Shown here: piece after piece, positions 1-64,000 of the stretch | Position numbering within the stretch: position 1 is the first letter of the stretch | Layout: each line of letters starts with the position of its first letter | NCBI RefSeq assembly: GCF_004745865.1 | Contig: NZ_SRKZ01000005.1 | Coordinates: forward strand, 124,001 to 188,000 | Length of the DNA: 64,000 bases | From: Hymenobacter wooponensis | GTDB lineage: Bacteria; Bacteroidota; Bacteroidia; Cytophagales; Hymenobacteraceae | Direction of reading: 5' to 3' | Notes under the pieces: model-generated | Told to the model about the DNA's origin: nothing | Database searches by the model: none | What the model saw: only the letters and a program-made list of their open reading frames with translations | Program-made: the position numbers and the translations under genes

Positions 1-2307
1 CTGAAGTTCAGCGGCCAGGCGCCCGCCGCCACCGAAGTACTAGTCCGCCTCACCAACCGCCACAACCCCGACATTCCGCCCCTCTCCGCCGACTTTACCT
101 TCTACGGCGGCATCTATCGCGACGTGTACCTGGAAGCCGCGGCGCCCGTGCACTTCGACCTCGATAACTACGCCTCCAACGGCACCTTCGTCACCACCCC
201 AGCCGTATCGGCGGAGGCGGCAGAGGTAGTAGTGGCAGGCGCCCTGACCAATGAATCGGTCACGGCCCGGAAAGTCACGGTACTTACGCAGCTGCTGGAC
301 CGGGATGGGCGCACGGTGGCGAAGCAGCAAACGGCACTCACCCTCAAAGCGGGAGAAAAGCGTACGTTCCGCCAGCCCCTGCCGCGCCTGCATAGGCCCC
401 AGCTGTGGTCACCGGATGCGCCATACTTGTACCGGGCCGTGTCGCAGGTGCTGGAGGGCAAGCAGGCTACGCTGCTGGATGAAGTAACCAACCAAGTGGG
501 GTTGCGCTGGTATCGGTTTGATGCAGCTCAGGGCTTTTTCCTGAACGGGAAGCCGCTCAAGCTCATCGGCACCAACCGTCACCAGGACTACCCTGGCCTA
601 GGCAATGCCTTGCCCAACGCCCTGCATGAGCGCGACGTGCAGCTGCTCAAGCAGCTGGGTGGCAACTTCCTGCGCGTGTCGCACTACCCTCAGGACCCGG
701 CGGTGCTACAAGCTTGCGACCGGCTGGGCATTCTGGCCTCGGTGGAGATTCCCATCGTGAATGCCATTACCGACTCTAAGAGCTTCTTTGCCAACTGCCG
801 CACCATGCAAACCGAGATGATTCGCCAAGGCTACAACCACCCCAGCGTTATCATTTGGGCCTACATGAACGAGGTGCTCCTGCGTCTGCCCGCCGGCATC
901 AAGCGCGACAACGAGCCGGGCAAAGTGTACCTGCGGCGCGTAAACCGCCTGGCCCAGGAGCTCGACAGCCTGACCCGCCGCGAAGACCCCGCCCGCTACA
1001 CCATGATCGTCAACCACGGCGACTTTGAGCTGTATCAGTTGGCGGGACTGCCGGCCATTGCCCAGCTCGTGGGCTGGAACCTCTACCAGGGCTGGTACTC
1101 CGGCGACCTGGAGGGCTTCCCGAAGTTTCTGGACCGCCACCGCCAGGAGCTGCCCACCAAGCCCCTGCTGGTAACCGAGTACGGCGCCGACTCCGATGTG
1201 CGCCTGCACTCCTTCCAGCCCCAGCGCTTCGATAAAACCTCGGAGTACGCCAACCGCTACCATCAGTTCTACCTGAAAGCTATGCTGGATAGGCCCTTCG
1301 TGGCAGGCAGCACAGTCTGGAACCTGGCAGAATTCAACTCCGAAACCCGGCAGGAGGCAGTACCCCACATCAACAACAAAAGCCTGCTCACCGGCGACCG
1401 GCAGCCCAAGGACGCTTACCTGTTCTATCAGGCTCACTTAGTCAAAACGCCCTTCCTGAAGATTGGCAGCCGCTCCTGGACGCTCCGGGCCGGTCAAGCC
1501 GCGGGCCCCGACTCCCTATTCTGCCGCCAACCGGTGGAGGTGTACACCAACCAGCCCGCCGTGCGCCTGCTGCTCAATGGCCGCGACCTGGGCACCCGAC
1601 CCGCTGAGTTTGGCGTGGCGCGCTTCACCGTGCCGTTTGGCGCGGGCCTGAACCAGCTCCGCGCCCAGGCGCAGGACCTAGCTGTAGAAGACTTTGCCGA
1701 CATCGAATTTCAGCTCCTGCCCACCCGCCTCGACTCTCCGCAGCTGCCGTTCACGGAGCTCAACGTGAGCCTTGGCGACGCGCGCACTTTCACCGACGAC
1801 AAGCTGCACCAAGTGTGGGTACCCGAGCAGGCCTACACGCCCGGCAGCTGGGGCTACGTGGGTGGGCAGGCCTACAAACAGCCCGGCGACCGGCTCCCCT
1901 ACGGCTCCGACCGCGACATTTTGGGCACCGCCTACGATGCTATCTACGAAACGCAACGTCTAGGCCTCAGCCAGTTCCGCCTCGATTTACCCGACGGTGA
2001 GTACGAAGTAGTGCTGCACTTCGCGGAGCTGGAGGCCGCGCCCCAGGGCGAGCAGCTGGTCTACAATCTAGCGGGAGCTGGCACGGGTGCCAGCACGGCG
2101 ACTTCCGCACCGGGTCGGGCGTTTTCGGTGCTTGTTAATGGAGTAGATGCCTTGCCAGAGCTGAGCCTCGATACTTACCTGAGGCCCTTGCAGGCCAACA
2201 GCTTCAAGGTGCCGGTTTCGGCCCGCGGCGGTCGGGGCATCATCGTTGAGTTTAAACCTGGGAAGGGTCAACCGTTCCTGAATGGGATTCAAGTAAAGCG
2301 GCTGTAG
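1..2307 (+). CDS. GH2-family beta-glycosidase with C-terminal malectin-like domain (5' partial)
   Basis: The reading frame is open from the first base, so the start lies upstream; 768 residues are visible. The N-terminal part shows the end of the GH2 sugar-binding domain (FYGGIYRDV), then an immunoglobulin-like domain and the TIM barrel. The probable acid/base is the Glu of WAYMNE (codon at 871) and the probable nucleophile the Glu of VTEYGAD (codon at 1177). From about nt 1795 the tail (GSDRDILGTAYDAIYE, YEVVLHFAE) looks like a malectin carbohydrate-binding domain. Family knowledge gives beta-galactosidase or beta-glucuronidase activity; the exact sugar cannot be read from the sequence. It is first in a plus-strand run with GH3, alginate-lyase-type and GH88 genes, which suggests removal of terminal sugars from an acidic polysaccharide. 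Location is probably periplasmic, but the signal region is not visible. Confidence 0.9.
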   Translation: MKFSGQAPAATEVLVRLTNRHNPDIPPLSADFTFYGGIYRDVYLEAAAPVHFDLDNYASNGTFVTTPAVSAEAAEVVVAGALTNESVTARKVTVLTQLLDRDGRTVAKQQTALTLKAGEKRTFRQPLPRLHRPQLWSPDAPYLYRAVSQVLEGKQATLLDEVTNQVGLRWYRFDAAQGFFLNGKPLKLIGTNRHQDYPGLGNALPNALHERDVQLLKQLGGNFLRVSHYPQDPAVLQACDRLGILASVEIPIVNAITDSKSFFANCRTMQTEMIRQGYNHPSVIIWAYMNEVLLRLPAGIKRDNEPGKVYLRRVNRLAQELDSLTRREDPARYTMIVNHGDFELYQLAGLPAIAQLVGWNLYQGWYSGDLEGFPKFLDRHRQELPTKPLLVTEYGADSDVRLHSFQPQRFDKTSEYANRYHQFYLKAMLDRPFVAGSTVWNLAEFNSETRQEAVPHINNKSLLTGDRQPKDAYLFYQAHLVKTPFLKIGSRSWTLRAGQAAGPDSLFCRQPVEVYTNQPAVRLLLNGRDLGTRPAEFGVARFTVPFGAGLNQLRAQAQDLAVEDFADIEFQLLPTRLDSPQLPFTELNVSLGDARTFTDDKLHQVWVPEQAYTPGSWGYVGGQAYKQPGDRLPYGSDRDILGTAYDAIYETQRLGLSQFRLDLPDGEYEVVLHFAELEAAPQGEQLVYNLAGAGTGASTATSAPGRAFSVLVNGVDALPELSLDTYLRPLQANSFKVPVSARGGRGIIVEFKPGKGQPFLNGIQVKRL

Positions 2308-2316
2308 CCAGCCGTG

Positions 2317-2345
2317 GCCGGAAGTTAAGTTGCCTGACTTCCGGC
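2317..2345 (+). terminator. Hairpin after the GH2 gene
   Basis: The arms GCCGGAAGT and ACTTCCGGC form a perfect 9 bp stem with an 11-base loop, 10 bases after the GH2 stop codon. There is no clear T-run after it, so it could end transcription weakly or stabilise the mRNA end. The rest of the gap to 2531 holds no gene and no promoter that I can support. Confidence 0.45.
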
Positions 2346-2531
2346 TACCATAATAACTGAAGGACGTGCTTTTCGGCGGCTACTTTGGCCGCCCACTGGC
2401 GGTCAGGTGGTAGGGTGTGGAATTTGTACCATCGCCATCAGAAGCAGGCTCGGGCCAGACGGCCCCGGAAAGCACGGCCCTTCAGTTCTTTTTAACACCC
2501 TCCGATTCGGCCCTAGGCCACTTTTCGCTTC

Positions 2532-4778
2532 ATGTTCTCACTTCCTTCCAAATCAACCTTTCTCCTCGGCACCTTACTGCTTCCTTTCACTGGCCTACAC
2601 GCTCAGCGCGCCACGCCAAGTCCGGCCGCGGTGGAGCAGCGGGTTACGGCCCTCCTAGGCCAGATGACGCTGGAGGAGAAAGTCGGCCAGCTCGTGCAGT
2701 ACTCGGGGCGGGAACTGACCGGCCCGGCCAGCAACCGCAAAACCGACCTGCTCAACAGCATCCGGAGTGGGCAGGTGGGCTCCATGCTGAACGTGAAAGG
2801 CGTGGCCGACACCCGCGCCATTCAGGCGGAGGCCCTAAAGTCGCGCCTGCACATCCCGCTACTATTTGCCCTCGATGTCATTCACGGCTACCAAACTGTG
2901 TTTCCCGTGCCCTTGGGCGAGGCTGCTTCCTGGGATCTAGATGCCATTCGGCTCTCCGCCCACGTAGCCGCTAAGGAAGCCGCTGCCTCCGGCATTCACT
3001 GGACGTTTGCGCCCATGGTAGATGTGGGCCGCGATGCCCGCTGGGGCCGGGTGATGGAAGGCGCCGGAGAAGACACCTACCTCGGCTCCCAGATTGCCAA
3101 GGCCCGCGTGCTGGGTTTCCAGGGAGAGAAACTAGGCGGTACCGATGCCGTAATGGCCTGCGCCAAGCACTTTGCGGCCTACGGTGCCGCCCTTGCTGGC
3201 CGCGACTACAACGCAGTGGATATGAGCGAGCAGCAGCTGTGGGAAACTTACCTACCGCCCTTCAAGGCTGCCGCCGATGCCGGCGCGGCTACCTTCATGA
3301 ACTCCTTCAATGCTCTCAACGGGGTGCCCGCCACGGCCAGCAGCCACCTCCAGCGCGACATCTTGAAGGGCCAGTGGAACTACCAGGGCTTTGTGGTGAG
3401 CGACTGGGGCTCGATCCGGGAAATGGTGCCCTGGGGCTTTGCGCCCACCGTGGCCGATGCCGCCCAAAAAGCCATGACGGCCGGCAACGACATGGACATG
3501 GAAAACGATGCCTACGGCCCCCACTTGGCTCAGCTGGTGCAAAGCGGCCAGGTGCCCGTAGCGTTGGTAGATGATGCCGTGCGCCGCGTGCTGCGCAAGA
3601 AGTTTGAGCTAGGCCTGTTCGACGACCCCTACAAGTTCTCCGACGCTAAGCGCGAGCGGAACGTGCTCCGCGACCCGCAGCACCTGGTAGCCGCCCGCGA
3701 CGTGGCCCGCAAGTCGATGGTGCTGCTCAAAAATGAGAACCGCCTGTTGCCCCTGGGCCAGCAGCGCACCATTGCGGTAATCGGCCCCCTGGGCAAATCC
3801 AAGCGCGACCTGGCCGGCGGCTGGACGGTTATTGCCGATACCGCTCACATTGTGTCGGCGTTTGAGGGGCTGACCCAGCGAGCGGGTAAAAAGGCGCGCT
3901 TGCTCTACGCCAAAGGCTGTGAGATTACCGGCGACTCGCGGACGGGCTTTGCGCAAGCCGTAGAAACCGCCAAAGCCGCCGATGTGGTGGTGCTGTGCGT
4001 GGGCGAGAGCTGGGACATGAGCGGGGAGGCAAAGTCGCGGGCTGACATTCATCTGCCGGGTGTGCAGGAGGAACTGTTTCAGGCCCTGAAAGCCACCGGC
4101 AAGCCCATAGTGGCGGTAGTGATGGGCGGGCGCCCGCTCATCTTCAACACCATGGCCGACCAGGCCGACGCCATCCTCTACGCCTGGTTTCCGGGCTCGG
4201 AAGGTGGTCACGCCCTGGCCGACGTGCTCTTCGGCGACTACAATCCCTCGGGCAAGCTCCCCTCCTCCTTCCCCCGTTCCGTAGGCCAGTTGCCGCTCAG
4301 CTACCAGCAATACAACACCGGCCGGCCCGTCACCAAGCCTACGGACATCACCTACAAGTCGGCCTACATTGATGAGCTGAACACGCCTCGCTACGCCTTC
4401 GGCCACGGCCTGAGCTACACCACGTTCCGCTATGCTAATCTGAAGCTCAGCCAGCCCACCATGCGGCCCTCGGAAACGGTGCAGGTACAGTTCACCCTGA
4501 CCAATACGGGCTCCGTAGCCGGCGAAGAAGTGGTACAGCTATACCTACGCGACCTGGTATCGTCGGTGGTGCGCCCGGTGAAGGAGCTCAAGGACTTCCG
4601 CAAAGTGATGCTCAAGCCCGGCCAAAGCCAGACCATCAGCTTCACCATCAACCAGGACAAGCTCGCCTTCTACAACTCCCAACTACAATGGACCGCCGAG
4701 CCCGGCGACTTCCGACTCATGATTGGCAGCGCCTCCAACGATATCCGCCTGGAAAGCAAGTTGGTACTCGCACCTTAG
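2532..4778 (+). CDS. bglX: GH3 beta-glucosidase (BglX-like)
   Basis: This 748-residue protein has a signal peptide ending near LHAQ (about residue 25), so it is probably periplasmic. It shows the GH3 N-terminal barrel with AKHFAAYG and the catalytic aspartate in VVSDWGS (D291), then the alpha/beta sandwich domain and a C-terminal fibronectin-III-like domain (GEEVVQLYLRD). The length matches BglX-type enzymes. Family knowledge says it removes terminal beta-linked glucose or xylose from oligosaccharides. It lies 224 bases after the GH2 gene and before the alginate-lyase-type gene, consistent with a role in finishing the breakdown of the same glycan. The gene symbol is by similarity to E. coli BglX; true specificity is not proven. 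Confidence 0.92.
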   Translation: MFSLPSKSTFLLGTLLLPFTGLHAQRATPSPAAVEQRVTALLGQMTLEEKVGQLVQYSGRELTGPASNRKTDLLNSIRSGQVGSMLNVKGVADTRAIQAEALKSRLHIPLLFALDVIHGYQTVFPVPLGEAASWDLDAIRLSAHVAAKEAAASGIHWTFAPMVDVGRDARWGRVMEGAGEDTYLGSQIAKARVLGFQGEKLGGTDAVMACAKHFAAYGAALAGRDYNAVDMSEQQLWETYLPPFKAAADAGAATFMNSFNALNGVPATASSHLQRDILKGQWNYQGFVVSDWGSIREMVPWGFAPTVADAAQKAMTAGNDMDMENDAYGPHLAQLVQSGQVPVALVDDAVRRVLRKKFELGLFDDPYKFSDAKRERNVLRDPQHLVAARDVARKSMVLLKNENRLLPLGQQRTIAVIGPLGKSKRDLAGGWTVIADTAHIVSAFEGLTQRAGKKARLLYAKGCEITGDSRTGFAQAVETAKAADVVVLCVGESWDMSGEAKSRADIHLPGVQEELFQALKATGKPIVAVVMGGRPLIFNTMADQADAILYAWFPGSEGGHALADVLFGDYNPSGKLPSSFPRSVGQLPLSYQQYNTGRPVTKPTDITYKSAYIDELNTPRYAFGHGLSYTTFRYANLKLSQPTMRPSETVQVQFTLTNTGSVAGEEVVQLYLRDLVSSVVRPVKELKDFRKVMLKPGQSQTISFTINQDKLAFYNSQLQWTAEPGDFRLMIGSASNDIRLESKLVLAP

Positions 4779-4814
4779 TGGGTGTGGATATGGTTGTCTA
4801 AAACCCCAAAGGAC

Positions 4815-4971
4815 GTCATGCTGAGCGGAGTCGAAGCATCTCTCCCTCTGACTAATAAACTGGCCTAGGACTGTCACAACGAAGCGGTAGAGATGCTTCA
4901 ACTCCGCTCAGCATGACAGATAGTGTTACAACGTCAGCACGCGAGATGTCTCGACAAGCTCAACATGACAG
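4815..4971. repeat. Palindromic intergenic repeat, copy 1 (modules M1 and M2)
   Basis: Arms beginning GTCATGCTGAGCGGAGTCG and ending CAGCATGAC face each other between 4815 and 4917 (module M1, also carrying GAAGCATCTCT and its complement). A second module (M2, GCGAGATGTCTCGACAAGCT) follows at about 4931-4971. The same modules recur near 6193, 9908, 29628 and 44570. TGGCCTAG lies in the central loop. It resembles REP/MITE-type non-coding repeats; no transposase is present in the window. Confidence 0.8.
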
Positions 4972-5002
4972 TCACAGAGTCCATAAGCCTTTAAAATTGC
5001 TC

Positions 5003-6172
5003 ATGAACCCCAAGGCTCTCTTCCTCCTTATGCTTCTGCTTGGGTGCTTCGTTGCCCGGGCCGGAGGGCCCGACCGCACGCTGCAACAGCAGGCGGTAGC
5101 AGTGCTGCGCGCCCAGGTGCTGGCGGAGGCAACTTGGGCTCTGCAGCAGGCGCCGCAAACTGTTACCAGCTCTCACTCTCCGCGCAGCACCGGTGGCCCG
5201 CATGACTTCTTTTCTGAAGGCGACTACTGGTGGCCCGACCCCGCTAACCCAGCTGGCCCCTACGTGCAGCGCGACGGTCAAACCAACCCCGACAACTTTG
5301 TGGCTCACCGATTGGCCATGATTCGTTTCAGCCGCATCATCGGGGCCCTGGCCTCAGCCTACCAGCTCACCCACGACCCCAAGTACGTGCGCCACGCCCT
5401 GGTACACCTGCGGGCCTGGTTTACGGATTCGGCCACGCTGATGAATCCTTCCCTGCTCTACGCCCAGGCCATTTCCGGGCGCTTTACCGGGCGCGGCATC
5501 GGCATCATCGATACTATTCAGCTGATGGAAGTAGCCCAGGGCGTGTTGGTAATGGCGCCGGTCTTGGGGGCAAGTGATTTGGCAGGAATCAAAAGCTGGT
5601 TTGCGCAGTATTTGACGTGGCTTACCACCCATCCGTACGGCCAGGATGAGATGAAGGCAGTCAACAACCATGGCACGTGCTGGGTGATGCAGGTGGCCGC
5701 TTTTGCCCGCCTCACTGGCAACCAGGAACTGCTCACGTTCTGCCGGGAGCGGTACAAAACCGTGCTCCTCCCATCCCAAATGGCCGCTGACGGCTCCTTC
5801 CCCCTCGAAACCAAGCGCACCAAGCCCTACGGTTACTCCCTCTTCAACCTGGATGCCCTGACCATGATCTGCCAGATTCTGAGCACGCCCCAAGACAACC
5901 TCTGGGCCTACCATACCGCTGACGGCCGCGGCATCCGGCGCGGCATTGAGTACCTCTACCCCTACGTGAAGGACAAGACTACTTGGCCCTTCCCTCAGGA
6001 TGTTATGTACTGGGAAAACTGGCCCGTGGCGCAGCCCTTCCTGGTGCTGGGCGCCGTGCAGTTCGCCAATAAAGACTGGTTTGCCACCTGGCAGCGCCTA
6101 GACCACCAGCCCGAGGTAGCCGAAGTAGTGCGCAATCTACCCATCCGCCACCCCCTACTTTGGCTCCCATAA
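5003..6172 (+). CDS. Alginate lyase family protein (PF05426-like)
   Basis: This 389-residue protein begins with a signal peptide (MNPKALFLLMLLLGCFVARA), so it is exported. An upstream in-frame ATG at 4913 lies inside a repeat element and is rejected as start. The body has the alpha/alpha-barrel features of the alginate_lyase family: FFSEGDYWWPDP near the N-terminus, NNHG at residues 221-224, and GSFPLETKRTKPYGYS. Family knowledge: such proteins cleave or bind uronic-acid polymers by beta-elimination, with the Asn-His pair and a Tyr in catalysis. Its product type, unsaturated uronates, would be the substrate of the GH88 enzyme encoded next, which supports a shared pathway. Alginate itself is not certain as substrate, because this fold also serves other glycans. 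Confidence 0.85.
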   Translation: MNPKALFLLMLLLGCFVARAGGPDRTLQQQAVAVLRAQVLAEATWALQQAPQTVTSSHSPRSTGGPHDFFSEGDYWWPDPANPAGPYVQRDGQTNPDNFVAHRLAMIRFSRIIGALASAYQLTHDPKYVRHALVHLRAWFTDSATLMNPSLLYAQAISGRFTGRGIGIIDTIQLMEVAQGVLVMAPVLGASDLAGIKSWFAQYLTWLTTHPYGQDEMKAVNNHGTCWVMQVAAFARLTGNQELLTFCRERYKTVLLPSQMAADGSFPLETKRTKPYGYSLFNLDALTMICQILSTPQDNLWAYHTADGRGIRRGIEYLYPYVKDKTTWPFPQDVMYWENWPVAQPFLVLGAVQFANKDWFATWQRLDHQPEVAEVVRNLPIRHPLLWLP

Positions 6173-6192
6173 CACTACTTAGCAACAGAAAA

Positions 6193-6352
6193 GACCGTCA
6201 TGGTAAGCGCAGCCGAAGCATCTCTACCTCTGACTAACTACTGGCCTACCACGTCAGCCACTTGCTCCATAGCCCAGGGTTTAAACCCTGAGCTAGTGAA
6301 CAACGATTTGCAACGAAGCGGTAGAGATGCTTCGGCAAGCTCAGCATGACGT
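6193..6352. repeat. Palindromic intergenic repeat, copy 2 (module M1)
   Basis: The left end (GTCATGGTAAGCGCAGCCGA) and the right end (CGGCAAGCTCAGCATGAC) form an inverted repeat of module M1 with TACTGGCCTA in the loop. A nested near-palindrome, AGCCCAGGGTTTAAACCCTG at about 6271-6294, sits in the middle. The gap 6353-6457 holds no other feature that I can support. Confidence 0.75.
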
Positions 6353-6457
6353 CTAATAAATAAGATAAGAACACTGTTCTCAACCCCTACCTCAGTGCTC
6401 TAGGCCACTTTATAGGCCTTGTGAGCCGCACCTGTTCTCTCTCACTAAAGCCCATCC

Positions 6458-7687
6458 ATGATAAAACTTCATACGCTAGGCCTCGGCCTCCTGTCTTTGC
6501 TCGCGGCTCCGGCCCTAGGCCAGTCGGCCCTGACTAAGAAGACGCTCAAGCTGGCCGAGACACAGGCGACCCTCATGTTGGAGCAGGTGCCACAGGCGGT
6601 GCAGCAAAAGCCTGCAGCACCGGGCAAGCTTCCGCCAGTGTCACCTCGCTCGCTTACGCCTACCAAGGAGCTGGCAGTGGTGGCTTCTAAAGACTGGACC
6701 AGTGGTTTTTTTCCTGGCTACCTGTGGCTGCTCTCTGAGGCAACGGGCCAGCCCAAGTGGCAAACTGCCGCCAAAACCTACACGGCGAATATTGAGCGCG
6801 AAAAACTCGACGTCACCAGCCACGACGTGGGTTTTAAAATATACTGCAGCTTCGGCAGCGGCTACCACCTTACCCAAGACCCGGCCTACCACGAAGTGAT
6901 TGTGCAGGCGGCGCGCACGCTCAGCACGCGGTTTAACCCCAAAGTAGGCGCCATTCGCTCCTGGGACCACCACCGCGAAACCTGGGGCTACCCCGTCATC
7001 ATCGACAACATGATGAACTTGGAGTTGCTGTTTGCGGCCACCCGCCTCTCGGGTGATTCGTCGTTCTATAAGATTGCCGTCAGTCACGCTAACAAGACCC
7101 TCAACAACCACTTCCGCCCCGATTTCAGCTCCTACCACGTCGTCGATTACGATACGCTCACGGGCAGCGTAGTGAAGCGCACTACGCACCAGGGCGTTGC
7201 GAATGAGTCGGCGTGGGCGCGTGGGCAGGGCTGGGCGCTGTACGGCTTTACTATGTGCTACCGCGAAACCAAAAACAAAGCCTACCTCAACCAGGCCGAG
7301 CAAGTGGCGCGCTTCATCTTTAACCACCCCAATCTGCCCAAAGACCTGGTTCCGTACTGGGACTTCAACGCCCCCGGCATTCCAAACGAGCCGCGTGATG
7401 CTTCCGCCGCCGCCATTATGGCCTCGGCCCTGTATGAGCTGAGCACCTACAGTCCGGCTAGTGCGGCCCTCTACCGCCGCACGGCTGATAAAATCATGGA
7501 TAACCTGGCGAAGCACTACACGGCCAAAGCTGGCGGCAGCCGTGGCTTCCTGCTCCTGCACAGTACCGGCCACAAGCCCGCCAACAGCGAAATCGACGTG
7601 CCCATCATCTACGCCGACTACTATTTCATGGAAGCCCTGCTGCGCCGCCGCAGCCTGGACAGTGGCAAGCAGTTGTCGTTGCGTTAG
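6458..7687 (+). CDS. GH88 unsaturated glucuronyl hydrolase
   Basis: This 409-residue protein has a signal peptide (cleavage near ALGQ, about residue 22). It shows the GH88 alpha6/alpha6 barrel motifs: TSHDVGF with Asp at residue 123, VIIDNMMNLELL with Asp at 183, and THQGVANESAWARGQGWALY. By analogy with Bacillus UGL, the two aspartates hydrate the double bond of 4,5-unsaturated uronic acids at the non-reducing end, releasing the sugar. Such ends are made by polysaccharide lyases, matching the lyase-family gene just upstream. It closes the plus-strand glycan-degradation run and is convergent with the histidine kinase gene, 40 bases away. Confidence 0.93.
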   Translation: MIKLHTLGLGLLSLLAAPALGQSALTKKTLKLAETQATLMLEQVPQAVQQKPAAPGKLPPVSPRSLTPTKELAVVASKDWTSGFFPGYLWLLSEATGQPKWQTAAKTYTANIEREKLDVTSHDVGFKIYCSFGSGYHLTQDPAYHEVIVQAARTLSTRFNPKVGAIRSWDHHRETWGYPVIIDNMMNLELLFAATRLSGDSSFYKIAVSHANKTLNNHFRPDFSSYHVVDYDTLTGSVVKRTTHQGVANESAWARGQGWALYGFTMCYRETKNKAYLNQAEQVARFIFNHPNLPKDLVPYWDFNAPGIPNEPRDASAAAIMASALYELSTYSPASAALYRRTADKIMDNLAKHYTAKAGGSRGFLLLHSTGHKPANSEIDVPIIYADYYFMEALLRRRSLDSGKQLSLR

Positions 7688-7727
7688 TCTGTGAAGTGGC
7701 ACTGCCACCGCCTTCCTACTTTGTGGC

Positions 7728-9110
7728 CTACGCCGGGAACAGCAGCGTGAATGTGGTGCCTTGGCCTAGGGTGCTATCAACGGAGAGCTGGATTCCTAGC
7801 AAAGCGCAGGCCTTGGCTACGATAGAGAGGCCTAGGCCAGTGCCGCCAATGTGCTTGTGGGCCAGGGCATCGGAGCGGTAGAGTGGGTCGAATATGCGCG
7901 GCAGGTCGTCGGCGCGAATCCCAATGCCGGCGTCGGTGATGGAGCAGCGTAGGCCACCTGCCACGTCGGCCAGCTCAATGACAATGGTGGAGCCCGCCGG
8001 TGAGTACTTTACAGCGTTGGACAGCACGTTATCCAGAATCAAATCCACCATAAACGGGTCGGAGGCCACGGCTTGAGTGGCGAGGTCCTGCACATCTACG
8101 CGTATGCGCTTGGTTCCCAGGTCGGTGCGAAGGCGGTAAAGCACGTCGTGCACGCTGCTGAGCACCGAGAGCTCCTGCCGGCGCAGGGTCATCTTGCCGG
8201 AGTCGTCGAAGCGGGCTAGCAGCAGGAGCTGGTCTACGAGGTTAGTGAGGCGGTCTATTTCCTGAATGCTGAGCTTGATGCTTTCCACGTACTCGGGGGC
8301 GGTGCGGGGCTTGCGTACCAGCACTTCCAGGGTGCCTTTTAGCACGGCCAGGGGCGTGCGCAGCTCGTGGGAGGCATCGGCGGTGAACTGCTTTTCGCGC
8401 TCCACGGCCTGCTCAATCCGCGCCAGCAGCCCATTGATGGCGGTGGCCAGTGTGTGCAGCTCATCGGGGCGAGCGGGCAGGGCAATGCGCTCAGCGAGGT
8501 TGCTGCGCGTGATGCGGTTGGTGGTGGCTGTAATCTGGGCCACGGGCGCAATGCTGCGCCCGGCCAGCAGGCGCGCACTGGCGTACAGGCCTAGCAGCAC
8601 CACCGGGAACGAGAGCAGCAGCACTATGCCCAGGCTGCTGAGCACGTGTTGCGCATCCTCGGAGGAAATGGCCGCCACCACGTACCCTACCGGCTGCCCA
8701 TCCCGCAGAATGGTTTCCTGGGCCTGCCGCACGGCCTTGCCCCGCAGCTCCAGATTCAGGAGCCGTTGCTGGGCCTGCTTGGGGTCAAACACCAGCTCAT
8801 CAGCCTTCAGGTTGGGGGAGCGGTCTAATAGGTGTCCGTGCAAGTCGTTTATCTGGAGGAAGATGGGGTCCACGTCTACCTCGCGGTGCTCCCGCTCCTC
8901 CCACTCATCCCGGTGGGCAAAGTGAATGGTATGGCCCACAATGCTCAACTCCTGGCTGTGCTTGGTGGCTTCAAAACGCAGGCGGGCATCCAGGCCGGCG
9001 TATACCTGCTGCCGTACTACCAGAAACACTAGCGCGTAGGCCACTGCCACCAGCGCGGCGGTGGCCAGCATGTACTGCAGCGCAATGCGGTTTTTGAACG
9101 TCAGGGCCAT
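7728..9110 (-). CDS. Sensor histidine kinase (CusS/PmrB-like)
   Basis: This 460-residue membrane kinase has a first membrane segment at about residues 12-32, a periplasmic domain to about 158, a second segment at about 160-178, HAMP, then HisKA with the phospho-accepting His248 (DASHELRTP) and a HATPase domain with the N-box DNVLSNAVKYS and the glycine boxes DAGIGI and GGTGLGLSI. The periplasmic part carries a His/acid-rich stretch at residues 60-79 (HTIHFAHRDEWEEREHREVD), which could bind metal ions (inference). It starts directly after the stop of the response regulator gene, so the pair is co-transcribed. The divergent RND pump suggests sensing of metal or envelope stress. Confidence 0.93.
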   Translation of the reverse strand: MALTFKNRIALQYMLATAALVAVAYALVFLVVRQQVYAGLDARLRFEATKHSQELSIVGHTIHFAHRDEWEEREHREVDVDPIFLQINDLHGHLLDRSPNLKADELVFDPKQAQQRLLNLELRGKAVRQAQETILRDGQPVGYVVAAISSEDAQHVLSSLGIVLLLSFPVVLLGLYASARLLAGRSIAPVAQITATTNRITRSNLAERIALPARPDELHTLATAINGLLARIEQAVEREKQFTADASHELRTPLAVLKGTLEVLVRKPRTAPEYVESIKLSIQEIDRLTNLVDQLLLLARFDDSGKMTLRRQELSVLSSVHDVLYRLRTDLGTKRIRVDVQDLATQAVASDPFMVDLILDNVLSNAVKYSPAGSTIVIELADVAGGLRCSITDAGIGIRADDLPRIFDPLYRSDALAHKHIGGTGLGLSIVAKACALLGIQLSVDSTLGQGTTFTLLFPA

Positions 9111-9776
9111 TTAGTCGCGGGCGACATACCCAATGCCGCGGATGGTTTGCAGGTAGTCTTCGTCTTTATGAAGGCGCAGCTTTTTGCGCAGGGCGTTCAT
9201 GTACACGTCAATCACACCGGTGTTGTACTCGAAATGAATGTCCCAGACGTTCTCAATGATGCTCTGACGGCGGCACACGTTGCCCTTGTGGCGCAGTAGG
9301 TACTCCAGCAGGGCAAATTCCTTCTGGGTCAGGGGTATTTCCTCGTCGTCCCGGAACACCTGGTGCGTGGCCACATCCAGCACAATGGGGCCCACGGTGA
9401 ACCGCTCGGGCGGGCCTGCCACCGGCCGCAGCTGCACCCGAATGCGCTCCAGCAGCTCCTCAAAGTGGAAGGGCTTTTTGATGTAGTCGTTGGCGCCAGC
9501 CTGTAGGCCCGCAATAGTATCCTGCACGGTGTCCTTGGCCGTGAGAAAGAGCAGCGGTGTGTGGTTTTGCGCGGCCCGCAGCTGCCGGCACACCTCCAGC
9601 CCCGAGAGGCCCGGCAACATCCAGTCCACCAGCAGCAAGTCGTAGGCCTGTTCCAGGGCCAGCGCCAACCCTTCGGTGCCGTTGTCGGCTACCTCCACGG
9701 CGTAGGCCTCTTCCTCCAGGCCCTGCTTCAGGAAACGGGCAATGCCGGGCTCATCTTCAATGACCAGGATGCGCAT
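9111..9776 (-). CDS. OmpR-family response regulator
   Basis: This 221-residue protein has a receiver domain (MRILVIEDEP, acceptor Asp51 in LLLVDWMLPG, Lys in IKKPF) followed by a winged-helix DNA-binding domain (LTQKEFALLEYLLRHKG, VIDVYMNALRKKL). It belongs to the CusR/QseB/PmrA branch. Its stop codon abuts the kinase start codon. It is divergent from the RND efflux operon across a 549-base gap that contains a perfect PmrA-type box at 10247-10263, so it probably activates that operon (inference). Confidence 0.94.
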   Translation of the reverse strand: MRILVIEDEPGIARFLKQGLEEEAYAVEVADNGTEGLALALEQAYDLLLVDWMLPGLSGLEVCRQLRAAQNHTPLLFLTAKDTVQDTIAGLQAGANDYIKKPFHFEELLERIRVQLRPVAGPPERFTVGPIVLDVATHQVFRDDEEIPLTQKEFALLEYLLRHKGNVCRRQSIIENVWDIHFEYNTGVIDVYMNALRKKLRLHKDEDYLQTIRGIGYVARD

Positions 9777-9822
9777 AGGATACTTAGTGATGGAGTGAGG
9801 AGGAAAGGCAAAAGGTGCTGCA

Positions 9823-10166
9823 AGCTAGAACTAGCTCCCCTCCTCAGATGATGTTGCGCAACAAGCAAGGAGGGGGTAGGGGTGGTTGATAATCGTTGTT
9901 TATAAAAACGGTCATGCTGAGCGCAGCCGAAGCATTTCTACCGCTTCGTTGCACGGTTGTAGAGACGCATACTTGCGTCTCGTCGTTGAACGACTGGCCT
10001 AGAACAACCTGCATAAACAACCTCAGCAACGAGGAGACGCTCTACAGCCCTACGTCAGCACGCGAGATGTCTCGACAAGCTCGACATGACGGGCTGGTAA
10101 ACAACGATTGATCAACCACCCCTAACCCCTCCTCAGATGAGGAGGGGAACTAGCTGCTAACTCTAG
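9823..10166. repeat. Composite nested inverted repeat between the two-component system and the RND operon (copy 3)
   Basis: Outer arms 9823-9903 and 10097-10166 are near inverted copies (CTAGCTCCCCTCCTCAGATG on one side; CCCCTCCTCAGATGAGG and AACTAGC on the other; both carry AGGGGTGGTTGAT or its complement). Inside are module M1 (GTCATGCTGAGCGCAGCCGA at about 9911), a stem built on GAGACGC..GCGTCTC, TGGCCTAG, and module M2 (GCGAGATGTCTCGACAAGCT at about 10062-10081). The element fills most of the gap and contains no credible gene. It looks like one repeat inserted in another, with target-proximal hairpins. Confidence 0.75.
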
Positions 10167-10246
10167 CAAACCAAGACAGTTTTCAGGCTGTGAACCTACT
10201 GCATATTGGGCGTTGATGGTAGCGGCCAGCCGGCTGCCATCACGAT

Positions 10247-10263
10247 TTTAAGGCAATCTTAAG
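10247..10263 (+). promoter_or_regulatory. PmrA/QseB-type operator upstream of the RND pump gene
   Basis: TTTAAG, five bases, CTTAAG matches the direct-repeat box (C/T)TTAA(G/T)-N5-(C/T)TTAA(G/T) known for PmrA/QseB-type OmpR-family regulators. It lies 62 bases before the chosen start of the pump gene, and the cognate-looking regulator is encoded divergently. The match is read directly; binding is inferred. Confidence 0.6.
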
Positions 10264-10325
10264 CCTGCTATGGCCGCTGGCTCAGGTTGGGGTTGCGTTC
10301 TTTGCATACGCAAAACCGACTTTCG

Positions 10326-13300
10326 ATGCTTTCAAAAATCATAGCGGCCAGCATTCATAACAAGCTGTTCGTGGTGCTGCTGCTGGTGGCGTTGGTAGGC
10401 TGGGGTGGCTATTCGGCCGCGCATCTGCCCCTCGATGCCATTCCCGACGTGACCAATAACCAAGTGCAGGTTATTACTCAGAGTCCGGCCTTGGCGGCGC
10501 AGGAAGTGGAGCAGCTGCTCACCGTGCCCCTGGAGCTGCAGCTGCGCACCATTCCGGGTGTAACGGAAATTCGCTCTATCTCGCGGTTTGGCCTCTCGGT
10601 GATTACAGTGGTGTTCGAGGATGACATTGACACCTACCGCACCCGCCAACTGGTAGCCGAAAAGCTCACCACCGCGCAGGCCGAGCTGGGTACCGGTGCC
10701 GCCCCCCAAATGGCCCCCATCACTACTGGACTAGGCGAGATTTATCAGTACAGCATCCACGTCAAGAAGGGCTACGAAGACAAATACTCCCTCAGCGCCC
10801 TGCGCGACGTGCAGGACTGGCTCATTAAACGTCCCCTGGCCGGCGTGCCCGGCGTGGTAGACGTGAGCAGCTTCGGGGGCTACGTACGCCAGTACGAGGT
10901 CAGCGTAAACCCCGACCAGCTCAACGCGGCCGGGGTAACCATGCCGGAACTGTTCAAAGCCCTGCAAGACAACAACGACAACACCGGCGGCTCTTACCTG
11001 GAGCGCGGCCGCAATGGCTACTTCATTCGGGGCGAAGGCCGGGTAAGCTCCCTTGATGACGTTGGCACCATCGTAATCAAGCAGGCCACCCAGAACGCGC
11101 CCCTGCTGGTGCGCGATGTAGCACAGGTGCGCTTCGGGCACTCCATGCGCTACGGGGCCATGACCCGCAACGGCGGCGGCGAAACGGTGGGCGGTATTGT
11201 GCTCATGCTCAAGGGCGCCTCTTCGGAGCAAACCATTAAGGGCGTGAAGGCGCGGGTGGCGGAAATTGAGAAAACCCTGCCGCCTGGCCTAGAAGTGGTG
11301 CCGTTCCTCGACCGTACCAAGCTCATCGACAAGGCCATTCATACCGTCACCAAAAACCTGATTGAGGGCGGCGTCATCGTGATTCTGGTGCTGCTGATTC
11401 TGCTGGGCAACTTCCGAGCGGGGCTGGTGGTGGCTTCCATGATTCCGCTGTGCATGCTGTTTGCCCTGGGCATGATGCGCACCTTCGACGTATCGGCTAA
11501 CCTGATGAGCCTAGGCGCCCTGGACTTCGGGTTGATTGTAGACGGGGCCGTGATTATCGTGGAAGCCATGATCTTCCATATCGTGCACTTCCGTAATGAA
11601 ACGGAGCACGAAACCATGGACCAGGTGGCCGAAACTGCCGCTACCCGCATGATGCGCTCGGCCTTGTTTGGGCAGCTCATCATCCTAATTGTGTACTTCC
11701 CTATTCTGGCCCTCACCGGCATCGAGGGGAAGATGTTCCGGCCCATGGCCCTCACCGTGAGCTTCGCCATTGTGGGCGCCATGCTGCTGTGCCTCACCTA
11801 CGTACCGGCCGTGTCGGCGTGGGCATTGCGCAAGGATATCAAGGAAGAGGGCACCCTGGCCCACCGCATTATGCAGTTCTTGCTGCGCGGCTACGAGCCT
11901 CTGATTCAGGGGGCGCTGCGCATGCGTGGGGCCGTAGTGGCGCTGGCCCTAGGCCTGTTGGTGCTGTCGGGAGTACTGTTCTGGCGCATGGGCGGCGAGT
12001 TTATTCCGCAGCTTGATGAGGGCGACTTTGCCGTGAACGTGACCCTTTCGCCCGGCTCCTCACTGAGCCAGAGCATTGCCACCACCACCAAAGTCCAGCA
12101 GATTTTGCTGCAGAAATTCCCGGAGGTAGAGCAGGTGGTGGGCAAAATTGGCACCTCCGAAATTCCCACCGACCCCATGTCGTTCGAGGACTCCGACCAG
12201 ATTGTGGTGCTGAAAGACCAGGGCGAGTGGACCTCGGCCGGCTCGCGGGAGGAGCTGGCGGGTAAGATGAACGAAGCCCTGGCCAATATTCCCGGCGTAA
12301 ACGTGGAGTTTCAGCAGCCCATTCAGATGCGGTTCAACGAGCTGATTTCGGGCGCTAAGTCAGACATCAGCATTAAGATTTACGGCGAAGACCTGGCGGT
12401 GCTCTTTGAGAAAGCCAACCACGCCGCCGCCCTTATTCGCCCCCTCGACGGGGTGGGCGACCTGAAGGTGGAGCAGATTGCGGCCCTGCCCCAGCTGCGC
12501 GTCACCTACGACCGCCAGAAGCTGGCCCAATACGGCCTGAACGTGTCGGACCTGAACACGCTGCTGCGCTCCTCCTTCGCGGGCGATGTGGCCGGCCAGG
12601 TGTACGAAGGTGAGCGGCGCTACGACCTGGTCCTGCGCCTCGACAGCACCAGCCGCCAGGGCCTCGGCGACCTGCGCAACCTTTATGTGGATACGCCCCT
12701 AGGCCAGAAAGTGCCGCTGGAGGAAGTGGCCACGGTGGCCTACCGCAGCGCCCCCGCCCAAATCTCCCGCGACGACGCCCGCCGCCGCATCAACATTGGG
12801 GTGAACGTGCGCGGCCGTGACGTGCAAAGCCTGGTACAGGAAATTCAGGGCAAGCTCGATGCCGGACTGAAGCTGCCCACCGGCTACAGCATCAAGTACG
12901 GCGGGGCCTTCGAGAACCTGCAGCAGGCCAAGGCCCGTTTAAGCGTGGTGGTGCCTATCTCCCTGCTGCTCATACTCTTGCTACTGTATCTATCCTTCAA
13001 CTCCGTAAAGCAGGCCGCCCTAATTTTCACGGGTATTCCGCTGGCTACTATCGGCGGTATTCTGGCGCTGTGGCTGCGGGATATGCCCTTTAGTATTTCG
13101 GCGGGCGTGGGCTTCATTGCCCTATTTGGAGTGGCCGTGCTCAACGGTATTGTACTGGTAGCCAGCCTCAATGAGCTGGCCCTGGCCGGCGTGCGCAACG
13201 TACGGGAACGGGTACTGCGGGCCACGGCTGAGCGCTTCCGGCCGGTACTGCTCACGGCCTCGGTGGCGTCTCTGGGTTTCCTGCCCATGGCCTTGAGCAA

Positions 13301-14702
13301 CTCGGCTGGCGCGGAGGTGCAAAAGCCCCTGGCCACGGTAGTTATCGGCGGGCTAATTACGGCCACGCTGCTTACCCTGCTGGTGCTGCCGGTGCTCTAT
13401 ACCTTCTTCACCTCCAGTGATGAAGATCCAACGCCTGCTACACCCGCTGAACCAAATGGAACCCCCACTAGGCCAGTAGTGGCGCTGGGGTTAACACTTC
13501 TATTGCTGACTTTACCTGACCTAGGCCAGGCGCAAACAGCTCCCGCTTCACCGGCTACCCCTGGCACTCCGCTCACGCTGCAGCAGGCCTTGCAGACTGG
13601 CCTACGGCAAAACCTATCGTTGCAGTCGTCGGCTTTGCAGGCTCAGCAGCAACGCGCCCTTACCCGCACCGGCTACGATATTCCGCGCACCGTATTGGAT
13701 TACCAGCGGGGGCAGATTTCGGGCCCGCTCATCGACCAGAGCTTCAACGTGATTCAGCAAACAGCTCTGCCTAATGTGTACGCCGCGCAGCGCCGCCTGC
13801 TGGAAAGCCAAGCTCTGACGGCCGAGCAGCGTGGCCGCGTGCAGCGCCGGGAGCTTAGCCAGAACATCCGCATCAGCTACTACCAACTGCTACTCACCTA
13901 CCGCCGCGCGGCCCTATTGCGCCGCCAGGATAGCCTGTACCGCCGCGCCGCCCGGGCCGCAAAAATTCGGTACCAGGTAGGCGAAACCAACCGGCTGGAG
14001 CAGGTTTCGGCTGAGGCCCGCTCGCGGGAACTGCAAAACCAACTGGCCAATACACTTACCGAGGTGGCCGTGCAGCAGCAGCAATTGGCTCTATTGCTGG
14101 GCACCGCGCCCACCCGCATTGATACCACCGAAAACGCCGTGGCCGTGCTAGCTGCCGCCGATACCATCAGCCTCTCCCCCGACTCTAACCCTACTCTAGG
14201 CCTCTTGCGCCAGGAGCTAACCCAGAGCCAACGCCAGACCCAGGTGGAACAGCTGCGCCGCCTCCCCGATGTGCGCGTGGGCTATTTCAACCAGACTATC
14301 AATAAGGAGAAAGGCTTTCAGGTGGCGCAAGCGGGGCTTTCGGTGCCGCTGCTGGGCGGAGCACAGAAGGCTCGCATTGCCGCCGCCCGCCTCGGTGAGC
14401 AAGCCGCCGACAACCAACTGGCCTACGCCACCACCCAGCTCACCGGTCAGCAAGCCGCCCTGCGCCAACAGTTGCGCCGGGCCCGCGCTTCCCTCAACTA
14501 CTACGAGCGCGACGCCCTGCCCCAGGCCCGCCTCATCCTGACTACGGCCGAAAAAAGCTTCCGCGCCGGCGACATCGACTACGTAACCTACGTGGTGAAT
14601 ACCGAGCCGGCTTGGCAAATCCAACAGGCCTACCTCGATCAGGTGCGCCAATACAATGAGGTAGTTATTGCTCTGCAAGCCTTGGCGGGCACCGATGAGT
14701 AA
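10326..14702 (+). CDS. CzcA/CusA-family heavy-metal RND pump fused to a TolC-like outer membrane factor
   Basis: This 1458-residue protein starts at MLSKIIAASIHNKL; an in-frame ATG 39 bases upstream adds residues not typical of the family. Residues 1 to about 1035 are an HME-RND transporter with twelve predicted membrane segments. The signature DFGLIVDGAV (D400, D406) is closer to divalent-cation pumps (CzcA, CnrA) than to the Cu/Ag pump CusA. From about residue 1082 the chain is an OMF/TolC-type protein (LTLQQALQTGLRQNLSLQ and coiled-coil regions). The junction at about 1049-1070 reads like a signal peptide (VVALGLTLLLLTLPDLGQAQ), see findings. Family knowledge: export of Co/Zn/Cd/Ni from the periplasm out of the cell. 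It forms an operon with the adaptor gene. Confidence 0.94.
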   Translation: MLSKIIAASIHNKLFVVLLLVALVGWGGYSAAHLPLDAIPDVTNNQVQVITQSPALAAQEVEQLLTVPLELQLRTIPGVTEIRSISRFGLSVITVVFEDDIDTYRTRQLVAEKLTTAQAELGTGAAPQMAPITTGLGEIYQYSIHVKKGYEDKYSLSALRDVQDWLIKRPLAGVPGVVDVSSFGGYVRQYEVSVNPDQLNAAGVTMPELFKALQDNNDNTGGSYLERGRNGYFIRGEGRVSSLDDVGTIVIKQATQNAPLLVRDVAQVRFGHSMRYGAMTRNGGGETVGGIVLMLKGASSEQTIKGVKARVAEIEKTLPPGLEVVPFLDRTKLIDKAIHTVTKNLIEGGVIVILVLLILLGNFRAGLVVASMIPLCMLFALGMMRTFDVSANLMSLGALDFGLIVDGAVIIVEAMIFHIVHFRNETEHETMDQVAETAATRMMRSALFGQLIILIVYFPILALTGIEGKMFRPMALTVSFAIVGAMLLCLTYVPAVSAWALRKDIKEEGTLAHRIMQFLLRGYEPLIQGALRMRGAVVALALGLLVLSGVLFWRMGGEFIPQLDEGDFAVNVTLSPGSSLSQSIATTTKVQQILLQKFPEVEQVVGKIGTSEIPTDPMSFEDSDQIVVLKDQGEWTSAGSREELAGKMNEALANIPGVNVEFQQPIQMRFNELISGAKSDISIKIYGEDLAVLFEKANHAAALIRPLDGVGDLKVEQIAALPQLRVTYDRQKLAQYGLNVSDLNTLLRSSFAGDVAGQVYEGERRYDLVLRLDSTSRQGLGDLRNLYVDTPLGQKVPLEEVATVAYRSAPAQISRDDARRRINIGVNVRGRDVQSLVQEIQGKLDAGLKLPTGYSIKYGGAFENLQQAKARLSVVVPISLLLILLLLYLSFNSVKQAALIFTGIPLATIGGILALWLRDMPFSISAGVGFIALFGVAVLNGIVLVASLNELALAGVRNVRERVLRATAERFRPVLLTASVASLGFLPMALSNSAGAEVQKPLATVVIGGLITATLLTLLVLPVLYTFFTSSDEDPTPATPAEPNGTPTRPVVALGLTLLLLTLPDLGQAQTAPASPATPGTPLTLQQALQTGLRQNLSLQSSALQAQQQRALTRTGYDIPRTVLDYQRGQISGPLIDQSFNVIQQTALPNVYAAQRRLLESQALTAEQRGRVQRRELSQNIRISYYQLLLTYRRAALLRRQDSLYRRAARAAKIRYQVGETNRLEQVSAEARSRELQNQLANTLTEVAVQQQQLALLLGTAPTRIDTTENAVAVLAAADTISLSPDSNPTLGLLRQELTQSQRQTQVEQLRRLPDVRVGYFNQTINKEKGFQVAQAGLSVPLLGGAQKARIAAARLGEQAADNQLAYATTQLTGQQAALRQQLRRARASLNYYERDALPQARLILTTAEKSFRAGDIDYVTYVVNTEPAWQIQQAYLDQVRQYNEVVIALQALAGTDE

Positions 14703-14765
14703 CGGCATCTGTTGCTAGGCCACTGTTTCTTTTCACGCTTATCCTGCCCTTCGGGACTGGTTTCC

Positions 14766-15983
14766 ATGAAGTTTTCCCTTTTGCCTGCTTTTTCACTTCC
14801 GCTGACCTCCCTCCTGCTGGCTGCCGGCCTTGCCGGTTGTAAACAGGGCGCTTCCCCGGAGGCCAAAGGCGCCACGCCTCCCCGCCCCGAAACGCCTGCG
14901 GCTCCCGCCAACCCCGACCAAGTCACGATTTCGGCGGCGCAGGCGCGGGCGGCGGGTATTGCGCTGGGCAGCTTTACGCGCCAGAATATGGCCTCGGAGG
15001 TGCAGGCGAATGGCGTGGTGGATGTACCGCCGCAAAACCTGGTGACGATTTCGGCGGTGCTGGGCGGCTACGTGCAGCAGGTGCAGGTGCTGCCGGGCCA
15101 GTTCGTGAAGAAGGGCGCCACCGTGGCCGTGCTGCGCCACCCCGATTATATCAAGCTGCAGGAAGCCTACCTGCAAAGCCGGGCCCGGGTGCGCTTCCTA
15201 AGTCAGGAACTGGAGCGCCAGCGCATTCTTGATGTGGAAGATGTGGGGGCCAAGCGCAAGCTCCAGCAAGCCCAAGCCGACTACGCCACCGAGCAAGCCA
15301 CACAACGCAGCTTGGCGGCCCAGCTAGGCCAGTTGAATATCTCGGCGGAGCGCCTGGCCGCCTCGGGACGCATTCAGCCCACCGTCAGCCTTACCACTCC
15401 GCTCTCGGGCTACGTGCGCACGGTGAGTACCAACCCCGGCCAATTTGTGAACCCCCAGGATGTGCTGGTGGAAATAGTAGACCGCTCCGATCTGCACCTG
15501 CAGCTCAAAGTGTTTGAGCGCGATGTGGCGCGGGTGCGCGTAGGCCAGTCAATTTTGTTCACGGTGCCTAGCCGCAAGATGGCCCAGGAAATTCTACGGG
15601 CCCGAGTTTTCTTGGTGGGCAAAGCCTTTGAAAACGACGCTCGCACCGTAACGGTGCACGCCCACCTCGAAGGCCGCGAAACCGAAACCCTCCTGCCCGG
15701 CCAGTACGTGGCTGCCCGCATCCAGACTGCGGGGCAGCAGGCTCGCACGTTGCCCGAAGACGCCATTATTCAGGCTGGGGAACTGAGTTACGCCTATGTG
15801 CAAACCCATGCTACCGATAGCACTGCCACCTTTCGGCGCATAAAAGTAAAAGCCGGCGCCTTTGCCCACGGTGATGTAGCCGTAACCCCTCTAGACCCCA
15901 TCCCCGACACGACTCAGCTGGTACGCCGAGGCGCTTATTTTCTGGACGCTGAGCGGGGTAAAGGACAGGGCAACGACGATTAA
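14766..15983 (+). CDS. Efflux RND transporter periplasmic adaptor lipoprotein (CzcB/CusB-like)
   Basis: This 405-residue protein starts at MKFSLLPAFSL; in-frame residues upstream of it do not fit a signal. It has a lipobox LAGC with Cys25, so it is a membrane-anchored lipoprotein. The order of parts is typical for the membrane fusion family: a lipoyl half-motif (VTISAVLGGYVQQVQVLPGQ), a coiled-coil hairpin (about residues 130-200), the second lipoyl half (TPLSGYVRTVSTNPGQFV), then beta-barrel and proximal domains. It bridges the inner-membrane pump and the outer-membrane channel, both supplied by the fused gene 63 bases upstream. No separate outer membrane factor is encoded here, consistent with the fusion. 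Confidence 0.93.
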   Translation: MKFSLLPAFSLPLTSLLLAAGLAGCKQGASPEAKGATPPRPETPAAPANPDQVTISAAQARAAGIALGSFTRQNMASEVQANGVVDVPPQNLVTISAVLGGYVQQVQVLPGQFVKKGATVAVLRHPDYIKLQEAYLQSRARVRFLSQELERQRILDVEDVGAKRKLQQAQADYATEQATQRSLAAQLGQLNISAERLAASGRIQPTVSLTTPLSGYVRTVSTNPGQFVNPQDVLVEIVDRSDLHLQLKVFERDVARVRVGQSILFTVPSRKMAQEILRARVFLVGKAFENDARTVTVHAHLEGRETETLLPGQYVAARIQTAGQQARTLPEDAIIQAGELSYAYVQTHATDSTATFRRIKVKAGAFAHGDVAVTPLDPIPDTTQLVRRGAYFLDAERGKGQGNDD

Positions 15984-16120
15984 CTCTCTAGGATATCGGC
16001 AAAGGCTACCCTGAAGGGACAAAAGCTGCTGCCCAAAGCCATCAAAAAGTAATCGCTGCCGTATGGTGGAATGGTTTGTGTTTTAATCTGGTTTTAATCA
16101 CAACCCCTTCCCCTCTTTCT

Positions 16121-16576
16121 ATGCGTTTTCTGCTCGTTTGCCTGTTTTTACTACTGGCAGCCTTCACTAGTCAGGCCCAAACGCCTGCGACAACCTGGAA
16201 TGCTAACCTGACCGAGGCCTTGCAACAGGCTAAAGCCATTAACAAACCGGTGCTAGCCGTTTTTTCGGGCTCCGATTGGTGTAAGCCGTGTATCATGCTC
16301 AAGCAGGAGGTGTTTGACCAGCCGGAGTTCCAGCAGTACGCCCAAGATCGGCTGGTACTAGCTCGGTTTGACTTTCCGCGCAGCAAGAAAAACAAACTCT
16401 CCGCTGAGCAAACCAAGTTGAATGAGGCTGCGGCGGCGCAGCTTAATAAAGAGGGCTCATTTCCGCTCGTGGTGCTTATCTCGCCGGAGGGCAAGGTGCT
16501 GGCCAAGACCGGTTACCGCCCCGGTGGACCCGCCGCCTACGATGCCTACCTATCTCAGCTTTTAACCAAACGCTAG
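16121..16576 (+). CDS. Exported thioredoxin-fold protein (Thioredoxin_7 type)
   Basis: This 151-residue protein has a signal peptide (MRFLLVCLFLLLAAFTSQAQ) and a thioredoxin fold with the active site SDWCKPC (Cys54, Cys57), followed by ESTABLISHED-family features such as a cis-proline loop in GSFPLVVL. It probably reduces or forms disulfides in the periplasm. It lies 137 bases after the RND adaptor and only 4 bases before the ApbE gene, so it heads a tight gene set with ApbE, DUF4266 and DUF3570. A role in keeping cysteines of the small DUF4266 lipoprotein reduced is conceivable (inference). Confidence 0.88.
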   Translation: MRFLLVCLFLLLAAFTSQAQTPATTWNANLTEALQQAKAINKPVLAVFSGSDWCKPCIMLKQEVFDQPEFQQYAQDRLVLARFDFPRSKKNKLSAEQTKLNEAAAAQLNKEGSFPLVVLISPEGKVLAKTGYRPGGPAAYDAYLSQLLTKR

Positions 16577-16580
16577 AGGT

Positions 16581-17666
16581 ATGCACGCCAGTCGTCTGCC
16601 TGCAAAGCGGTTTTTCAGCGTAATAGCCCGGTTTTTAGTGCTGAGCTGGCTGCTAGTAGCCAACTCAGCAGCTTTTGCTCAGGCCCCGGCCAGCAAGCCC
16701 CGCAACTTCACCCGCACCGCCCACCTGATGGGCTCCCACTTTAGCTTCACGGCCGTCTCGGCGGACGATTCCTTGGCCTGGCGCGCCATTCGGGCGGGTA
16801 TCCGGGAAACGCAGCGCATCGACCGGCTTTTTTCCTATTGGGATTCCACCTCCCAAATTACGCAGATCAACCGCCAGGCCGGCATCAAGCCCGTGGTGGT
16901 AGACCAGGAGGTGTATGATTTGATTCAGCGGACGCTCAAGCTTTCCGCGCTCAGTGATGGGGCGTTTGACATCACGTTTGCCGGCGGCGAGAAGATTTAC
17001 AAGTTCGACCGTAAGGAGCACGCCAGCCTCCCCGCCCCAGAGGTAGTGAAGGCCTCCGTGGCTCGTATTGATTACCGCAATGTGCTGCTTGATCCTGCCA
17101 CTCACTCCGTAATGCTGCAAGACAAGGGCATGCGCCTGAATCTGGCGGGCATTCTGCAGGGCTATGGCGTGCGCAAGGCTCAGGCCCTTATGCGGCAGAT
17201 GGGCATTCAGGGTGGCCTCATCAACGGTTCCGGTGACGTGTCGTGCTGGGGGCGGCAGGGTGATGGTTCTTTGTGGCGCATTGCCATCGGCGACCCGGCT
17301 TATCCGCAGTCCGTTTCCTCGTGGCTGACCGTGACGGACGTGGCCGTGGTGACGGCCGGCAACTACGAGCAGTACTTCACGGTGCAGGGTAAGTACTACG
17401 GGCACATCATTGACCCACACACCGGCTACCCCGCCACTGGCCTACGCTCCGTTACCATCATCTGCCCCGATGTGGAGCTAGCCGATGGCCTAGATGAAGT
17501 GGTGTTTGTAAAAGGGCCAGAAGAAGGGCTGGCTTTCATCAACAAGCTTAAGGGCGTTGACTGCGCCCTCATTACCAATGATGGCCGCACCCTCACTTCC
17601 CGGGGCATGGCGGTTAACTATTACTCCACGCAGCAACCGCAGACCGCTGCGGCCCCGAAACCATGA
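16581..17666 (+). CDS. apbE: FAD:protein FMN transferase (ApbE family)
   Basis: This 361-residue protein begins with a signal sequence (hydrophobic residues about 15-34, ending AAFAQ). ApbE motifs are visible: DGAFDITFAG, GVRKAQALMRQMG, NGSGDVSCWG, and the metal/FAD-binding HIIDPHTGYPA. Family knowledge: ApbE uses FAD and Mg2+ to attach FMN to a Ser or Thr in a D-x-x-[ST]-G-A-[ST] context of exported redox proteins. I found no such target sequence in the neighbouring proteins. The start lies 4 bases after the thioredoxin stop and the end overlaps the next start by 4 bases, indicating translational coupling. Confidence 0.93.
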   Translation: MHASRLPAKRFFSVIARFLVLSWLLVANSAAFAQAPASKPRNFTRTAHLMGSHFSFTAVSADDSLAWRAIRAGIRETQRIDRLFSYWDSTSQITQINRQAGIKPVVVDQEVYDLIQRTLKLSALSDGAFDITFAGGEKIYKFDRKEHASLPAPEVVKASVARIDYRNVLLDPATHSVMLQDKGMRLNLAGILQGYGVRKAQALMRQMGIQGGLINGSGDVSCWGRQGDGSLWRIAIGDPAYPQSVSSWLTVTDVAVVTAGNYEQYFTVQGKYYGHIIDPHTGYPATGLRSVTIICPDVELADGLDEVVFVKGPEEGLAFINKLKGVDCALITNDGRTLTSRGMAVNYYSTQQPQTAAAPKP

Positions 17667-17908
17667 TTCTCCCAACCGTTTTTGCCTCGCGTGTGCGGGT
17701 GGTGCTAGGTGGGCTGCTACTTCTAAGTGGTAGCGGCCTTAGCAGCTGCGTATCGGTGGCAGCTTACCAAAAGATGTACCTCAACGATGAGGATATGAAA
17801 CTGGCCAACAAGCGCATTGAGGTCTACGAAACCAACTTTGAGAGCTACCGCGAAGGTGCCGGCGGGGCTAATGGCGGCAAAGTAGGTGGCGGCTGCGGCT
17901 GTAATTAG
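17663..17908 (+). CDS. DUF4266-family mini-lipoprotein with GGGCGCN tail
   Basis: This 81-residue protein overlaps the ApbE stop by 4 bases (ATGA type). It has a lipoprotein signal ending LSSC (Cys29), a short charged region (YLNDEDMKLANKRIEVYETN) and a glycine-rich end finishing GGGCGCN with two closely spaced cysteines. The family is recognised as DUF4266; its function is unknown. The Cys-Gly-Cys tail could bind metal or be a modification site (inference). Its place between ApbE and DUF3570 argues for a joint role at the cell surface or periplasm. Confidence 0.85.
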   Translation: MILPTVFASRVRVVLGGLLLLSGSGLSSCVSVAAYQKMYLNDEDMKLANKRIEVYETNFESYREGAGGANGGKVGGGCGCN

Positions 17909-17985
17909 CCGCCTCCAACCCATCTGGTTCCGCTAGGCCACCTCACTGATTTTTCCGCTTGCCGTACCACCCCACTCCCCTCCCG

Positions 17986-19269
17986 ATGCTTTATAGTTTC
18001 TACTCTTTTCGTCGGTCCGTTGTGGCTGCGGCCTTCCTGGCCCTGCTGCCCGCGCTGGCTTGGGCTCAGGCTACTCCCGTGCCCAACCGCGTAGATGGCT
18101 ACGGCGCCCCCAACACCACCGCACCGAGTTCGCCAAACCCCAGCAACCACGGCGAAACAGAGGTAAATATTATGTCCAGCTATTACCAGCAAGATGGCGA
18201 CCATGGAGCGGTGCAGGGCGGCCGCGGCACCCAATACCTCACCGACCTCACGCCCACTATCATCCTGAACGTGCCCCTCGATTCGGCCACACGGGTGTCG
18301 GCCAACGTGGGCGTCGACTATTACGCCTCAGCTTCTACCGACCGCATTGACCAGGTGCTGTCGTCGCCTTCCTCGCATGATGCCCGCTACCACGTAGACC
18401 TAGGGTATTCGCGGCAGCTGGCCGACAAACGCACTATTGTGGGCGTAGGCGGGGGCTTTTCAAAGGAGTACGATTACCTATCCTTCAACATCACGGGCTC
18501 CTGGGCGCATGCTTCGCTGGATGGTAATCGGGAGCTGAGTGTAGCGGGGCAGGCCTTTTTCGACCGGGCCACCCTGATTTTGCCGGCTGAGTTGCGCGCT
18601 GGCGGTGGTCAGGAACATGGCTCGGGCTTCGATACCCGCCAGAGCTTCAACCTGAATGTAGTGTACTCGCAGGTGCTCACTCAGCGGCTGCAATTGGCCC
18701 TCAGCACGGAGCTAGTGGCCCAGCGGGGGCTACTGAGTACGCCTTTTCACCGGGTGTATTTTAAGGAGACGGGTGAAGCTCTGGGCACGGCCAAAACTGA
18801 GCGCCTGCCCAGGCAGCGCTATAAATATCCCGTGGGCCTGCGCCTGAATTACTACGCCACCGACCTGGTGCAGCTGCGCGGCTACTACCGCTTCTACAAC
18901 GATAACTTTGGCATTACGGCGCACACCATGGAGCTGGAAACGCCCGTGAAGGTGACGCCCTTCTTTGTGCTGTACCCCTTCTACCGCTACCACACGCAAA
19001 CGGCAGCCAAGTACTTCGCGCCCTATTTGCAGCACTCGGTTTTCGATGAGTTTTATACCTCTGACTATGATTTGGCCGGCTTCGCAGCGCATAAGTTGGG
19101 CTTGGGCCTGCGCTACTCCCCGGTGTATGGCATTGGGCGGTTTAAAACACCCTTTGGTGGGCGCATAGCTAAATTCAAAGCCCTCGACCTGCGATACGCC
19201 TACTACCGCCAAACCACTGGCCTGACCGCCAACCTGATCAGCGCCGACTTGTCGTTTACTATGCCCTAG
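17986..19269 (+). CDS. DUF3570-family exported beta-rich protein
   Basis: This 427-residue protein has a signal peptide (residues 1-25, ending ALAWAQ); the in-frame ATG at 17959 is 9 codons earlier and breaks the signal pattern. The mature chain alternates short aromatic-rich beta strands and turns (LDLGYSRQL-type, LRGYYRFYNDNFGI, RYAYYRQTTGL), as expected of an outer-membrane beta-barrel, and it ends in a strand with Phe near the end (DLSFTMP). DUF3570 has no assigned function. It is the last gene of the thioredoxin-ApbE-DUF4266-DUF3570 set, 77 bases after DUF4266, and is convergent with an AraC-type gene. Confidence 0.85.
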   Translation: MLYSFYSFRRSVVAAAFLALLPALAWAQATPVPNRVDGYGAPNTTAPSSPNPSNHGETEVNIMSSYYQQDGDHGAVQGGRGTQYLTDLTPTIILNVPLDSATRVSANVGVDYYASASTDRIDQVLSSPSSHDARYHVDLGYSRQLADKRTIVGVGGGFSKEYDYLSFNITGSWAHASLDGNRELSVAGQAFFDRATLILPAELRAGGGQEHGSGFDTRQSFNLNVVYSQVLTQRLQLALSTELVAQRGLLSTPFHRVYFKETGEALGTAKTERLPRQRYKYPVGLRLNYYATDLVQLRGYYRFYNDNFGITAHTMELETPVKVTPFFVLYPFYRYHTQTAAKYFAPYLQHSVFDEFYTSDYDLAGFAAHKLGLGLRYSPVYGIGRFKTPFGGRIAKFKALDLRYAYYRQTTGLTANLISADLSFTMP

Positions 19270-19299
19270 TGGCTGCTAGGCCAGGCCCCCACTCCGGTC

Positions 19300-20508
19300 C
19301 TAGGCCACTGGGTAGTCGCGGGGGGCGTAGCCAGTGAACTGCTTGAAGATGCGGTTGAAGGTAGTTTTGGAGTTAAAGCCACTGTCCAGCGCAATGCCTA
19401 GCAGCGTGAGGCGCTGGGCATCAGGGGTGCGCAGGCGGCGCTTCACTTCCTCCACGCGGTAGCCATTCACCAGGTCGTTGAAAGACTGCCCGAAGCCATT
19501 GTTAACGGTGAAGGAAATCAGGCGGGGCGCTAGGCCAGTATGGGCTGAGAGCTCGGCCAAGGTAAGCGTGGAGTTCAGATAGAGCTTTTCCTCCTCCAGC
19601 GCCCACCGAATGCGCGCCACTGCGGCCTCATCCACGGCGGCCTTTGGCCCTACTTCCAGCTCTGCCGGTGCTATGGCCGCTGGGCTCCCGACTGGCCTAG
19701 CCGGTTCGTTGCTGCGTGCTTCAGGCGCTGCTGTCGGCACACTTTCCAAGGCTTCTGCACTCTCTGGCTCCTGGATGTCGGGCTCAAAGTGCACGGCCTG
19801 CATATCGGCTTGCCGCAAGCCCACCACGCCAATCAGAAACACAACTACTCCCAGCAGCTCGGTGGAGTAATCATAGGAGTAATACAGGCCGAAGAACTCG
19901 CGTAGCACCAGCTCCAGCAGCCACTGCGCGCTCACAATTCCCACCAGCACCAGCAGGGTGCGCAGCCATTGCAGGCGCAGCTTAGAGGTTTCGGAGAAGT
20001 TATCGGCCAGCCAACGGCGGTACTGGCCTAGCAGCCGCAAGCTGAGCCCCAGGTAGATTACCAGCGACACCCAGGTGCCAATAAACTCCAGGCTGTACGT
20101 GAAAGGCCGGTGCACATGCTGCCAAAACCAGTTGCGTGTTTCGTAGGTCTGTAGGCGCAACCACCCATACAACAAGGCCTGCGCCAGCACCGGCCCGAAA
20201 TGCCAGAAGTGGCGCGGCCGCAGCCGAAAATCATGATTGACCAGGCTGCGGACGTAGAAATACAGCAAAGGCCCAAACCCCAGCGAGTAGTAAATGGGAG
20301 CGAAATACCAGTTGGGGTTCTGCCCATAAATGTTCCCCACCCGAAACAGCCCATCCAGCAGCCACAGCGCAATACTGAGCATGAGCAGTGCCAGAAAGCG
20401 GTTAGGCAGCCGGTTGTGACGCGCAAACCAGAGCAGCCCTGCCGCAAATATGGCCTGCGCTATTACGGCAAACAGAACGACAACCAGGGGCGTAAGCGGC
20501 AGTTGCAT
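19300..20508 (-). CDS. AraC-family regulator with multi-pass membrane N-terminus
   Basis: This 402-residue protein starts at MQLPLTPLVVVLFAV; a longer in-frame form would begin 41 codons earlier without support. Residues 1 to about 235 contain six or seven hydrophobic segments, as in the 7TM sensors often found in Bacteroidota. A proline/alanine/glutamate-rich linker (about 240-300) leads to a C-terminal AraC domain (LTLAELSAHTGLAPRLIS, GIALDSGFNSKTTFNRIFKQ, FTGYAPRDY). It probably senses a membrane or periplasmic signal and regulates transcription from the membrane. It is divergent from the small membrane protein gene at 20632, a possible target. Confidence 0.88.
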   Translation of the reverse strand: MQLPLTPLVVVLFAVIAQAIFAAGLLWFARHNRLPNRFLALLMLSIALWLLDGLFRVGNIYGQNPNWYFAPIYYSLGFGPLLYFYVRSLVNHDFRLRPRHFWHFGPVLAQALLYGWLRLQTYETRNWFWQHVHRPFTYSLEFIGTWVSLVIYLGLSLRLLGQYRRWLADNFSETSKLRLQWLRTLLVLVGIVSAQWLLELVLREFFGLYYSYDYSTELLGVVVFLIGVVGLRQADMQAVHFEPDIQEPESAEALESVPTAAPEARSNEPARPVGSPAAIAPAELEVGPKAAVDEAAVARIRWALEEEKLYLNSTLTLAELSAHTGLAPRLISFTVNNGFGQSFNDLVNGYRVEEVKRRLRTPDAQRLTLLGIALDSGFNSKTTFNRIFKQFTGYAPRDYPVA

Positions 20509-20571
20509 GGTGGTAGGGCGAGAGGCCAGCGACGAACAAAGTGCCCCAGCTTCCTGCCAGGAGCTAGTTGA

Positions 20572-20579
20572 TATCTTTG
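20572..20579 (+). promoter_or_regulatory. Candidate -7 promoter element (TATCTTTG)
   Basis: TATCTTTG fits the Bacteroidota sigma-A -7 consensus TAnnTTTG and lies 52 bases before the ATG at 20632. I do not see a convincing -33 element, so the call is tentative. Confidence 0.4.
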
Positions 20580-20631
20580 CCCGACGACCAGCAAAATACT
20601 GGTTTCTTCCCTGCCCTAGCCTGGTGCCCAC

Positions 20632-21093
20632 ATGAAGCAGAAAATTCGGGAATGGCTGCGGCGCTACCTACCCGCCGAGGTGCTGTCGGTGGTGGCTACG
20701 CTGGCGGGTGCTACGGTGGCCATGCACGGCACCCACAGCGCCCTGAGCGCGGCGCTGGCAGGCACCTGGGCAGGAAATGTGGCGTACTTTGGGCATTTGC
20801 TGGTGCAGGATGTCCGCTTGGCTTATGGGCTCCGGCGCGCCCGCGCCCTGCGCTACACGCTGGGCACTTTTGGGCAGAATGTGCGGGCTCTGGTGGTGGA
20901 GTTTGGGCTAGCCGAAGTGGCCGACAGCTTCCTGATTCGGCCGGCACTTATGTACTACTTGCCACACTGGCTAGGCCACTTTGGTGCGGGAATTCTCTTG
21001 GCCAAGCTACTGGCCGACGTGTCGTTCTACGTGCCTGCCATCATCAGCTACGAGCTCAGCAAAAAGCGCCTCCGTAAGTTTGATGAGCCCTGA
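20632..21093 (+). CDS. Small integral membrane protein of unknown function
   Basis: This 153-residue protein is not recognised with certainty. It has about four hydrophobic segments (residues about 18-36, 40-58, 92-110 and 118-142) and a positively charged end (SKKRLRKF), consistent with an inner-membrane protein with cytoplasmic termini. It starts 123 bases from the divergent AraC-type membrane regulator, which may control it. No catalytic motif is visible. Confidence 0.7.
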   Translation: MKQKIREWLRRYLPAEVLSVVATLAGATVAMHGTHSALSAALAGTWAGNVAYFGHLLVQDVRLAYGLRRARALRYTLGTFGQNVRALVVEFGLAEVADSFLIRPALMYYLPHWLGHFGAGILLAKLLADVSFYVPAIISYELSKKRLRKFDEP

Positions 21094-21121
21094 TATACTA
21101 GATTAATGTGTAGCGGCTTCT

Positions 21122-21225
21122 TCCACACGTTATGCTGAGTGTAGCGAAGGATACTGTCACGTTGGCACGAGGTGCTAGGCCAGTCGTTCACACCTGAGAA
21201 GCTGCTTCCTGCGTCAGGATAATGT
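21122..21225. repeat. Palindromic intergenic repeat, copy 4 (degenerate)
   Basis: The left end CACGTTATGCTGAGTGTAGC and the right end, whose complement reads CACATTATCCTGACGCAGGA, form a diverged inverted repeat. The centre holds GTCACGTTGGCACGAGGTGC and CTAGGCCAGTCGTT, as also seen in copies 3 and 6. It fills most of the gap between 21093 and 21284. Confidence 0.55.
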
Positions 21226-21284
21226 GCTGGTCTCATCCTCTTGCCTTTTTACCTGCCTTACCCCATCACTCCGTTGCTTTTCTC

Positions 21285-22142
21285 ATGAAACCACCTGGCC
21301 TACCGGTTTTTACCTTGGAGTCGTTTCCGCAGAACCGGCCCCACCGCTCTTGGTACTTGGAGCGACTAGAGCGGCACGTGGCCAACTTCCCTGGCATCAG
21401 CCAACCCCACTCCCACAACTTCTACCTGCTGCTCTACGTCACGCAGGGCCATGGCACCCACACCATTGACCTGGTAACCTACGACCTGCAGCCGGGCAGC
21501 CTGTTCTTTATGACGCCCGGCCAGGTGCACCACTGGGAGCTCTCGGAGGATGCCCAGGGCTACGTGGTGTTTTTTGAGGCCGACTTCTACTTATTTCGCT
21601 ACCCCGGCCCGCGCCTTTACGACTATCCATTTTTCAGTTCTGCGTACTCACCCGTTCTGCATCTAGGCCTATCTGATCAGGCTATCCGGCCCCTCATTGA
21701 GCGAATGTGGGTCGAGGATACCACGCCGGCCCCGCAGCAAGATGAGGTGGTACGCTCCTACCTGCACATTTGCCTGGAGCTGGCCGCGCGCCAGTACCCC
21801 GCCCCCGTTGCTACGCCCGAGGAGCCTCGCCACGCGCAGCAACTACTCCGGGAGTTTGGCCTGCTCCTTAACGAGCACTTCCGCACCCAACGCAGCGTAC
21901 AGCACTACGCCGATATGCTGCACATCTCGCCCAACCACCTGAACGCCCTCTGCCGACGCCAGCTGGGTAAAACCGCCAGCACCCTCATTCAGGAACGGGT
22001 ACTAGTAGAAGCCCACCGCCTGCTCCGCCACACCGATGCCACCGTAGGCCAGGTAGCCGACGCCCTGGGGTTTGAGGATGCATCATATTTCAGCCGCTAT
22101 TTCCGTAAGCATACGGGGCACTCTCCGGGGAAGTCGATGTAG
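21285..22142 (+). CDS. AraC-family transcriptional regulator (cupin N-terminus)
   Basis: This 285-residue protein starts at MKPPGLPVFTLES. Residues about 20-130 form an AraC-type cupin ligand-binding domain (PHSHNFYLLLYVTQG, PGSLFFMTPGQVHHW) and residues about 185-285 the two-helix-turn-helix DNA-binding domain (YADMLHISPNHLNALCRRQLG, VADALGFEDASYFSRYFRKH). It is a soluble ligand-responsive regulator, probably for sugar or related metabolism; the ligand cannot be told. Confidence 0.93.
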   Translation: MKPPGLPVFTLESFPQNRPHRSWYLERLERHVANFPGISQPHSHNFYLLLYVTQGHGTHTIDLVTYDLQPGSLFFMTPGQVHHWELSEDAQGYVVFFEADFYLFRYPGPRLYDYPFFSSAYSPVLHLGLSDQAIRPLIERMWVEDTTPAPQQDEVVRSYLHICLELAARQYPAPVATPEEPRHAQQLLREFGLLLNEHFRTQRSVQHYADMLHISPNHLNALCRRQLGKTASTLIQERVLVEAHRLLRHTDATVGQVADALGFEDASYFSRYFRKHTGHSPGKSM

Positions 22143-22260
22143 CTAAACGGTAGAGCCGCCGCCCGGAATTGATTTGTACCAAACAATCCCGCAAACGCAT
22201 CTACCCTACCCGGTTTGGCCGTAGTAGTTTTGTATCAACGCTTCTGATGCGCTTACCACT

Positions 22261-22674
22261 ATGCAAAAGACCGATTCTACGTTCCTGGCCATGCTGGAGC
22301 AGAAATGCCCCCGTTGTCACCAAGGGCCTTTGTTTTCTACCAGTGCCTTCAATATCTCCAGGTTTGCGGATATGCCTGAGGCCTGCCCCGTGTGCGGCCA
22401 GCGCTACGAGCCTGAGCCTGGTTTCTACTGGGGCGCTATGTACATCACCTTCGCCTTCTCCACAGGCATTATGCTGGTCGTGGGTTTCCTGGTTTACTTC
22501 CTCCTCAACGACCCCGACACCTGGGTGTATGTGACGGCCGTAGCCTTTTTTGCAGTAATTCTTACGCCGCTCAGCCTGCGCTACTCCCGTACCCTAATGC
22601 TGTACCTATTCGGGGGAGTGCGCTATCAGCCCGACCGTGCTAACCATTCAGCGAGCCGGGCTACGCCCTCTTAG
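22261..22674 (+). CDS. DUF983-family zinc-ribbon membrane protein
   Basis: This 137-residue protein has two CxxC pairs near the N-terminus (CPRC at residues 16-19, CPVC at about 41-44), as in a small zinc ribbon, followed by two hydrophobic segments (about 61-82 and 88-108). This matches DUF983, whose function is unknown. Its stop codon TAG is part of a TTAGGCCA sequence. Confidence 0.88.
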   Translation: MQKTDSTFLAMLEQKCPRCHQGPLFSTSAFNISRFADMPEACPVCGQRYEPEPGFYWGAMYITFAFSTGIMLVVGFLVYFLLNDPDTWVYVTAVAFFAVILTPLSLRYSRTLMLYLFGGVRYQPDRANHSASRATPS

Positions 22675-22698
22675 GCCACTCCTTGCCGATACTCCATA

Positions 22699-22756
22699 CC
22701 AGCCGGACGCGGTGCTGTTGTAGCCATTTAGCTGCCGCAGTGCTGCGTCCGGCTGG
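22699..22756 (+). terminator. Terminator after the DUF983 gene
   Basis: The perfect 12 bp arms CCAGCCGGACGC and GCGTCCGGCTGG enclose a 34-base loop that can fold further; TTTT follows. It is a good intrinsic terminator candidate between DUF983 and the amylase gene. Confidence 0.75.
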
Positions 22757-22813
22757 TTTTATCTGGGGCCATCTTTCCCGCTTACTCACTCAGAAAACTG
22801 GTATGTTGCAGCT

Positions 22814-24256
22814 ATGTCAACCGCCTCTTTTCGTCTGCTCAGCTTATTTGTCCTAGGCCTGTTAGCCGCCTGCTCTGGCTCAGAAAATGCTGCTACTGCG
22901 CCCTGCGATGTGCCGGTGCCAGAGGCCTACACCATCCGTCACCCCGCCTGGGCCGACTCCGCCAGCATTTACGAAGTAAACATTCGGCAATACACGCCGG
23001 AAGGCACGTTTCGGGCGTTTGAGGCTCACCTGCCCCGCCTCCAAAAAATGGGCGTGGGCATTTTGTGGCTGATGCCGGTGCAGCCCATTGGCCAGCTCAA
23101 CCGCAAGGGCATGCTCGGCAGCCAGTATTCTATTCAAGACTACCGCGCTGTAAACCCCGAGTTTGGCAATCTCGATGACCTGCGCCACCTTATCAACGAG
23201 GCTCACAAGCGCGGCATGCACGTCATTCTCGACTGGGTGGCTAACCACACCAGCTGGGACAGCCAGCTCTCGAAACAGCACCCTGAGTGGTTCACCAAGA
23301 ACAAGCAGGGTCAGTTTCAGCCGCCCGTTGCCGACTGGCAAGACGTCATTGATCTGGATTACAGCAAGCCTGAGCTGCGCCGCTACATGCAGCAAAGCAT
23401 GGCCTACTGGGTGCGTGAGGCCGGTTTCGATGGGTTTCGGTGCGACGTGGCCGGTCTGGTGCCCACCGACTTCTGGAACGACACCCGCCAACAGCTCGAC
23501 AAGATAAAGCCCGTGTTTATGCTGGCCGAGTGGGATGAGCTGTTTCCGCCCACCTTTCTCAAGCGTTCTGAATTCGACCCCAACACGCGGCTGCTGGAGA
23601 AGGCGTTTGACATGACCTACGGCCTGCGCCTGCACGCCCTACTCGACAGCTTGGCCAACGACAAAAAGCCCGTAGCAGCCCTCGATAATTACCTCTCCGA
23701 TGAGCGCCGCCGCTACCCCGCTCAGGTGTACCTGATGAACTTTACCACCTCCCACGACATCAACAGCTGGGATGGTTCAGAATACGAGCGGGTGGGTGCT
23801 AATGCCCAGCCTCTGGCCGTACTGGCCGCCTTGCTGCCGGGCATGCCCATGGTGTACAGCGGCCAGGAGGCGGCCCTGAAAAAGCGGCTACGCTTTTTCG
23901 ACAAAGACACGATTGATTGGCGAGACTATCCATTGCAGGACTTTTACACCCGCCTACTCCAGCTCAAGAAGCGCCACCCTGCCCTGCGCAATGGCGACGC
24001 CTGCAGCGAGTTCCAGCGCCTGCCCGCTAGCTCCGATAGGCAAGTGGTGGTATTTGTGCGGCGCAAAGAGCAAACGGGCGTAGTCACTGCCATTAACCTG
24101 AGCCGGCTGCCCCATGAGGTGACCATGCGCACCTTAGGGCCGGGCGTATACCGGGAGCTGTTTAGCGAGCAGGTGCTAAAGCTCGGTTCCGGCTCCCGTG
24201 TGCTCCTGCCACCCCACAGCTACCGGGTGTATGAGCGCCTGCCCGACCAGAAGTAA
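22814..24256 (+). CDS. GH13 alpha-amylase-family lipoprotein
   Basis: This 480-residue protein has a lipobox (LLAAC, Cys20), so it is lipid-anchored outside the cytoplasm. The GH13 regions are visible: DWVANHTS (region I), FRCDVAGLVP with the nucleophile Asp (region II), MLAEWDE with the acid/base Glu (region III) and TTSHDINSWDG with the third acid (region IV). It acts on alpha-glucans or maltooligosaccharides by family knowledge. It is strongly similar along its length to the non-lipidated protein encoded at 25695-27041, so the two arose by duplication and took different locations. Confidence 0.93.
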   Translation: MSTASFRLLSLFVLGLLAACSGSENAATAPCDVPVPEAYTIRHPAWADSASIYEVNIRQYTPEGTFRAFEAHLPRLQKMGVGILWLMPVQPIGQLNRKGMLGSQYSIQDYRAVNPEFGNLDDLRHLINEAHKRGMHVILDWVANHTSWDSQLSKQHPEWFTKNKQGQFQPPVADWQDVIDLDYSKPELRRYMQQSMAYWVREAGFDGFRCDVAGLVPTDFWNDTRQQLDKIKPVFMLAEWDELFPPTFLKRSEFDPNTRLLEKAFDMTYGLRLHALLDSLANDKKPVAALDNYLSDERRRYPAQVYLMNFTTSHDINSWDGSEYERVGANAQPLAVLAALLPGMPMVYSGQEAALKKRLRFFDKDTIDWRDYPLQDFYTRLLQLKKRHPALRNGDACSEFQRLPASSDRQVVVFVRRKEQTGVVTAINLSRLPHEVTMRTLGPGVYRELFSEQVLKLGSGSRVLLPPHSYRVYERLPDQK

Positions 24257-24355
24257 ACCTAGCTTCTACAGCTTGTGCTGCTTTGTGGCCTACACGGCAT
24301 AAGCCGAAGTTTTCGTAGTATTGAGGAGCCTTTGCTTACTTTTTTACCAGTTGCT

Positions 24356-25072
24356 ATGCCTACGCCAGATGTTACCCACTATATCGGTGATGAATTAACG
24401 CTTTTTGAAAAAGCTACTAATTGGAAAAGCTACTACGGTAACAAGCTCAAGCCCTACCTCAAAGGGCGGGTGCTGGAAGTTGGCGCTGGTATTGGGGGCA
24501 CTACCCTTTCCCTCTGCGATGGCACGCAAACGGACTGGCTTTGTGTAGAGCCTGACGCAGCATTATCCACTAACATTCAGGACTTGTTAGCTGCGGGTAA
24601 GCTGCCGGCCTGCTGCCGCGTGCACACTGGCCTACTAGCCGACTTACCGGCTACCGACCTCTACAATGCCATTCTATACATTGATGTAATTGAGCACATT
24701 GAACACGATGCGGCTGAGTTAGCGGCTGCGTATAGTCATTTAGCTCTAGGCGGCGTGCTGCTGATTATTGTGCCGGCTCACCAATGGTTGTTTAGCCCTT
24801 TTGATGAAGCCATAGGCCACTTCCGCCGGTACTCCCGCAAGTCGCTGCTACGGGTTATGCCCCCGCAAAGCAAGATTATCGAAGCTTCGTATCTCGATAG
24901 TGTGGGCATGCTGGCCTCTACGGCTAATAAGCTTTTACTGAAACAAAGCAACCCGACCCTAAAACAGATCAAGTTTTGGGATACGCTGATGGTACCTATT
25001 TCACGGGTCACGGATAAACTGCTTTTCCACAATTTTGGAAAATCAGTTTTAGTCATAGCGCAGAAAAAGTAG
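24356..25072 (+). CDS. Class I SAM-dependent methyltransferase
   Basis: This 238-residue protein starts at MPTPDVTHYIGDEL. The SAM-binding motif GRVLEVGAGIGGTT, the acidic CVEPDA and the motif LYIDVIEHIEHD are typical of UbiG/Methyltransf_11-23-type enzymes; the C-terminal part (GHFRRYSRKSLLRVM) is common in enzymes near polysaccharide or lipid genes. The substrate is unknown. Base composition looks poorer in GC than its neighbours, which could mean a recent arrival (inference). Confidence 0.87.
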   Translation: MPTPDVTHYIGDELTLFEKATNWKSYYGNKLKPYLKGRVLEVGAGIGGTTLSLCDGTQTDWLCVEPDAALSTNIQDLLAAGKLPACCRVHTGLLADLPATDLYNAILYIDVIEHIEHDAAELAAAYSHLALGGVLLIIVPAHQWLFSPFDEAIGHFRRYSRKSLLRVMPPQSKIIEASYLDSVGMLASTANKLLLKQSNPTLKQIKFWDTLMVPISRVTDKLLFHNFGKSVLVIAQKK

Positions 25073-25141
25073 AGACAACGTTTTCTCGCTATTACTTTCA
25101 ACGACATGGCTGAGTAGTAATGACTAGGAGCACCCTGCACT

Positions 25142-25621
25142 ATGAATCAACTGCTCACTGCCCAATACGCTCTGGTTCGGAGCGCCCGCGAGGTTTTGCT
25201 GGACTACTGCGCTACCCTGGCGCCGGCTGATTTCACAATGCCCATTCCAGGCTTCAACCACAGCAGCATGCGTGATTTATTGGTGCATGCAGCTGCCACC
25301 TATCAGCACTGGCTCGTGAACGTGGCGCTAGGCCAGTCGCGGCCCTACCCCAATGCTGCCGCAGTGCCTCATGTAGCCGCTGTAGGCCAGTTGTTTGCGC
25401 AGACGGATGAGTTGGTGGCGGACTATCTGGAGCACTTCCGGGACCAGTGGCAGACGGAGCTTTCGTGGCGGGTGCCCCGACGTGCTGAGCCGGTGCTGCT
25501 AACTCCGTTGGCGCTTTTCACGCACGTACTGACGCATGAGTTTCACCACAAAGGTCAGGTTCTGAGCATGAGCCGGCAGCTCGGCTACACGCCCGTAGAT
25601 ACCGACGTGGTGCGCACCTGA
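25142..25621 (+). CDS. DinB-family protein
   Basis: This 159-residue protein has the four-helix DinB/YfiT layout with the metal-binding histidines in LLVHAAATYQHWL and HVLTHEFHHKGQVLSM. Members are thiol-S-transferase-like or damage-linked metalloproteins; no specific substrate can be named. It lies between the two amylase genes together with the methyltransferase. Confidence 0.88.
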   Translation: MNQLLTAQYALVRSAREVLLDYCATLAPADFTMPIPGFNHSSMRDLLVHAAATYQHWLVNVALGQSRPYPNAAAVPHVAAVGQLFAQTDELVADYLEHFRDQWQTELSWRVPRRAEPVLLTPLALFTHVLTHEFHHKGQVLSMSRQLGYTPVDTDVVRT

Positions 25622-25694
25622 TCTAGCTTAGCGACAGCCCGACGGCACGTTTCTGCGTAGGCACACGAGTTTCTTCCGCCACTCTGCCTCTACC

Positions 25695-27041
25695 GTGCCC
25701 CATTCCGAGCTTCACCCCCACGCGCATCTGTTCCAGGTTCAGCACCCCGCCTGGGCGGCGCATGCCAGCATTTACGAAGTCAATATTCGTCAGTATACCC
25801 CTGAGGGCACGTTTCGGGCCTTTGAGAAGCACTTGCCCCGCCTGGCCGCCATGGGCATTACTATCATCTGGCTGATGCCAGTTCACCCAATTGGGCAGGT
25901 GAACCGTAAGGGCACGCTGGGCAGCCAGTACGCCGTGCAAGACTATTACGGCGTAAACCCCGAGTTTGGAACGCTCGACGAGTTGCGCCATCTCGTGCAA
26001 ACCGCCCACTCGCTAGGCCAGTACGTGCTGCTCGATTGGGTAGCTAACCACACCAGCTGGGATAACCCACTGGCCGAGCAGCATCCCGAGTGGTTCACTA
26101 AAGATGCGCTAGGCCAGTTCGTGCCGCCCGTGGCCGATTGGCAGGATGTTATCGACCTCGACTACAGCCACGCCGAGCTGCGTCGCTACATGACCGACGC
26201 CTTGCTCTACTGGGTGCGCGAGGCCGACATTGACGGCTACCGCTGCGACGTGGCTGGCCTGGTGCCTACCGACTTTTGGGATGATGCCCGCCAGGAGCTG
26301 GATCAGCTTAAGTCCATTTTTATGCTAGCCGAATGGGATGAGCTGTACCCTTCCGGCGGCCTCACTTGGGAGGAGTTCAACGGCAACACCCGCCTGCTGG
26401 AGCGCGCCTTCAACATGACCTTCGGCCTGCGGCTGCACTACCTCCTCGACCACATCGCCGAAGGCAAACAGCCCCTCCACGACATTGACGTGTACTTGGC
26501 CGCCGAGCGTGCCAAGTATCCGCCCAGCGTCTACCTCATGCACTTTACCAGCAACCACGATGTAAACAGCTGGGACGGCACCGAGTACGAGCGCCTGGGC
26601 CACAACGTGCTACCCTTCGCCGTGCTCACCTGCTTACTGCCCGGCATGCCCTTGGTGTATTCAGGTCAGGAAGCGGCTTTGAAGAAACGCTTGGCCTTCT
26701 TTGACAAGGACACCATTAATTGGCAGGAGTATCCGTTGCAGGACTTTTACACCCGCTTACTTCAGCTCAAAAAGCGCCACCCCGCCCTGCACAACGGCCA
26801 ACTGGAAAGCCGCTTCCAACGCCTGCCATCAGCGCCCGATATCTATGCGTTTATTCGGCACCACGGGGCGGAGGCTGTTTTGGTGGCCGTAAATATCAGC
26901 GCAGATCCGCAAGACCTGGAGTTGCCGGAAGCCACAACTGGCACTTATGTTGACGTTTTTAGTGAGAATCAGGTACTCCTCCAGCCCAACAGCAACCTCG
27001 CCATTCCAGCTCACGGCTGGCGGGTGCTAGAAAGACTGTAA
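25695..27041 (+). CDS. GH13 alpha-amylase-family protein, probably cytoplasmic
   Basis: This 448-residue protein lacks a signal peptide. It carries the same GH13 motifs as the lipoprotein at 22814: DWVANHTS, YRCDVAGLVP, MLAEWDE and TSNHDVNSWDG. Blocks such as GSQYxxQDYxxVNPEFG and PEWFTK are shared, so it is a close paralogue. Together the pair could degrade alpha-glucans outside and their fragments inside the cell (inference). The start ATC-free context places it 73 bases after the DinB gene, possibly in the same transcript. Confidence 0.92.
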   Translation: MPHSELHPHAHLFQVQHPAWAAHASIYEVNIRQYTPEGTFRAFEKHLPRLAAMGITIIWLMPVHPIGQVNRKGTLGSQYAVQDYYGVNPEFGTLDELRHLVQTAHSLGQYVLLDWVANHTSWDNPLAEQHPEWFTKDALGQFVPPVADWQDVIDLDYSHAELRRYMTDALLYWVREADIDGYRCDVAGLVPTDFWDDARQELDQLKSIFMLAEWDELYPSGGLTWEEFNGNTRLLERAFNMTFGLRLHYLLDHIAEGKQPLHDIDVYLAAERAKYPPSVYLMHFTSNHDVNSWDGTEYERLGHNVLPFAVLTCLLPGMPLVYSGQEAALKKRLAFFDKDTINWQEYPLQDFYTRLLQLKKRHPALHNGQLESRFQRLPSAPDIYAFIRHHGAEAVLVAVNISADPQDLELPEATTGTYVDVFSENQVLLQPNSNLAIPAHGWRVLERL

Positions 27042-27114
27042 TGTCTGTTGCCACTCACAGTACATTCTTCTGAATAGCGCTCAGCTTGACGTGCTTTGAG
27101 AGTCTCCCAAGCCT

Positions 27115-28695
27115 TTACTTCTTGCCAGCTCCGTAGAGTACTTGCCCGTTTCGTAGGCCAGTATGCTGACCGTTGTTTAGGGTAAGGCGGCCGTTTACTA
27201 ACACGTAGTGCATGCCCGTGGAATACTGGTGGGGCTCGGTGAAGGTGGAGCGGTCTTGCACGGTGGCGGGGTCGAAGATGACAATGTCGGCGGCGTACCC
27301 TGGGCGCAGCAGGCCGCGGTCGGTGAAGCCCATGGTTTGGGCGGGCAGGCTGGTCATGCGCCGGATGGCGTCTTCGAGAGTCAGCACGTGCAATTCGCGC
27401 ACGTAGTGGCCTAGCACGCGGGCGTTGGAGCCGTACCCCCTGGGGTGCGGCATTCCCTGCTGCCATACCCGAATGCTGGCATCGGAAGCCACCATGTTTT
27501 GCGGGTAGCGCATGATCTGCTGCACATCGGGCTCACTCATGCCGTGAAATACCATGCCGGCATCGTGCTGCAGCACCAGCTCCTGAATGGTGGCTGCCTC
27601 GGCGCGAGCCGCATGGGGACGGTTTCGGCGCCGGTTAATTTCCTCAATACTGAGGCCCTGGTAGCTGGGTTCTGGGGGGAAGCTGGCCACTACAGCGTAA
27701 CTGAAATGCTTGAGGCCGCGCCGCTTCAAGCGCCGGAGCATATCGGCTTCCACGGCCGCGCGCACTTTGGGGCGCTGCAGCCGAACGCGCAGAGAGTCGC
27801 GGCCATCGGCCTGCACATCATCGGGAAGCAGGGTGCTGAGCGAAGTGGAGCTGGCCGTGTACGGATACTGGTCGATGGTGACCTGCTGACCACCTTGGCG
27901 GGCTTGCTCGATGAGATTGAGCAGCTTATCAGCCTGCCCCCAGTTCTGCTGGCCCCCTACTTTCAGGTGGGATATTTCGAGCGGCAACCCAGCTTCGCGG
28001 GCCACTAGCAGCGCCTCCTGAATGGCGAAGGTCACACTGTCGCTTTCATTACGCATATGGGTGGCGTAGAGGCCGTGGCACTGCGCTGCCACGCGGGCTA
28101 GCCGCACCATCTCGGGCGTGCGGGAGTAGGTGCCCGGCACATAAATCAGCCCCGACGATAGGCCTACGGCACCGTCCTGCATGGCCTGGTTCACTAAGGC
28201 CTCCATCTGCCGCAGTTCCGCCTCTGTGGGCGCCCGCTTGGCCCGGCCCATTACGGCTTTGCGCACATTGCCATGCCCCACAAACGAGGCAGTATTCACG
28301 GAGAGGTGCAGGCTATCGAGGGTTTGGAAATACTGGCCTAGCGGCAACCGTGAAGAACCACAATTGCCGGTTACTACCGTCGTCACGCCATCATAAAGAA
28401 AGTTATCGGCCGTAGGCTGGCGCACTTCGTCGTCTTCGATGTGGGTGTGCACGTCGATAAAGCCCGGCGCTACGGCCAAGCCTTTCGCATCCAGGACGGT
28501 AGTAGCAGTGAAGCCGGCTGGCAACTGGCCTACGGCAATAATCCGCCCAGCCCGAATAGCCACATCGCCGTAAGTCCAAGCGTTGCCTGTGCCATCGTAC
28601 AGTCGCCCGTTGCGAATGAGGATGTCCGCTGGTGGCGTTTGGCACAGGCCTAGCCGCGTGAGCAGTAATAGGCTAACCAGTGAGAATAGGCGCAT
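27115..28695 (-). CDS. N-acyl-D-amino-acid deacylase-family amidohydrolase, exported
   Basis: This 526-residue protein begins with a signal peptide (MRLFSLVSLLLLTRLGLCQ); an in-frame ATG 10 codons upstream is less suitable. The amidohydrolase fold is shown by the metal-binding FIDVHTHIEDD, VTGNCGSS, YATHMRNES, LEISHLKVG and, near the end, VASDASI. These fit the D-aminoacylase/dihydroorotase-like group, which removes acyl groups from N-acyl-D-amino acids. It is convergent with the amylase gene and follows the beta-lactamase gene on the same strand, 47 bases away; D-amino-acid or peptide turnover may link them (weak inference). Confidence 0.9.
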   Translation of the reverse strand: MRLFSLVSLLLLTRLGLCQTPPADILIRNGRLYDGTGNAWTYGDVAIRAGRIIAVGQLPAGFTATTVLDAKGLAVAPGFIDVHTHIEDDEVRQPTADNFLYDGVTTVVTGNCGSSRLPLGQYFQTLDSLHLSVNTASFVGHGNVRKAVMGRAKRAPTEAELRQMEALVNQAMQDGAVGLSSGLIYVPGTYSRTPEMVRLARVAAQCHGLYATHMRNESDSVTFAIQEALLVAREAGLPLEISHLKVGGQQNWGQADKLLNLIEQARQGGQQVTIDQYPYTASSTSLSTLLPDDVQADGRDSLRVRLQRPKVRAAVEADMLRRLKRRGLKHFSYAVVASFPPEPSYQGLSIEEINRRRNRPHAARAEAATIQELVLQHDAGMVFHGMSEPDVQQIMRYPQNMVASDASIRVWQQGMPHPRGYGSNARVLGHYVRELHVLTLEDAIRRMTSLPAQTMGFTDRGLLRPGYAADIVIFDPATVQDRSTFTEPHQYSTGMHYVLVNGRLTLNNGQHTGLRNGQVLYGAGKK

Positions 28696-28742
28696 GGCGT
28701 GAAGGTAAGGCGTAGGCAACAACACGAGCTTATGGTGCTATA

Positions 28743-29558
28743 CTACAGCCACTTCAGTTCCCGCAGCACAGCCTCCGTAATGTCTCGGCGGGCATTAATG
28801 AATTGATCATTTGCGGCCCCTGATTGCGGCTCTATGTTTAGCGCAAAATACATTGTGCGACCATCGGCGCGGTCAAGCCAGCCCACAAACCAGCCGTTAT
28901 CAACGTTGGTGGCAGAGGCGAAGCTCCAGCCCGTTTTGCCGTAGAGCGTGTAGCCAGGCGTTTTCTTTAGCTGCAGAACTCGTTTCACGGCCCGTTGGTG
29001 CTGAGGCGCAATGGGCAGCTTCTCGGTGTGCAGGCGGCGCAGAAAGTTTATCTGTTCAAACTGCGTGATGCGCGAGTTGCCATCAAGCCAAAATGTGTCT
29101 ACGTTCTGGGGCGTGACGTCCATGCGGCCGTAGGCTAGTTTCTGGAGCCAGTGGTGGTAGGGCTTTACTCCTACCCGGCGGGCCAGCTGTTGGTAGCATG
29201 GCACGCACGACACGCGCAAAGCCTGGGCGTAGGTCATATCCTGGTTCCACTGCGGAAATTTGCGCTGCACACCATCCCACTTGCAAAGGGTAGCCGTGTC
29301 GGGCAGGGCACCGGTTTGCAGACCAATCAGGGTGTTAGGAATCTTAAAAGTAGAGGCGGGCAGGAAGCCTTGGCGGCAGCGCTTTAAGTTGTAGGCCACA
29401 TACCGATCCGCTGATTCTTCATAGAGCAAGATGGAGCCCTTCACGCCATACTGGTCGAACTGCGCCTGGAAGTTACGCTCCGTAATGGAGGGCGCGGAGG
29501 TAGTTCCCAGCAGCAGGGTGCTTCCCAGGCTTAGGAGCAGAAGGCAGATTCGTAGCAT
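28743..29558 (-). CDS. Class D (OXA-type) beta-lactamase family protein
   Basis: This 271-residue protein has a signal peptide (residues 1 to about 22). The class D motifs are all present: STFK (Ser69, Lys72), SCV (117-119), YGR in place of YGN (143-145), Trp157 in FWLDG and KTG (208-210). It would hydrolyse beta-lactams through an acyl-enzyme with a carboxylated lysine, by family knowledge. The Asn-to-Arg change in the third motif is unusual. No mobile element is next to it, so it is probably a resident gene. It is followed by the amidohydrolase gene on the same strand. Confidence 0.92.
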   Translation of the reverse strand: MLRICLLLLSLGSTLLLGTTSAPSITERNFQAQFDQYGVKGSILLYEESADRYVAYNLKRCRQGFLPASTFKIPNTLIGLQTGALPDTATLCKWDGVQRKFPQWNQDMTYAQALRVSCVPCYQQLARRVGVKPYHHWLQKLAYGRMDVTPQNVDTFWLDGNSRITQFEQINFLRRLHTEKLPIAPQHQRAVKRVLQLKKTPGYTLYGKTGWSFASATNVDNGWFVGWLDRADGRTMYFALNIEPQSGAANDQFINARRDITEAVLRELKWL

Positions 29559-29626
29559 AAGAGTGAAGGTAAGACACCCGCCGAAATAGCAAATCAGGCC
29601 TAGATAGGCTTAAGCAGGAAAAAGGG

Positions 29627-29765
29627 TCCGTCATGTCGAGCTTGCCGAGACATCTCGCGGGCTGATGTTGAATTGGTAATCCACTAGAGAAGCATGTCGT
29701 CCTGAGTGCTTCTGCCGTGTTCTAGGCCGGTTTGACTACTTGCACAACGTTAGCACGCGATATGC
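29627..29765. repeat. Palindromic intergenic repeat, copy 5 (module M2)
   Basis: GTCATGTCGAGCTTGCCGAG followed by ACATCTCGCGGGCTGATGTT is module M2 in the orientation opposite to copies 1 and 3. Towards the right end AACGTTAGCACGCGATATGC is a partial inverted copy. CTAGGCC lies in between. It fills the gap between the beta-lactamase and YdeI genes. Confidence 0.65.
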
Positions 29766-29769
29766 TTAG

Positions 29770-30345
29770 CTACGCACGCTTGTTCTGGGCGGCATTCAGC
29801 ACGATGCGCTCTATCCGCTGCTGGCGGGTTTCGGGGCGGCGGGCGGCGGCCAGGTTCTGGAGCAGCTGCTTGCGGGCACTGGGTGGGAAGCTGTTGAAGT
29901 GGTACTGTGCTTCCGGGTTGGCCTCCAAGGCCGCGGCTAAATCAGTGGGAACAACCAGCGCTTCTACCTCATCCAGGGCCTCCCAGCTACCGTTCTGCTG
30001 AGCGGCCGCAATGCGGGCCTCACCGGCGGGTAGCATCAGGCCCGCTTCCCGTAGCCTCCTGATGCGCTCCTTATTCACCGCCGACCAGACGCTTTTGGGC
30101 TTGCGCGGACTGAATAACAGCCGGAAGCAGGTGGCATCTACCTTGCGAGGATGGGAGTCAATCCAGCCAAAACAGAGGGCTTCTTCTACCGCATCGGCGT
30201 AGGTCATCAGGCGCTGGCCGCTTTCCTTTTTGTAGAGCGTGAGCCAAATGCCGGCCGGCTGCGTGTGGTGGGTTTCCAGCCAGGCGCGCCACGTGGCGCG
30301 GTCGGGCACATCTACTACTTCCAGGGTGTCGAGCTTGCTAGCCAT
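29770..30345 (-). CDS. YdeI/OmpD-associated family protein
   Basis: This 191-residue protein matches the YdeI family: WRAWLETHHTQPAGIWLTLY, EALCFGWIDSHPRKVDA, and a C-terminal repeat (SFPPSARKQLLQNLAAARRPETRQQRIE) rich in basic residues. The function of the family is not firmly known; members have been linked to peptide resistance or stress. It is divergent from the aldo/keto reductase gene. Confidence 0.88.
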   Translation of the reverse strand: MASKLDTLEVVDVPDRATWRAWLETHHTQPAGIWLTLYKKESGQRLMTYADAVEEALCFGWIDSHPRKVDATCFRLLFSPRKPKSVWSAVNKERIRRLREAGLMLPAGEARIAAAQQNGSWEALDEVEALVVPTDLAAALEANPEAQYHFNSFPPSARKQLLQNLAAARRPETRQQRIERIVLNAAQNKRA

Positions 30346-30428
30346 GCCCTAAAATACACGGAAGCACCATAACCTCGGGGGCTCGATTCGGGTTTATACT
30401 GACCATATCCTCAATTCGCTTTTTCAGT

Positions 30429-31379
30429 ATGCAACATCGTGAACTAGGCCGCTCTGGCCTGCAGATTGCTCCTCTCGTGCTGGGCGGCAACGTATTTGGC
30501 TGGACTGCCGACGAAGCCACTTCCTTCCGCATCCTCGATGCCTTTGTGGCTGGCGGCGGCAACGCCATTGACACGGCCGATGGTTACTCTGTGTGGGTGC
30601 CAGGCCACGTAGGCGGCGAATCGGAAACCATCATCGGCAAGTGGCTGCAACAGCGCGGCCGCCGCGACGACGTCATTATTGCCACCAAAGTAGGCTGGGA
30701 GGTTAATCCCGAAAACAAGGGCCTTAAGAAAGACTACATTCTGCGGGCCGTAGAAGGCTCGCTTAAGCGCCTGCAGACGGACTACATCGACCTCTATCAG
30801 TCGCACAAAGACGACCCCACCACGCCCGTGGAGGAAACCCTGGAGGCCTACGCCCAACTGGTGAAAGAAGGCAAGGTGCGCGCCATTGGGGCCTCCAACT
30901 TTGATGTGGCCCGCTTGCGTGAGTCCATTGAGGCCAGCGCCAAGCACGGCTACCCGCGCTATGAGAGCCTGCAGCCTCTCTACAACCTCTACGACCGCGC
31001 TGAGTTTGAGCAGGACTTGCTGCCCCTGATGCAGGAGCATAACATTGGCGTGATTCCCTACTATGGCCTGGCCGCGGGCTTCCTGACTGGCAAGTACCGC
31101 AGCGAGGAAGACCTGAAGAAAAGCGCCCGCGGCGGGGGCGTTGGCCAGAAATACCTCAACGATAAAGGCCTGAAAATCCTTAGCGCCCTCGATGCCGTTT
31201 CGGCCCGCTTGCAGGCCACTCAAGCCCAGGTAGCCCTGGCCTGGATTATGGCCCAGCCCGGCCTCACGGCCCCCATTGCCAGTGCCACCAGCCCCGAGCA
31301 GGTAACGGAGCTACTCAAAGCCACCGAGCTGCAGCTCAGCCCCGACGACCTCACGGAGCTAGGCCAGGCCAGCGCCTAA
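30429..31379 (+). CDS. Aldo/keto reductase
   Basis: This 316-residue protein has the AKR barrel with NAIDTADGYSVW (Asp/Tyr of the catalytic tetrad), IIATKVGW (Lys), LYQSHKDDP (His position) and the NADPH-binding end IASATSPEQV. It reduces aldehydes or ketones with NADPH; the natural substrate is unknown. It resembles the YajO/general stress protein 69-like branch. A strong terminator follows directly. Confidence 0.93.
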   Translation: MQHRELGRSGLQIAPLVLGGNVFGWTADEATSFRILDAFVAGGGNAIDTADGYSVWVPGHVGGESETIIGKWLQQRGRRDDVIIATKVGWEVNPENKGLKKDYILRAVEGSLKRLQTDYIDLYQSHKDDPTTPVEETLEAYAQLVKEGKVRAIGASNFDVARLRESIEASAKHGYPRYESLQPLYNLYDRAEFEQDLLPLMQEHNIGVIPYYGLAAGFLTGKYRSEEDLKKSARGGGVGQKYLNDKGLKILSALDAVSARLQATQAQVALAWIMAQPGLTAPIASATSPEQVTELLKATELQLSPDDLTELGQASA

Positions 31380-31398
31380 TTACTATAGCCTTGCGCTT

Positions 31399-31440
31399 AC
31401 ACACGCCCCCGTCAGCTGCTTAGTTGACGGGGGCGTGTGT
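31399..31440 (+). terminator. Strong intrinsic terminator after aldo/keto reductase
   Basis: The perfect 16 bp arms ACACACGCCCCCGTCA and TGACGGGGGCGTGTGT have a 10-base loop and are followed by TTTTA. The remaining gap to 31629 contains GTGGCCTAG at 31444 and no gene that I can support. Confidence 0.92.
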
Positions 31441-31629
31441 TTTAGTGGCCTAGCCCAGCCTCAAGAGCACGTTGGCCATCAGCTACGTGAAAATTTCAAA
31501 TACTCAGTAACACCCTGCTTAACACGTAGCTACACAAGCTTTTCCTTATTCTACTGGCATGCTACCCGTTTGCACTGTCGGGTTCTGGTTGTAGCTTGCT
31601 TGTGCTCCAATCAACTTTACTTCTACTGC

Positions 31630-32112
31630 ATGACCATTCGCATTGCTACGCACAAGGACCTGGATGAACTCTACAGCCTGTGGTGCGAGCTAATGGATGA
31701 GCACCAGGCGTTTCACCCCATTTTTGGGTATCACCCCTCCGCCGATTTTCAGTTAAAGCGCGTATTGCGCACCCGCTTGGCCGAAAACAACACCCGCATG
31801 TTTGTGGCACAGGGGCGCTACGGGCTGCTGGGCCTGATGGTGGTAACGTATCAGGTGGGCAGCACTGGCATGCACTACTTCCGGCGCGGCTACATTGCCG
31901 AGACGATTGTACGGGAAGCTTACCGTCGTCAGGGCCTCGGGCGGGCCTTATTTGGGGCAGCCAAAGACTGGCTCACGGCCCAAGGCGCCGACCACCTGGA
32001 GCTACAGGTAGCGGTTGCCAACCCGGCTGGGCGGCGGTTCTGGGAATCGCAGGGCTTTGCACCCACTACCTTCCACATGATGCAGCCGCTACCTAAGAGC
32101 CCGGAAGAGTAA
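31630..32112 (+). CDS. GNAT-family N-acetyltransferase
   Basis: This 160-residue protein starts at MTIRIATHKDLDEL; upstream in-frame codons do not look coding. The acetyl-CoA-binding motif AYRRQGLGRALFGAAKDW, and the end (LQVAVANPAGRRFWESQGF) are typical of GNAT enzymes. The acceptor is unknown. Confidence 0.9.
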   Translation: MTIRIATHKDLDELYSLWCELMDEHQAFHPIFGYHPSADFQLKRVLRTRLAENNTRMFVAQGRYGLLGLMVVTYQVGSTGMHYFRRGYIAETIVREAYRRQGLGRALFGAAKDWLTAQGADHLELQVAVANPAGRRFWESQGFAPTTFHMMQPLPKSPEE

Positions 32113-32166
32113 GGAACCTTACGGCTGAGCTAACCGGAAGCACAACAGTTGCGTTAGGTCTGAGGA

Positions 32167-32919
32167 ATGGTTCTGCTACCATTGCCTCTTCCGTTAATCT
32201 GTATGGTGCTTGCTGCTGATATAAAACCATTTGACTGGGAACGTATTCTCTTTTCCACCGATGCACCTCCGCTGTTCCTGCTGGAGGTAGCGCTACGCTG
32301 CTTAGTAACCTACTTGCTGATGCTGGCTGCTTTGCGCGTAACCGGCCGGCGGGGCGTACGGCAGCTGTCCATTTTCGAGCTGAGCATTATCCTGGGCCTG
32401 GGCTCCGCCGCCGGCGACGCCATGCTCTACCACGATACGCCCCTGCTGTACGCGGCCGTAGTGTTTGCCGTCGTGACGGGGCTCTACCTGCTGTTTAACC
32501 GCCTGACGGAGAAATACCCCAAGTTTAGTGACTGGCTGGAAGGCAAGCCGGTATTGCTGGTGGAAGATGGGCTGATTCAGCTCAGCAACTTTCGCAACCA
32601 GAACCTAACGCAGAAGGAGCTGTTTGGCGAGTTGCGCCAGCTGCAGGTAGAGCACCTAGGCCAGGTACGCCGCGCCTACATTGAAGCCACCGGCAATCTG
32701 AGCATCTATTTTTATGAGGAACAAGAACCTATTCAGCCTGGACTGCCCATTTGGCCCGAACGCATAGAGCACACGCACAAGCGCGTGAAGGAAGCCGGAA
32801 AGTTTGCCTGCTCTACTTGCGGAAACGTACGTGAGCTTCCACGCGGCGGCACGGCCACTTGCGCCAATTGCCAGGCTGATGAATGGATACCCGCCTGCGA
32901 AACCAAGCGAGTGGCCTAG
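32167..32919 (+). CDS. DUF421 (YetF-like) membrane protein with C-terminal Cys4 motif
   Basis: The protein is 250 residues from the first ATG, or 238 from the second at 32203, which gives the family-like beginning MVLAADIKPFDWERILF. It has three N-terminal membrane segments (within about residues 38-115), then the YetF cytoplasmic domain (LSNFRNQNLTQKELFGELRQ, VRRAYIEATGNLSIYF). The last 40 residues add CSTC and CANC pairs, a likely zinc ribbon not found in the plain family. The family's role is not settled. Its TAG stop lies inside GTGGCCTAG. Confidence 0.88.
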   Translation: MVLLPLPLPLICMVLAADIKPFDWERILFSTDAPPLFLLEVALRCLVTYLLMLAALRVTGRRGVRQLSIFELSIILGLGSAAGDAMLYHDTPLLYAAVVFAVVTGLYLLFNRLTEKYPKFSDWLEGKPVLLVEDGLIQLSNFRNQNLTQKELFGELRQLQVEHLGQVRRAYIEATGNLSIYFYEEQEPIQPGLPIWPERIEHTHKRVKEAGKFACSTCGNVRELPRGGTATCANCQADEWIPACETKRVA

Positions 32920-32931
32920 CGCCAGACCGTG

Positions 32932-33612
32932 CTATTTACTGCCCGCAGTCGCCAGTTGCTGCGTCAGCCAGCGCACCACATCAGCATCTACCTGGTCCCG
33001 GCACTCATCCAGCCCATGCCGACAACCAGGGTACAGCAGTAGCTGTTTCGGCTGTTGGGCGCGTTGGTAGATGTTTTCGGAGCAGGCGGCTGGCAAGATT
33101 TCATCAGCCGTACCGTGGAGCACCAGCAACGGGCGCGGACTCACGCGCGGCGCCAAATCGGTGCCGTAGGTCTGGCTGCTCATGGCTACCACGGCCGTGA
33201 CTTCACTACTTAAAGCTCCTGCACTAATAACCACGGCTCCCCCAAAGGAGTGGCCTACCAAGGCTACGGCCCCGTACCCCCGCTGCTGGGTCAGGTACTG
33301 CACGCCCAGCAAGGTGTCTACTACGCATTCTTCTAAGAAATTGGGCTGGCGGTAGTGCAGCCGCAGAGAAGCAATGCCTAGGGCAGCCAGCTGCCCTGCC
33401 AAGCGCGGATACATGCCCCAGGCCGGCCCATCGAGGCCCCCGCCCGCTCCGCCAACCCATACTACGGCCGCGGCGCCCGGCGCCACAGCATGCAAGCGTG
33501 CCGTAATTAGGCCAGCATTGGTGCGCATGGTTAGCTCCTCTACCCCGTCAATGGTGTTTTCCAGAATTACTTCTTCCAGCACAAACTCCTTCTCTTGCCG
33601 CTGCCGTGCCAT
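32932..33612 (-). CDS. Alpha/beta hydrolase (dienelactone-hydrolase-like)
   Basis: This 226-residue protein starts at MARQRQEKEFVLEEV; a longer form would begin 16 codons earlier. The nucleophile elbow GHSFGG, the acid in HGTADEILP and the final His in CRHGLDE give a complete Ser-Asp-His triad. There is no signal peptide, so it is cytoplasmic. The substrate is unknown. It is convergent with the DUF421 gene (12 bases apart). Confidence 0.88.
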   Translation of the reverse strand: MARQRQEKEFVLEEVILENTIDGVEELTMRTNAGLITARLHAVAPGAAAVVWVGGAGGGLDGPAWGMYPRLAGQLAALGIASLRLHYRQPNFLEECVVDTLLGVQYLTQQRGYGAVALVGHSFGGAVVISAGALSSEVTAVVAMSSQTYGTDLAPRVSPRPLLVLHGTADEILPAACSENIYQRAQQPKQLLLYPGCRHGLDECRDQVDADVVRWLTQQLATAGSK

Positions 33613-33792
33613 ATGCCTGAGTTGCTTGGTACTACCTACCGGTGTACTATTCCCGCTCAAAATTGATGCAGACGAGCTGGCAGTTTGCTCCGAGTTGTCA
33701 TCGGCGGCACTGGCCTAGAGCCTCCTGCACAAGACAAGTATTTTCAACGATATTGCCATGCTACTCTCGGCCTGGCCCCTACCCTGTCTCCT

Positions 33793-34182
33793 ATGCTTTC
33801 TTTGCTCCGCGTACACCACATTGCCATCATCTGCTCCGATTACGCCGTGTCAAAACGGTTTTACACGGAGGTGCTGGGCCTGGAGGTGCAACAGGAAATC
33901 TACCGCACGGAGCGCGACTCCTACAAGCTGGACCTGGCCCTGAATGGGCAGTACCTCATCGAGCTGTTCTCCTTCCCCGAAACGCCCGCGCGCCTCTCCC
34001 GCCCCGAAGCCACTGGCCTACGCCACCTTGCTTTTGCAGTAGCTGACCTCGACGCCACCACGCGCGAGCTGGCAGGGCACCAGGTGGCCTACGAGCCCAT
34101 TCGGGTGGACGAATCTACCAACCGGCGCTTCACCTTCATCCAGGACCCCGACGGCCTGCCGATTGAGTTTTACGAGGTCTAG
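33793..34182 (+). CDS. VOC-family protein (SMU1112c/YaeR type)
   Basis: This 129-residue protein starts at MLSLLRVHHIAII. It is a single glyoxalase-like VOC domain with metal ligands in HHIAII, YLIELF, LRHLAF and PIEFYEV (His-Glu-His-Glu). It resembles the YaeR/GloA2 group; lyase activity on methylglyoxal adducts is possible but unproven. The TAG stop is inside TCTAGGCCACT. Confidence 0.9.
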   Translation: MLSLLRVHHIAIICSDYAVSKRFYTEVLGLEVQQEIYRTERDSYKLDLALNGQYLIELFSFPETPARLSRPEATGLRHLAFAVADLDATTRELAGHQVAYEPIRVDESTNRRFTFIQDPDGLPIEFYEV

Positions 34183-34447
34183 GCCACTATAAGCAACAAC
34201 GCTCTGGCGGTTGTCGAGGCGTTAGGCAATTATTCAGCCCTAACCAGAGGTACAGGAGTTTGCCTGGTGTGCATACCCTATTTGCACTTGAAACACAGCG
34301 GCTATTTTGGCTCGCAAAATGGCCTAGCGGCATCCTATCAAATTAGCATGCGAGGTTCTTTGTTCGTCTTGGCAGCCTTTGAAATCGTAGAACGCTCCAC
34401 TACGTACTTGCGGCCTATTGGCTGTTCCGTTCTACCTTGCCCTCGTT

Positions 34448-36349
34448 ATGCCCGAACCGCAACAACCGCTCCCCTACCTTATCATTGACTTTGACAGCAC
34501 CTTCACTCAAGTAGAAGGGCTTGATGAACTAGCTGACATTGCCCTCCAGGGCCAGCCTAACCGAGAGGAGGTGGTAGGGGCCATCCGAGCCCTCACCGAC
34601 CGCGGCATGAGCGGTGAGCTGAACTTTTCGGAGTCGCTGAAGCAGCGGCTGGAGCTGCTGCCGGCCCGGCGCGAGCATATTGCGCTGCTGGTGGAACGGC
34701 TAAAAGGCAAAGTTTCGGAGAGCATTATGCGCAACCGCAGCTTCTTCGAGCGCTTTCCGGGGCGGGTGTACATCGTCAGCAGTGGGTTTCGGGAGTTTAT
34801 TGAGCCGGTAGTGGCCGAGTTTGGCATCGACGCCGACCACGTGCTGGCTAACACCTTCACCTTTGACGCCGACGGCCGCATTACGGGCTTCGACGCCGAC
34901 AACGTGCTCAGCCGCGACGGCGGCAAAATCCTGCAGCTCCGCCAGCTCGACCTCACCGGCGACGTGTATGCCCTCGGCGACGGCTACACCGACTACCAGA
35001 TCCGGGAAGCCGGCCTGGCCAACCGTTTCTACGCCTTCACCGAGAACGTGCACCGCGACGCCGTGGTGGCCCGCGCCGATGAAGTGCTGCCCTCTTTCGA
35101 CGAATTTCTCTACCAGAATAAGCTTCCGATGACGCTCTCCTATCCGAAAAACCGCATCAAAGTTCTGCTCCTCGAAAACCCCGATCCGCGCGCTGCGGAG
35201 ATGTTCCGCCAGGAAGGCTACCAAGTAGACTCCGTGCCGGGTGGCCTAGACGAAGACGAGCTGGTGCAGCAGATTGAAGGCGTAAGCATTCTGGGTATCC
35301 GGAGCAAAACCCAGGTGACGGCGCGGGTGCTGGAAGCCGCCAACCGCCTCATTGCCGTGGGCGCCTTCTGCATCGGCACCAACCAGATTGACCTGACGGG
35401 CTGCATGAAAAAGGGCGTGGCCGTATTCAATGCCCCCTTCTCTAATACACGCTCGGTGGTAGAGCTGGCATTGGGTGAAATTATCATGCTGGCCCGGCGC
35501 ATTCCCGAGAAGAGCCCCAAAATGCACGAGGGCGAGTGGGATAAGTCGGCGAAGGGCTCGTTTGAAATCCGGGGTAAAAAGCTGGGCATTGTGGGCTACG
35601 GCAACATTGGTTCCCAGCTTTCGGTGGTGGCCGAGGCCGTGGGCATGCAGGTGCTGTACTACGATGTAGCCGAGAAGCTACAGCTCGGCAATGCCGTGAA
35701 GTGCCGCACCCTGGAAGAGCTGCTCCGCCAGTCAGATATCGTGACGCTGCACGTGGATGGCCGACCCGCCAACACCAACCTCATTGGGGCAGCGGAGCTG
35801 GCCATGATGAAGCCCGGGGCCCTGCTGCTCAACAACAGCCGTGGCCACGTAGTGGAGGTATCGGCGCTGGCGGCAGTGCTCCGTTCCGGCCACCTCGGCG
35901 GCGCGGCCGTGGATGTATTCCCTTACGAGCCTAAAACCAACCAGGAGAGCTTCGAGAGTGAGCTGCGGGGCCTGCCTAACGTGCTGCTCACGCCCCATAT
36001 TGGCGGTAGCACTGCCGAAGCCCAGCGCAACATTGCGGAGTTCGTGCCCGAGCGTATTATGCAGTACGTGAATACCGGCAACACCCAGCAGAGCGTCAAC
36101 TTCCCCAATATTCAGCTGCCCGAGCAGCAGGCCCACCGGCTCATCCACATTCACCACAACGTGCCCGGCGTGCTGGCCCGCATCAACAACGTGCTTGCCC
36201 AGCACCACGTCAACATCCTAGGCCAGTACCTGAAAACCAACGAGCACATTGGCTACGTGATTACCGACATCGATAAGCAGTACGAGCAAGAGGTAATTGG
36301 GGAACTGCGCAAGGTGGAGCATACCATCAAGTTCCGGGTCCTGTACTAG
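34448..36349 (+). CDS. serA: Phosphoserine-phosphatase-like HAD domain fused to D-3-phosphoglycerate dehydrogenase
   Basis: This 633-residue protein starts at MPEPQQPLPYLIIDFD. Residues about 10-225 are a HAD-IB phosphatase with DFDST (Asp14, Asp16), SSGFREF and DGYTDYQIR. Residues about 240-545 are a PGDH with GTNQIDLTG, the Rossmann motif VGYGNIGSQ, NNSRG and LTPHIGGSTAEAQ. The last 80 residues form an ACT domain (HHNVPGVLARINNVLAQ) for probable serine feedback. It thus joins the first and the last step of serine synthesis in one chain. The transaminase SerC is not encoded in the window. The 264-base gap before it contains TGGCCTAG at 34321 but no gene that I can support. Confidence 0.93.
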   Translation: MPEPQQPLPYLIIDFDSTFTQVEGLDELADIALQGQPNREEVVGAIRALTDRGMSGELNFSESLKQRLELLPARREHIALLVERLKGKVSESIMRNRSFFERFPGRVYIVSSGFREFIEPVVAEFGIDADHVLANTFTFDADGRITGFDADNVLSRDGGKILQLRQLDLTGDVYALGDGYTDYQIREAGLANRFYAFTENVHRDAVVARADEVLPSFDEFLYQNKLPMTLSYPKNRIKVLLLENPDPRAAEMFRQEGYQVDSVPGGLDEDELVQQIEGVSILGIRSKTQVTARVLEAANRLIAVGAFCIGTNQIDLTGCMKKGVAVFNAPFSNTRSVVELALGEIIMLARRIPEKSPKMHEGEWDKSAKGSFEIRGKKLGIVGYGNIGSQLSVVAEAVGMQVLYYDVAEKLQLGNAVKCRTLEELLRQSDIVTLHVDGRPANTNLIGAAELAMMKPGALLLNNSRGHVVEVSALAAVLRSGHLGGAAVDVFPYEPKTNQESFESELRGLPNVLLTPHIGGSTAEAQRNIAEFVPERIMQYVNTGNTQQSVNFPNIQLPEQQAHRLIHIHHNVPGVLARINNVLAQHHVNILGQYLKTNEHIGYVITDIDKQYEQEVIGELRKVEHTIKFRVLY

Positions 36350-36360
36350 GATAGGAAGCT

Positions 36361-36867
36361 ATGCTTTTGACAATTTTTCAACTGCTGGTTGCTAGCTTCT
36401 GCTCTCAGCCTAGCACCCCTATGCTGCCTCCCTGGGCCGAGGTTCAATGGAGTAAGGCCAGCTTAGGGCAGACCTTTAGCCGAGCTACTTATGCCAAGCC
36501 TGGCTTACTTGAGGCGGACTTCAATGGTGATGGCAAGCGCGATGTAGCTATCCTAGTTACCCGAAAGAGTCCTCGGAGCCAAGGCATTCTGATTCTTCAT
36601 CAGGGGTTACCCCAATACCATGTAGTTGGCGGAGGTTCAAATACTAGCTCTAATATGCTGTATAGTGACTTTTCTTGGGCTACAGACTGGAAGCTGTACA
36701 CGAAACCAACCACTAGTGAGGTTACATTTGACAAGTCAGGGGATGTTTTAGGTGACCGGACGGTCTACCTAAAACATCCTGCTATTGAAATAACCAAAGA
36801 CGAACAGGGTGGAGGAATGATTTACTGGAATGGCAAGCGCTATATCTGGATTCATCAGAGTTGCTAA
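36361..36867 (+). CDS. Hypothetical exported protein with one FG-GAP/EF-hand-like motif
   Basis: This 168-residue protein is not recognised. Residues 1 to about 18 look like a weak signal peptide (MLLTIFQLLVASFCSQ). The motif ADFNGDGKRDVAIL resembles the calcium-binding loop of FG-GAP/VCBS repeats, present once. It starts 12 bases after the serA stop. Its base composition is clearly more AT-rich than its neighbours, which suggests a foreign or fast-evolving gene. Confidence 0.65.
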   Translation: MLLTIFQLLVASFCSQPSTPMLPPWAEVQWSKASLGQTFSRATYAKPGLLEADFNGDGKRDVAILVTRKSPRSQGILILHQGLPQYHVVGGGSNTSSNMLYSDFSWATDWKLYTKPTTSEVTFDKSGDVLGDRTVYLKHPAIEITKDEQGGGMIYWNGKRYIWIHQSC

Positions 36868-36927
36868 CTAGCTATTCTGGTATGAAAAGGTGCGCGTATG
36901 CAGCTTAAGCACGCGTCTACTCTTGGA

Positions 36928-38283
36928 TTATAGTCGCTCCCGCACCTGGGTTAGCACCCGCTCCATTTCCTTACGGATGGCGCTGGTTTCTGCCACGTGG
37001 TTGTTGTTCATAAAGCTAAAAGCTAGTAGACGGCCTGATTTCGTGCGCAAGTAGCCGCAAAGGTTGTGGTTGTTGCTGAGCGTGCCGGTTTTCCCCCATA
37101 GCCAAGGGCCGCGCGGGTCACGGTACACGCGCTTTAGCGTGCCTTGCCGGCCGCCGGCCGCTAACAGGTCGAAGAGGCGCGCTTCTGGCACCTCTTGGTG
37201 CAGCTTCAGTAGCAGGGCTACCAGTGTGCGGGGCGTTACCAGGTTGAGGCGCGAAAGGCCAGAGCCATCTGCCCACTGCGGTACATCAGGCAAAGTGCGC
37301 AAATAGTTGGCTTGCATGACACGAATAACCCTCTTCGAGCTCAGTGAATCATTGCTCAGGCCGGAAGCACACATGAGCAACAACTGCTCGGCCAGAAAAT
37401 TATCACTTACCCGCAGCATGCGGCGGTATAGGGAGTCGACGGGCAAGCCACGCAGGGTACGCACTGAATCCTGCGGGCGCAGGCGCAAGGGTATTGGCGT
37501 AATGGGACGCCGCAACGTGTCCTGCAAAAGCTGCAGAAGTAAGGTCTGGCTGGTCCGGAAGGGTGTTTCGTCTACCCAATTTTTGGCGCTGGGAAATACT
37601 GAAAAGCGGTTCTCTAGCACGGCCCGCCGCACGTGGTCGTCGGTGGGGTTAGGAAGCAATGCTGGGGCAACTTCTGTTAGGGGCCGAAAGAAACGTGGGT
37701 ACACACGGGGCATTGGCTGCCCGGCTTTGGCGTAGAAGCGCACGGTATGGCCATACACCGGGAATGGGCCGCGCTCAGGCTGAAAATAATAGTTATAGTC
37801 ATCCCAGGTCCAGCCGGGCGCGAAGGGCTCTACACAGGGCACGGGGGCGTAAAACAGCTTTTCGGGGCGGTTATGCAGAAAGATAAGGGCTCGGCTAGAT
37901 GGCACATCGCCGTGGAGCAGAGTAGGGTCGCCGGTGCCCCAGAATAGCAGGGAATCTTGGCGCAACACGTAGTGCAGGCTAGGCAACGAATCGGGGAGCA
38001 GATGCAGGCCAGCGTAAAGGCTGAACAGCTTCATGGTACTGGCTGGCGTGAAATACCGGTCGGAGTTCAGCTCATACACTGGCTCGCCCGTGGCTACATC
38101 GGTCAGGCAGACGCCCACGTTGTGCTGGCGCAGCACCGCCGATTCCTGAATCTGCTGCTCTAGCCAGACTGGCCTAGTGGAGCTAGCAGCAGTGGGAGCC
38201 ACTTTTTTCTGGGCAAAAACCGGCGTAGCAAATAGGCCTAACAGGCCTAGCAATGTGCCCAATAGAAAGCGGAAGAACGACAT
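36928..38283 (-). CDS. dacB: D-alanyl-D-alanine carboxypeptidase/endopeptidase (PBP4, family S13)
   Basis: This 451-residue protein has a signal peptide (cleavage near PVFAQ, residue 25). The penicillin-binding motifs are complete: ASTMK (Ser82, Lys85), SDN in RVSDNFLAE and KTGT in LWGKTGTLS. It trims or cuts peptidoglycan cross-links in the periplasm. It is convergent with the gene before it. Confidence 0.92.
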   Translation of the reverse strand: MSFFRFLLGTLLGLLGLFATPVFAQKKVAPTAASSTRPVWLEQQIQESAVLRQHNVGVCLTDVATGEPVYELNSDRYFTPASTMKLFSLYAGLHLLPDSLPSLHYVLRQDSLLFWGTGDPTLLHGDVPSSRALIFLHNRPEKLFYAPVPCVEPFAPGWTWDDYNYYFQPERGPFPVYGHTVRFYAKAGQPMPRVYPRFFRPLTEVAPALLPNPTDDHVRRAVLENRFSVFPSAKNWVDETPFRTSQTLLLQLLQDTLRRPITPIPLRLRPQDSVRTLRGLPVDSLYRRMLRVSDNFLAEQLLLMCASGLSNDSLSSKRVIRVMQANYLRTLPDVPQWADGSGLSRLNLVTPRTLVALLLKLHQEVPEARLFDLLAAGGRQGTLKRVYRDPRGPWLWGKTGTLSNNHNLCGYLRTKSGRLLAFSFMNNNHVAETSAIRKEMERVLTQVRERL

Positions 38284-38497
38284 GGAGGGGAAGCAACAGG
38301 CAAAAACTCCCGCAACTTGAGTAAAAGCCCGGCGCTTATCAAGTATTCGACTTGCCGCTAGGCCACATCTGCTGCGTCAGGACCAGCAAGTTGCCCGCTT
38401 TAGCCCCCACCTGGGCAGGTTCATGATTGTGGGCACGGGCAACTTCCTACAAGCCAGACAGTATGCTTTTGTGTATCATCACCTGACTTTACGTTCT

Positions 38498-39937
38498 ATG
38501 TCTATTACCAATGAACTACTCAACACTGTGCTGCGCGAGGCCAGCCGGGAAGTTTCGCGCAAGGAGTTTCTAACCTTAGCTGGCCGGGGCTTAGCCGTAG
38601 GCGTGGCAGCTGGCACCCTGGCCAGTTGCCAGTCGGAGGGGCCAGCCGATGCTAAAGCCGCTACTACACCCACCACGGGCACGCCCGCTTCGGAAGTAAA
38701 CGCCACTACCACCTACACCTCGCCGGGTGGGCAGAAAGTACCATCTTCGGAGGCAGTGTCGCCGCCGGCCAAGGTTCCCACGGCTCTGGATCAGCCCATT
38801 GAGTTGGAGAAATGGAAGTCGGATGTGGACCCGCAATCGGGGCCGGTGCCCACTCCCCTGCCGCCCGACAAGCGCGTGGGCTACGCCTTGGTTGGCCTAG
38901 GCCACCTTACGTTGGAAGAAATTCTGCCGGCTTTCGGGGAGTGCAAAAAATCCAAGCCGGTGGCCTTAGTTAGCGCCTCACCCGAGAAGCTCAAAAAAGT
39001 GGCCCAGCAGTACGGCATCAAGCCCGAAAACTGCTATAGCTACGAGACGTACGACAAGCTCAAGGACAACCCCGAGGTGCAGGTCATTTACATTGTGCTG
39101 CCCAACTCCATGCACGCTGAGTACACCATCCGGGGGGCACAGGCGGGCAAGCATATCCTCTGCGAGAAGCCCATGGCCAACTCCTCAGCCGAGTGCCAAG
39201 CCATGATTGACGCTTGCAAAAAGGCCAACAAAAAGCTGATGGTGGCCTACCGCATTCAGTATGAGCCTTACAACCGGCAGGTGAAGGAGATGGTGCGGGG
39301 CAACAAGTTTGGCAAGCCCAAGTACATTGAGGCCCAGAATAGCCAGAGCTCTGCCAACCCCGACCACTGGCGCCACAAGAAGGCCCTGGCCGGCGGCGGC
39401 GCATTGCCCGATATTGGGTTGTACTGCCTTAATACCAGCCGATTTGTGCTGGGCACTGAGCCAACGGAGGTTTTTGCCTACTCCTACAGCACGCCCGGCA
39501 ACCCGCTATTCAAAGAAGTAGAAGAAGTAATGTCGTGGCAGATGCGCTTCCCAGAAGGCATTCTTGTCAATTGCATCACTCACTACAATACCCATGATTC
39601 GCGCTTTTACCGCGTGAACACGGAGCGTGGCTGGATTCACGTAGACAATGCTTACGCCTACACTGGCCAGCAGCTCCAGACATCACACGCTGAGGGCCCC
39701 GCCAAGATGAAGAACCAGATTGTCTTGAGCGAAAAGAACCAGTTTGCCGCTGAAATGGACCACTTCTCGGAGTGCGTGATGGAAGACAAAGCCCCCCACA
39801 CACCCGGCGAGGAAGGCCTGCAGGACCACCGCATCATGGAAGCCATTTATCAGTCGGCCCGTGAAGGCCGCCCCGTGAAGCTAACAGAGGTAAAAGGCAC
39901 CGACGTATTCCGCGGCCCCGAGCCTAAGCAGGCCTAG
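38498..39937 (+). CDS. Exported Gfo/Idh/MocA-family oxidoreductase (glucose-fructose-oxidoreductase-like)
   Basis: This 479-residue protein starts at MSITNELLNTVLREA. An N-terminal segment SRKEFLTLAGRG plus a hydrophobic stretch ending LASC looks like a Tat-type lipoprotein signal with RK in place of RR. After a Thr/Pro-rich linker (about residues 45-120) comes a nucleotide-binding domain (YALVGLGHLTLEE, LCEKPMA) and the dehydrogenase C-terminal domain (DIGLYCLNTSRFV). An exported NAD(P)-binding enzyme normally needs folded export with its cofactor, which fits the Tat route. The substrate is probably a sugar. Confidence 0.88.
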   Translation: MSITNELLNTVLREASREVSRKEFLTLAGRGLAVGVAAGTLASCQSEGPADAKAATTPTTGTPASEVNATTTYTSPGGQKVPSSEAVSPPAKVPTALDQPIELEKWKSDVDPQSGPVPTPLPPDKRVGYALVGLGHLTLEEILPAFGECKKSKPVALVSASPEKLKKVAQQYGIKPENCYSYETYDKLKDNPEVQVIYIVLPNSMHAEYTIRGAQAGKHILCEKPMANSSAECQAMIDACKKANKKLMVAYRIQYEPYNRQVKEMVRGNKFGKPKYIEAQNSQSSANPDHWRHKKALAGGGALPDIGLYCLNTSRFVLGTEPTEVFAYSYSTPGNPLFKEVEEVMSWQMRFPEGILVNCITHYNTHDSRFYRVNTERGWIHVDNAYAYTGQQLQTSHAEGPAKMKNQIVLSEKNQFAAEMDHFSECVMEDKAPHTPGEEGLQDHRIMEAIYQSAREGRPVKLTEVKGTDVFRGPEPKQA

Positions 39938-40036
39938 AGGCAGCGCAAGCCATATCACGCAGAGCCGCTGCACAGAAGGCGGGCGTTAGACAAGCGCCTC
40001 GCCTAGCTGGCACTGCCAGCATAACCGACCATAGTA

Positions 40037-40140
40037 GCACGTCATCCTGAGCCCAACGCAGGATCCTGTCACGCTGAAACGACTGGCCTAGCGCCGCTTG
40101 CTCACGTGACACGATCTGTGCTAGGCTCAGGATGACGTGC
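40037..40140. repeat. Palindromic intergenic repeat, copy 6
   Basis: Perfect 16 bp ends, GCACGTCATCCTGAGC and GCTCAGGATGACGTGC, enclose a diverged inner inverted repeat (GGATCCTGTCACG and CACGTGACACGATC) with GACTGGCCTAGCG at the centre. TTTTT follows at 40141, so the element may also end transcription of the oxidoreductase gene. Confidence 0.75.
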
Positions 40141-40206
40141 TTTTTGGCTTATTTGGCTTACGGCTCCCCTATTCTGCCCTCTTTCCTGTGACACATCACT
40201 AGCTGC

Positions 40207-42684
40207 ATGATTCTCTCTCGTCGAAGAACCTACCTACTTGCACTCATTGCGTTTCTTTGTATTTCATTGCAAACGCAAGCCCAAAACCCGATGGTGTTGT
40301 GGTATGCCAAGCCAGCGGCAAACTGGAACGAAGCCTTGCCGATTGGCAATGGGCGCTTGGCGGCCATGGTATTTGGGCAGCCCGGCCGGGAGCAATTGCA
40401 GCTCAACGAGGAAACAGTATGGGCAGGGGAGCCGGGCAACAACGTGGTATCTGGGGTGTATGAGGGGGTACAGGGAATTCGTAAGCTCCTGTTCGAAGGC
40501 AAGTATAAGGAAGCGCAGGACCTCTCGAACAAGATTTTCCCGCGAAAAGCCGCTCCTACTAGTAACTACGGCATGCCTTACCAAACCGTGGGCAACCTAT
40601 TGCTGACCTTTCCCGGCCACGAAACAGCCACCAACTACTACCGCGACTTAGACATTCAGCAGGCAGTAGTCAAAGTACGGTATCAGGTAAAGGGCATCAC
40701 GTACACCCGGGAAACCTTCGCCTCACTCCCCGACCAAGTTATTGTGGTGCGCCTGACGGCCAGCAAACCGGGCAGTATTACCTGTCGGTTAGGCCTGAAC
40801 AGCCCGCAACTGATTCATCGCGTCCAAACGGAGCCAACCAAACTGGTGCTAACGGGCGTCAGCGGCAGCCACGACAACAAGGCTGGGAAGGTCAAGTTTC
40901 AGGCGCACATTGTGCCCAAGGTGGAAGGCGGCACCCTCACCTCCACGGATAGCACGCTGCAAATAACGGGTGCTACTGCCGCAACGGTCTACATTTCCAT
41001 TGGCACCAACTTCAAGAATTATCATGATCTGAGCGGCGATGAGTCTGCCAAAGCGGGATCTTACCTGCCGGCGGCGCTGGCCAGAGCGTACCCCGCCGCC
41101 AAAGCCGCCCACGTGGCCAGCTACCGGCGCTACTTCGACCGGGTATCTCTCAACTTAGGCAGCACCGAGGCGGTGAAAAAGCCCACCGATGTACGATTAG
41201 CCGAGTTTGCCGCCGGGCACGACCCTGGCCTAGCCGCGCTGTACTTCCAGTTTGGGCGCTACCTCCTGATTTGTAGCTCCCAACCCGGCACCCAGCCTGC
41301 CAACTTACAGGGCAAGTGGAACGACAAGTTAGCCCCACCGTGGGACAGCAAGTACACGGTGAACATTAACACCGAAATGAACTACTGGCCGGCTGAAGTA
41401 ACCAACCTCCCGGAGCTGCACCAGCCCCTGTTCAGCATGCTCAAAGCCCTGGCTGAAACCGGCCGCGAAAGTGCCTCGGCAATATATCATGCCCGCGGCT
41501 GGAACATGCACCACAACACCGATTTATGGCGCATCACGGGCAACGTGGACGGTGGGTTCTACGGCATGTGGCCTATGGGCGGCGCCTGGCTCACGCAGCA
41601 CTTGTGGCAGCATTACCTGTTCACCGGCAACCACGCCTTTCTGCGCGAATATTACCCGGTGCTGAAAGGGGCTGCCTTGTTTTACGCAGACGCCCTGCAG
41701 GAAGAGCCAAGCCATAAGTGGCTGGTAGTGGCCCCCTCCATGTCGCCGGAGAATACCTACCAGAGTGGCGTGGGGGTTAGCGCTGGCACTACCATGGACA
41801 ACCAATTGGTATTCGATGTATTCACAAATGCCATCCGAGCCGCGGCAATCCTTAACACCGACCAGCCCTTCGCCGATACACTGCGTTGCCTGCTTAACCG
41901 CCTGCCGCCCATGCAGGTTGGCCAGCACAACCAGTTGCAAGAGTGGCTACAGGATTGGGACAAGCCCGATGACAAGCACCGGCACGTGTCGCATTTGTAT
42001 GGTTTATACCCGAGCCAGCAGATTTCACCCTACGCTAACCCAGAGCTGTTTGCGGCCGCGCAGAACTCGCTGGTGTACCGGGGAGATAAGTCTACGGGCT
42101 GGTCGATGGGGTGGAAAGTAAACCTCTGGGCCCGCCTGCTTGATGGCAACCGGGCTTACAAACTCATTGCCGACCAGCTGAGCCCGGCGGGCACGGAGGC
42201 TTCGGGTCAGAACGGGGGCACCTACCCTAACCTGCTCGATGCGCACCCACCCTTCCAGATCGATGGCAACTTCGGCTGCACATCGGGCATTGCCGAAATG
42301 CTCGTACAAAGCCACGATGGGGCTATTGATATTCTGCCCGCCCTGCCCGATGCCTGGCCTACGGGTGAGGTAAAGGGGCTGGTGGCCCGGGGCGGCTACG
42401 TGGTAGACCTGGCCTGGGCAAAGGGAAAAGTAACGCACTTACAGATTACGTCTCGGTTGGGCGGCAACTGCCGGGTGCGGCTGCACAGCCAGGTAGCAGC
42501 TGGTGGCAAAGCGAAGCTGACGCCCGCCCGCGGCACAAATCCCAACCCATTCTACCAAAACGCCGCCATCCAGCCTCCACTGATATCGGCTAAAGCCACC
42601 ATCAAGAAGCCTGTTTTAGCCCCCTCTTTTGTCTATGATCTGAATACTAAAGCCGGGGCCACTTACACGTTTAGCGGGAAGTAA
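40207..42684 (+). CDS. GH95 alpha-L-fucosidase/galactosidase family protein
   Basis: This 825-residue protein has a signal peptide (ending LQTQAQ, residue 25). It shows the GH95 N-terminal beta domain (WNEALPIGNGRLAAMVFG, LQLNEETVWAGEP), the central alpha6/alpha6 barrel (NLQGKWNDKLAPPWDSKY, NTEMNYWPAE, STGWSMGWKVNLWARL) and the conserved PPFQIDGNFG. The length is normal for the family. It cleaves alpha-1,2-fucosyl or related linkages by inversion; exact specificity is unknown. No SusC/SusD pair is next to it. Confidence 0.94.
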   Translation: MILSRRRTYLLALIAFLCISLQTQAQNPMVLWYAKPAANWNEALPIGNGRLAAMVFGQPGREQLQLNEETVWAGEPGNNVVSGVYEGVQGIRKLLFEGKYKEAQDLSNKIFPRKAAPTSNYGMPYQTVGNLLLTFPGHETATNYYRDLDIQQAVVKVRYQVKGITYTRETFASLPDQVIVVRLTASKPGSITCRLGLNSPQLIHRVQTEPTKLVLTGVSGSHDNKAGKVKFQAHIVPKVEGGTLTSTDSTLQITGATAATVYISIGTNFKNYHDLSGDESAKAGSYLPAALARAYPAAKAAHVASYRRYFDRVSLNLGSTEAVKKPTDVRLAEFAAGHDPGLAALYFQFGRYLLICSSQPGTQPANLQGKWNDKLAPPWDSKYTVNINTEMNYWPAEVTNLPELHQPLFSMLKALAETGRESASAIYHARGWNMHHNTDLWRITGNVDGGFYGMWPMGGAWLTQHLWQHYLFTGNHAFLREYYPVLKGAALFYADALQEEPSHKWLVVAPSMSPENTYQSGVGVSAGTTMDNQLVFDVFTNAIRAAAILNTDQPFADTLRCLLNRLPPMQVGQHNQLQEWLQDWDKPDDKHRHVSHLYGLYPSQQISPYANPELFAAAQNSLVYRGDKSTGWSMGWKVNLWARLLDGNRAYKLIADQLSPAGTEASGQNGGTYPNLLDAHPPFQIDGNFGCTSGIAEMLVQSHDGAIDILPALPDAWPTGEVKGLVARGGYVVDLAWAKGKVTHLQITSRLGGNCRVRLHSQVAAGGKAKLTPARGTNPNPFYQNAAIQPPLISAKATIKKPVLAPSFVYDLNTKAGATYTFSGK

Positions 42685-42750
42685 TGCCTTGCCTCCTAGG
42701 TTGTGCTGTGCTATGAGGAGTGCAGAAAACCTCGCTTACTCTTCCCCTAG

Positions 42751-44544
<1,794 letters not shown>

Positions 44545-44569
44545 ATAGCCTGACAACAAGTTAACAAGA

Positions 44570-44662
44570 CCGTCATGCTGAGCTGGTCGAAGCATCTCTC
44601 CCTCTGGCTACCTAGTGGCCTAGAGAAGCGGTAGAGATGCTTCGGCAGGCTCAGCATGACGG
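44570..44662. repeat. Palindromic intergenic repeat, copy 7 (module M1)
   Basis: The ends CCGTCATGCTGAGC and GCTCAGCATGACGG are perfect inverted copies. Inside, TCGAAGCATCTCTCCCTC and GCGGTAGAGATGCTTCGG also pair, and GTGGCCTAGAG lies in the loop. This is the most compact M1 copy and a good model for the unit. Confidence 0.85.
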
Positions 44663-44688
44663 CCTTTACGGAGTTTCATTTTCTTGTA

Positions 44689-44931
44689 ATGGTCTTCACA
44701 TTATCTGACTTCACAGTTTTATCAACTGGTACGGACGGAGGGCATTATTATTTATATGCCTACATAGTCTACTTAGGCCAAGCTAGGAAGCTTGTGGTAT
44801 TTTTTGAAGCAAAAGCTGATGAGAAAAAAGTACGAACGGCTACTTCTATAACTGTAGAGGGGAGCCTGACAGATGCTGGTTTACAGCACTCGCTGCATTT
44901 GAATAATGCGAAGTTGCTGACTTGGAAGTAA
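44689..44931 (+). CDS. Small hypothetical protein, weak support
   Basis: This frame gives 80 residues from the ATG at 44689 (an earlier ATG at 44656 lies in the repeat). No family is recognised. The sequence (GGHYYLYAYIVYLGQARKL, ATSITVEGSLTDAG) is plausible as a folded small protein with beta strands. The DNA is AT-richer than the surroundings. The region 44932-45245 after it holds no other gene; it is AT-rich and probably contains the yidC promoter. Confidence 0.35.
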   Translation: MVFTLSDFTVLSTGTDGGHYYLYAYIVYLGQARKLVVFFEAKADEKKVRTATSITVEGSLTDAGLQHSLHLNNAKLLTWK

Positions 44932-45245
44932 GGTATAGCTACTCTTTTTACGGGGTTTGCAAGGTGCTATTACCGTACTACTAGTGCGGCATATTTTGTA
45001 CCCGTCTATAGGTTAGAGAAGCAGCTTTAAGCTCTTAGTAGAATGCTCTGCTTAGGTGCATACAACTCTATTATGGCATACTTATCCTTGACTTGTTTCA
45101 CCTTTCACACTGACAAAAACGCCGACCTCGTAGATATTCGCCTGACAAGTCCGACCTTTGTGGGAATGTCGCCGGATTTTTGACGGGGACGCGGGGCTGC
45201 CGCTGGTGGTGGCTTCGATCTTTTTCTCTGTACGTACCACTACTA

Positions 45246-47144
45246 ATGGACAGAAATTCAGCAATTGGCCTGTTTTTGATATCGGCCTTGCTCATCATCT
45301 ACCTCTACGTTGTTCCTCACCCCAAGCCGAGCGAGGAAGCGAAGAAACCGGCCAATACCACCGCAGCAGCTCCCGCCGCTGCCGCAACAGCCACTCCAGC
45401 TCCCCTAGACTCAGTAGCTGCGGCCCAGCAGTTGGGCGCATTCGGTGCCGCTGGCGTAGGCAGCGCCCAAACTACGGAGCTGAAAAACGACAACCTCACC
45501 ATCACCTTCTCCTCGAAGGGTGGTCGCGTGGAGGCTGTGCGTCTGAACAAGTACAAAACCTTCTTCGGTAAGCCTCTCGATCTGTTCGACGCCCAAAGCG
45601 CCCAACTAGATACTCGCTTCCGTACCACCGACGGCCGCCAGGTGAAACTGTCGGACCTGTATTTCCGGGCTGAGCCCCAGGGCAACACCGCCGTTCGGTT
45701 TGTGGCCGATGTGGCCGGTGGCCAAATTGAGCAACTATACACGCTGCCGGCTAACAGCTTCGAGCTAAGCTACAACCTGCGCTTCAACAACCTGAACAGT
45801 GTGGTGGCTCAGGAGCCGCTCACCTTCACCTTCCTGGATCACGTGCGCCAGACGGAGCAGGATATGAAGCAGAACCGCAACCACACTACCATCAACCGCT
45901 ACCTTGTTTCCGGCGACCATACTGCCCTGGTTGAAGCCTCGGAGAAGCCCGAGGAGATTAAGGTAACGGAGCCGCTGAAGTGGGTGGCTCACAAGCACGA
46001 CTTCTTCGTGGCCGGCATTGTGGCTGACAACCAGTTCCAGTCGGGCCAGCTTAACTCTAATGTTGACCTTAACGACTCTACCTTCATCAAAACCCTGAGC
46101 ACCACGCTGACCATTCCGGCCGCCGATGTGCAACAGGGCAAAGCCAACTTCCGCTTCTACTTCGGCCCCAACTCCTTCAATATCTTAAAGGAAGTTGCCC
46201 CCGATTTCGACCGCAACGTGTACCTGGGCTGGGGCATTTTCCGCTGGGTAAACCGCTTTGTGGTGCTTCCCACCTTCCACTTCCTGGAGCAATTCGTCAG
46301 CTCCTACGGCATCATCATTGCCCTGCTGGTGGTACTGATCAAGCTGGTGACGTGGCCCCTGACCTACAAGTCGTATGAGTCGCAAGCCAAAATGAAGGTG
46401 CTGAAGCCGGAGGTTGACGCCATCAAGGAGAAGTACCCCGAGGACCAGATGAAGCAGCAGCAGGAGACCATGAAGCTGTACAGCAGCGTGGGTTACTCGC
46501 CGCTGAGTGGGTGCGTGCCCCAGCTGCTCACCCTCCCGATTCTGTTTGCTATGTTCCAGTTCTTCCCCAATGCCATTGAGCTGCGCCAGCAGCCCTTCCT
46601 GTGGGCCCACGACCTGAGCACGTACGACGACCTGATTAAGCTGCCCTTCACGCTGCCGTTCCTGGGCAGCCACATCAGCCTGTTCACGCTGCTGATGACG
46701 CTCTCGACGCTGGCCATGACCTACCAGAGCAACCAGAACAACCCCGCTGCCATGCAGGGCCCGATGAAGTTCTACAGCTACCTGATGCCGCTGATCTTCT
46801 TCTTCGTGCTGAACAGCTTCTCGGCCGGTCTGACGTGGTACTACCTCATCTCTAACCTCGTGACGCTAGCCCAGCAGGCCATCACCCGCCGCTTTGTGGA
46901 TGACACCAAGCTGCGCGCCAAGCTGGAAGCCAATAAGGTGAAGAACAAGGACAAAAAGCCCAGCGGCTTTGCGGCTCGCCTCCAGGATGCCATGAAGGCC
47001 GCCCAGGAGAAAGAGGTACAAGCCCGCCAAGGTGCTGGCTCCCGCCCCGCTGCCAACAACGACGCCGATGACTCCGACGCCGATTCTGGCACTGGCGCGT
47101 CGGATGTGTCGCCGAAGCGCCCGCGCAAAACGCGCCGCTCTTAG
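45246..47144 (+). CDS. yidC: Membrane protein insertase YidC
   Basis: This 632-residue protein starts at MDRNSAIGLFLISALLII, the usual N-terminal membrane anchor; a longer frame begins 22 codons earlier without support. A large periplasmic domain (about residues 60-345) is followed by the conserved insertase core with four or five membrane segments (GCVPQLLTLPILFAMFQF, YQSNQNNPAAMQGPMKFYSY) and a basic tail (PKRPRKTRRS). It inserts inner-membrane proteins with or without SecYEG. Its TAG stop lies in TCTTAGGCCACT, just before a long terminator. Confidence 0.96.
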   Translation: MDRNSAIGLFLISALLIIYLYVVPHPKPSEEAKKPANTTAAAPAAAATATPAPLDSVAAAQQLGAFGAAGVGSAQTTELKNDNLTITFSSKGGRVEAVRLNKYKTFFGKPLDLFDAQSAQLDTRFRTTDGRQVKLSDLYFRAEPQGNTAVRFVADVAGGQIEQLYTLPANSFELSYNLRFNNLNSVVAQEPLTFTFLDHVRQTEQDMKQNRNHTTINRYLVSGDHTALVEASEKPEEIKVTEPLKWVAHKHDFFVAGIVADNQFQSGQLNSNVDLNDSTFIKTLSTTLTIPAADVQQGKANFRFYFGPNSFNILKEVAPDFDRNVYLGWGIFRWVNRFVVLPTFHFLEQFVSSYGIIIALLVVLIKLVTWPLTYKSYESQAKMKVLKPEVDAIKEKYPEDQMKQQQETMKLYSSVGYSPLSGCVPQLLTLPILFAMFQFFPNAIELRQQPFLWAHDLSTYDDLIKLPFTLPFLGSHISLFTLLMTLSTLAMTYQSNQNNPAAMQGPMKFYSYLMPLIFFFVLNSFSAGLTWYYLISNLVTLAQQAITRRFVDDTKLRAKLEANKVKNKDKKPSGFAARLQDAMKAAQEKEVQARQGAGSRPAANNDADDSDADSGTGASDVSPKRPRKTRRS

Positions 47145-47157
47145 GCCACTCGCTTAC

Positions 47158-47193
47158 AGAAAGCCCCATCTGCAGCTGCAGATGGGGCTTTCT
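47158..47193 (+). terminator. Terminator after yidC, perfect 36-base palindrome
   Basis: The arms AGAAAGCCCCATCTGCAG and CTGCAGATGGGGCTTTCT meet with no unpaired loop base in the DNA and are followed by GTTTT. Intrinsic terminator. Confidence 0.9.
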
Positions 47194-47331
47194 GTTTTAC
47201 AATACACACCGTACTACATCTTAAAGGTCACAAGAGCGTTACAGCACTGCCCTAGGCCACTAATTGGCTGATCAGATAACATTCCGGCGTGGTTTTTGGC
47301 TTTATACTGCGTACTCCTCTTCTTTACTCCC

Positions 47332-47859
47332 ATGCGCCAACTCCTGCCTACCCTCCTGCTGGCGGCCTCCTTAGCAAGCTGCGCCGCGCAAACCCCGCGC
47401 GCCTCTACCTCAAAAGCACCCGCCACCAAGACAAAACAGAGTGCCAAGCGTATGCCCACGGCTACCACTAAAGCGCCCGTAGCCGCTCAGCCGGTGATTG
47501 TTTTCCGTCGCACGCCTTGCTTTGGCACCTGTCCGCATTACGAAGCCAGCTTCTATAGTGATGGTCGGCTGCAGTTTGAAGGCTTTGCTTACGCTCCGGC
47601 AGAGGGCAAACGCGAGCTGCAGTTGCCCCCAGCAGTTATCACTAGAATCCTGCAGGATGCGGAGAAAATCGGCTTCTTTCAGATGAGGGAAGAGTACCCG
47701 ACCAACTTCTCAGACATGCCCTCCACTATCCTCACCATCCGACAACCTAACGGCACCACAAAGACGGTACAAGCGGAGGAGAACTTCCCGCCCTCTCTGC
47801 AAAAGCTGTTTGACTCCATTGACCAGGAAGTGGTCAAGGCATTTGAGGTAACGAAGTAA
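47332..47859 (+). CDS. DUF6438-family lipoprotein
   Basis: This 175-residue protein starts at MRQLLPTLLLAASLASC, a clear lipoprotein signal with Cys17. After a Thr/Lys-rich linker comes the DUF6438 motif VFRRTPCFGTCPHYEASFYSDG, with a CxxxC pair and a predicted beta domain. Function unknown. A bidirectional terminator separates it from the convergent peptide-binding protein gene. Confidence 0.85.
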   Translation: MRQLLPTLLLAASLASCAAQTPRASTSKAPATKTKQSAKRMPTATTKAPVAAQPVIVFRRTPCFGTCPHYEASFYSDGRLQFEGFAYAPAEGKRELQLPPAVITRILQDAEKIGFFQMREEYPTNFSDMPSTILTIRQPNGTTKTVQAEENFPPSLQKLFDSIDQEVVKAFEVTK

Positions 47860-47873
47860 TGGCCTAGGCCACT

Positions 47874-47924
47874 ATAAACAGCAACAGGAGCACTGATTAA
47901 GCCAGTGCTCCTGTTGCTGTTTAT
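47874..47924. terminator. Bidirectional terminator (22 bp perfect stem)
   Basis: From 47874 a 22-base arm (beginning ATAAACAGCAACAGGAGC) pairs perfectly with its complement ending at 47924, around a 7-base loop. T-runs on the plus side (AGTTTT) and A-rich sequence on the other fit termination of both convergent genes. Confidence 0.9.
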
Positions 47925-47932
47925 AAGTTTTA

Positions 47933-49606
47933 CTACTGCTTTTTCACCCGCTCTAGCACTAGCTGGTTCATTGGGTTAGGGGTAAGGCCTTGCACGTTAT
48001 TTTGAGTTAACCGTACTACCTCATCATAGTAAAGCGCAATAACGGGGGCCTCATCCACGATGATGCGGTCCATCTGGCGGTAGAGGTCGTAGCGCTTTTC
48101 GGTGTTTTGCTCCAGTTTGGCTTGCTCGTAGAGCCGGTCGTAGGCCAGGTTCTTAAAGTGCGTTTTATTGGGGCCCGCCGGCGAGAAGTTCTTGCTGTAG
48201 AACAGGGCCAGGTAGTTTTCCGCGTCGGGGTAGTCTCCGAGCCAGCTCTTGGTGAAGAAGGCCGAGCTGCCGTTATCCACCATTTCCTGGTGAGCAGCGG
48301 CCTGGTTCACATCAATATCCACCTGAATGCCTACGTCGGCCCAGTTTTTCTGCAAGTACTCACACACCTCCTTGCGCTCTGCTACTGTGGCTAAGCGCAG
48401 ATGCAAGGGGTGGCTTATATCATACCCTGCCTGCTTTAGCAGCTGCCGGGCCTTAGCTGGCTGGTACGAGTAGCCCGGCACCAGCTTCTGACTATACGAC
48501 GGCAATGAAGCAGGTACAAACCCCGAAAGACCTGGCACGCCCACGTTGTTGAGGAAGTAGGCTAGTAGCTCGGGCTTGTTAAGAGCATAGTTCAGCGCCT
48601 GCCGCACGCGCTTATCCTGCAAGGCTTTACCCGCTTCAGCGTTATCGCCGCGCAAGCGGGCGGGATCCTGCTGGAGGCCTAGGTATTCGGTGTTCAGGTA
48701 GGGTACTTTCTGCAGTCGAAACTTACCCTGGAAGTCCTCGCGCACCGTTCCATCGGGGTACATGATTAGGTCGCGGGAGCCGGCCCGGATACCGCTCAGG
48801 AAGTCCAGCTTGCCCTGCATGAAGGTCAGGAACTCCGATTTCCGGTCCTGGATGAAGCTGATCTGCACGGCATCAAGGTAGGGCAGTTGCTTACCCTGCG
48901 CATCTTTGCGCCAATAGTTGGGGTTGCGGTGGTAGATGATAGCGTTGCCCTCATCCCACTCCTTGAAGATAAACGGCCCCGTCCCGACTGGGTGCTCCCG
49001 AAAATCCTTCCCGTATTTCTGCACGGCCTCCCGCGGCACCACGTAAGCATAGGGCATCGTCAGGATGCCCAGAAATGGAATAAACGGCTCCTTCAAATAC
49101 ACCCGTAGCGTGCTGTCGTTGGCGGCCACAAAGCAAGTATCCGACGGCTCCCCTTTCGCATCCTCCAGCACCTTACCCCGAAAAATCCAGCCGCCGGGGC
49201 TGGCCGTGGGGCCATCGAGCAGCCGCTTGAAGCTATACACGAAATCCTGGGCTACCACCGCACGCCCTTTACCCCCTGCAAACACCTCGGAGTCATGGAA
49301 GTGCACACCGGGGCGTAGCGTAAACGTGTACGTTTTGCCGTCGGGTGAGATGCTGTAGCGGCGGGCAATGGCGGGGCCGGGCTTGAGGCTGTCGTCCAGT
49401 TCTACCAAGCCATTGTAGAGCTGCGTAGCCGCCCAGATGTTAGCCTGCTTATTCGTGAAAGCAGGGTCCAGGGAAGTCAGCGCCTCGGGCTGGTTGTAGC
49501 GAAACACGCGCCGGGCATCCGTCGTTGGGCCGGTCTCGGAGCAGGCCGTTAGCAGAGGCAGCAGAACAAAAGCGAAACCGGCAGCACGCCGTGAAAACGG
49601 AAACAT
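47933..49606 (-). CDS. ABC transporter substrate-binding lipoprotein (peptide/SBP_bac_5)
   Basis: This 557-residue protein starts at MFPFSRRAAGFAFVLLP with lipobox LTAC (Cys22). It has the OppA/DppA-type fold: FRYNQPEALTSLDPAFTN, FTLRPGVHFHDSEVF and YNPAKARQLLKQAGYD-like YQPAKARQLLKQAGY. It captures oligopeptides or similar ligands for import. No permease or ATPase gene is adjacent, so it stands alone and relies on a transporter encoded elsewhere. It is divergent from the UPF0173 gene. Confidence 0.92.
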   Translation of the reverse strand: MFPFSRRAAGFAFVLLPLLTACSETGPTTDARRVFRYNQPEALTSLDPAFTNKQANIWAATQLYNGLVELDDSLKPGPAIARRYSISPDGKTYTFTLRPGVHFHDSEVFAGGKGRAVVAQDFVYSFKRLLDGPTASPGGWIFRGKVLEDAKGEPSDTCFVAANDSTLRVYLKEPFIPFLGILTMPYAYVVPREAVQKYGKDFREHPVGTGPFIFKEWDEGNAIIYHRNPNYWRKDAQGKQLPYLDAVQISFIQDRKSEFLTFMQGKLDFLSGIRAGSRDLIMYPDGTVREDFQGKFRLQKVPYLNTEYLGLQQDPARLRGDNAEAGKALQDKRVRQALNYALNKPELLAYFLNNVGVPGLSGFVPASLPSYSQKLVPGYSYQPAKARQLLKQAGYDISHPLHLRLATVAERKEVCEYLQKNWADVGIQVDIDVNQAAAHQEMVDNGSSAFFTKSWLGDYPDAENYLALFYSKNFSPAGPNKTHFKNLAYDRLYEQAKLEQNTEKRYDLYRQMDRIIVDEAPVIALYYDEVVRLTQNNVQGLTPNPMNQLVLERVKKQ

Positions 49607-49625
49607 GGGAACGACGAAACAGTGT

Positions 49626-49633
49626 ATATTTGC
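49626..49633 (+). promoter_or_regulatory. Candidate promoter -7 element (TATATTTG)
   Basis: TATATTTG matches TAnnTTTG, 60 bases before the UPF0173 ATG at 49693. A -33 TTG is not evident. Confidence 0.4.
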
Positions 49634-49692
49634 AAAGGTATCCCACAAGCCGGGTTTCCGGTTCAAGCGCCGCCGCGCGGCCTTCCTTCTCT

Positions 49693-50373
49693 ATGAATTT
49701 AACCTACTACGGTCATTCCTGCTTCCTACTTGAAGCCGGTGGCAGCAAAGTTCTCTTCGACCCCTTTATCCGCCCCAACCCGCTCGCTAAAGATGTGGAC
49801 GTGGACAAAATTGAGGCTGATTACATTCTGCTCAGCCATGGTCACGGCGACCACGTAGCTGATGTTGAAGAGATTGGCAAGCGTACCGGTGCAGAACTGG
49901 TAGGCATGGTTGAAACTGTAGGCTGGTTCGGGCCCAAGGGCTTAAACGCTACGTATGGCATGAACCTAGGCGGCACTATTACCTTGCCCTTCGGCAAAGT
50001 GAAGATGGTAGCAGCAGCGCACTCTAGCTCTATGCCCGACGGCTCATACGGTGGCCTAGCCGCTGGTTTTGTGGTAGAAACGGAAGGCAAAACCTTCTAC
50101 TTCGCCGGCGATACTGCCCTCACCTACGACATGAAACTGATTGGTGAGCGGTACAAGCTAAACTTCGCCATCCTGCCTATCGGTGACCATTATACCATGG
50201 GCATCGATGACGCGCTAGTAGCCGCCGAGTGGACGGGCGCTAGCAAAGTCATTGGCATGCACTTCGATACCTTCCCGCCGCTGGTTATCAACCACGACGA
50301 GGCCAAAGCCAAAGCAACGCAGGCTGGCAAAGAGCTGGTGCTGCTACGCGTTGGGGAAACCATTACTTTGTAA
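49693..50373 (+). CDS. Metal-dependent hydrolase, UPF0173 (metallo-beta-lactamase fold)
   Basis: This 226-residue protein starts at MNLTYYGHSCFLLEAGG. The metal site is seen in SHGHGDHVAD (residues 48-57), AAHSSSMPDG and YFAGDTALTYD. No signal peptide. It is an MBL-fold hydrolase of unknown substrate (UlaG-like). It is 103 bases upstream of parA on the same strand. Confidence 0.92.
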   Translation: MNLTYYGHSCFLLEAGGSKVLFDPFIRPNPLAKDVDVDKIEADYILLSHGHGDHVADVEEIGKRTGAELVGMVETVGWFGPKGLNATYGMNLGGTITLPFGKVKMVAAAHSSSMPDGSYGGLAAGFVVETEGKTFYFAGDTALTYDMKLIGERYKLNFAILPIGDHYTMGIDDALVAAEWTGASKVIGMHFDTFPPLVINHDEAKAKATQAGKELVLLRVGETITL

Positions 50374-50384
50374 AAAAGCTAACG

Positions 50385-50409
50385 GCGAATAGCCTTTTAG
50401 CCTATTCGC
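50385..50409 (+). terminator. Hairpin between UPF0173 and parA genes
   Basis: GCGAATAG and CTATTCGC form an 8 bp stem with a 9-base loop shortly after the UPF0173 stop. Downstream, AAGCTAACAGCT (50435-50446) and AGCTAACAGCTT (50457-50468) are near direct repeats before parA; their role is unknown. Confidence 0.45.
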
Positions 50410-50476
50410 TTACTACCTTTTGTACTCGCTACGAAAAGCTAACAGCTAAAACCAGTAGCTAACAGCTTCTACTCTC

Positions 50477-51292
50477 ATGGGAAAAATCATTGCGGTAGCC
50501 AATCAGAAGGGCGGGGTGGGCAAAACCACCTCCTCGATTAACCTCGCAGCCTCGTTGGCGGCGTTGGAGTATCGGACCCTGCTAGTTGACGCCGACCCGC
50601 AGGCCAACGCCACTTCCGGCGTGGGCTTCGACCCGAAAGACATCCAAAACAGCATCTACGAGTGCATGGTGGATGGCATCAACGCCCAGGATATCATCCT
50701 GAACACGCAGGTGCTCCCCCACCTCGATCTGATGCCTTCTCATATTGACCTAGTAGGTGCCGAGGTGGAGATGATCAACCTGCCCAACCGGGAGGAGAAG
50801 ATGAAAGACGCCCTGCGCCCCCTCGTGGACCAGTACGACTTCATCATCATCGACTGCTCACCCTCGCTAGGCCTGATTACGGTAAACGCCCTCACGGCTG
50901 CTCACTCTGTTATTGTACCGGTGCAGTGCGAGTACTTTGCATTGGAAGGTTTGGGTAAGCTGCTGAACACCATAAAGATCATTCAGAGCCGCCTCAATGA
51001 GGAACTGGAGATTGAGGGAATTCTGCTCACGATGTATGATGTGCGTCTGCGCCTCTCTAACCAAGTGGTAGAAGAAGTAAAGCTGCACTTCCAGCAGTTG
51101 GTATTCGATACCATCATCCCGCGCAACGTGAAGCTGTCGGAGTCGCCGAGTTTTGGCATTCCGGTGCTGTTGCACGATGCGGAGAGCAAAGGCAGCATCA
51201 GCTACCTGAACCTGGCCCGCGAGATTGTAGAGAAAAACATTGTCTCGGCGGACCCCGAGCAGGAGCAGCCCGCTGAAGATACAGCGGCATAG
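50477..51292 (+). CDS. parA: Chromosome partitioning ATPase ParA
   Basis: This 271-residue protein has the deviant Walker [11 protein letters not shown] (residues 11-20), DADPQANAT and [11 protein letters not shown], and belongs to the chromosomal ParA/Soj group. It drives origin segregation together with ParB-parS. parB follows after 201 bases, with a terminator-like hairpin and a split parS-like site between them. Confidence 0.96.
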
Positions 51293-51332
51293 AGTGGCCT
51301 AGCAGGCCCTACGCCCTTAAAACGCATGATCT

Positions 51333-51370
51333 GAAAGACGGCTGGTAACTTAAGTTGCTGGCCGTCTTTC
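51333..51370 (+). terminator. Terminator-like hairpin after parA
   Basis: GAAAGACGGCTGGTAACTT pairs with AAGTTGCTGGCCGTCTTTC with two G-U wobbles, and TTTTTA follows. It implies that parB has its own promoter. Confidence 0.8.
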
Positions 51371-51381
51371 TTTTTACAGCA

Positions 51382-51409
51382 TGTTCCACGTTTTTAATAA
51401 CGTGGAACA
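51382..51409. promoter_or_regulatory. Split parS-like inverted repeat
   Basis: TGTTCCACGTT (51382-51392) and AACGTGGAACA (51399-51409) are perfect inverted arms with 6 AT bases between. Each arm starts with a complete parS half-site (TGTTCCAC / GTGGAACA; the contiguous form is TGTTCCACGTGGAACA, as in Pseudomonas), here separated by 12 bases. It lies directly before parB and may bind ParB for autoregulation or nucleation (inference); a plain hairpin is the alternative. Confidence 0.5.
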
Positions 51410-51439
51410 AAAATATCCGGGTCATCCCGGCCGTTTGTG

Positions 51440-51447
51440 TATTTTTG
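51440..51447 (+). promoter_or_regulatory. Candidate parB promoter -7 element (TATTTTTG)
   Basis: TATTTTTG matches TAnnTTTG, 46 bases before the parB ATG and 30 bases after the parS-like repeat, so ParB bound there could block or shape this promoter (inference). Confidence 0.45.
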
Positions 51448-51493
51448 AATCCCGCTCTCGTCTGCCACTACTAGGCGAGGGCTGATTGTAGGT

Positions 51494-52450
51494 ATGTCAG
51501 AGAAGAACGAAGATAAAGCTACGCCGGCAGCGGCTTCCGCAGCGGCCAAACGCAAAATTGGTGGCCTAGGCCGGGGGCTTAATGCCCTGATTGAGGGCAG
51601 CTACGAGAAGAAAAGCGAGCGGTTAGGCCTAGTGCCTCACCCCGTTAATTCCGTAGGCCTGATTGCCGTAAACCAGATTGAGGCCAATCCTTACCAGCCC
51701 CGGACGCACTTCGATCAGCAGGCCCTCCAGGACCTAGCCGAGAGCATTAAGGTGCAGGGCATAATTCAGCCCGTGACGGTGCGCCAGATGGGCACCAACG
51801 TCTATCAACTGATTTCGGGGGAACGTCGTCTGCAGGCTTCTAAACTAGCCGGCCTCGATGCCATTCCGGCGTACATCCGCAAGGCCGATGACCAGCAGAT
51901 GCTGGAAATGGCCCTGATTGAGAACATTCAACGGGAAAACCTCAACGCTATTGAAATTGCCCTGAGCTACCAGCGGTTGGTGAGCGAGTGCAACCTCAAG
52001 CAAGAGGAGCTTGGCGACCGAGTGGGCAAGAATCGCTCGACGGTTACCAACTACCTGCGCCTGCTCAAGCTGCCACCCGACATTCAAATTGGTCTGCGCG
52101 ACAATGTCATCAGCATGGGCCACGCCCGCGCCCTGGTGAACGTTGAAGACATGGAGCAGCAGCTAGGCCTGTTCCGCCGCATCGTGGCCGAAGACTTGTC
52201 GGTGCGCCGCGTAGAGCAGCTGGTGCGTACAGGCAGCTCGGCTCCTGTTGAAGGTGAGAAAAAAGCCTCACAACTTGCCGAGCCAGTGGTACCAGCCGCC
52301 GAGCTGCGCCGCACAGAGCGCCACTTAACAGAGCGCTTCGGCAGCCGCGTGCTGGTGAAGCCTGGCCCCCAAGGTCGCGGCGAAATCAAAATTGCCTTCG
52401 ACTCAGTAGAGGATATGCAGCGCATTCTGCATATTCTGCAGCCAGCCTAA
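51494..52450 (+). CDS. parB: Chromosome partitioning protein ParB
   Basis: This 318-residue protein has the ParB/Spo0J CTPase domain (PYQPRTHFD, SGERRLQASKLAG, IENIQRENLNAIE), a helix-turn-helix region (EELGDRVGKNRSTVTNYLRLL) and a C-terminal dimerisation part (LTERFGSRVLVKPGPQGRGEI). It loads on parS as a CTP-dependent clamp, by family knowledge. It is followed 12 bases later by the first DUF5683 gene. Confidence 0.96.
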   Translation: MSEKNEDKATPAAASAAAKRKIGGLGRGLNALIEGSYEKKSERLGLVPHPVNSVGLIAVNQIEANPYQPRTHFDQQALQDLAESIKVQGIIQPVTVRQMGTNVYQLISGERRLQASKLAGLDAIPAYIRKADDQQMLEMALIENIQRENLNAIEIALSYQRLVSECNLKQEELGDRVGKNRSTVTNYLRLLKLPPDIQIGLRDNVISMGHARALVNVEDMEQQLGLFRRIVAEDLSVRRVEQLVRTGSSAPVEGEKKASQLAEPVVPAAELRRTERHLTERFGSRVLVKPGPQGRGEIKIAFDSVEDMQRILHILQPA

Positions 52451-52462
52451 CCTTCTCCTGCT

Positions 52463-53077
52463 ATGCCTGGGCTTTCAGACGCAGTAGCTCCCCTCCTGCT
52501 GTTGGTGGCGCTGCCGCTAGCCCACATGGCGCACGCTCAGGCACCGGCTGCTACGGCAGTGGCAACCGAGAAAGTGGCTTGGTGGTCCGTTACTCGTCCG
52601 CAGAAAGCCGGGATATTTTCAGCTTTACTGCCGGGTGCTGGTCAGGTGTACAATGGGCAAGCGTGGAAAGTACCTCTGGTTTGTGGGGCCTTAGCGGGCT
52701 CTGTGTATGCGGAGGTGCACTACTGGCAGCTGTACAAAGAGTACAAAGCGGGGAAGGATGCGAGAGAGCAGTTTGCTCGAGGCAACACCTCTGCGGTTGA
52801 CCGGGGCCCTCGCTCCAGTAAAGAGCCCAGCAATGCAGCTCAGCTCTACCGCCTCAATTCCTACCGTACTTCGCGTGATATCTGGCTAGGCCTGAATGCA
52901 GTAGTATATGGACTGCAAATTCTGGATGCTGTCACAATTGCGCACCTGCACGACTTCGACATCAGCGAGAATTTGGCCATGCACTGGCAACCAACTGCGC
53001 TGCCAGTGGCCTCTTCTGGGTGGGCACCTGGCCTACGGGTAGCCCTGACTGTCCGCTCTTCTAATCGTTCGTTCTAA
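52463..53077 (+). CDS. DUF5683-family exported protein, copy 1
   Basis: This 204-residue protein has an N-terminal hydrophobic signal (ending HMAHAQ) and the DUF5683 core: SVTRPQKAGIFSALLPGAGQ and VYNGQAWKVPLV, then a membrane-like segment and DIWLGLNAVVYGLQILDAV. Function unknown. It sits 12 bases after parB and 12 bases before a second copy, so all are probably co-transcribed. Confidence 0.88.
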   Translation: MPGLSDAVAPLLLLVALPLAHMAHAQAPAATAVATEKVAWWSVTRPQKAGIFSALLPGAGQVYNGQAWKVPLVCGALAGSVYAEVHYWQLYKEYKAGKDAREQFARGNTSAVDRGPRSSKEPSNAAQLYRLNSYRTSRDIWLGLNAVVYGLQILDAVTIAHLHDFDISENLAMHWQPTALPVASSGWAPGLRVALTVRSSNRSF

Positions 53078-53089
53078 TCTACGCCTCAC

Positions 53090-53749
53090 ATGCCCCTCAC
53101 ATTTCAGCCTCGTGTGCTGCTCGTTTGGCTGGTTACCCTTGTGATGGCTTTAAGCTGCCTGACAGGACATGCGCAAACCGTTACAACTGGCCCTGACTCC
53201 GCTCGCGTGTCTACTCCGGATGTGAACGACTCATTGCGCCGCACCGAGAAGCTCTTTGGCTGGCGCGTGACACGACCGCAAAAGGCAGCACTCTTGGCCT
53301 TGGCGCTCCCGGGTTCAGGTCAGATATATAACCGCCAATACTGGAAGCTGCCCCTCGTATATGGTGGCCTAGGTGGTGTAGGCTACTTATTAGTAGCCTA
53401 CCAGTCACGCTACAAAGAGTACGTAAAAGGTAAAAAGCAATTTATCGCCGCTCAGAATGCTGGCACACCAATCACTGTTGCTCAACTTTCTGGTTCACGA
53501 GTAAACCAGGAAGGCACTATCACCAACGTACAACGAGGTATCGTTTTCTACCGTCGTAACCGCGACACATTCATTGCCTACACCGCGCTCGTGTACGGCG
53601 TTACGATTCTGGATGCGCTGGTTGCCGCCCACCTACGCGACTTCGACATCAGTGAAGACTTGAGCATGCGCTTCGATCCAGCTATTCTGCCATCGTCTTC
53701 CTTTAAGCAGCCGGCTACTGGCCTAGCGCTGACCTTTACCCTAAAATAA
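53090..53749 (+). CDS. DUF5683-family exported protein, copy 2
   Basis: This 219-residue protein has a signal peptide (ending TGHAQ) and the same core as its neighbour: RVTRPQKAALLALALPGSGQ and IYNRQYWKLPLVYGGLGG. Both copies end with HLxDFDISEDL/ENL and a short beta-like tail. The pair arose by tandem duplication. DapB follows 15 bases later. Confidence 0.88.
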   Translation: MPLTFQPRVLLVWLVTLVMALSCLTGHAQTVTTGPDSARVSTPDVNDSLRRTEKLFGWRVTRPQKAALLALALPGSGQIYNRQYWKLPLVYGGLGGVGYLLVAYQSRYKEYVKGKKQFIAAQNAGTPITVAQLSGSRVNQEGTITNVQRGIVFYRRNRDTFIAYTALVYGVTILDALVAAHLRDFDISEDLSMRFDPAILPSSSFKQPATGLALTFTLK

Positions 53750-53764
53750 CTCCCCCTTTCTCGA

Positions 53765-54484
53765 ATGAAGCTTCTCCTGATCGGCTACGGCAAAATGGGC
53801 CGTGCCATCGAGGCCCAGGCTATAGCCCGGGGCCACCAGATTGTTGGTATTGTAGACCCTGCGCACCCCAACGTACATATCACTGACTTCACGGCCGCAA
53901 CGGCCGATGCAGCCATCGAATTCACCCACCCCGACGCGGCCTTCCAGAATGTGCAGGCGTGTTTGCGGCAGGGCATTCCTGTGGTGTGCGGCTCTACAGG
54001 TTGGCTTCATCATTTCCCTGAAGCGAAAGTCCTGAGCCAGCAGACGGAGACGCCGCTTTTTTATGCATCCAACTACAGCGTGGGCGTAAACTTGTTCTTC
54101 CACTTCAACGAGTACATAGCCGCCAAAATGCACCAGTTTGGCGGGTACGATGTGCAAGTGCGCGAAATTCACCACACGCAGAAAGTAGATCAGCCCAGCG
54201 GCACCGCCCTAACCACGGCCGAAGGCATTCTGCGCCACTTCCCGAACAAAACCACCTGGCGCAACGAGGCCACCCAGGACCCGCAAGAATTGGCTATTAT
54301 CTCGGAGCGGGAGGGCGCTGTAGTAGGCACGCACATCGTTACCTATACCTCCCCGGCCGACACCATTGAGCTGAAGCACGAGGCACACTCCCGCGACGGA
54401 TTTGTGCAAGGGGCCCTGCTAGCCGCTGAGTGGCTGCCGGGCCGCCAAGGTGTATTCGGCATGAAGGATTTGCTAGGCCTGTAA
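53765..54484 (+). CDS. dapB: 4-hydroxy-tetrahydrodipicolinate reductase
   Basis: This 239-residue protein has the N-terminal nucleotide motif LIGYGKMGRAIE, CGSTGWLHHFPE, NYSVGVNLFF and the catalytic REIHHTQKVDQPSGTAL. It makes tetrahydrodipicolinate for lysine and cell-wall diaminopimelate. It sits in the parAB-DUF5683-dapB-lepB chain. Confidence 0.96.
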   Translation: MKLLLIGYGKMGRAIEAQAIARGHQIVGIVDPAHPNVHITDFTAATADAAIEFTHPDAAFQNVQACLRQGIPVVCGSTGWLHHFPEAKVLSQQTETPLFYASNYSVGVNLFFHFNEYIAAKMHQFGGYDVQVREIHHTQKVDQPSGTALTTAEGILRHFPNKTTWRNEATQDPQELAIISEREGAVVGTHIVTYTSPADTIELKHEAHSRDGFVQGALLAAEWLPGRQGVFGMKDLLGL

Positions 54485-54522
54485 GTAGGAGTGTAAAGTG
54501 TTGCCCGTAAGTAAAGTTGGCC

Positions 54523-54559
54523 CTCTAGTGGCCTAGTAGTGTCTGCTAGGCCACTAGAG
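54523..54559 (+). terminator. Hairpin after dapB built from the CTAGGCC word
   Basis: CTCTAGTGGCCTAG and CTAGGCCACTAGAG form a perfect 14 bp stem with a 9-base loop. There is no T-run. Both arms contain the iterated TGGCCTAG/CTAGGCCA word, so word and hairpin coincide here. Confidence 0.55.
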
Positions 54560-54696
54560 CACAGCAAACCTATTTGGGCGCTGCCTTACAATTTCACTAC
54601 TTCATTATCTTCATTGCATTATTTCGCATCTTCCGGCGTTGATAGCTGGAAGCAGCCGGCATGTGCCGGTTGTCGTTCTTTCTGGCCCTGAATACT

Positions 54697-55917
54697 ATGG
54701 CTGTACAATCCTGGGAGAAATACCTCGAGAAAAATAAACCTGCTCCGGCACCTGTTACCACCAATGGCAAGCCCAAGAAGCAGAAAGGCGCTTTCCGGGA
54801 GTGGGGCGATGCTATTCTGTTTGCGGTAGTCGCCGCAACGCTTATTCGCTGGGCTACCTTCGAAGCTTACACTATCCCCACGCCATCCATGGAGCACTCG
54901 TTGCTGGTGGGTGACTATTTGTTCGTGAGCAAGCTGCATTACGGCCCACGCACCCCGCAAACGCCCCTGCAAGTGCCACTCACGCACCAAACCATTTGGG
55001 GTACTAACATCAAGAGCTATTCCGAAGCTATTCAGCTGACCAGCCACCGCCTGCCAGGTTTCTCCTCGGTGAAAAACAACGACGTGGTGGTGTTTAACGT
55101 GCCCACTGAAGCTGAGCACCCTGCCGACCTGCGCACCAATTATATCAAGCGTTGCATTGGCATTCCTGGCGACGTCCTGTCCATCGTGAATGGGCAAGTA
55201 GCAGTGAACGGTAAGCCCGCCAAGAACTATCCGGAGATGCAGAGCAGCTACTTTTTGCAAGTGCCGCAGTATACGGATGACATCATAGGCGACTTTAAGA
55301 AGTATGGTGTAGTTAACTACGACGATACTGAAGCAGGTATGCCGTTTGGTGGTGTTCACCCCACGTATGGCCCCGGCTATCAAGTAAACATGACGCCCGC
55401 CGCGGTGGCTTTTTTCAAGCAGCAGCCTTACGTGAAAGGCGTTATCGACTTAAAAACGCCCGCTGGTCAACCTGAGCCGGGGCAGCAGGTGTTTCCGAAT
55501 AACCCTGATGCTCCTTATAGCCAGCCGCTAGCTAACCCGCCCTTCCCCACTTGGAACAAGGACAACTACGGCCCACTCCAGATTCCTAAGAAAGGCCAGA
55601 CGGTGCAGCTCACGCCACAGAACACTCCGCTGTATCAGAAGATCATTCTGCGCTATGAGCACAATGAAGGCATGGTGCTCGATGTGAACGGGACTATTAC
55701 CCAAAACGGTCAGCCGCTCAAGAGCTATACCTTCAAGCAGGATTACTACTTCATGATGGGCGACAACCGCCACAACTCTCTTGACTCGCGCTTCTGGGGC
55801 TTCGTGCCCGAGGACCACATTGTGGGCAAGGCGGTGCTTATTTGGCTTTCAGTTGACCCGCATGCCTCTTTCCTGCACAAGATTCGCTGGAACCGTTTGT
55901 TCAACCTGGTTGACTAA
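54697..55917 (+). CDS. lepB: Signal peptidase I
   Basis: This 406-residue protein starts at [16 protein letters not shown] membrane segment (about residues 37-52) is followed by the catalytic Ser64 in [10 protein letters not shown] and Lys151 in [11 protein letters not shown]; the C-terminal box [15 protein letters not shown] is intact. It is longer than E. coli LepB (324 residues), with an insert of about 100 residues at about 170-290 between the catalytic boxes. It cleaves Sec signal peptides at the outer face of the inner membrane. Confidence 0.95.
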
Positions 55918-55979
55918 CGCCTAGAGTTGTCGCAAGACGCGCGGTACTGTACCGGTTGCATTATTGCTTAATTAATAAA

Positions 55980-56010
55980 AAGAGCCGTTATCCTCTGGAT
56001 AACGGCTCTT
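55980..56010. terminator. Terminator between lepB and ung
   Basis: AAGAGCCGTTATCC and GGATAACGGCTCTT form a perfect 14 bp stem with a 3-base loop. It lies between convergent genes and has an A-run on its left side, so it would serve the minus strand well and the plus strand partly. Confidence 0.8.
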
Positions 56011-56076
56011 CTGCTTTATCAGGATGGATGGTGAAAGCCCTAGTACAAACCATCAACAAACGGCTCAATCCAAGAT

Positions 56077-56742
56077 CTACCAGTTGATTGGAGCTAGGCC
56101 ATTCTTTTCTAAATAGGCATTAGTTTGGCTGAAGGGCTTGGACCCGAAGAAGCCACGGTCGGCGGCATAGGGTGAAGGATGGGCAGCTTTGAGCACCAAA
56201 TGCTTACGGGCATCAATGATTTCACCTTTTTTTTGAGCGTACGCGCCCCAGAGGATGAATACTACGTGCTCCTTCTCCTCTGATATTTTCTGAATAACCG
56301 CGTCAGTGAATTGCTCCCAGCCTTTCTTCTGGTGGCTGCCCGGTTCGCCACCGCGTACCGTGAGCGTGGCGTTCAGCAGCAGTACCCCTTGCTCGGCCCA
56401 GCGGTCGAGGTTGCCATTGGGGGCCGGTGGTGTTTCTGGCAGGTCGCTCTGCAGCTCCTTGAAAATATTCTGGAGTGATGGAGGTGTCCGTACGCCTTCG
56501 GCAACTGAAAAACTTAAGCCGTGCGCCTGCCCTTTGCCGTGGTATGGGTCCTGGCCTAGAATAACCACCTTCACTTTATCAAACGGGCAGGCATCGAAAG
56601 CGTGAAAAATAAGCGGGCCCGGCGGGTACACTGTGGCCGTGGCATATTCACCCTTCACGAAGGCAATCAGGTGCTGAAAATACGGTTTTTCGAACTCGGC
56701 ATGGAGTACGTTGCGCCAGCTTTCTTCTATCTTTACAGACAT
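56077..56742 (-). CDS. ung: Uracil-DNA glycosylase
   Basis: This 221-residue protein shows the family A motifs VVILGQDPYHGKGQAHGLSF (Asp65, His68) and AAHPSPYAADRGFFG, with WAEQGVLLLNATLTVR between. It removes uracil from DNA in base-excision repair. Length is normal. Confidence 0.96.
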   Translation of the reverse strand: MSVKIEESWRNVLHAEFEKPYFQHLIAFVKGEYATATVYPPGPLIFHAFDACPFDKVKVVILGQDPYHGKGQAHGLSFSVAEGVRTPPSLQNIFKELQSDLPETPPAPNGNLDRWAEQGVLLLNATLTVRGGEPGSHQKKGWEQFTDAVIQKISEEKEHVVFILWGAYAQKKGEIIDARKHLVLKAAHPSPYAADRGFFGSKPFSQTNAYLEKNGLAPINW

Positions 56743-56854
56743 ACAGGAGTATATTATTTTGCGGTTGGCTAAGCCTTTTGGTGTCCCGGCTGCGTAGATA
56801 AACCAAATTCCTCATACGGCTGTTAGCTTTCTCCCACCCCGGACCTCAGGAGCC

Positions 56855-57241
56855 ATGAATACGACCACAACACAGGGTGTCACCGTTAGCGTAACCACCA
56901 ATTACCTGCCCGACTATTCGAGCCCAGGTCAGGAGCATTACGTTTTCGCCTATAAAATTGATATCCGCAACGACAGCGAATTTACCGTCAAGCTGCTGCG
57001 CCGCCATTGGTATATCTATGATGCCAATGGTGCTGTGCGCGAAGTAGAAGGCGAAGGCGTAGTAGGCCAGCAACCCGTGCTAGAGCCCGGCGAGTCGCAC
57101 CAATATGTTTCCGGCTGTAATCTTAAGTCGGGCCTTGGCAAGATGCGGGGTTCCTATCAGATGGAGCGCCTGATGGATGGCAGCGAGTTTGCCGTTGAAA
57201 TCCCCGAATTCACGCTTGTGGTACCGTACCGCTTGAACTAA
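56855..57241 (+). CDS. apaG: ApaG-family protein
   Basis: This 128-residue protein is a fibronectin-like ApaG domain (HYVFAYKIDIRNDSEFTVKL, EGVVGQQPVLEPGESHQY, GSYQMERLMDGSEFAVEIP). It is annotated in other bacteria as linked to Co2+/Mg2+ efflux or polyphosphate, but the exact role is unclear. It lies divergent from ung. Confidence 0.94.
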   Translation: MNTTTTQGVTVSVTTNYLPDYSSPGQEHYVFAYKIDIRNDSEFTVKLLRRHWYIYDANGAVREVEGEGVVGQQPVLEPGESHQYVSGCNLKSGLGKMRGSYQMERLMDGSEFAVEIPEFTLVVPYRLN

Positions 57242-57268
57242 GTTTCTCTTGCCTGAGGCAAGCAGTTG

Positions 57269-57314
57269 AGCCTTTCTTCACGGAGCAGTTAGATGCTTTG
57301 ATTGGAGAAAGGCT
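57269..57314 (+). terminator. Terminator after apaG
   Basis: AGCCTTTCT and AGAAAGGCT form a 9 bp stem followed by TTTCT; the loop is long (28 bases). A small hairpin CTTGCCT/AGGCAAG lies just upstream. Confidence 0.5.
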
Positions 57315-57439
57315 TTTCTATGGCTTATCTCAGGCACCAGCGGCCTCTTCATCTTGTAAAAGCCGCGTAGATTTGCTGGCCTCTTTATCAGCACGAGGCT
57401 AGGCCAGTTGATGGCCGCTCCTATTCTTACTCCTGCATT

Positions 57440-58270
57440 TTGCTTTTTCAAGTTCTAAGCTACCTCCGGTTCCTGTTGCAGTCGGGCAACACGCATGGGT
57501 TACATTCACCCTTCGTTTTTGGCCTGTATGCGCACGTAATTGGGCACGATGGACAGTTTGCCGCCTATAAGCACATTGAGGCCCGGCGCCAAGAGCTTCT
57601 ACAGAGCACCACCAGCATTCAGGTGCGCGACTTCGGGGCTGGCTCGCATACGGGGGCCGGGCGCACCCGCCGCATCCGTGATATTGCCCGTACGGCCGCT
57701 AAGCCGCGCCCCCTGGCTCAACTGTTGTTCCGGTTGGTAAATGCCTTTCAACCACGTACCATCATCGAGCTAGGCACTTCGCTGGGGCTTACTACCTCCT
57801 ACCTTGCAGCTGCTGATTCTAGGGCCCGGGTGCTCACTTTTGAAGGGTGTCCTCAAACAGCTGCCGTAGCCCGCGAAACATTTGCTTCTCTAGGCCTAGG
57901 AAACGTGGAAATTCAGGAAGGTAACCTCGATGACACTCTGGCTCCCGCTCTGGCAGCCCTCAGCACACCCGTAGACTTCGCCTTCTTCGATGGCAACCAC
58001 CGCTACGAGCCCACTCTGCGCTACTTCGAGCTGATGAATGCGCACCGGACCGAAGACAGCGTGTTTGTGCTGGATGACATTCATTGGTCGGCGGAAATGA
58101 CCCGCGCCTGGGAAGCCATCAAGCAGCATCCTGACGTTACCTTGACCATTGATCTGTTCTTTATTGGATTGGTGTTCTTCCGGCGTAAGCAGCCCAAACA
58201 GCACTTCATCCTGCGGTTCGATAACATTTTAGACAAGGTTCTTGAGCGCACTCGCCGCCTTTCTGCCTAA
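57440..58270 (+). CDS. Class I SAM-dependent O-methyltransferase-like protein
   Basis: This 276-residue protein has no ATG at its beginning; the most likely start is the TTG at 57440 (LFQVLSYLRFLL). The motifs RTIIELGTSLGLTTSYLAA, VLTFEGCPQTAAVARETF, DFAFFDGNHRYEPTLRYFE and VLDDIHWSAEM fit the catechol-O-methyltransferase-like group. The substrate is unknown. The N-terminal hydrophobic residues could be a helix of the fold rather than a membrane segment. Confidence 0.85.
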   Translation: MLFQVLSYLRFLLQSGNTHGLHSPFVFGLYAHVIGHDGQFAAYKHIEARRQELLQSTTSIQVRDFGAGSHTGAGRTRRIRDIARTAAKPRPLAQLLFRLVNAFQPRTIIELGTSLGLTTSYLAAADSRARVLTFEGCPQTAAVARETFASLGLGNVEIQEGNLDDTLAPALAALSTPVDFAFFDGNHRYEPTLRYFELMNAHRTEDSVFVLDDIHWSAEMTRAWEAIKQHPDVTLTIDLFFIGLVFFRRKQPKQHFILRFDNILDKVLERTRRLSA

Positions 58271-58389
58271 ACGTCAACCTTAATCAAAACTAAAAATACT
58301 AAACTCAATAGCATAAGAGCCGTTGAATGCCAGTATATTTGGCAAACGTACGGTTGTCACCCCGCCAACGCGGCTGCCTAAAAACAGCG

Positions 58390-58414
58390 AAGCCCGTGCT
58401 TGGGGCACGGGCTT
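58390..58414. terminator. GC-rich hairpin in the gap 58271-58710
   Basis: AAGCCCGTGC and GCACGGGCTT form a perfect 10 bp stem with a 5-base loop. The gap of 440 bases otherwise holds a short frame from the ATG at 58458 (43 residues, one hydrophobic segment, weak) and two TGGCCTAG words near 58670 and 58709. I see no RNA gene in it. Confidence 0.55.
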
Positions 58415-58710
58415 CAGGATAAGAAGGGTGTTTAGGCCACCCTCAAATCCAGTCGTTATGGACAAGGGTCGTACAGGCATGGATGGGCTTCAGTTTGAAT
58501 GCTCCATTCATGTGACCACTACCTTCATCGTGAAGTTAGTGGCCGCTTTAGGCGGAATTGGAGGCGTATACCTCCTTTTCGGACTGTAGCGGTAATGGTA
58601 GCAGGGGGCGTAAGCTCTCTGCTACTTTTGTTTTCAACGAGACAAATATAGCGTATGTTTTGGCAAAATGTGGCCTAGCAACCCAGCCTTTTACGCTTGA
58701 GTTTCGTGGC

Positions 58711-59535
58711 CTAGCGCACAGCCTCCCGCACCCGCGTTAGCTTAACGAGCAAGTCCTCCAACCGATCCAGGGACAGCATGTTAGCCCCGTCAGATTTGGC
58801 TGTGGCGGGCGTCGGATGGGTTTCAATGAACAGACCATCAGCCCCCACGGCAATGGCCGCTTTGGCAATAGTTTCAATAAGGGCAGGCTTGCCACCCGTT
58901 ACGCCGCTGCTTTGGTTAGGCTGCTGCAAGGAGTGCGTTACGTCCATTACTACAGGCACGCCAAACTCGCGCATTACGGGCAGGTTCCGGAAATCTACCA
59001 CCAGGTCTGCGTAGCCGAAGGTGTTGCCTCGATCAGTTAGAATTACGTTTTCGTTGCCCGACTGCCGCACTTTATCTACAGCAAACTGCATAGACTCGCC
59101 CGACAGGAACTGCCCCTTTTTCACGTTCACTACTTTGCCTGTTTTAGCGGCAGCAATGAGCAGATCGGTCTGGCGGCACAGGAAAGCTGGAATCTGCAGC
59201 ACATCTACGTACTCAGCGGCCATTGCTGCCTCCTCCGACTCATGAATGTCAGTAACGGTGGGTACGCCAGTCTCGCGTCCTACTTTTTCCAGAATACGCA
59301 AAGCCTTTTCGTCGCCGATGCCGGTGTAAGAATCGAGGCGGGAGCGGTTGGCTTTGCGGTAAGAGCCCTTGAAGATGTAGGGAATCTGAAGCTTATCCGT
59401 AATGTGGCGTACCTGCTCAGCAATGCGCAGCGCCATGTCTTCGCCCTCAATTACGCAGGGGCCGGCCATTAGAAAGAATTGGCCCGAGTTGGTATTGCGG
59501 AAATGGGGCAGCGTGTTAGCGAGGGTTTGTAGCAT
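58711..59535 (-). CDS. kdsA: 3-deoxy-8-phosphooctulonate synthase
   Basis: This 274-residue protein has the KDO-8-phosphate synthase motifs FLMAGPCVIE, FKGSYRKANRSR, DIHESEEA, QIPAFLCRQTDLL and DVTHSLQQPNQ. It joins phosphoenolpyruvate and arabinose-5-phosphate to give KDO-8-P for lipopolysaccharide core. The Asn in place of a metal-binding Cys (KANRSR) suggests the metal-independent class (inference). Its presence fits a Gram-negative envelope. Confidence 0.96.
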   Translation of the reverse strand: MLQTLANTLPHFRNTNSGQFFLMAGPCVIEGEDMALRIAEQVRHITDKLQIPYIFKGSYRKANRSRLDSYTGIGDEKALRILEKVGRETGVPTVTDIHESEEAAMAAEYVDVLQIPAFLCRQTDLLIAAAKTGKVVNVKKGQFLSGESMQFAVDKVRQSGNENVILTDRGNTFGYADLVVDFRNLPVMREFGVPVVMDVTHSLQQPNQSSGVTGGKPALIETIAKAAIAVGADGLFIETHPTPATAKSDGANMLSLDRLEDLLVKLTRVREAVR

Positions 59536-59597
59536 GAAAGCGGCTCGTTAGGCCAAGCCGTAGCTTGACAGATGATAGATCGGAGAAAGCAGGTGGC

Positions 59598-60218
59598 CTA
59601 GGCCATCTCTTGGGTGTACTTCTTTCTCAAGCACATAAACAGCTCCCGTCCTCGGCGCGGCGCGATGGAGTTAGTAGCTGTCTCGAAGTGTATGAAATCA
59701 AAATAAGGTTGAAAGTACGATTGGTACTCTTCCCGGGAGCCCCCGAAGGGCGGGCCAGGCTGGCTAAAGGTAGTGTCAAATAATAGGCCTACCAGCGTTC
59801 CACCCGGCCGCAGGAGTTGGGCACACTGCTGAGCATACGCGGGCCGGAGGTTAGGATCGAGGGCGCAAAAGAAGGTTTGCTCTACAATCATATCGTAGGG
59901 CGGCACGCTGGGTAGCTGAAAAAAATCCTGTTGCAATAAGTGGCCTAGAGGAAAGCTGGGCATGCGCTGCTGCAGGTCGTGTAGTGGCGCGGCGGCTACG
60001 TCTGCCACAAAAACATTAGAATACCCTGCAGTATGCAGATATTCAGCCTCATACGCCCTGCCAGCGCCCGGAATAAGGATGCGGCGAGCATCAGGTTGGC
60101 CTAGCTGCACAAAATAATCCCGCAGTGGCGGCGTTACCGCCCCCGTATCCCAGGCGGTTTGACCGGTGGCATAACGCTGCTGCCAATAATCGGCGTCAAG
60201 GGTAAAATCCAGTTGCAT
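59598..60218 (-). CDS. TPMT-family (thiopurine methyltransferase-like) SAM methyltransferase
   Basis: This 206-residue protein shows WQQRYATGQTAWDTG, RRILIPGAGRAYEAEYL, VFVADVAAAPLHDLQQRM and MIVEQTFFCALDPNLRP, all typical of the TPMT-like group (substrates include thiols, selenium and tellurium compounds). The natural substrate is unknown. It is 62 bases from the divergently ordered kdsA start region and on the same strand, so the two may be co-transcribed. Confidence 0.9.
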   Translation of the reverse strand: MQLDFTLDADYWQQRYATGQTAWDTGAVTPPLRDYFVQLGQPDARRILIPGAGRAYEAEYLHTAGYSNVFVADVAAAPLHDLQQRMPSFPLGHLLQQDFFQLPSVPPYDMIVEQTFFCALDPNLRPAYAQQCAQLLRPGGTLVGLLFDTTFSQPGPPFGGSREEYQSYFQPYFDFIHFETATNSIAPRRGRELFMCLRKKYTQEMA

Positions 60219-60244
60219 ATGGTGGCAGGATTGTACCTTGGGAC

Positions 60245-60274
60245 TTGCCTGGGTACGGAACTCCGTTATTTTTG
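60245..60274 (+). promoter_or_regulatory. Bacteroidota-type promoter (TTG-N19-TATTTTTG)
   Basis: TTG at 60245-60247 and TATTTTTG at 60267-60274 are 19 bases apart, which matches the Bacteroidota sigma-A pattern. It lies 59 bases before the ATG at 60334. This is the best promoter match noticed in the window. Confidence 0.6.
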
Positions 60275-60333
60275 CCCTAAAGGTAATGCCTTCGTCCGGA
60301 CCATCCGGACTTCACTTAACCCCCTCTCCTTCC

Positions 60334-61281
60334 ATGGAACAAGACAACAGCCCCGAACCAAAGAACAATAACAAATGGCTCCTGCTAATCGCCCTTGTCC
60401 TGCTCTTGGTCGGCATCAATGGCTTTCTGTTCTACATGAATCGGCAAAAGACGCAGCAAAATGAGCAGCTGCAGTCGGAAGTTCAGGTGAAAGACACCAA
60501 GCTGGAAGAACAGATTAAACAGTACGAAGCCCTGAAAGCCGACTTCGAACGCCAGAGCCAGGAAGTACAAGGCATGGGTCTCGCAAACGATTCCCTGGAA
60601 GCTAAGCTGGCCCAGATCAACGCCGACCTACTCCGTCTGCGCTCCTTTAAAGCTGGCAGCTTCAGCATTGCTGAGCAGCGCCGCTTCAAGCAGCGTGCTG
60701 CCAACTTCGAGAATCAGCTGCGCAAGAAAGACGAAGAAATCGCCCAGCTGAAAGCCGACAACGAAGCGCTCTACACCGAGACTACCACGCTGAAGGAGCG
60801 CCAAAACAAGCTCACCGACACTATTTCTACGGTAGTACGCTCCAACCAAGAGTTGTCGGAGAAAGTGAACATTGCTTCACGCCTGCAGGCAGAGAATATT
60901 CGGGTTGGCGTTGTTAATGCTCGCAACAAGGAGAAGGACGACGACGACAATGAGTTCAAGGCCAAGCGCGTGGAGAAGGTCAAAGTGACCTTTAATCTAG
61001 CCCGCAATGACGTATCGCCGAAGGAGACCAAACAGATCATGATGCGTCTTATTGAGCCCGATGGCGCTGCCCTATACAACTTGAGCACTGGCGGTGGCAC
61101 TTTTACCATCGATGGCTCTGAGGCCTTCTACACCGCTAAGCAGGACATCGTGTTCGACAACACCCGTCAGCCGGTGCAATTCCTGTATGCAAAGGGAGCC
61201 GCTTACAAAACCGGCTTGCACACTGTAGAACTGTATGAAGGCGGCGTAATGATTGGCAAAACAACCTTCACGCTGAAATAG
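60334..61281 (+). CDS. Membrane-anchored coiled-coil protein of unknown function
   Basis: This 315-residue protein starts at MEQDNSPEPKNNNKW, with one membrane segment at about residues 16-33 (LLIALVLLLVGINGFLFYM). Residues about 38-205 form a long coiled coil rich in Gln, Lys and Glu. The last 90 residues are a compact beta domain (KVKVTFNLARNDVSPKETK, GLHTVELYEGGVMIGKTTF). No family with a known role is recognised. Such a layout suits a periplasmic structural or tethering protein. Confidence 0.75.
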   Translation: MEQDNSPEPKNNNKWLLLIALVLLLVGINGFLFYMNRQKTQQNEQLQSEVQVKDTKLEEQIKQYEALKADFERQSQEVQGMGLANDSLEAKLAQINADLLRLRSFKAGSFSIAEQRRFKQRAANFENQLRKKDEEIAQLKADNEALYTETTTLKERQNKLTDTISTVVRSNQELSEKVNIASRLQAENIRVGVVNARNKEKDDDDNEFKAKRVEKVKVTFNLARNDVSPKETKQIMMRLIEPDGAALYNLSTGGGTFTIDGSEAFYTAKQDIVFDNTRQPVQFLYAKGAAYKTGLHTVELYEGGVMIGKTTFTLK

Positions 61282-61301
61282 GCCTAGGCTTCTTCTACTA
61301 A

Positions 61302-61355
61302 CCACCCATAACAAAGAAGGCCGCCCACTTGGGCGGCCTTCTTTGTTATGGGTGG
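61302..61355. terminator. Very long bidirectional terminator (26 bp perfect stem)
   Basis: Arms of 26 bases, starting CCACCCATAACAAAGAAGGC on the left, pair perfectly around a 2-base loop. It separates the convergent coiled-coil and cphA genes. Confidence 0.9.
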
Positions 61356-61364
61356 TTAGGGTTC

Positions 61365-64000
61365 TTATACAACTGCCTTGATTTTGGCCTCGTACTCTTC
61401 CAGCTTTTTGATGGTGTCCTTGATATTCTCCGTGAAGAGCACAATCACTGAGCCTGGCTGGGCGGTGTTCAACACATGATCAATGGCCTCCATCTCGTTT
61501 TCGATGTAGTTGATGGGCAGCTCTGGCGCATCGAGGCGCAGCCCCTGCATCATGATGTCCTTCAGCTGCTCGGCAGTTTTTCCGCGCAGGTCACGGTCCT
61601 GACGCAGCACCACTTCATCAAACATCTTACCTGCTACCCGGGCAAAGCTAAGTGTGTCCTCATCACGTCGGTCTCCTAGGCCAGATACTACACCTATTTT
61701 ACGCGTGGCATCGGTGGCGTTGAGGAACTGGGAAAACTTCTCAATGCCGTGCGTATTATGGGCGTAATCAACAATTACCTCGAAGTTGGGGAATTTGTAG
61801 GTATTCATGCGGCCCGGCATCTTCGCGGCGGAAGGCACGAACGTACGCAGGGCTAGCTTGATCTGCTCTTTATCAAACCCGTAGCAATAGCACGCCAGCG
61901 CCGCCGCCAACGAATTTTCGATGTTGAAGGTAGCTCGCCCCCCAAAGGTGATGGGGAATGCCGTAGCGTGGTCGATGCGGAGCTTGTAGCTGTTCTTGTA
62001 GATGGTGATGTAGCCTTCTTCGTACACGGCGGCTAGGCCACCATGTTCAATGTGCTCCCGAATGCGCGGGTTGTGCTCGTTCATGCTGAACAGCGCTACG
62101 CAGCAATCTACCTTCTCACGCATAGCATACACCAAGTCGTCGTCGGCGTTGAGGACGGCGTAGCCATCTTTACGCACGGTGCGGGGCAGCACGCCTTTCA
62201 CATTAGCCATTTCCTCAACGGTATAAATGTCGCGGAGGCCTAGGTGGTCGGCGGCTACGTTTGTTACCACGGCCACATCGCAGGTGTGGAAGCCCAGCCC
62301 CGAGCGAAGCATACCACCCCGGGCCGTTTCCAGCACGGCGAAGTTAACCGTAGGGTCTTTCAGCACGAACTCGGCGCTTTGGCCGCCCGTGCAGTCGCCG
62401 CTTTGCAGCTGCACGCCCTGGATATAGATACCGTTGGTGGTAGTATAGCCCACTTTATGCCCGGCAGCGGCCACCACGTGCGCAATCAGTTGCGTAGTCG
62501 TGGTCTTGCCGTTGGTGCCCGTTACGGCCATAATTGGAATGCGGGCAGTGCTGCCACGCGGGAAGAGCATATCTACCACTGGGGCCGCCACGTTGCGGGG
62601 CAGACCGTCGGTAGGCGAAATGTGCATCCGGAAGCCGGGGGCAGCATTTACCTCAATTACAGCGCCGCGGGTCTCATTCAAAGGCACAGCAATATCATTG
62701 GTGAGCAGGTCAATACCGCAGATATCGAGCCCTATAATTCCCGCTACCCGCTCGGCCAATAACACGTTATACGGGTGCACCAAGTCAGTAACATCGGTGG
62801 CGGTACCACCCGTGCTGATGTTAGCAGTGCTCTTCAAGTACACTTCCTCCCCTTCCGGCAACACCGAGTCGAGCGTGAGGTAGTGGGTTTTCAGGATATC
62901 GAGCGTGTGTTGATCTGCTTTAATGCTGGTAAGCACCTTCTCATGGCCTACTCCCCGGCGTGGGTCCTTGTTTACTTCGTTGATCAACTCCTGAATGGTG
63001 CTGGTGCCGTTACCTTTCACAGCTGCAGGAGTCCGCTTAGCGGCAGCAATGAGCTTACCATCTACCACGAGCATGCGGTAGTCGTGCCCCTCAATAAAGC
63101 GTTCTACGATTACCGCGCGCGAATACACCTGCGCCGCTTTCAGGCCTTCCACTGCTCCCTCCCAGTCTCGGATGCAGATAGTAGCTCCTTTGCCGTGGTT
63201 ACCATCCAGCGGCTTAGTGACGATGGGGAAGCCTAGCTCCTCAATAGCGTCGCGGAGACCTTCTTCAGAGTATACTGTGGTGCCGCTAGGTACGGGTACG
63301 CCCGCATCCCGCAACATCGCCTTCGTACGGTTTTTATTGCCCGCTACCTCCACCCCAGCGTGAGAGGTGTAGCTGGTAGTAGTAGCCCAAATCCGCTTCT
63401 GGTTGACGCCGTAGCCCAGCTGAATGATGCTGCTATTCTTAAGCTGGATATAAGGAATATTCCGGGAGGCGGCCTCCGAAACAATACTCCAGGTGCTGGG
63501 TCCAATAAACTCTTCCTCCCGAATCTCATGGAGCTCATCGATGATGGGCTTGAGACTGATAGGACGCTGGTGACATAAGTCGTCAACAATCTGCACGGCT
63601 GCTTCAGCAGCCATCCGTCCTGCGCGCTCTTCCTGATAGGCGAAAACGACAAACTCTACTCCTTCCTGATGCGCCGGATAAGACTTACCCCAGTGCACCG
63701 GCATACCGGCCGTGCGCTGTAATGCCAAAGCTACGTGCTGAATTACGTGGCCTAGCGGCTCCCCATCAGCAAGCTGCTCTTGGGTAAGCGGAGGGTTTTT
63801 CTGCGCCGATTTGCTGGAATCCATGGGCTGGGGCTGCGTCAGCTCCGGTAGTAGTTCCGGTAGCTGCTCTGCCAGTGCGGGTACTGTATTCGACCACGCG
63901 TCGGCCAAGTCCTGCATGTCGACTTTCATTACGATGAGCTTGAAATGCTTAACGGACCAGTAGCTAGGTCCGCGCATCGTGCGGAGGTCAATAATCTTCA
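61365..64000 (-). CDS. cphA: Cyanophycin synthetase (start codon cut by the window end)
   Basis: The frame runs to the window edge; translating the last bases gives KIIDLRTMRGPSYWSVKHFK after a codon whose T and G are at 63999-64000, so the ATG begins one base outside and the full protein would be 878 residues. It has the N-terminal CphA domain, an ATP-grasp domain (about residues 230-470; GYGVNQKRIWATTTSYTSH, KPLDGNHGKGATI) and a Mur-ligase-like domain (VTGTNGKTTTTQLIAHV, DYAHNTHGIEKF). It makes the arginine-aspartate polymer cyanophycin without a template. No cyanophycinase gene is visible here; it may lie upstream of the window end. Confidence 0.95.
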   Translation of the reverse strand, partial: KIIDLRTMRGPSYWSVKHFKLIVMKVDMQDLADAWSNTVPALAEQLPELLPELTQPQPMDSSKSAQKNPPLTQEQLADGEPLGHVIQHVALALQRTAGMPVHWGKSYPAHQEGVEFVVFAYQEERAGRMAAEAAVQIVDDLCHQRPISLKPIIDELHEIREEEFIGPSTWSIVSEAASRNIPYIQLKNSSIIQLGYGVNQKRIWATTTSYTSHAGVEVAGNKNRTKAMLRDAGVPVPSGTTVYSEEGLRDAIEELGFPIVTKPLDGNHGKGATICIRDWEGAVEGLKAAQVYSRAVIVERFIEGHDYRMLVVDGKLIAAAKRTPAAVKGNGTSTIQELINEVNKDPRRGVGHEKVLTSIKADQHTLDILKTHYLTLDSVLPEGEEVYLKSTANISTGGTATDVTDLVHPYNVLLAERVAGIIGLDICGIDLLTNDIAVPLNETRGAVIEVNAAPGFRMHISPTDGLPRNVAAPVVDMLFPRGSTARIPIMAVTGTNGKTTTTQLIAHVVAAAGHKVGYTTTNGIYIQGVQLQSGDCTGGQSAEFVLKDPTVNFAVLETARGGMLRSGLGFHTCDVAVVTNVAADHLGLRDIYTVEEMANVKGVLPRTVRKDGYAVLNADDDLVYAMREKVDCCVALFSMNEHNPRIREHIEHGGLAAVYEEGYITIYKNSYKLRIDHATAFPITFGGRATFNIENSLAAALACYCYGFDKEQIKLALRTFVPSAAKMPGRMNTYKFPNFEVIVDYAHNTHGIEKFSQFLNATDATRKIGVVSGLGDRRDEDTLSFARVAGKMFDEVVLRQDRDLRGKTAEQLKDIMMQGLRLDAPELPINYIENEMEAIDHVLNTAQPGSVIVLFTENIKDTIKKLEEYEAKIKAVV

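Follow-up and report, generated by a model that had tools for sequence, protein, structure and literature searches.

Four adjacent genes of Hymenobacter wooponensis, lying within the 64,000-nucleotide stretch of DNA that we analysed (the window), represent a variant of a system already reported by Meheust et al. in 2021 (PMC8238504); together they probably attach a flavin to a barrel protein of the outer membrane and thereby move electrons in the cell envelope. New here are a barrel shape predicted for the DUF3570 protein, changes at its attachment sites and a signal that may control both the gene set and a neighbouring metal pump. The first-pass annotation had proposed an undescribed redox system; the part of PMC8238504 drawn on here already describes the same four families jointly as a thioredoxin-like/flavinylation system, so that the redox reading was right and the novelty was not.

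The gene set and its distribution

All four genes were recovered at positions 16121-19269 on the forward strand, as first annotated. They encode an exported thioredoxin-like protein with a WCKPC active site (16121..16576, +; Thioredoxin_7, PF13899, 1.1e-13, 51.5 bits, cut-off 27), an exported ApbE, that is, an FAD:protein FMN transferase (16581..17666, +; PF02424, 4e-74), a DUF4266 mini-lipoprotein (17663..17908, +; PF14086, 5.7e-18, 66 bits, cut-off 27) and a DUF3570 protein, a predicted 16-strand outer-membrane barrel and likely ApbE client (17986..19269, +; PF12094, 8.9e-28, 97.7 bits, cut-off 25). All four matches exceed the curated Pfam cut-offs; an NCBIfam search returned no match for DUF4266 or DUF3570. 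The packing is as tight as had been noted: 4 bases separate the thioredoxin and ApbE genes, ApbE and DUF4266 overlap by 4 bases (ATGA), and a 77-base gap precedes the DUF3570 ATG at 17986. Read by eye, N-terminal signal peptides bear out the export of these proteins, and the description of a Cys-tailed mini-lipoprotein agrees with a lipobox LSSC (by eye) and the C-terminus GGGCGCN, which contains Cys-Gly-Cys. Two of the four families had been taken to lack a known function, which is out of date for DUF3570, as a 2021 study showed it to be an ApbE substrate.

In PMC8238504, as far as it is drawn on here, 285 clusters contain DsbD, among them 227 with DUF3570, 221 with DUF4266 and 183 with PF13899, and 316 further clusters lack DsbD. 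The window cassette resembles these clusters in having the same four families, exported proteins and the CXC tail of DUF4266; it differs in lacking a canonical acceptor motif and an adjoining DsbD, in its changed ApbE metal-site residues and in a sequence box common to the metal pump. The sole DsbD_TM match of the genome (C16:475668) lies about 332 kb away, which places the cassette outside the subtype that has DsbD within the gene cluster. Similarity of the window thioredoxin to DsbH is below the cut-off (89 bits of 190). A WCxPC active site is present in 149 of 158 thioredoxins encoded directly before DUF4266.

That the families are neighbours in other genomes, as the first-pass annotation had stated, holds both in print and in the genus. 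DUF3570 and DUF4266 occur in an identical set of 91 of the 120 Hymenobacter genomes (the sets themselves were compared), and ApbE is kept in 90 of these 91. The order thioredoxin-ApbE-DUF4266-DUF3570 holds in 59 of 60 long Hymenobacter loci, picked for having DUF3570 and counted together with those that have extra copies or a split ApbE frame. Because the two DUF families share their genomes and the order is kept, the cassette is more than a chance assembly. Two small genes just upstream of the thioredoxin gene, with products of about 130 and 154 aa, had no Pfam match at a threshold of 0.001, and the first had none in NCBIfam either. A different arrangement, thioredoxin-DUF4266-DUF3570-ApbE, is seen in 12 of 13 long loci of family f17, which we take for Chlorobiaceae from its phylum placing and motif. 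ApbE adjoins DUF3570 in seven of these 12 loci and one has extra copies; in one f17 locus (L258) no ApbE was found. A long thioredoxin-bearing frame often follows ApbE in f17 loci, and the one tested (L250) is DsbD. The Hymenobacter, phylum and named locus sets used throughout overlap in part (e.g. L171 with L142, L193 with L136), and some genomes contribute more than one locus.

DUF3570 as a predicted barrel with two candidate FMN sites

Structure prediction supports the outer-membrane barrel that had been proposed for DUF3570. The AlphaFold model of the window protein (pLDDT 85.7, pTM 0.83) and a second model, of another DUF3570 sequence, have the same 16 long strands, counted by hand from DSSP with short extra strands left out; the first input kept 72 of 80 sequences after removal of those above 88% identity, and the second fold used 68 rows. 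Matching against PDB folds (VIA) puts the PgaA barrel first (Z 20.8, rmsd 3.2, 256 residues aligned), a lead that holds among the matches listed, the VIA-align rows being a second look at Foldseek matches. Over the best 50 rows, Z scores are 15-21 and the alignments cover 230-301 of the 400 residues. At the sequence level, searching PDB with a DUF3570 profile produced a single chance-level match (E 0.2). The modeled protein also combines the attributes expected of an outer-membrane barrel, namely an even number of strands, a signal peptide (by eye) and a C-terminal strand. A literature search for flavinylated porins yielded nothing relevant among the matches listed, and neither barrel nor metal efflux is mentioned in the part of PMC8238504 drawn on here.

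In both models the presumed flavin loop lies between strands 3 and 4, although the window model gives it low confidence (pLDDT below 50 for residues 90-101). It contains two candidate FMN acceptors, Ser117 (mature Ser90; site 1, context ASAS; 18334..18336, +) and Ser129 (site 2, context SSPS; 18370..18372, +), both assigned from the alignment. In the predicted 16-strand barrel a single loop carries both candidate sites, and it belongs to the better conserved of the two sides: 50 of the 61 columns that are at least 90% identical fall among 216 positions on the long-loop side and 11 among 153 on the opposite side. Strand parity suggests which side faces outward, and the loop would be on that side.

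The motif [S/T]GA[S/T] is absent from all four window proteins; where two such sites have been published for DUF3570, the window protein has ASAS and SSPS in the corresponding positions of the alignment. The serines themselves are strongly conserved. Ala89-Ser90 of site 1 is invariant across 73 aligned DUF3570 sequences, with Ser in 64/64 Hymenobacter; at site 2, Ser is likewise present in 64/64 Hymenobacter, as S[ST]PS in 62 and SSAS in two. Other Bacteroidota have [S/T][S/G]AS at site 2 in 31 of 32 rows, and f17 has [S/T]GAS in 27 of 28 at site 1 and 24 of 28 at site 2. The tally holding these last counts included 34 Hymenobacter rows, the best-scoring plus four, from 33 distinct genes, and the acceptor alignment with f17 left out rows of fewer than 250 aligned residues. 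A near counterpart is the DUF3570 of Chlorobium luteolum (ABB24424.1), which, according to the part of PMC8238504 used here, was experimentally flavinylated, was mostly in the insoluble pellet and was purified denatured. The window protein shares with it the family and the cassette membership, and both of its acceptor positions align with those of f17; the motifs and the gene order differ, f17 having ApbE last with DsbD after it in L250.

The window genome encodes a single ApbE, and proteins with the other client domain searched for, PF04205 (FMN_bind), number zero both in it and in the 120 genomes of the genus Hymenobacter. Therefore, judging by sequence, DUF3570 appears to be the likeliest client of the sole ApbE, the client search covering PF04205.

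Metal neighbours and a possible operator

The cassette had been placed after an RND operon, and indeed the preceding operon starts with a CusA/CzcA-family pump that continues into a TolC-like efflux domain of the outer membrane (10326..14702, +; ATG at 10326; frame of 1471 aa). It belongs to the heavy-metal RND family, scoring 1158.2 bits against a TIGR00914 cut-off of 701.45 (query 10287-13577), and the ACR_tran and OEP fusion was shown for the relative in locus L072. The periplasmic adaptor (membrane fusion protein) follows (14766..15983, +; HlyD_D23, 4.6e-30; TIGR01730, 101.7 bits, cut-off 94.9). Divergent from the pump are a CzcS/CopS-like sensor histidine kinase (7728..9110, -) and a CzcR/CopR-like response regulator of the OmpR/PhoB family (9111..9776, -; Response_reg and Trans_reg_C). 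Their best NCBIfam matches are TIGR01386 (230.8 bits) and TIGR01387 (225.6 bits), yet both stay under the cut-offs for a CzcS/CzcR-type two-component system (292.55 and 279.2). The response regulator is a candidate regulator of both pump and cassette.

Two predicted direct-repeat boxes, the only PmrA-type matches that the window contains (mean after shuffling 0.10), precede these two units: TTTTAAG-N4-TCTTAAG upstream of the pump (10246..10263, +) and TTTTAAT-N4-TTTTAAT 22 nt ahead of the thioredoxin start codon (16081..16098, +). Both share the layout of the PmrA/BasR box, given in the part of PMC3973317 drawn on here as two same-direction hexamers of the [C/T]TTAA[G/T] type 5 bp apart, although that box was found in a different phylum and NCBIfam scores place the window regulator closer to CzcR/CopR than to PmrA. 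We regard the box as a possible metal-responsive operator common to pump and cassette. Exact sites number four in the 6.0 Mb genome, and the other two are near genes without evident metal role. With up to one mismatch, the box precedes the thioredoxin gene in 21 of 63 Hymenobacter cassettes versus 5 of 887 other genes; it is absent from the remaining 42. Outside Hymenobacter its occurrence cannot be told from chance (15 of 28 loci reach three mismatches, none fewer than two). Metal neighbours accompany 9 of 21 cassettes with the box and 8 of 43 without it, which is not significant (p 0.068).

The link to metals that had been suggested from position alone has comparative support, with pump or VIT1 genes recurring near the cassette across several genera, but is not universal. 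The pump family lies at most eight genes from the cassette in 10/64 Hymenobacter loci, 11/37 loci of other Bacteroidota and 13/80 of another locus set, VIT1 in 9/64, 8/37 and 13/80, respectively, and a P-type ATPase and ferritin are also among the neighbours within eight genes. Ferritin-like genes occur in L136 and L160, L193 being a named copy of L136. On the other side, 54 of 64 Hymenobacter loci lack the pump cluster of the window within eight genes, and 47 of 64 have none of pump, VIT1, P-type ATPase and ferritin there. These counts rest on sequence clusters, of which 30 representatives were annotated, and would therefore miss a pump or carrier outside its cluster. Where a genome appears in both tables (DUF4266, and pump above cut-off), the pair lies within 10 kb in 4 of 10 genomes outside f17 and in 0 of 11 within f17.

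It is possible, though we think it not the likelier case, that the cassette serves general envelope redox needs (respiratory, anti-oxidant or disulfide) and that its metal neighbours reflect mere clustering of envelope and stress genes. Many Hymenobacter cassettes neighbour M23 peptidase, PHP, EVE and S8 genes, Rieske, cytochrome b561 and Haem_bd neighbours suit respiration as well as metals, and the f17 loci combine a thioredoxin-bearing frame with the absence of a nearby pump. However, pump neighbours are far above the chance rate of 2-4% (the P values take even related loci to be independent), genes for VIT1, P-type ATPase and ferritin turn up repeatedly in differing gene orders, and the window genome has a box common to pump and cassette. 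An unlikely alternative is iron assimilation, in which flavin electrons would reduce Fe(III), either extracellularly or periplasmically, and the resulting Fe(II) would be taken up or stored by VIT1 or another carrier. The part of PMC8238504 drawn on here reports VIT1 in 25 clusters and suggests an iron role, to which our VIT1 counts and the two ferritin-like loci can be added. Yet the efflux pump is at least as frequent a neighbour as VIT1, VIT1 and ferritin fit storage or detoxification equally well, and the 30 annotated neighbour representatives include neither a TonB receptor nor a siderophore gene.

Changes in the Hymenobacter ApbE

The window ApbE has changed residues at its metal site (ADGLDE; GILQG), and so does the genus. 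The Thr ligand of the site-1 metal (T284 in E. coli ApbE; Table 3, PMC4767422) is replaced by E or D in 60 of 61 sequences, and Q occupies the E169/K165 position in 60 of 61, with numbering by motif spacing and fragments of fewer than 220 aa left out. The stem branch of the Hymenobacter enzymes is long, 1.4 changes per column, in a tree that sampled 18 Hymenobacter cassette sequences and six from f17 and in which the tool flagged several long branches. Mean identity of the Hymenobacter ApbEs to the other two groups (0.389 and 0.397) is clearly lower than between those groups (0.496). A parallel acceleration of DUF3570 was rejected, its identities (0.376 and 0.397 versus 0.386) being not lower beyond 0.01. 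Neither is the enzyme simply dead, which is ruled out by the His of the HIIDP stretch (192/192) and two metal-site Asp residues (60/61), nor was it replaced by another ApbE lineage: the tree groups it with cassette enzymes of other Bacteroidota (98/96).

These changes, together with the off-motif sites ASAS and S[ST]PS, might mean that flavinylation was lost or altered in Hymenobacter, with ApbE acting mainly as an FAD pyrophosphatase or modifying another protein and DUF3570 left unflavinylated. We consider this improbable. Both acceptor serines are kept in all 64 Hymenobacter sequences, a motif in which G was changed to A, or A to V, still gave about 50% (review PMC12052999), so that such changes are tolerated in part, and ApbE is retained almost throughout the cassette genomes and stays in the cassette clade. 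Moreover, the ApbEs of f17, taken for the group of one shown to be active, deviate at the metal site too (AGSxxT).

The tail GGCGC of DUF4266 is invariant in 23 of 23 aligned members. The protein was rejected as a flavinylation substrate by motif, since the window protein lacks [S/T]GA[S/T] and the aligned members show no conserved acceptor. A primarily metal-binding DUF4266 (Cys-Gly-Cys of Cu(I) or Zn type), kept reduced by thioredoxin and with flavin transfer secondary, would suit this tail and the metal-gene neighbours but is the least probable alternative, since a CxC tail equally suits a thiol relay, as it is read in the part of PMC8238504 drawn on here, inspection by eye shows no clustering of histidine or methionine, and the constant partner is DUF3570 and not a metal gene.

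Proposed working of the cassette

We give about even chances to the overall reading of a Meheust-type cassette in a Hymenobacter variant: a DUF3570 barrel flavinylated by ApbE, fed by thioredoxin and DUF4266 and metal-responsive together with the pump. The single ApbE would put FMN on one or two serines in the long DUF3570 loop, probably before folding. The protein would then form its 16-strand barrel in the outer membrane, the flavin loop being on the side of the long loops, which presumably faces outward. Reducing power might reach the exported thioredoxin from a donor in the membrane, for which the single DsbD, with its gene elsewhere in the genome, is a candidate, and pass through the Cys-Gly-Cys tail of DUF4266 to the flavin and on to an acceptor located at the outer membrane or outside it. 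The cassette appears to be part of a metal-responsive regulon that also takes in the adjacent CusA/CzcA-type pump; therefore, its job would most likely be envelope redox handling of metal or of metal-caused thiol damage. A more specific version, which we offer as a tentative and rather doubtful proposal, makes DUF3570 a haem-free outer-membrane conduit or surface reductase that carries one or two covalent FMNs in an outward loop at its conserved end, is fed through thioredoxin and Cys-Gly-Cys, is co-induced with the pump and reduces metals or repairs surface thiol damage, the Hymenobacter ApbE and its single evident client having changed and the acceptor motif having relaxed.

Redox cofactors held at an outer-membrane barrel are familiar from the Mtr/Pio electron conduits, where they are haem. 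The likeness is in proposed role only, the cassette having FMN and no multihaem cytochrome. Because the serine sites in Hymenobacter are non-canonical, searches for [S/T]GA[S/T] would miss such clients. Should flavins indeed be located at the outer membrane, bacteria could carry electrons toward the surface without multihaem cytochromes, and the barrel prediction, the possible operator and DUF3570 as the only evident ApbE client make this question directly approachable.

Gene organization and relation to the published system

The four cassette genes, coding for a thioredoxin, ApbE, DUF4266 and DUF3570 (16121–19269, plus strand), are located in the 6.01-Mb Hymenobacter genome exactly where the first-pass annotation had placed them. 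Their 5′ flank holds, in this order, genes for a sensor kinase and a response regulator (both divergent), a CusA/CzcA-family RND pump and the pump's adaptor (14766–15983). The pump and its TolC-like outer-membrane component form one fused protein, united in a single reading frame (10326–14702). The annotation had also suggested that these families are neighbors elsewhere, and our survey bears this out: of 60 Hymenobacter loci, 59 have the arrangement thioredoxin-ApbE-DUF4266-DUF3570 (loci with extra copies or split ApbE frames being counted), as do 31 of 40 in a phylum sample, all loci in both sets having been picked through DUF3570 or DUF4266.

The suggestion that this redox system is undescribed, on the other hand, has to be abandoned, as exactly these four families have already been described together (PMC8238504). 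According to that paper, DUF3570 of Chlorobium luteolum was shown to be flavinylated at two [S/T]GA[S/T] sites, the CXC tail of DUF4266 was interpreted as a possible redox pair, 316 further clusters lack DsbD, and VIT1 is present in 25 clusters. Among the papers searched, no other mentions DUF3570 or DUF4266. The acceptor motif excepted, our cassette almost certainly belongs to the same system. The four families are the same, whereas a search of the window DUF3570 for [S/T]GA[S/T] gave no match.

Other genes accompany the cassette in various genomes. The gene immediately 5′ of thioredoxin frequently codes for a small iron-sulfur protein of the Rieske type (L063 5487–6008, L073 9795–10247). In many loci this place is taken by one of two mutually unrelated small proteins without a Pfam match, of about 130 and 154 residues (L202 7972–8361 and L112 5717–6178, respectively). 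One locus of f17, a family taken for Chlorobiaceae, packs four DUF3570, two DUF4266, two thioredoxin and one ApbE genes into about 10 kb (L262 5406–15453).

Candidate acceptor sites and ApbE clients

Two serines of the window DUF3570, Ser117 (site 1, ASAS) and Ser129 (site 2, SSPS), are candidate FMN acceptors. The acceptor serine is present at both sites in all 64 Hymenobacter sequences, within ASAS (56), SSAS (7) or TSAS (1) at site 1 and SSPS (31), STPS (31) or SSAS (2) at site 2; [S/T]GA[S/T] occurs anywhere in the stop-to-stop frame in only three of them. Among 32 rows from other Bacteroidota, site 1 is always [S/T]SAS, and site 2 is [S/T]SAS in 20, [S/T]GAS in 11 and GGAK in one. In f17, [S/T]GAS is found in 27 of 28 rows at site 1 and in 24 of 28 at site 2. 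Thus, the G-to-S change at site 1 is general in these Bacteroidota, and proline in place of alanine at site 2 is a typical Hymenobacter trait. Single motif changes reduce flavinylation without abolishing it, according to a review (PMC12052999).

DUF3570 and DUF4266 are found in the identical 91 of 120 Hymenobacter genomes. ApbE is present in 99, 90 of which overlap with this set, and FMN_bind in none of the 120. The window genome encodes one ApbE, one DUF3570, one DUF4266 and a single DsbD unlinked to the cassette; a search of it for FMN_bind found nothing. Since the serines are kept and no ApbE client other than DUF3570 was found in the genome (in a search that left out DUF2271), the window DUF3570 is likely to be flavinylated.

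Seven non-cassette ApbEs of Hymenobacter were inspected, and the loci of two were annotated: in L248 an ApbE-DUF2271 fusion adjoins a PepSY protein, and in L243 ApbE adjoins a GFO/IDH oxidoreductase. Six of the seven (L243–L247 and L249) are of another type (ADAYDN, GIAQG), although no FMN_bind protein was found in the genus. DUF4266 also occurs in examined stretches devoid of DUF3570 and ApbE, next to a glutathione-peroxidase family gene in a Flammeovirgaceae MAG (L219 5948–6208) and to a look-alike in Flexithrix dorotheae (L227 9887–10162). In two loci a large lipoprotein adjoins DUF4266-DUF3570 (L100 5763–8033, L101 7982–10315), and no ApbE or thioredoxin match lies within the examined stretches. 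The L101 copy of this lipoprotein, on which Pfam was scored, matches the hydrazine synthase alpha middle domain; cytochrome c matches are weak and below the cut-off.

Metal site of ApbE

In E. coli ApbE, a threonine is a site-1 metal ligand (PMC4767422, Table 3). At the corresponding position, matched by motif spacing, 60 of 61 Hymenobacter ApbEs have E or D; threonine is found in 35/35 ApbEs of other Bacteroidota and 12/12 of f17. The motif of the one exceptional Hymenobacter enzyme is that seen in ApbE-DUF2271 fusions. Asp, the E. coli residue, occupies position 283 in 60 of the 61, so that a metal site may well have been retained. Activity is not readable from these residues, since deviations at the metal site are found in the f17 enzymes as well. 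In the tree, Hymenobacter cassette ApbEs form one clade with a long stem inside the cassette enzymes.

Predicted structure of DUF3570

The word "barrel" is absent from the main text of PMC8238504; a later paper (PMC11334425), in the portion available, mentions flavinylation sites at the outer membrane once, and the name DUF3570 does not occur in it. Our modeling makes a DUF3570 barrel a well-supported prediction. The mature window protein (400 residues, 72 relatives) was modeled as a barrel with pLDDT 85.7 and pTM 0.83, and a second model, with a Marinifilum sequence leading, has the identical 16 long strands (pLDDT 89.1, pTM 0.84); the count is our own and excludes short extra strands. The 50 Foldseek and 50 VIA matches listed are, by title, outer-membrane barrel or barrel-assembly entries, along with one plastid TOC-TIC entry. 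The best among them are PgaA (Z 20.8, rmsd 3.2, 256 aligned residues) and, tied with it in Z, a BamA model (Z 20.8, rmsd 3.6, 281 aligned).

Both chain ends of the 16-stranded model are at one side. Odd-numbered strands are followed by loops of 14, 13, 2, 16, 34, 4, 27 and 4 residues, for the most part longer than the turns that follow even-numbered strands (4, 5, 5, 4, 4, 8 and 16). Long loops of outer-membrane barrels usually face outward, and by this rule the long-loop side of the model presumably does too. Both candidate FMN sites map to the modeled loop following strand 3. Sixty-one columns reach 90% identity or more; the long-loop side, with 216 positions, holds 50 of them, and the opposite side, with 153, holds 11. 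For the 28 invariant columns, the numbers are 25 and 3. As exposed loops are rarely so conserved, this suggests a functional site at the long-loop side.

A direct-repeat box shared by pump and cassette

The layout TYTTAAK-N4-TYTTAAK has only two matches in the window at no more than one mismatch (mean of shuffles 0.10), one before the pump (10246–10263) and one 22 nt before the thioredoxin gene (16081–16098). The pattern was chosen after these two sites, so this count by itself is no independent test. The whole genome has four exact boxes, and the reversed control none; the two further boxes are near molybdopterin-oxidoreductase-like and SulP-like genes, named by eye. Counts from other Hymenobacter genomes do provide an independent test, although kin species are not mutually independent. 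Allowing one mismatch, 21 of 63 Hymenobacter cassettes have the box in front of thioredoxin; it also stands before the pump in 3 of 10 cases and before ApbE in 2 of 67, both of these being boxes already counted for thioredoxin. It precedes 5 of 887 other genes, four of these five being Rieske (2) or ferritin (2) genes in the same neighborhoods. None of 28 loci from other Bacteroidota has a box with fewer than two mismatches and 15 reach three, making the box outside Hymenobacter indistinguishable from chance. Five loci from a single genus, taken for Flavobacterium from the L069/L183 contig, have a box of the same form, similarly spaced.

The PmrA box (PMC3973317) has an identical layout. Such boxes are typical of OmpR/PhoB-family regulators, and a response regulator of this family is encoded beside the pump. 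Across Hymenobacter, the association between the box and metal neighbors is not significant (p 0.068).

Link to metals

The link to metals, originally proposed from the position of the cassette after the RND operon, gains support from recurring neighbors. The window's pump cluster lies within eight genes of DUF4266 in 10 of 64 loci from Hymenobacter, in 11 of 37 from other Bacteroidota and in 13 of 80 from the named set, and all three of its members scored against TIGR00914 passed. The corresponding counts are 9/64, 8/37 and 13/80 for VIT1, and 17/64, 16/37 and 21/80 for at least one out of pump, VIT1, P-type ATPase and ferritin. The five pump genes above the cut-off in the window genome amount to a chance of about 2% per 16–20 kb; at chance rates of 2% and 4% so many pumps would be improbable (P from 1e-10 to 2e-4), with related loci not being independent. 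A second island in the same genome (G000:C20:54829–80513, in L270 and L271) has three RND genes, one above the CusA/CzcA cut-off, with VIT1 between.

Metal genes recur in different gene orders, which argues for a link. In Chryseobacterium limigenitum (L188) and Epilithonimonas lactis (L165) the order is pump, adaptor, haem-binding protein, small unknown protein, cassette, PAP2 and VIT1; in L072, cassette, regulator, kinase and pump; and in L073, regulator, kinase, cytochrome b561, VIT1, Rieske and cassette. Against the link, no pump was found within 10 kb of DUF4266 in any of the 11 f17 genomes with hits in both the DUF4266 and the pump searches.

As for the direction of electron flow, outward from thioredoxin would be the simpler guess. 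A metal role for the family as a whole is uncertain; in this genome, the cassette probably has one.
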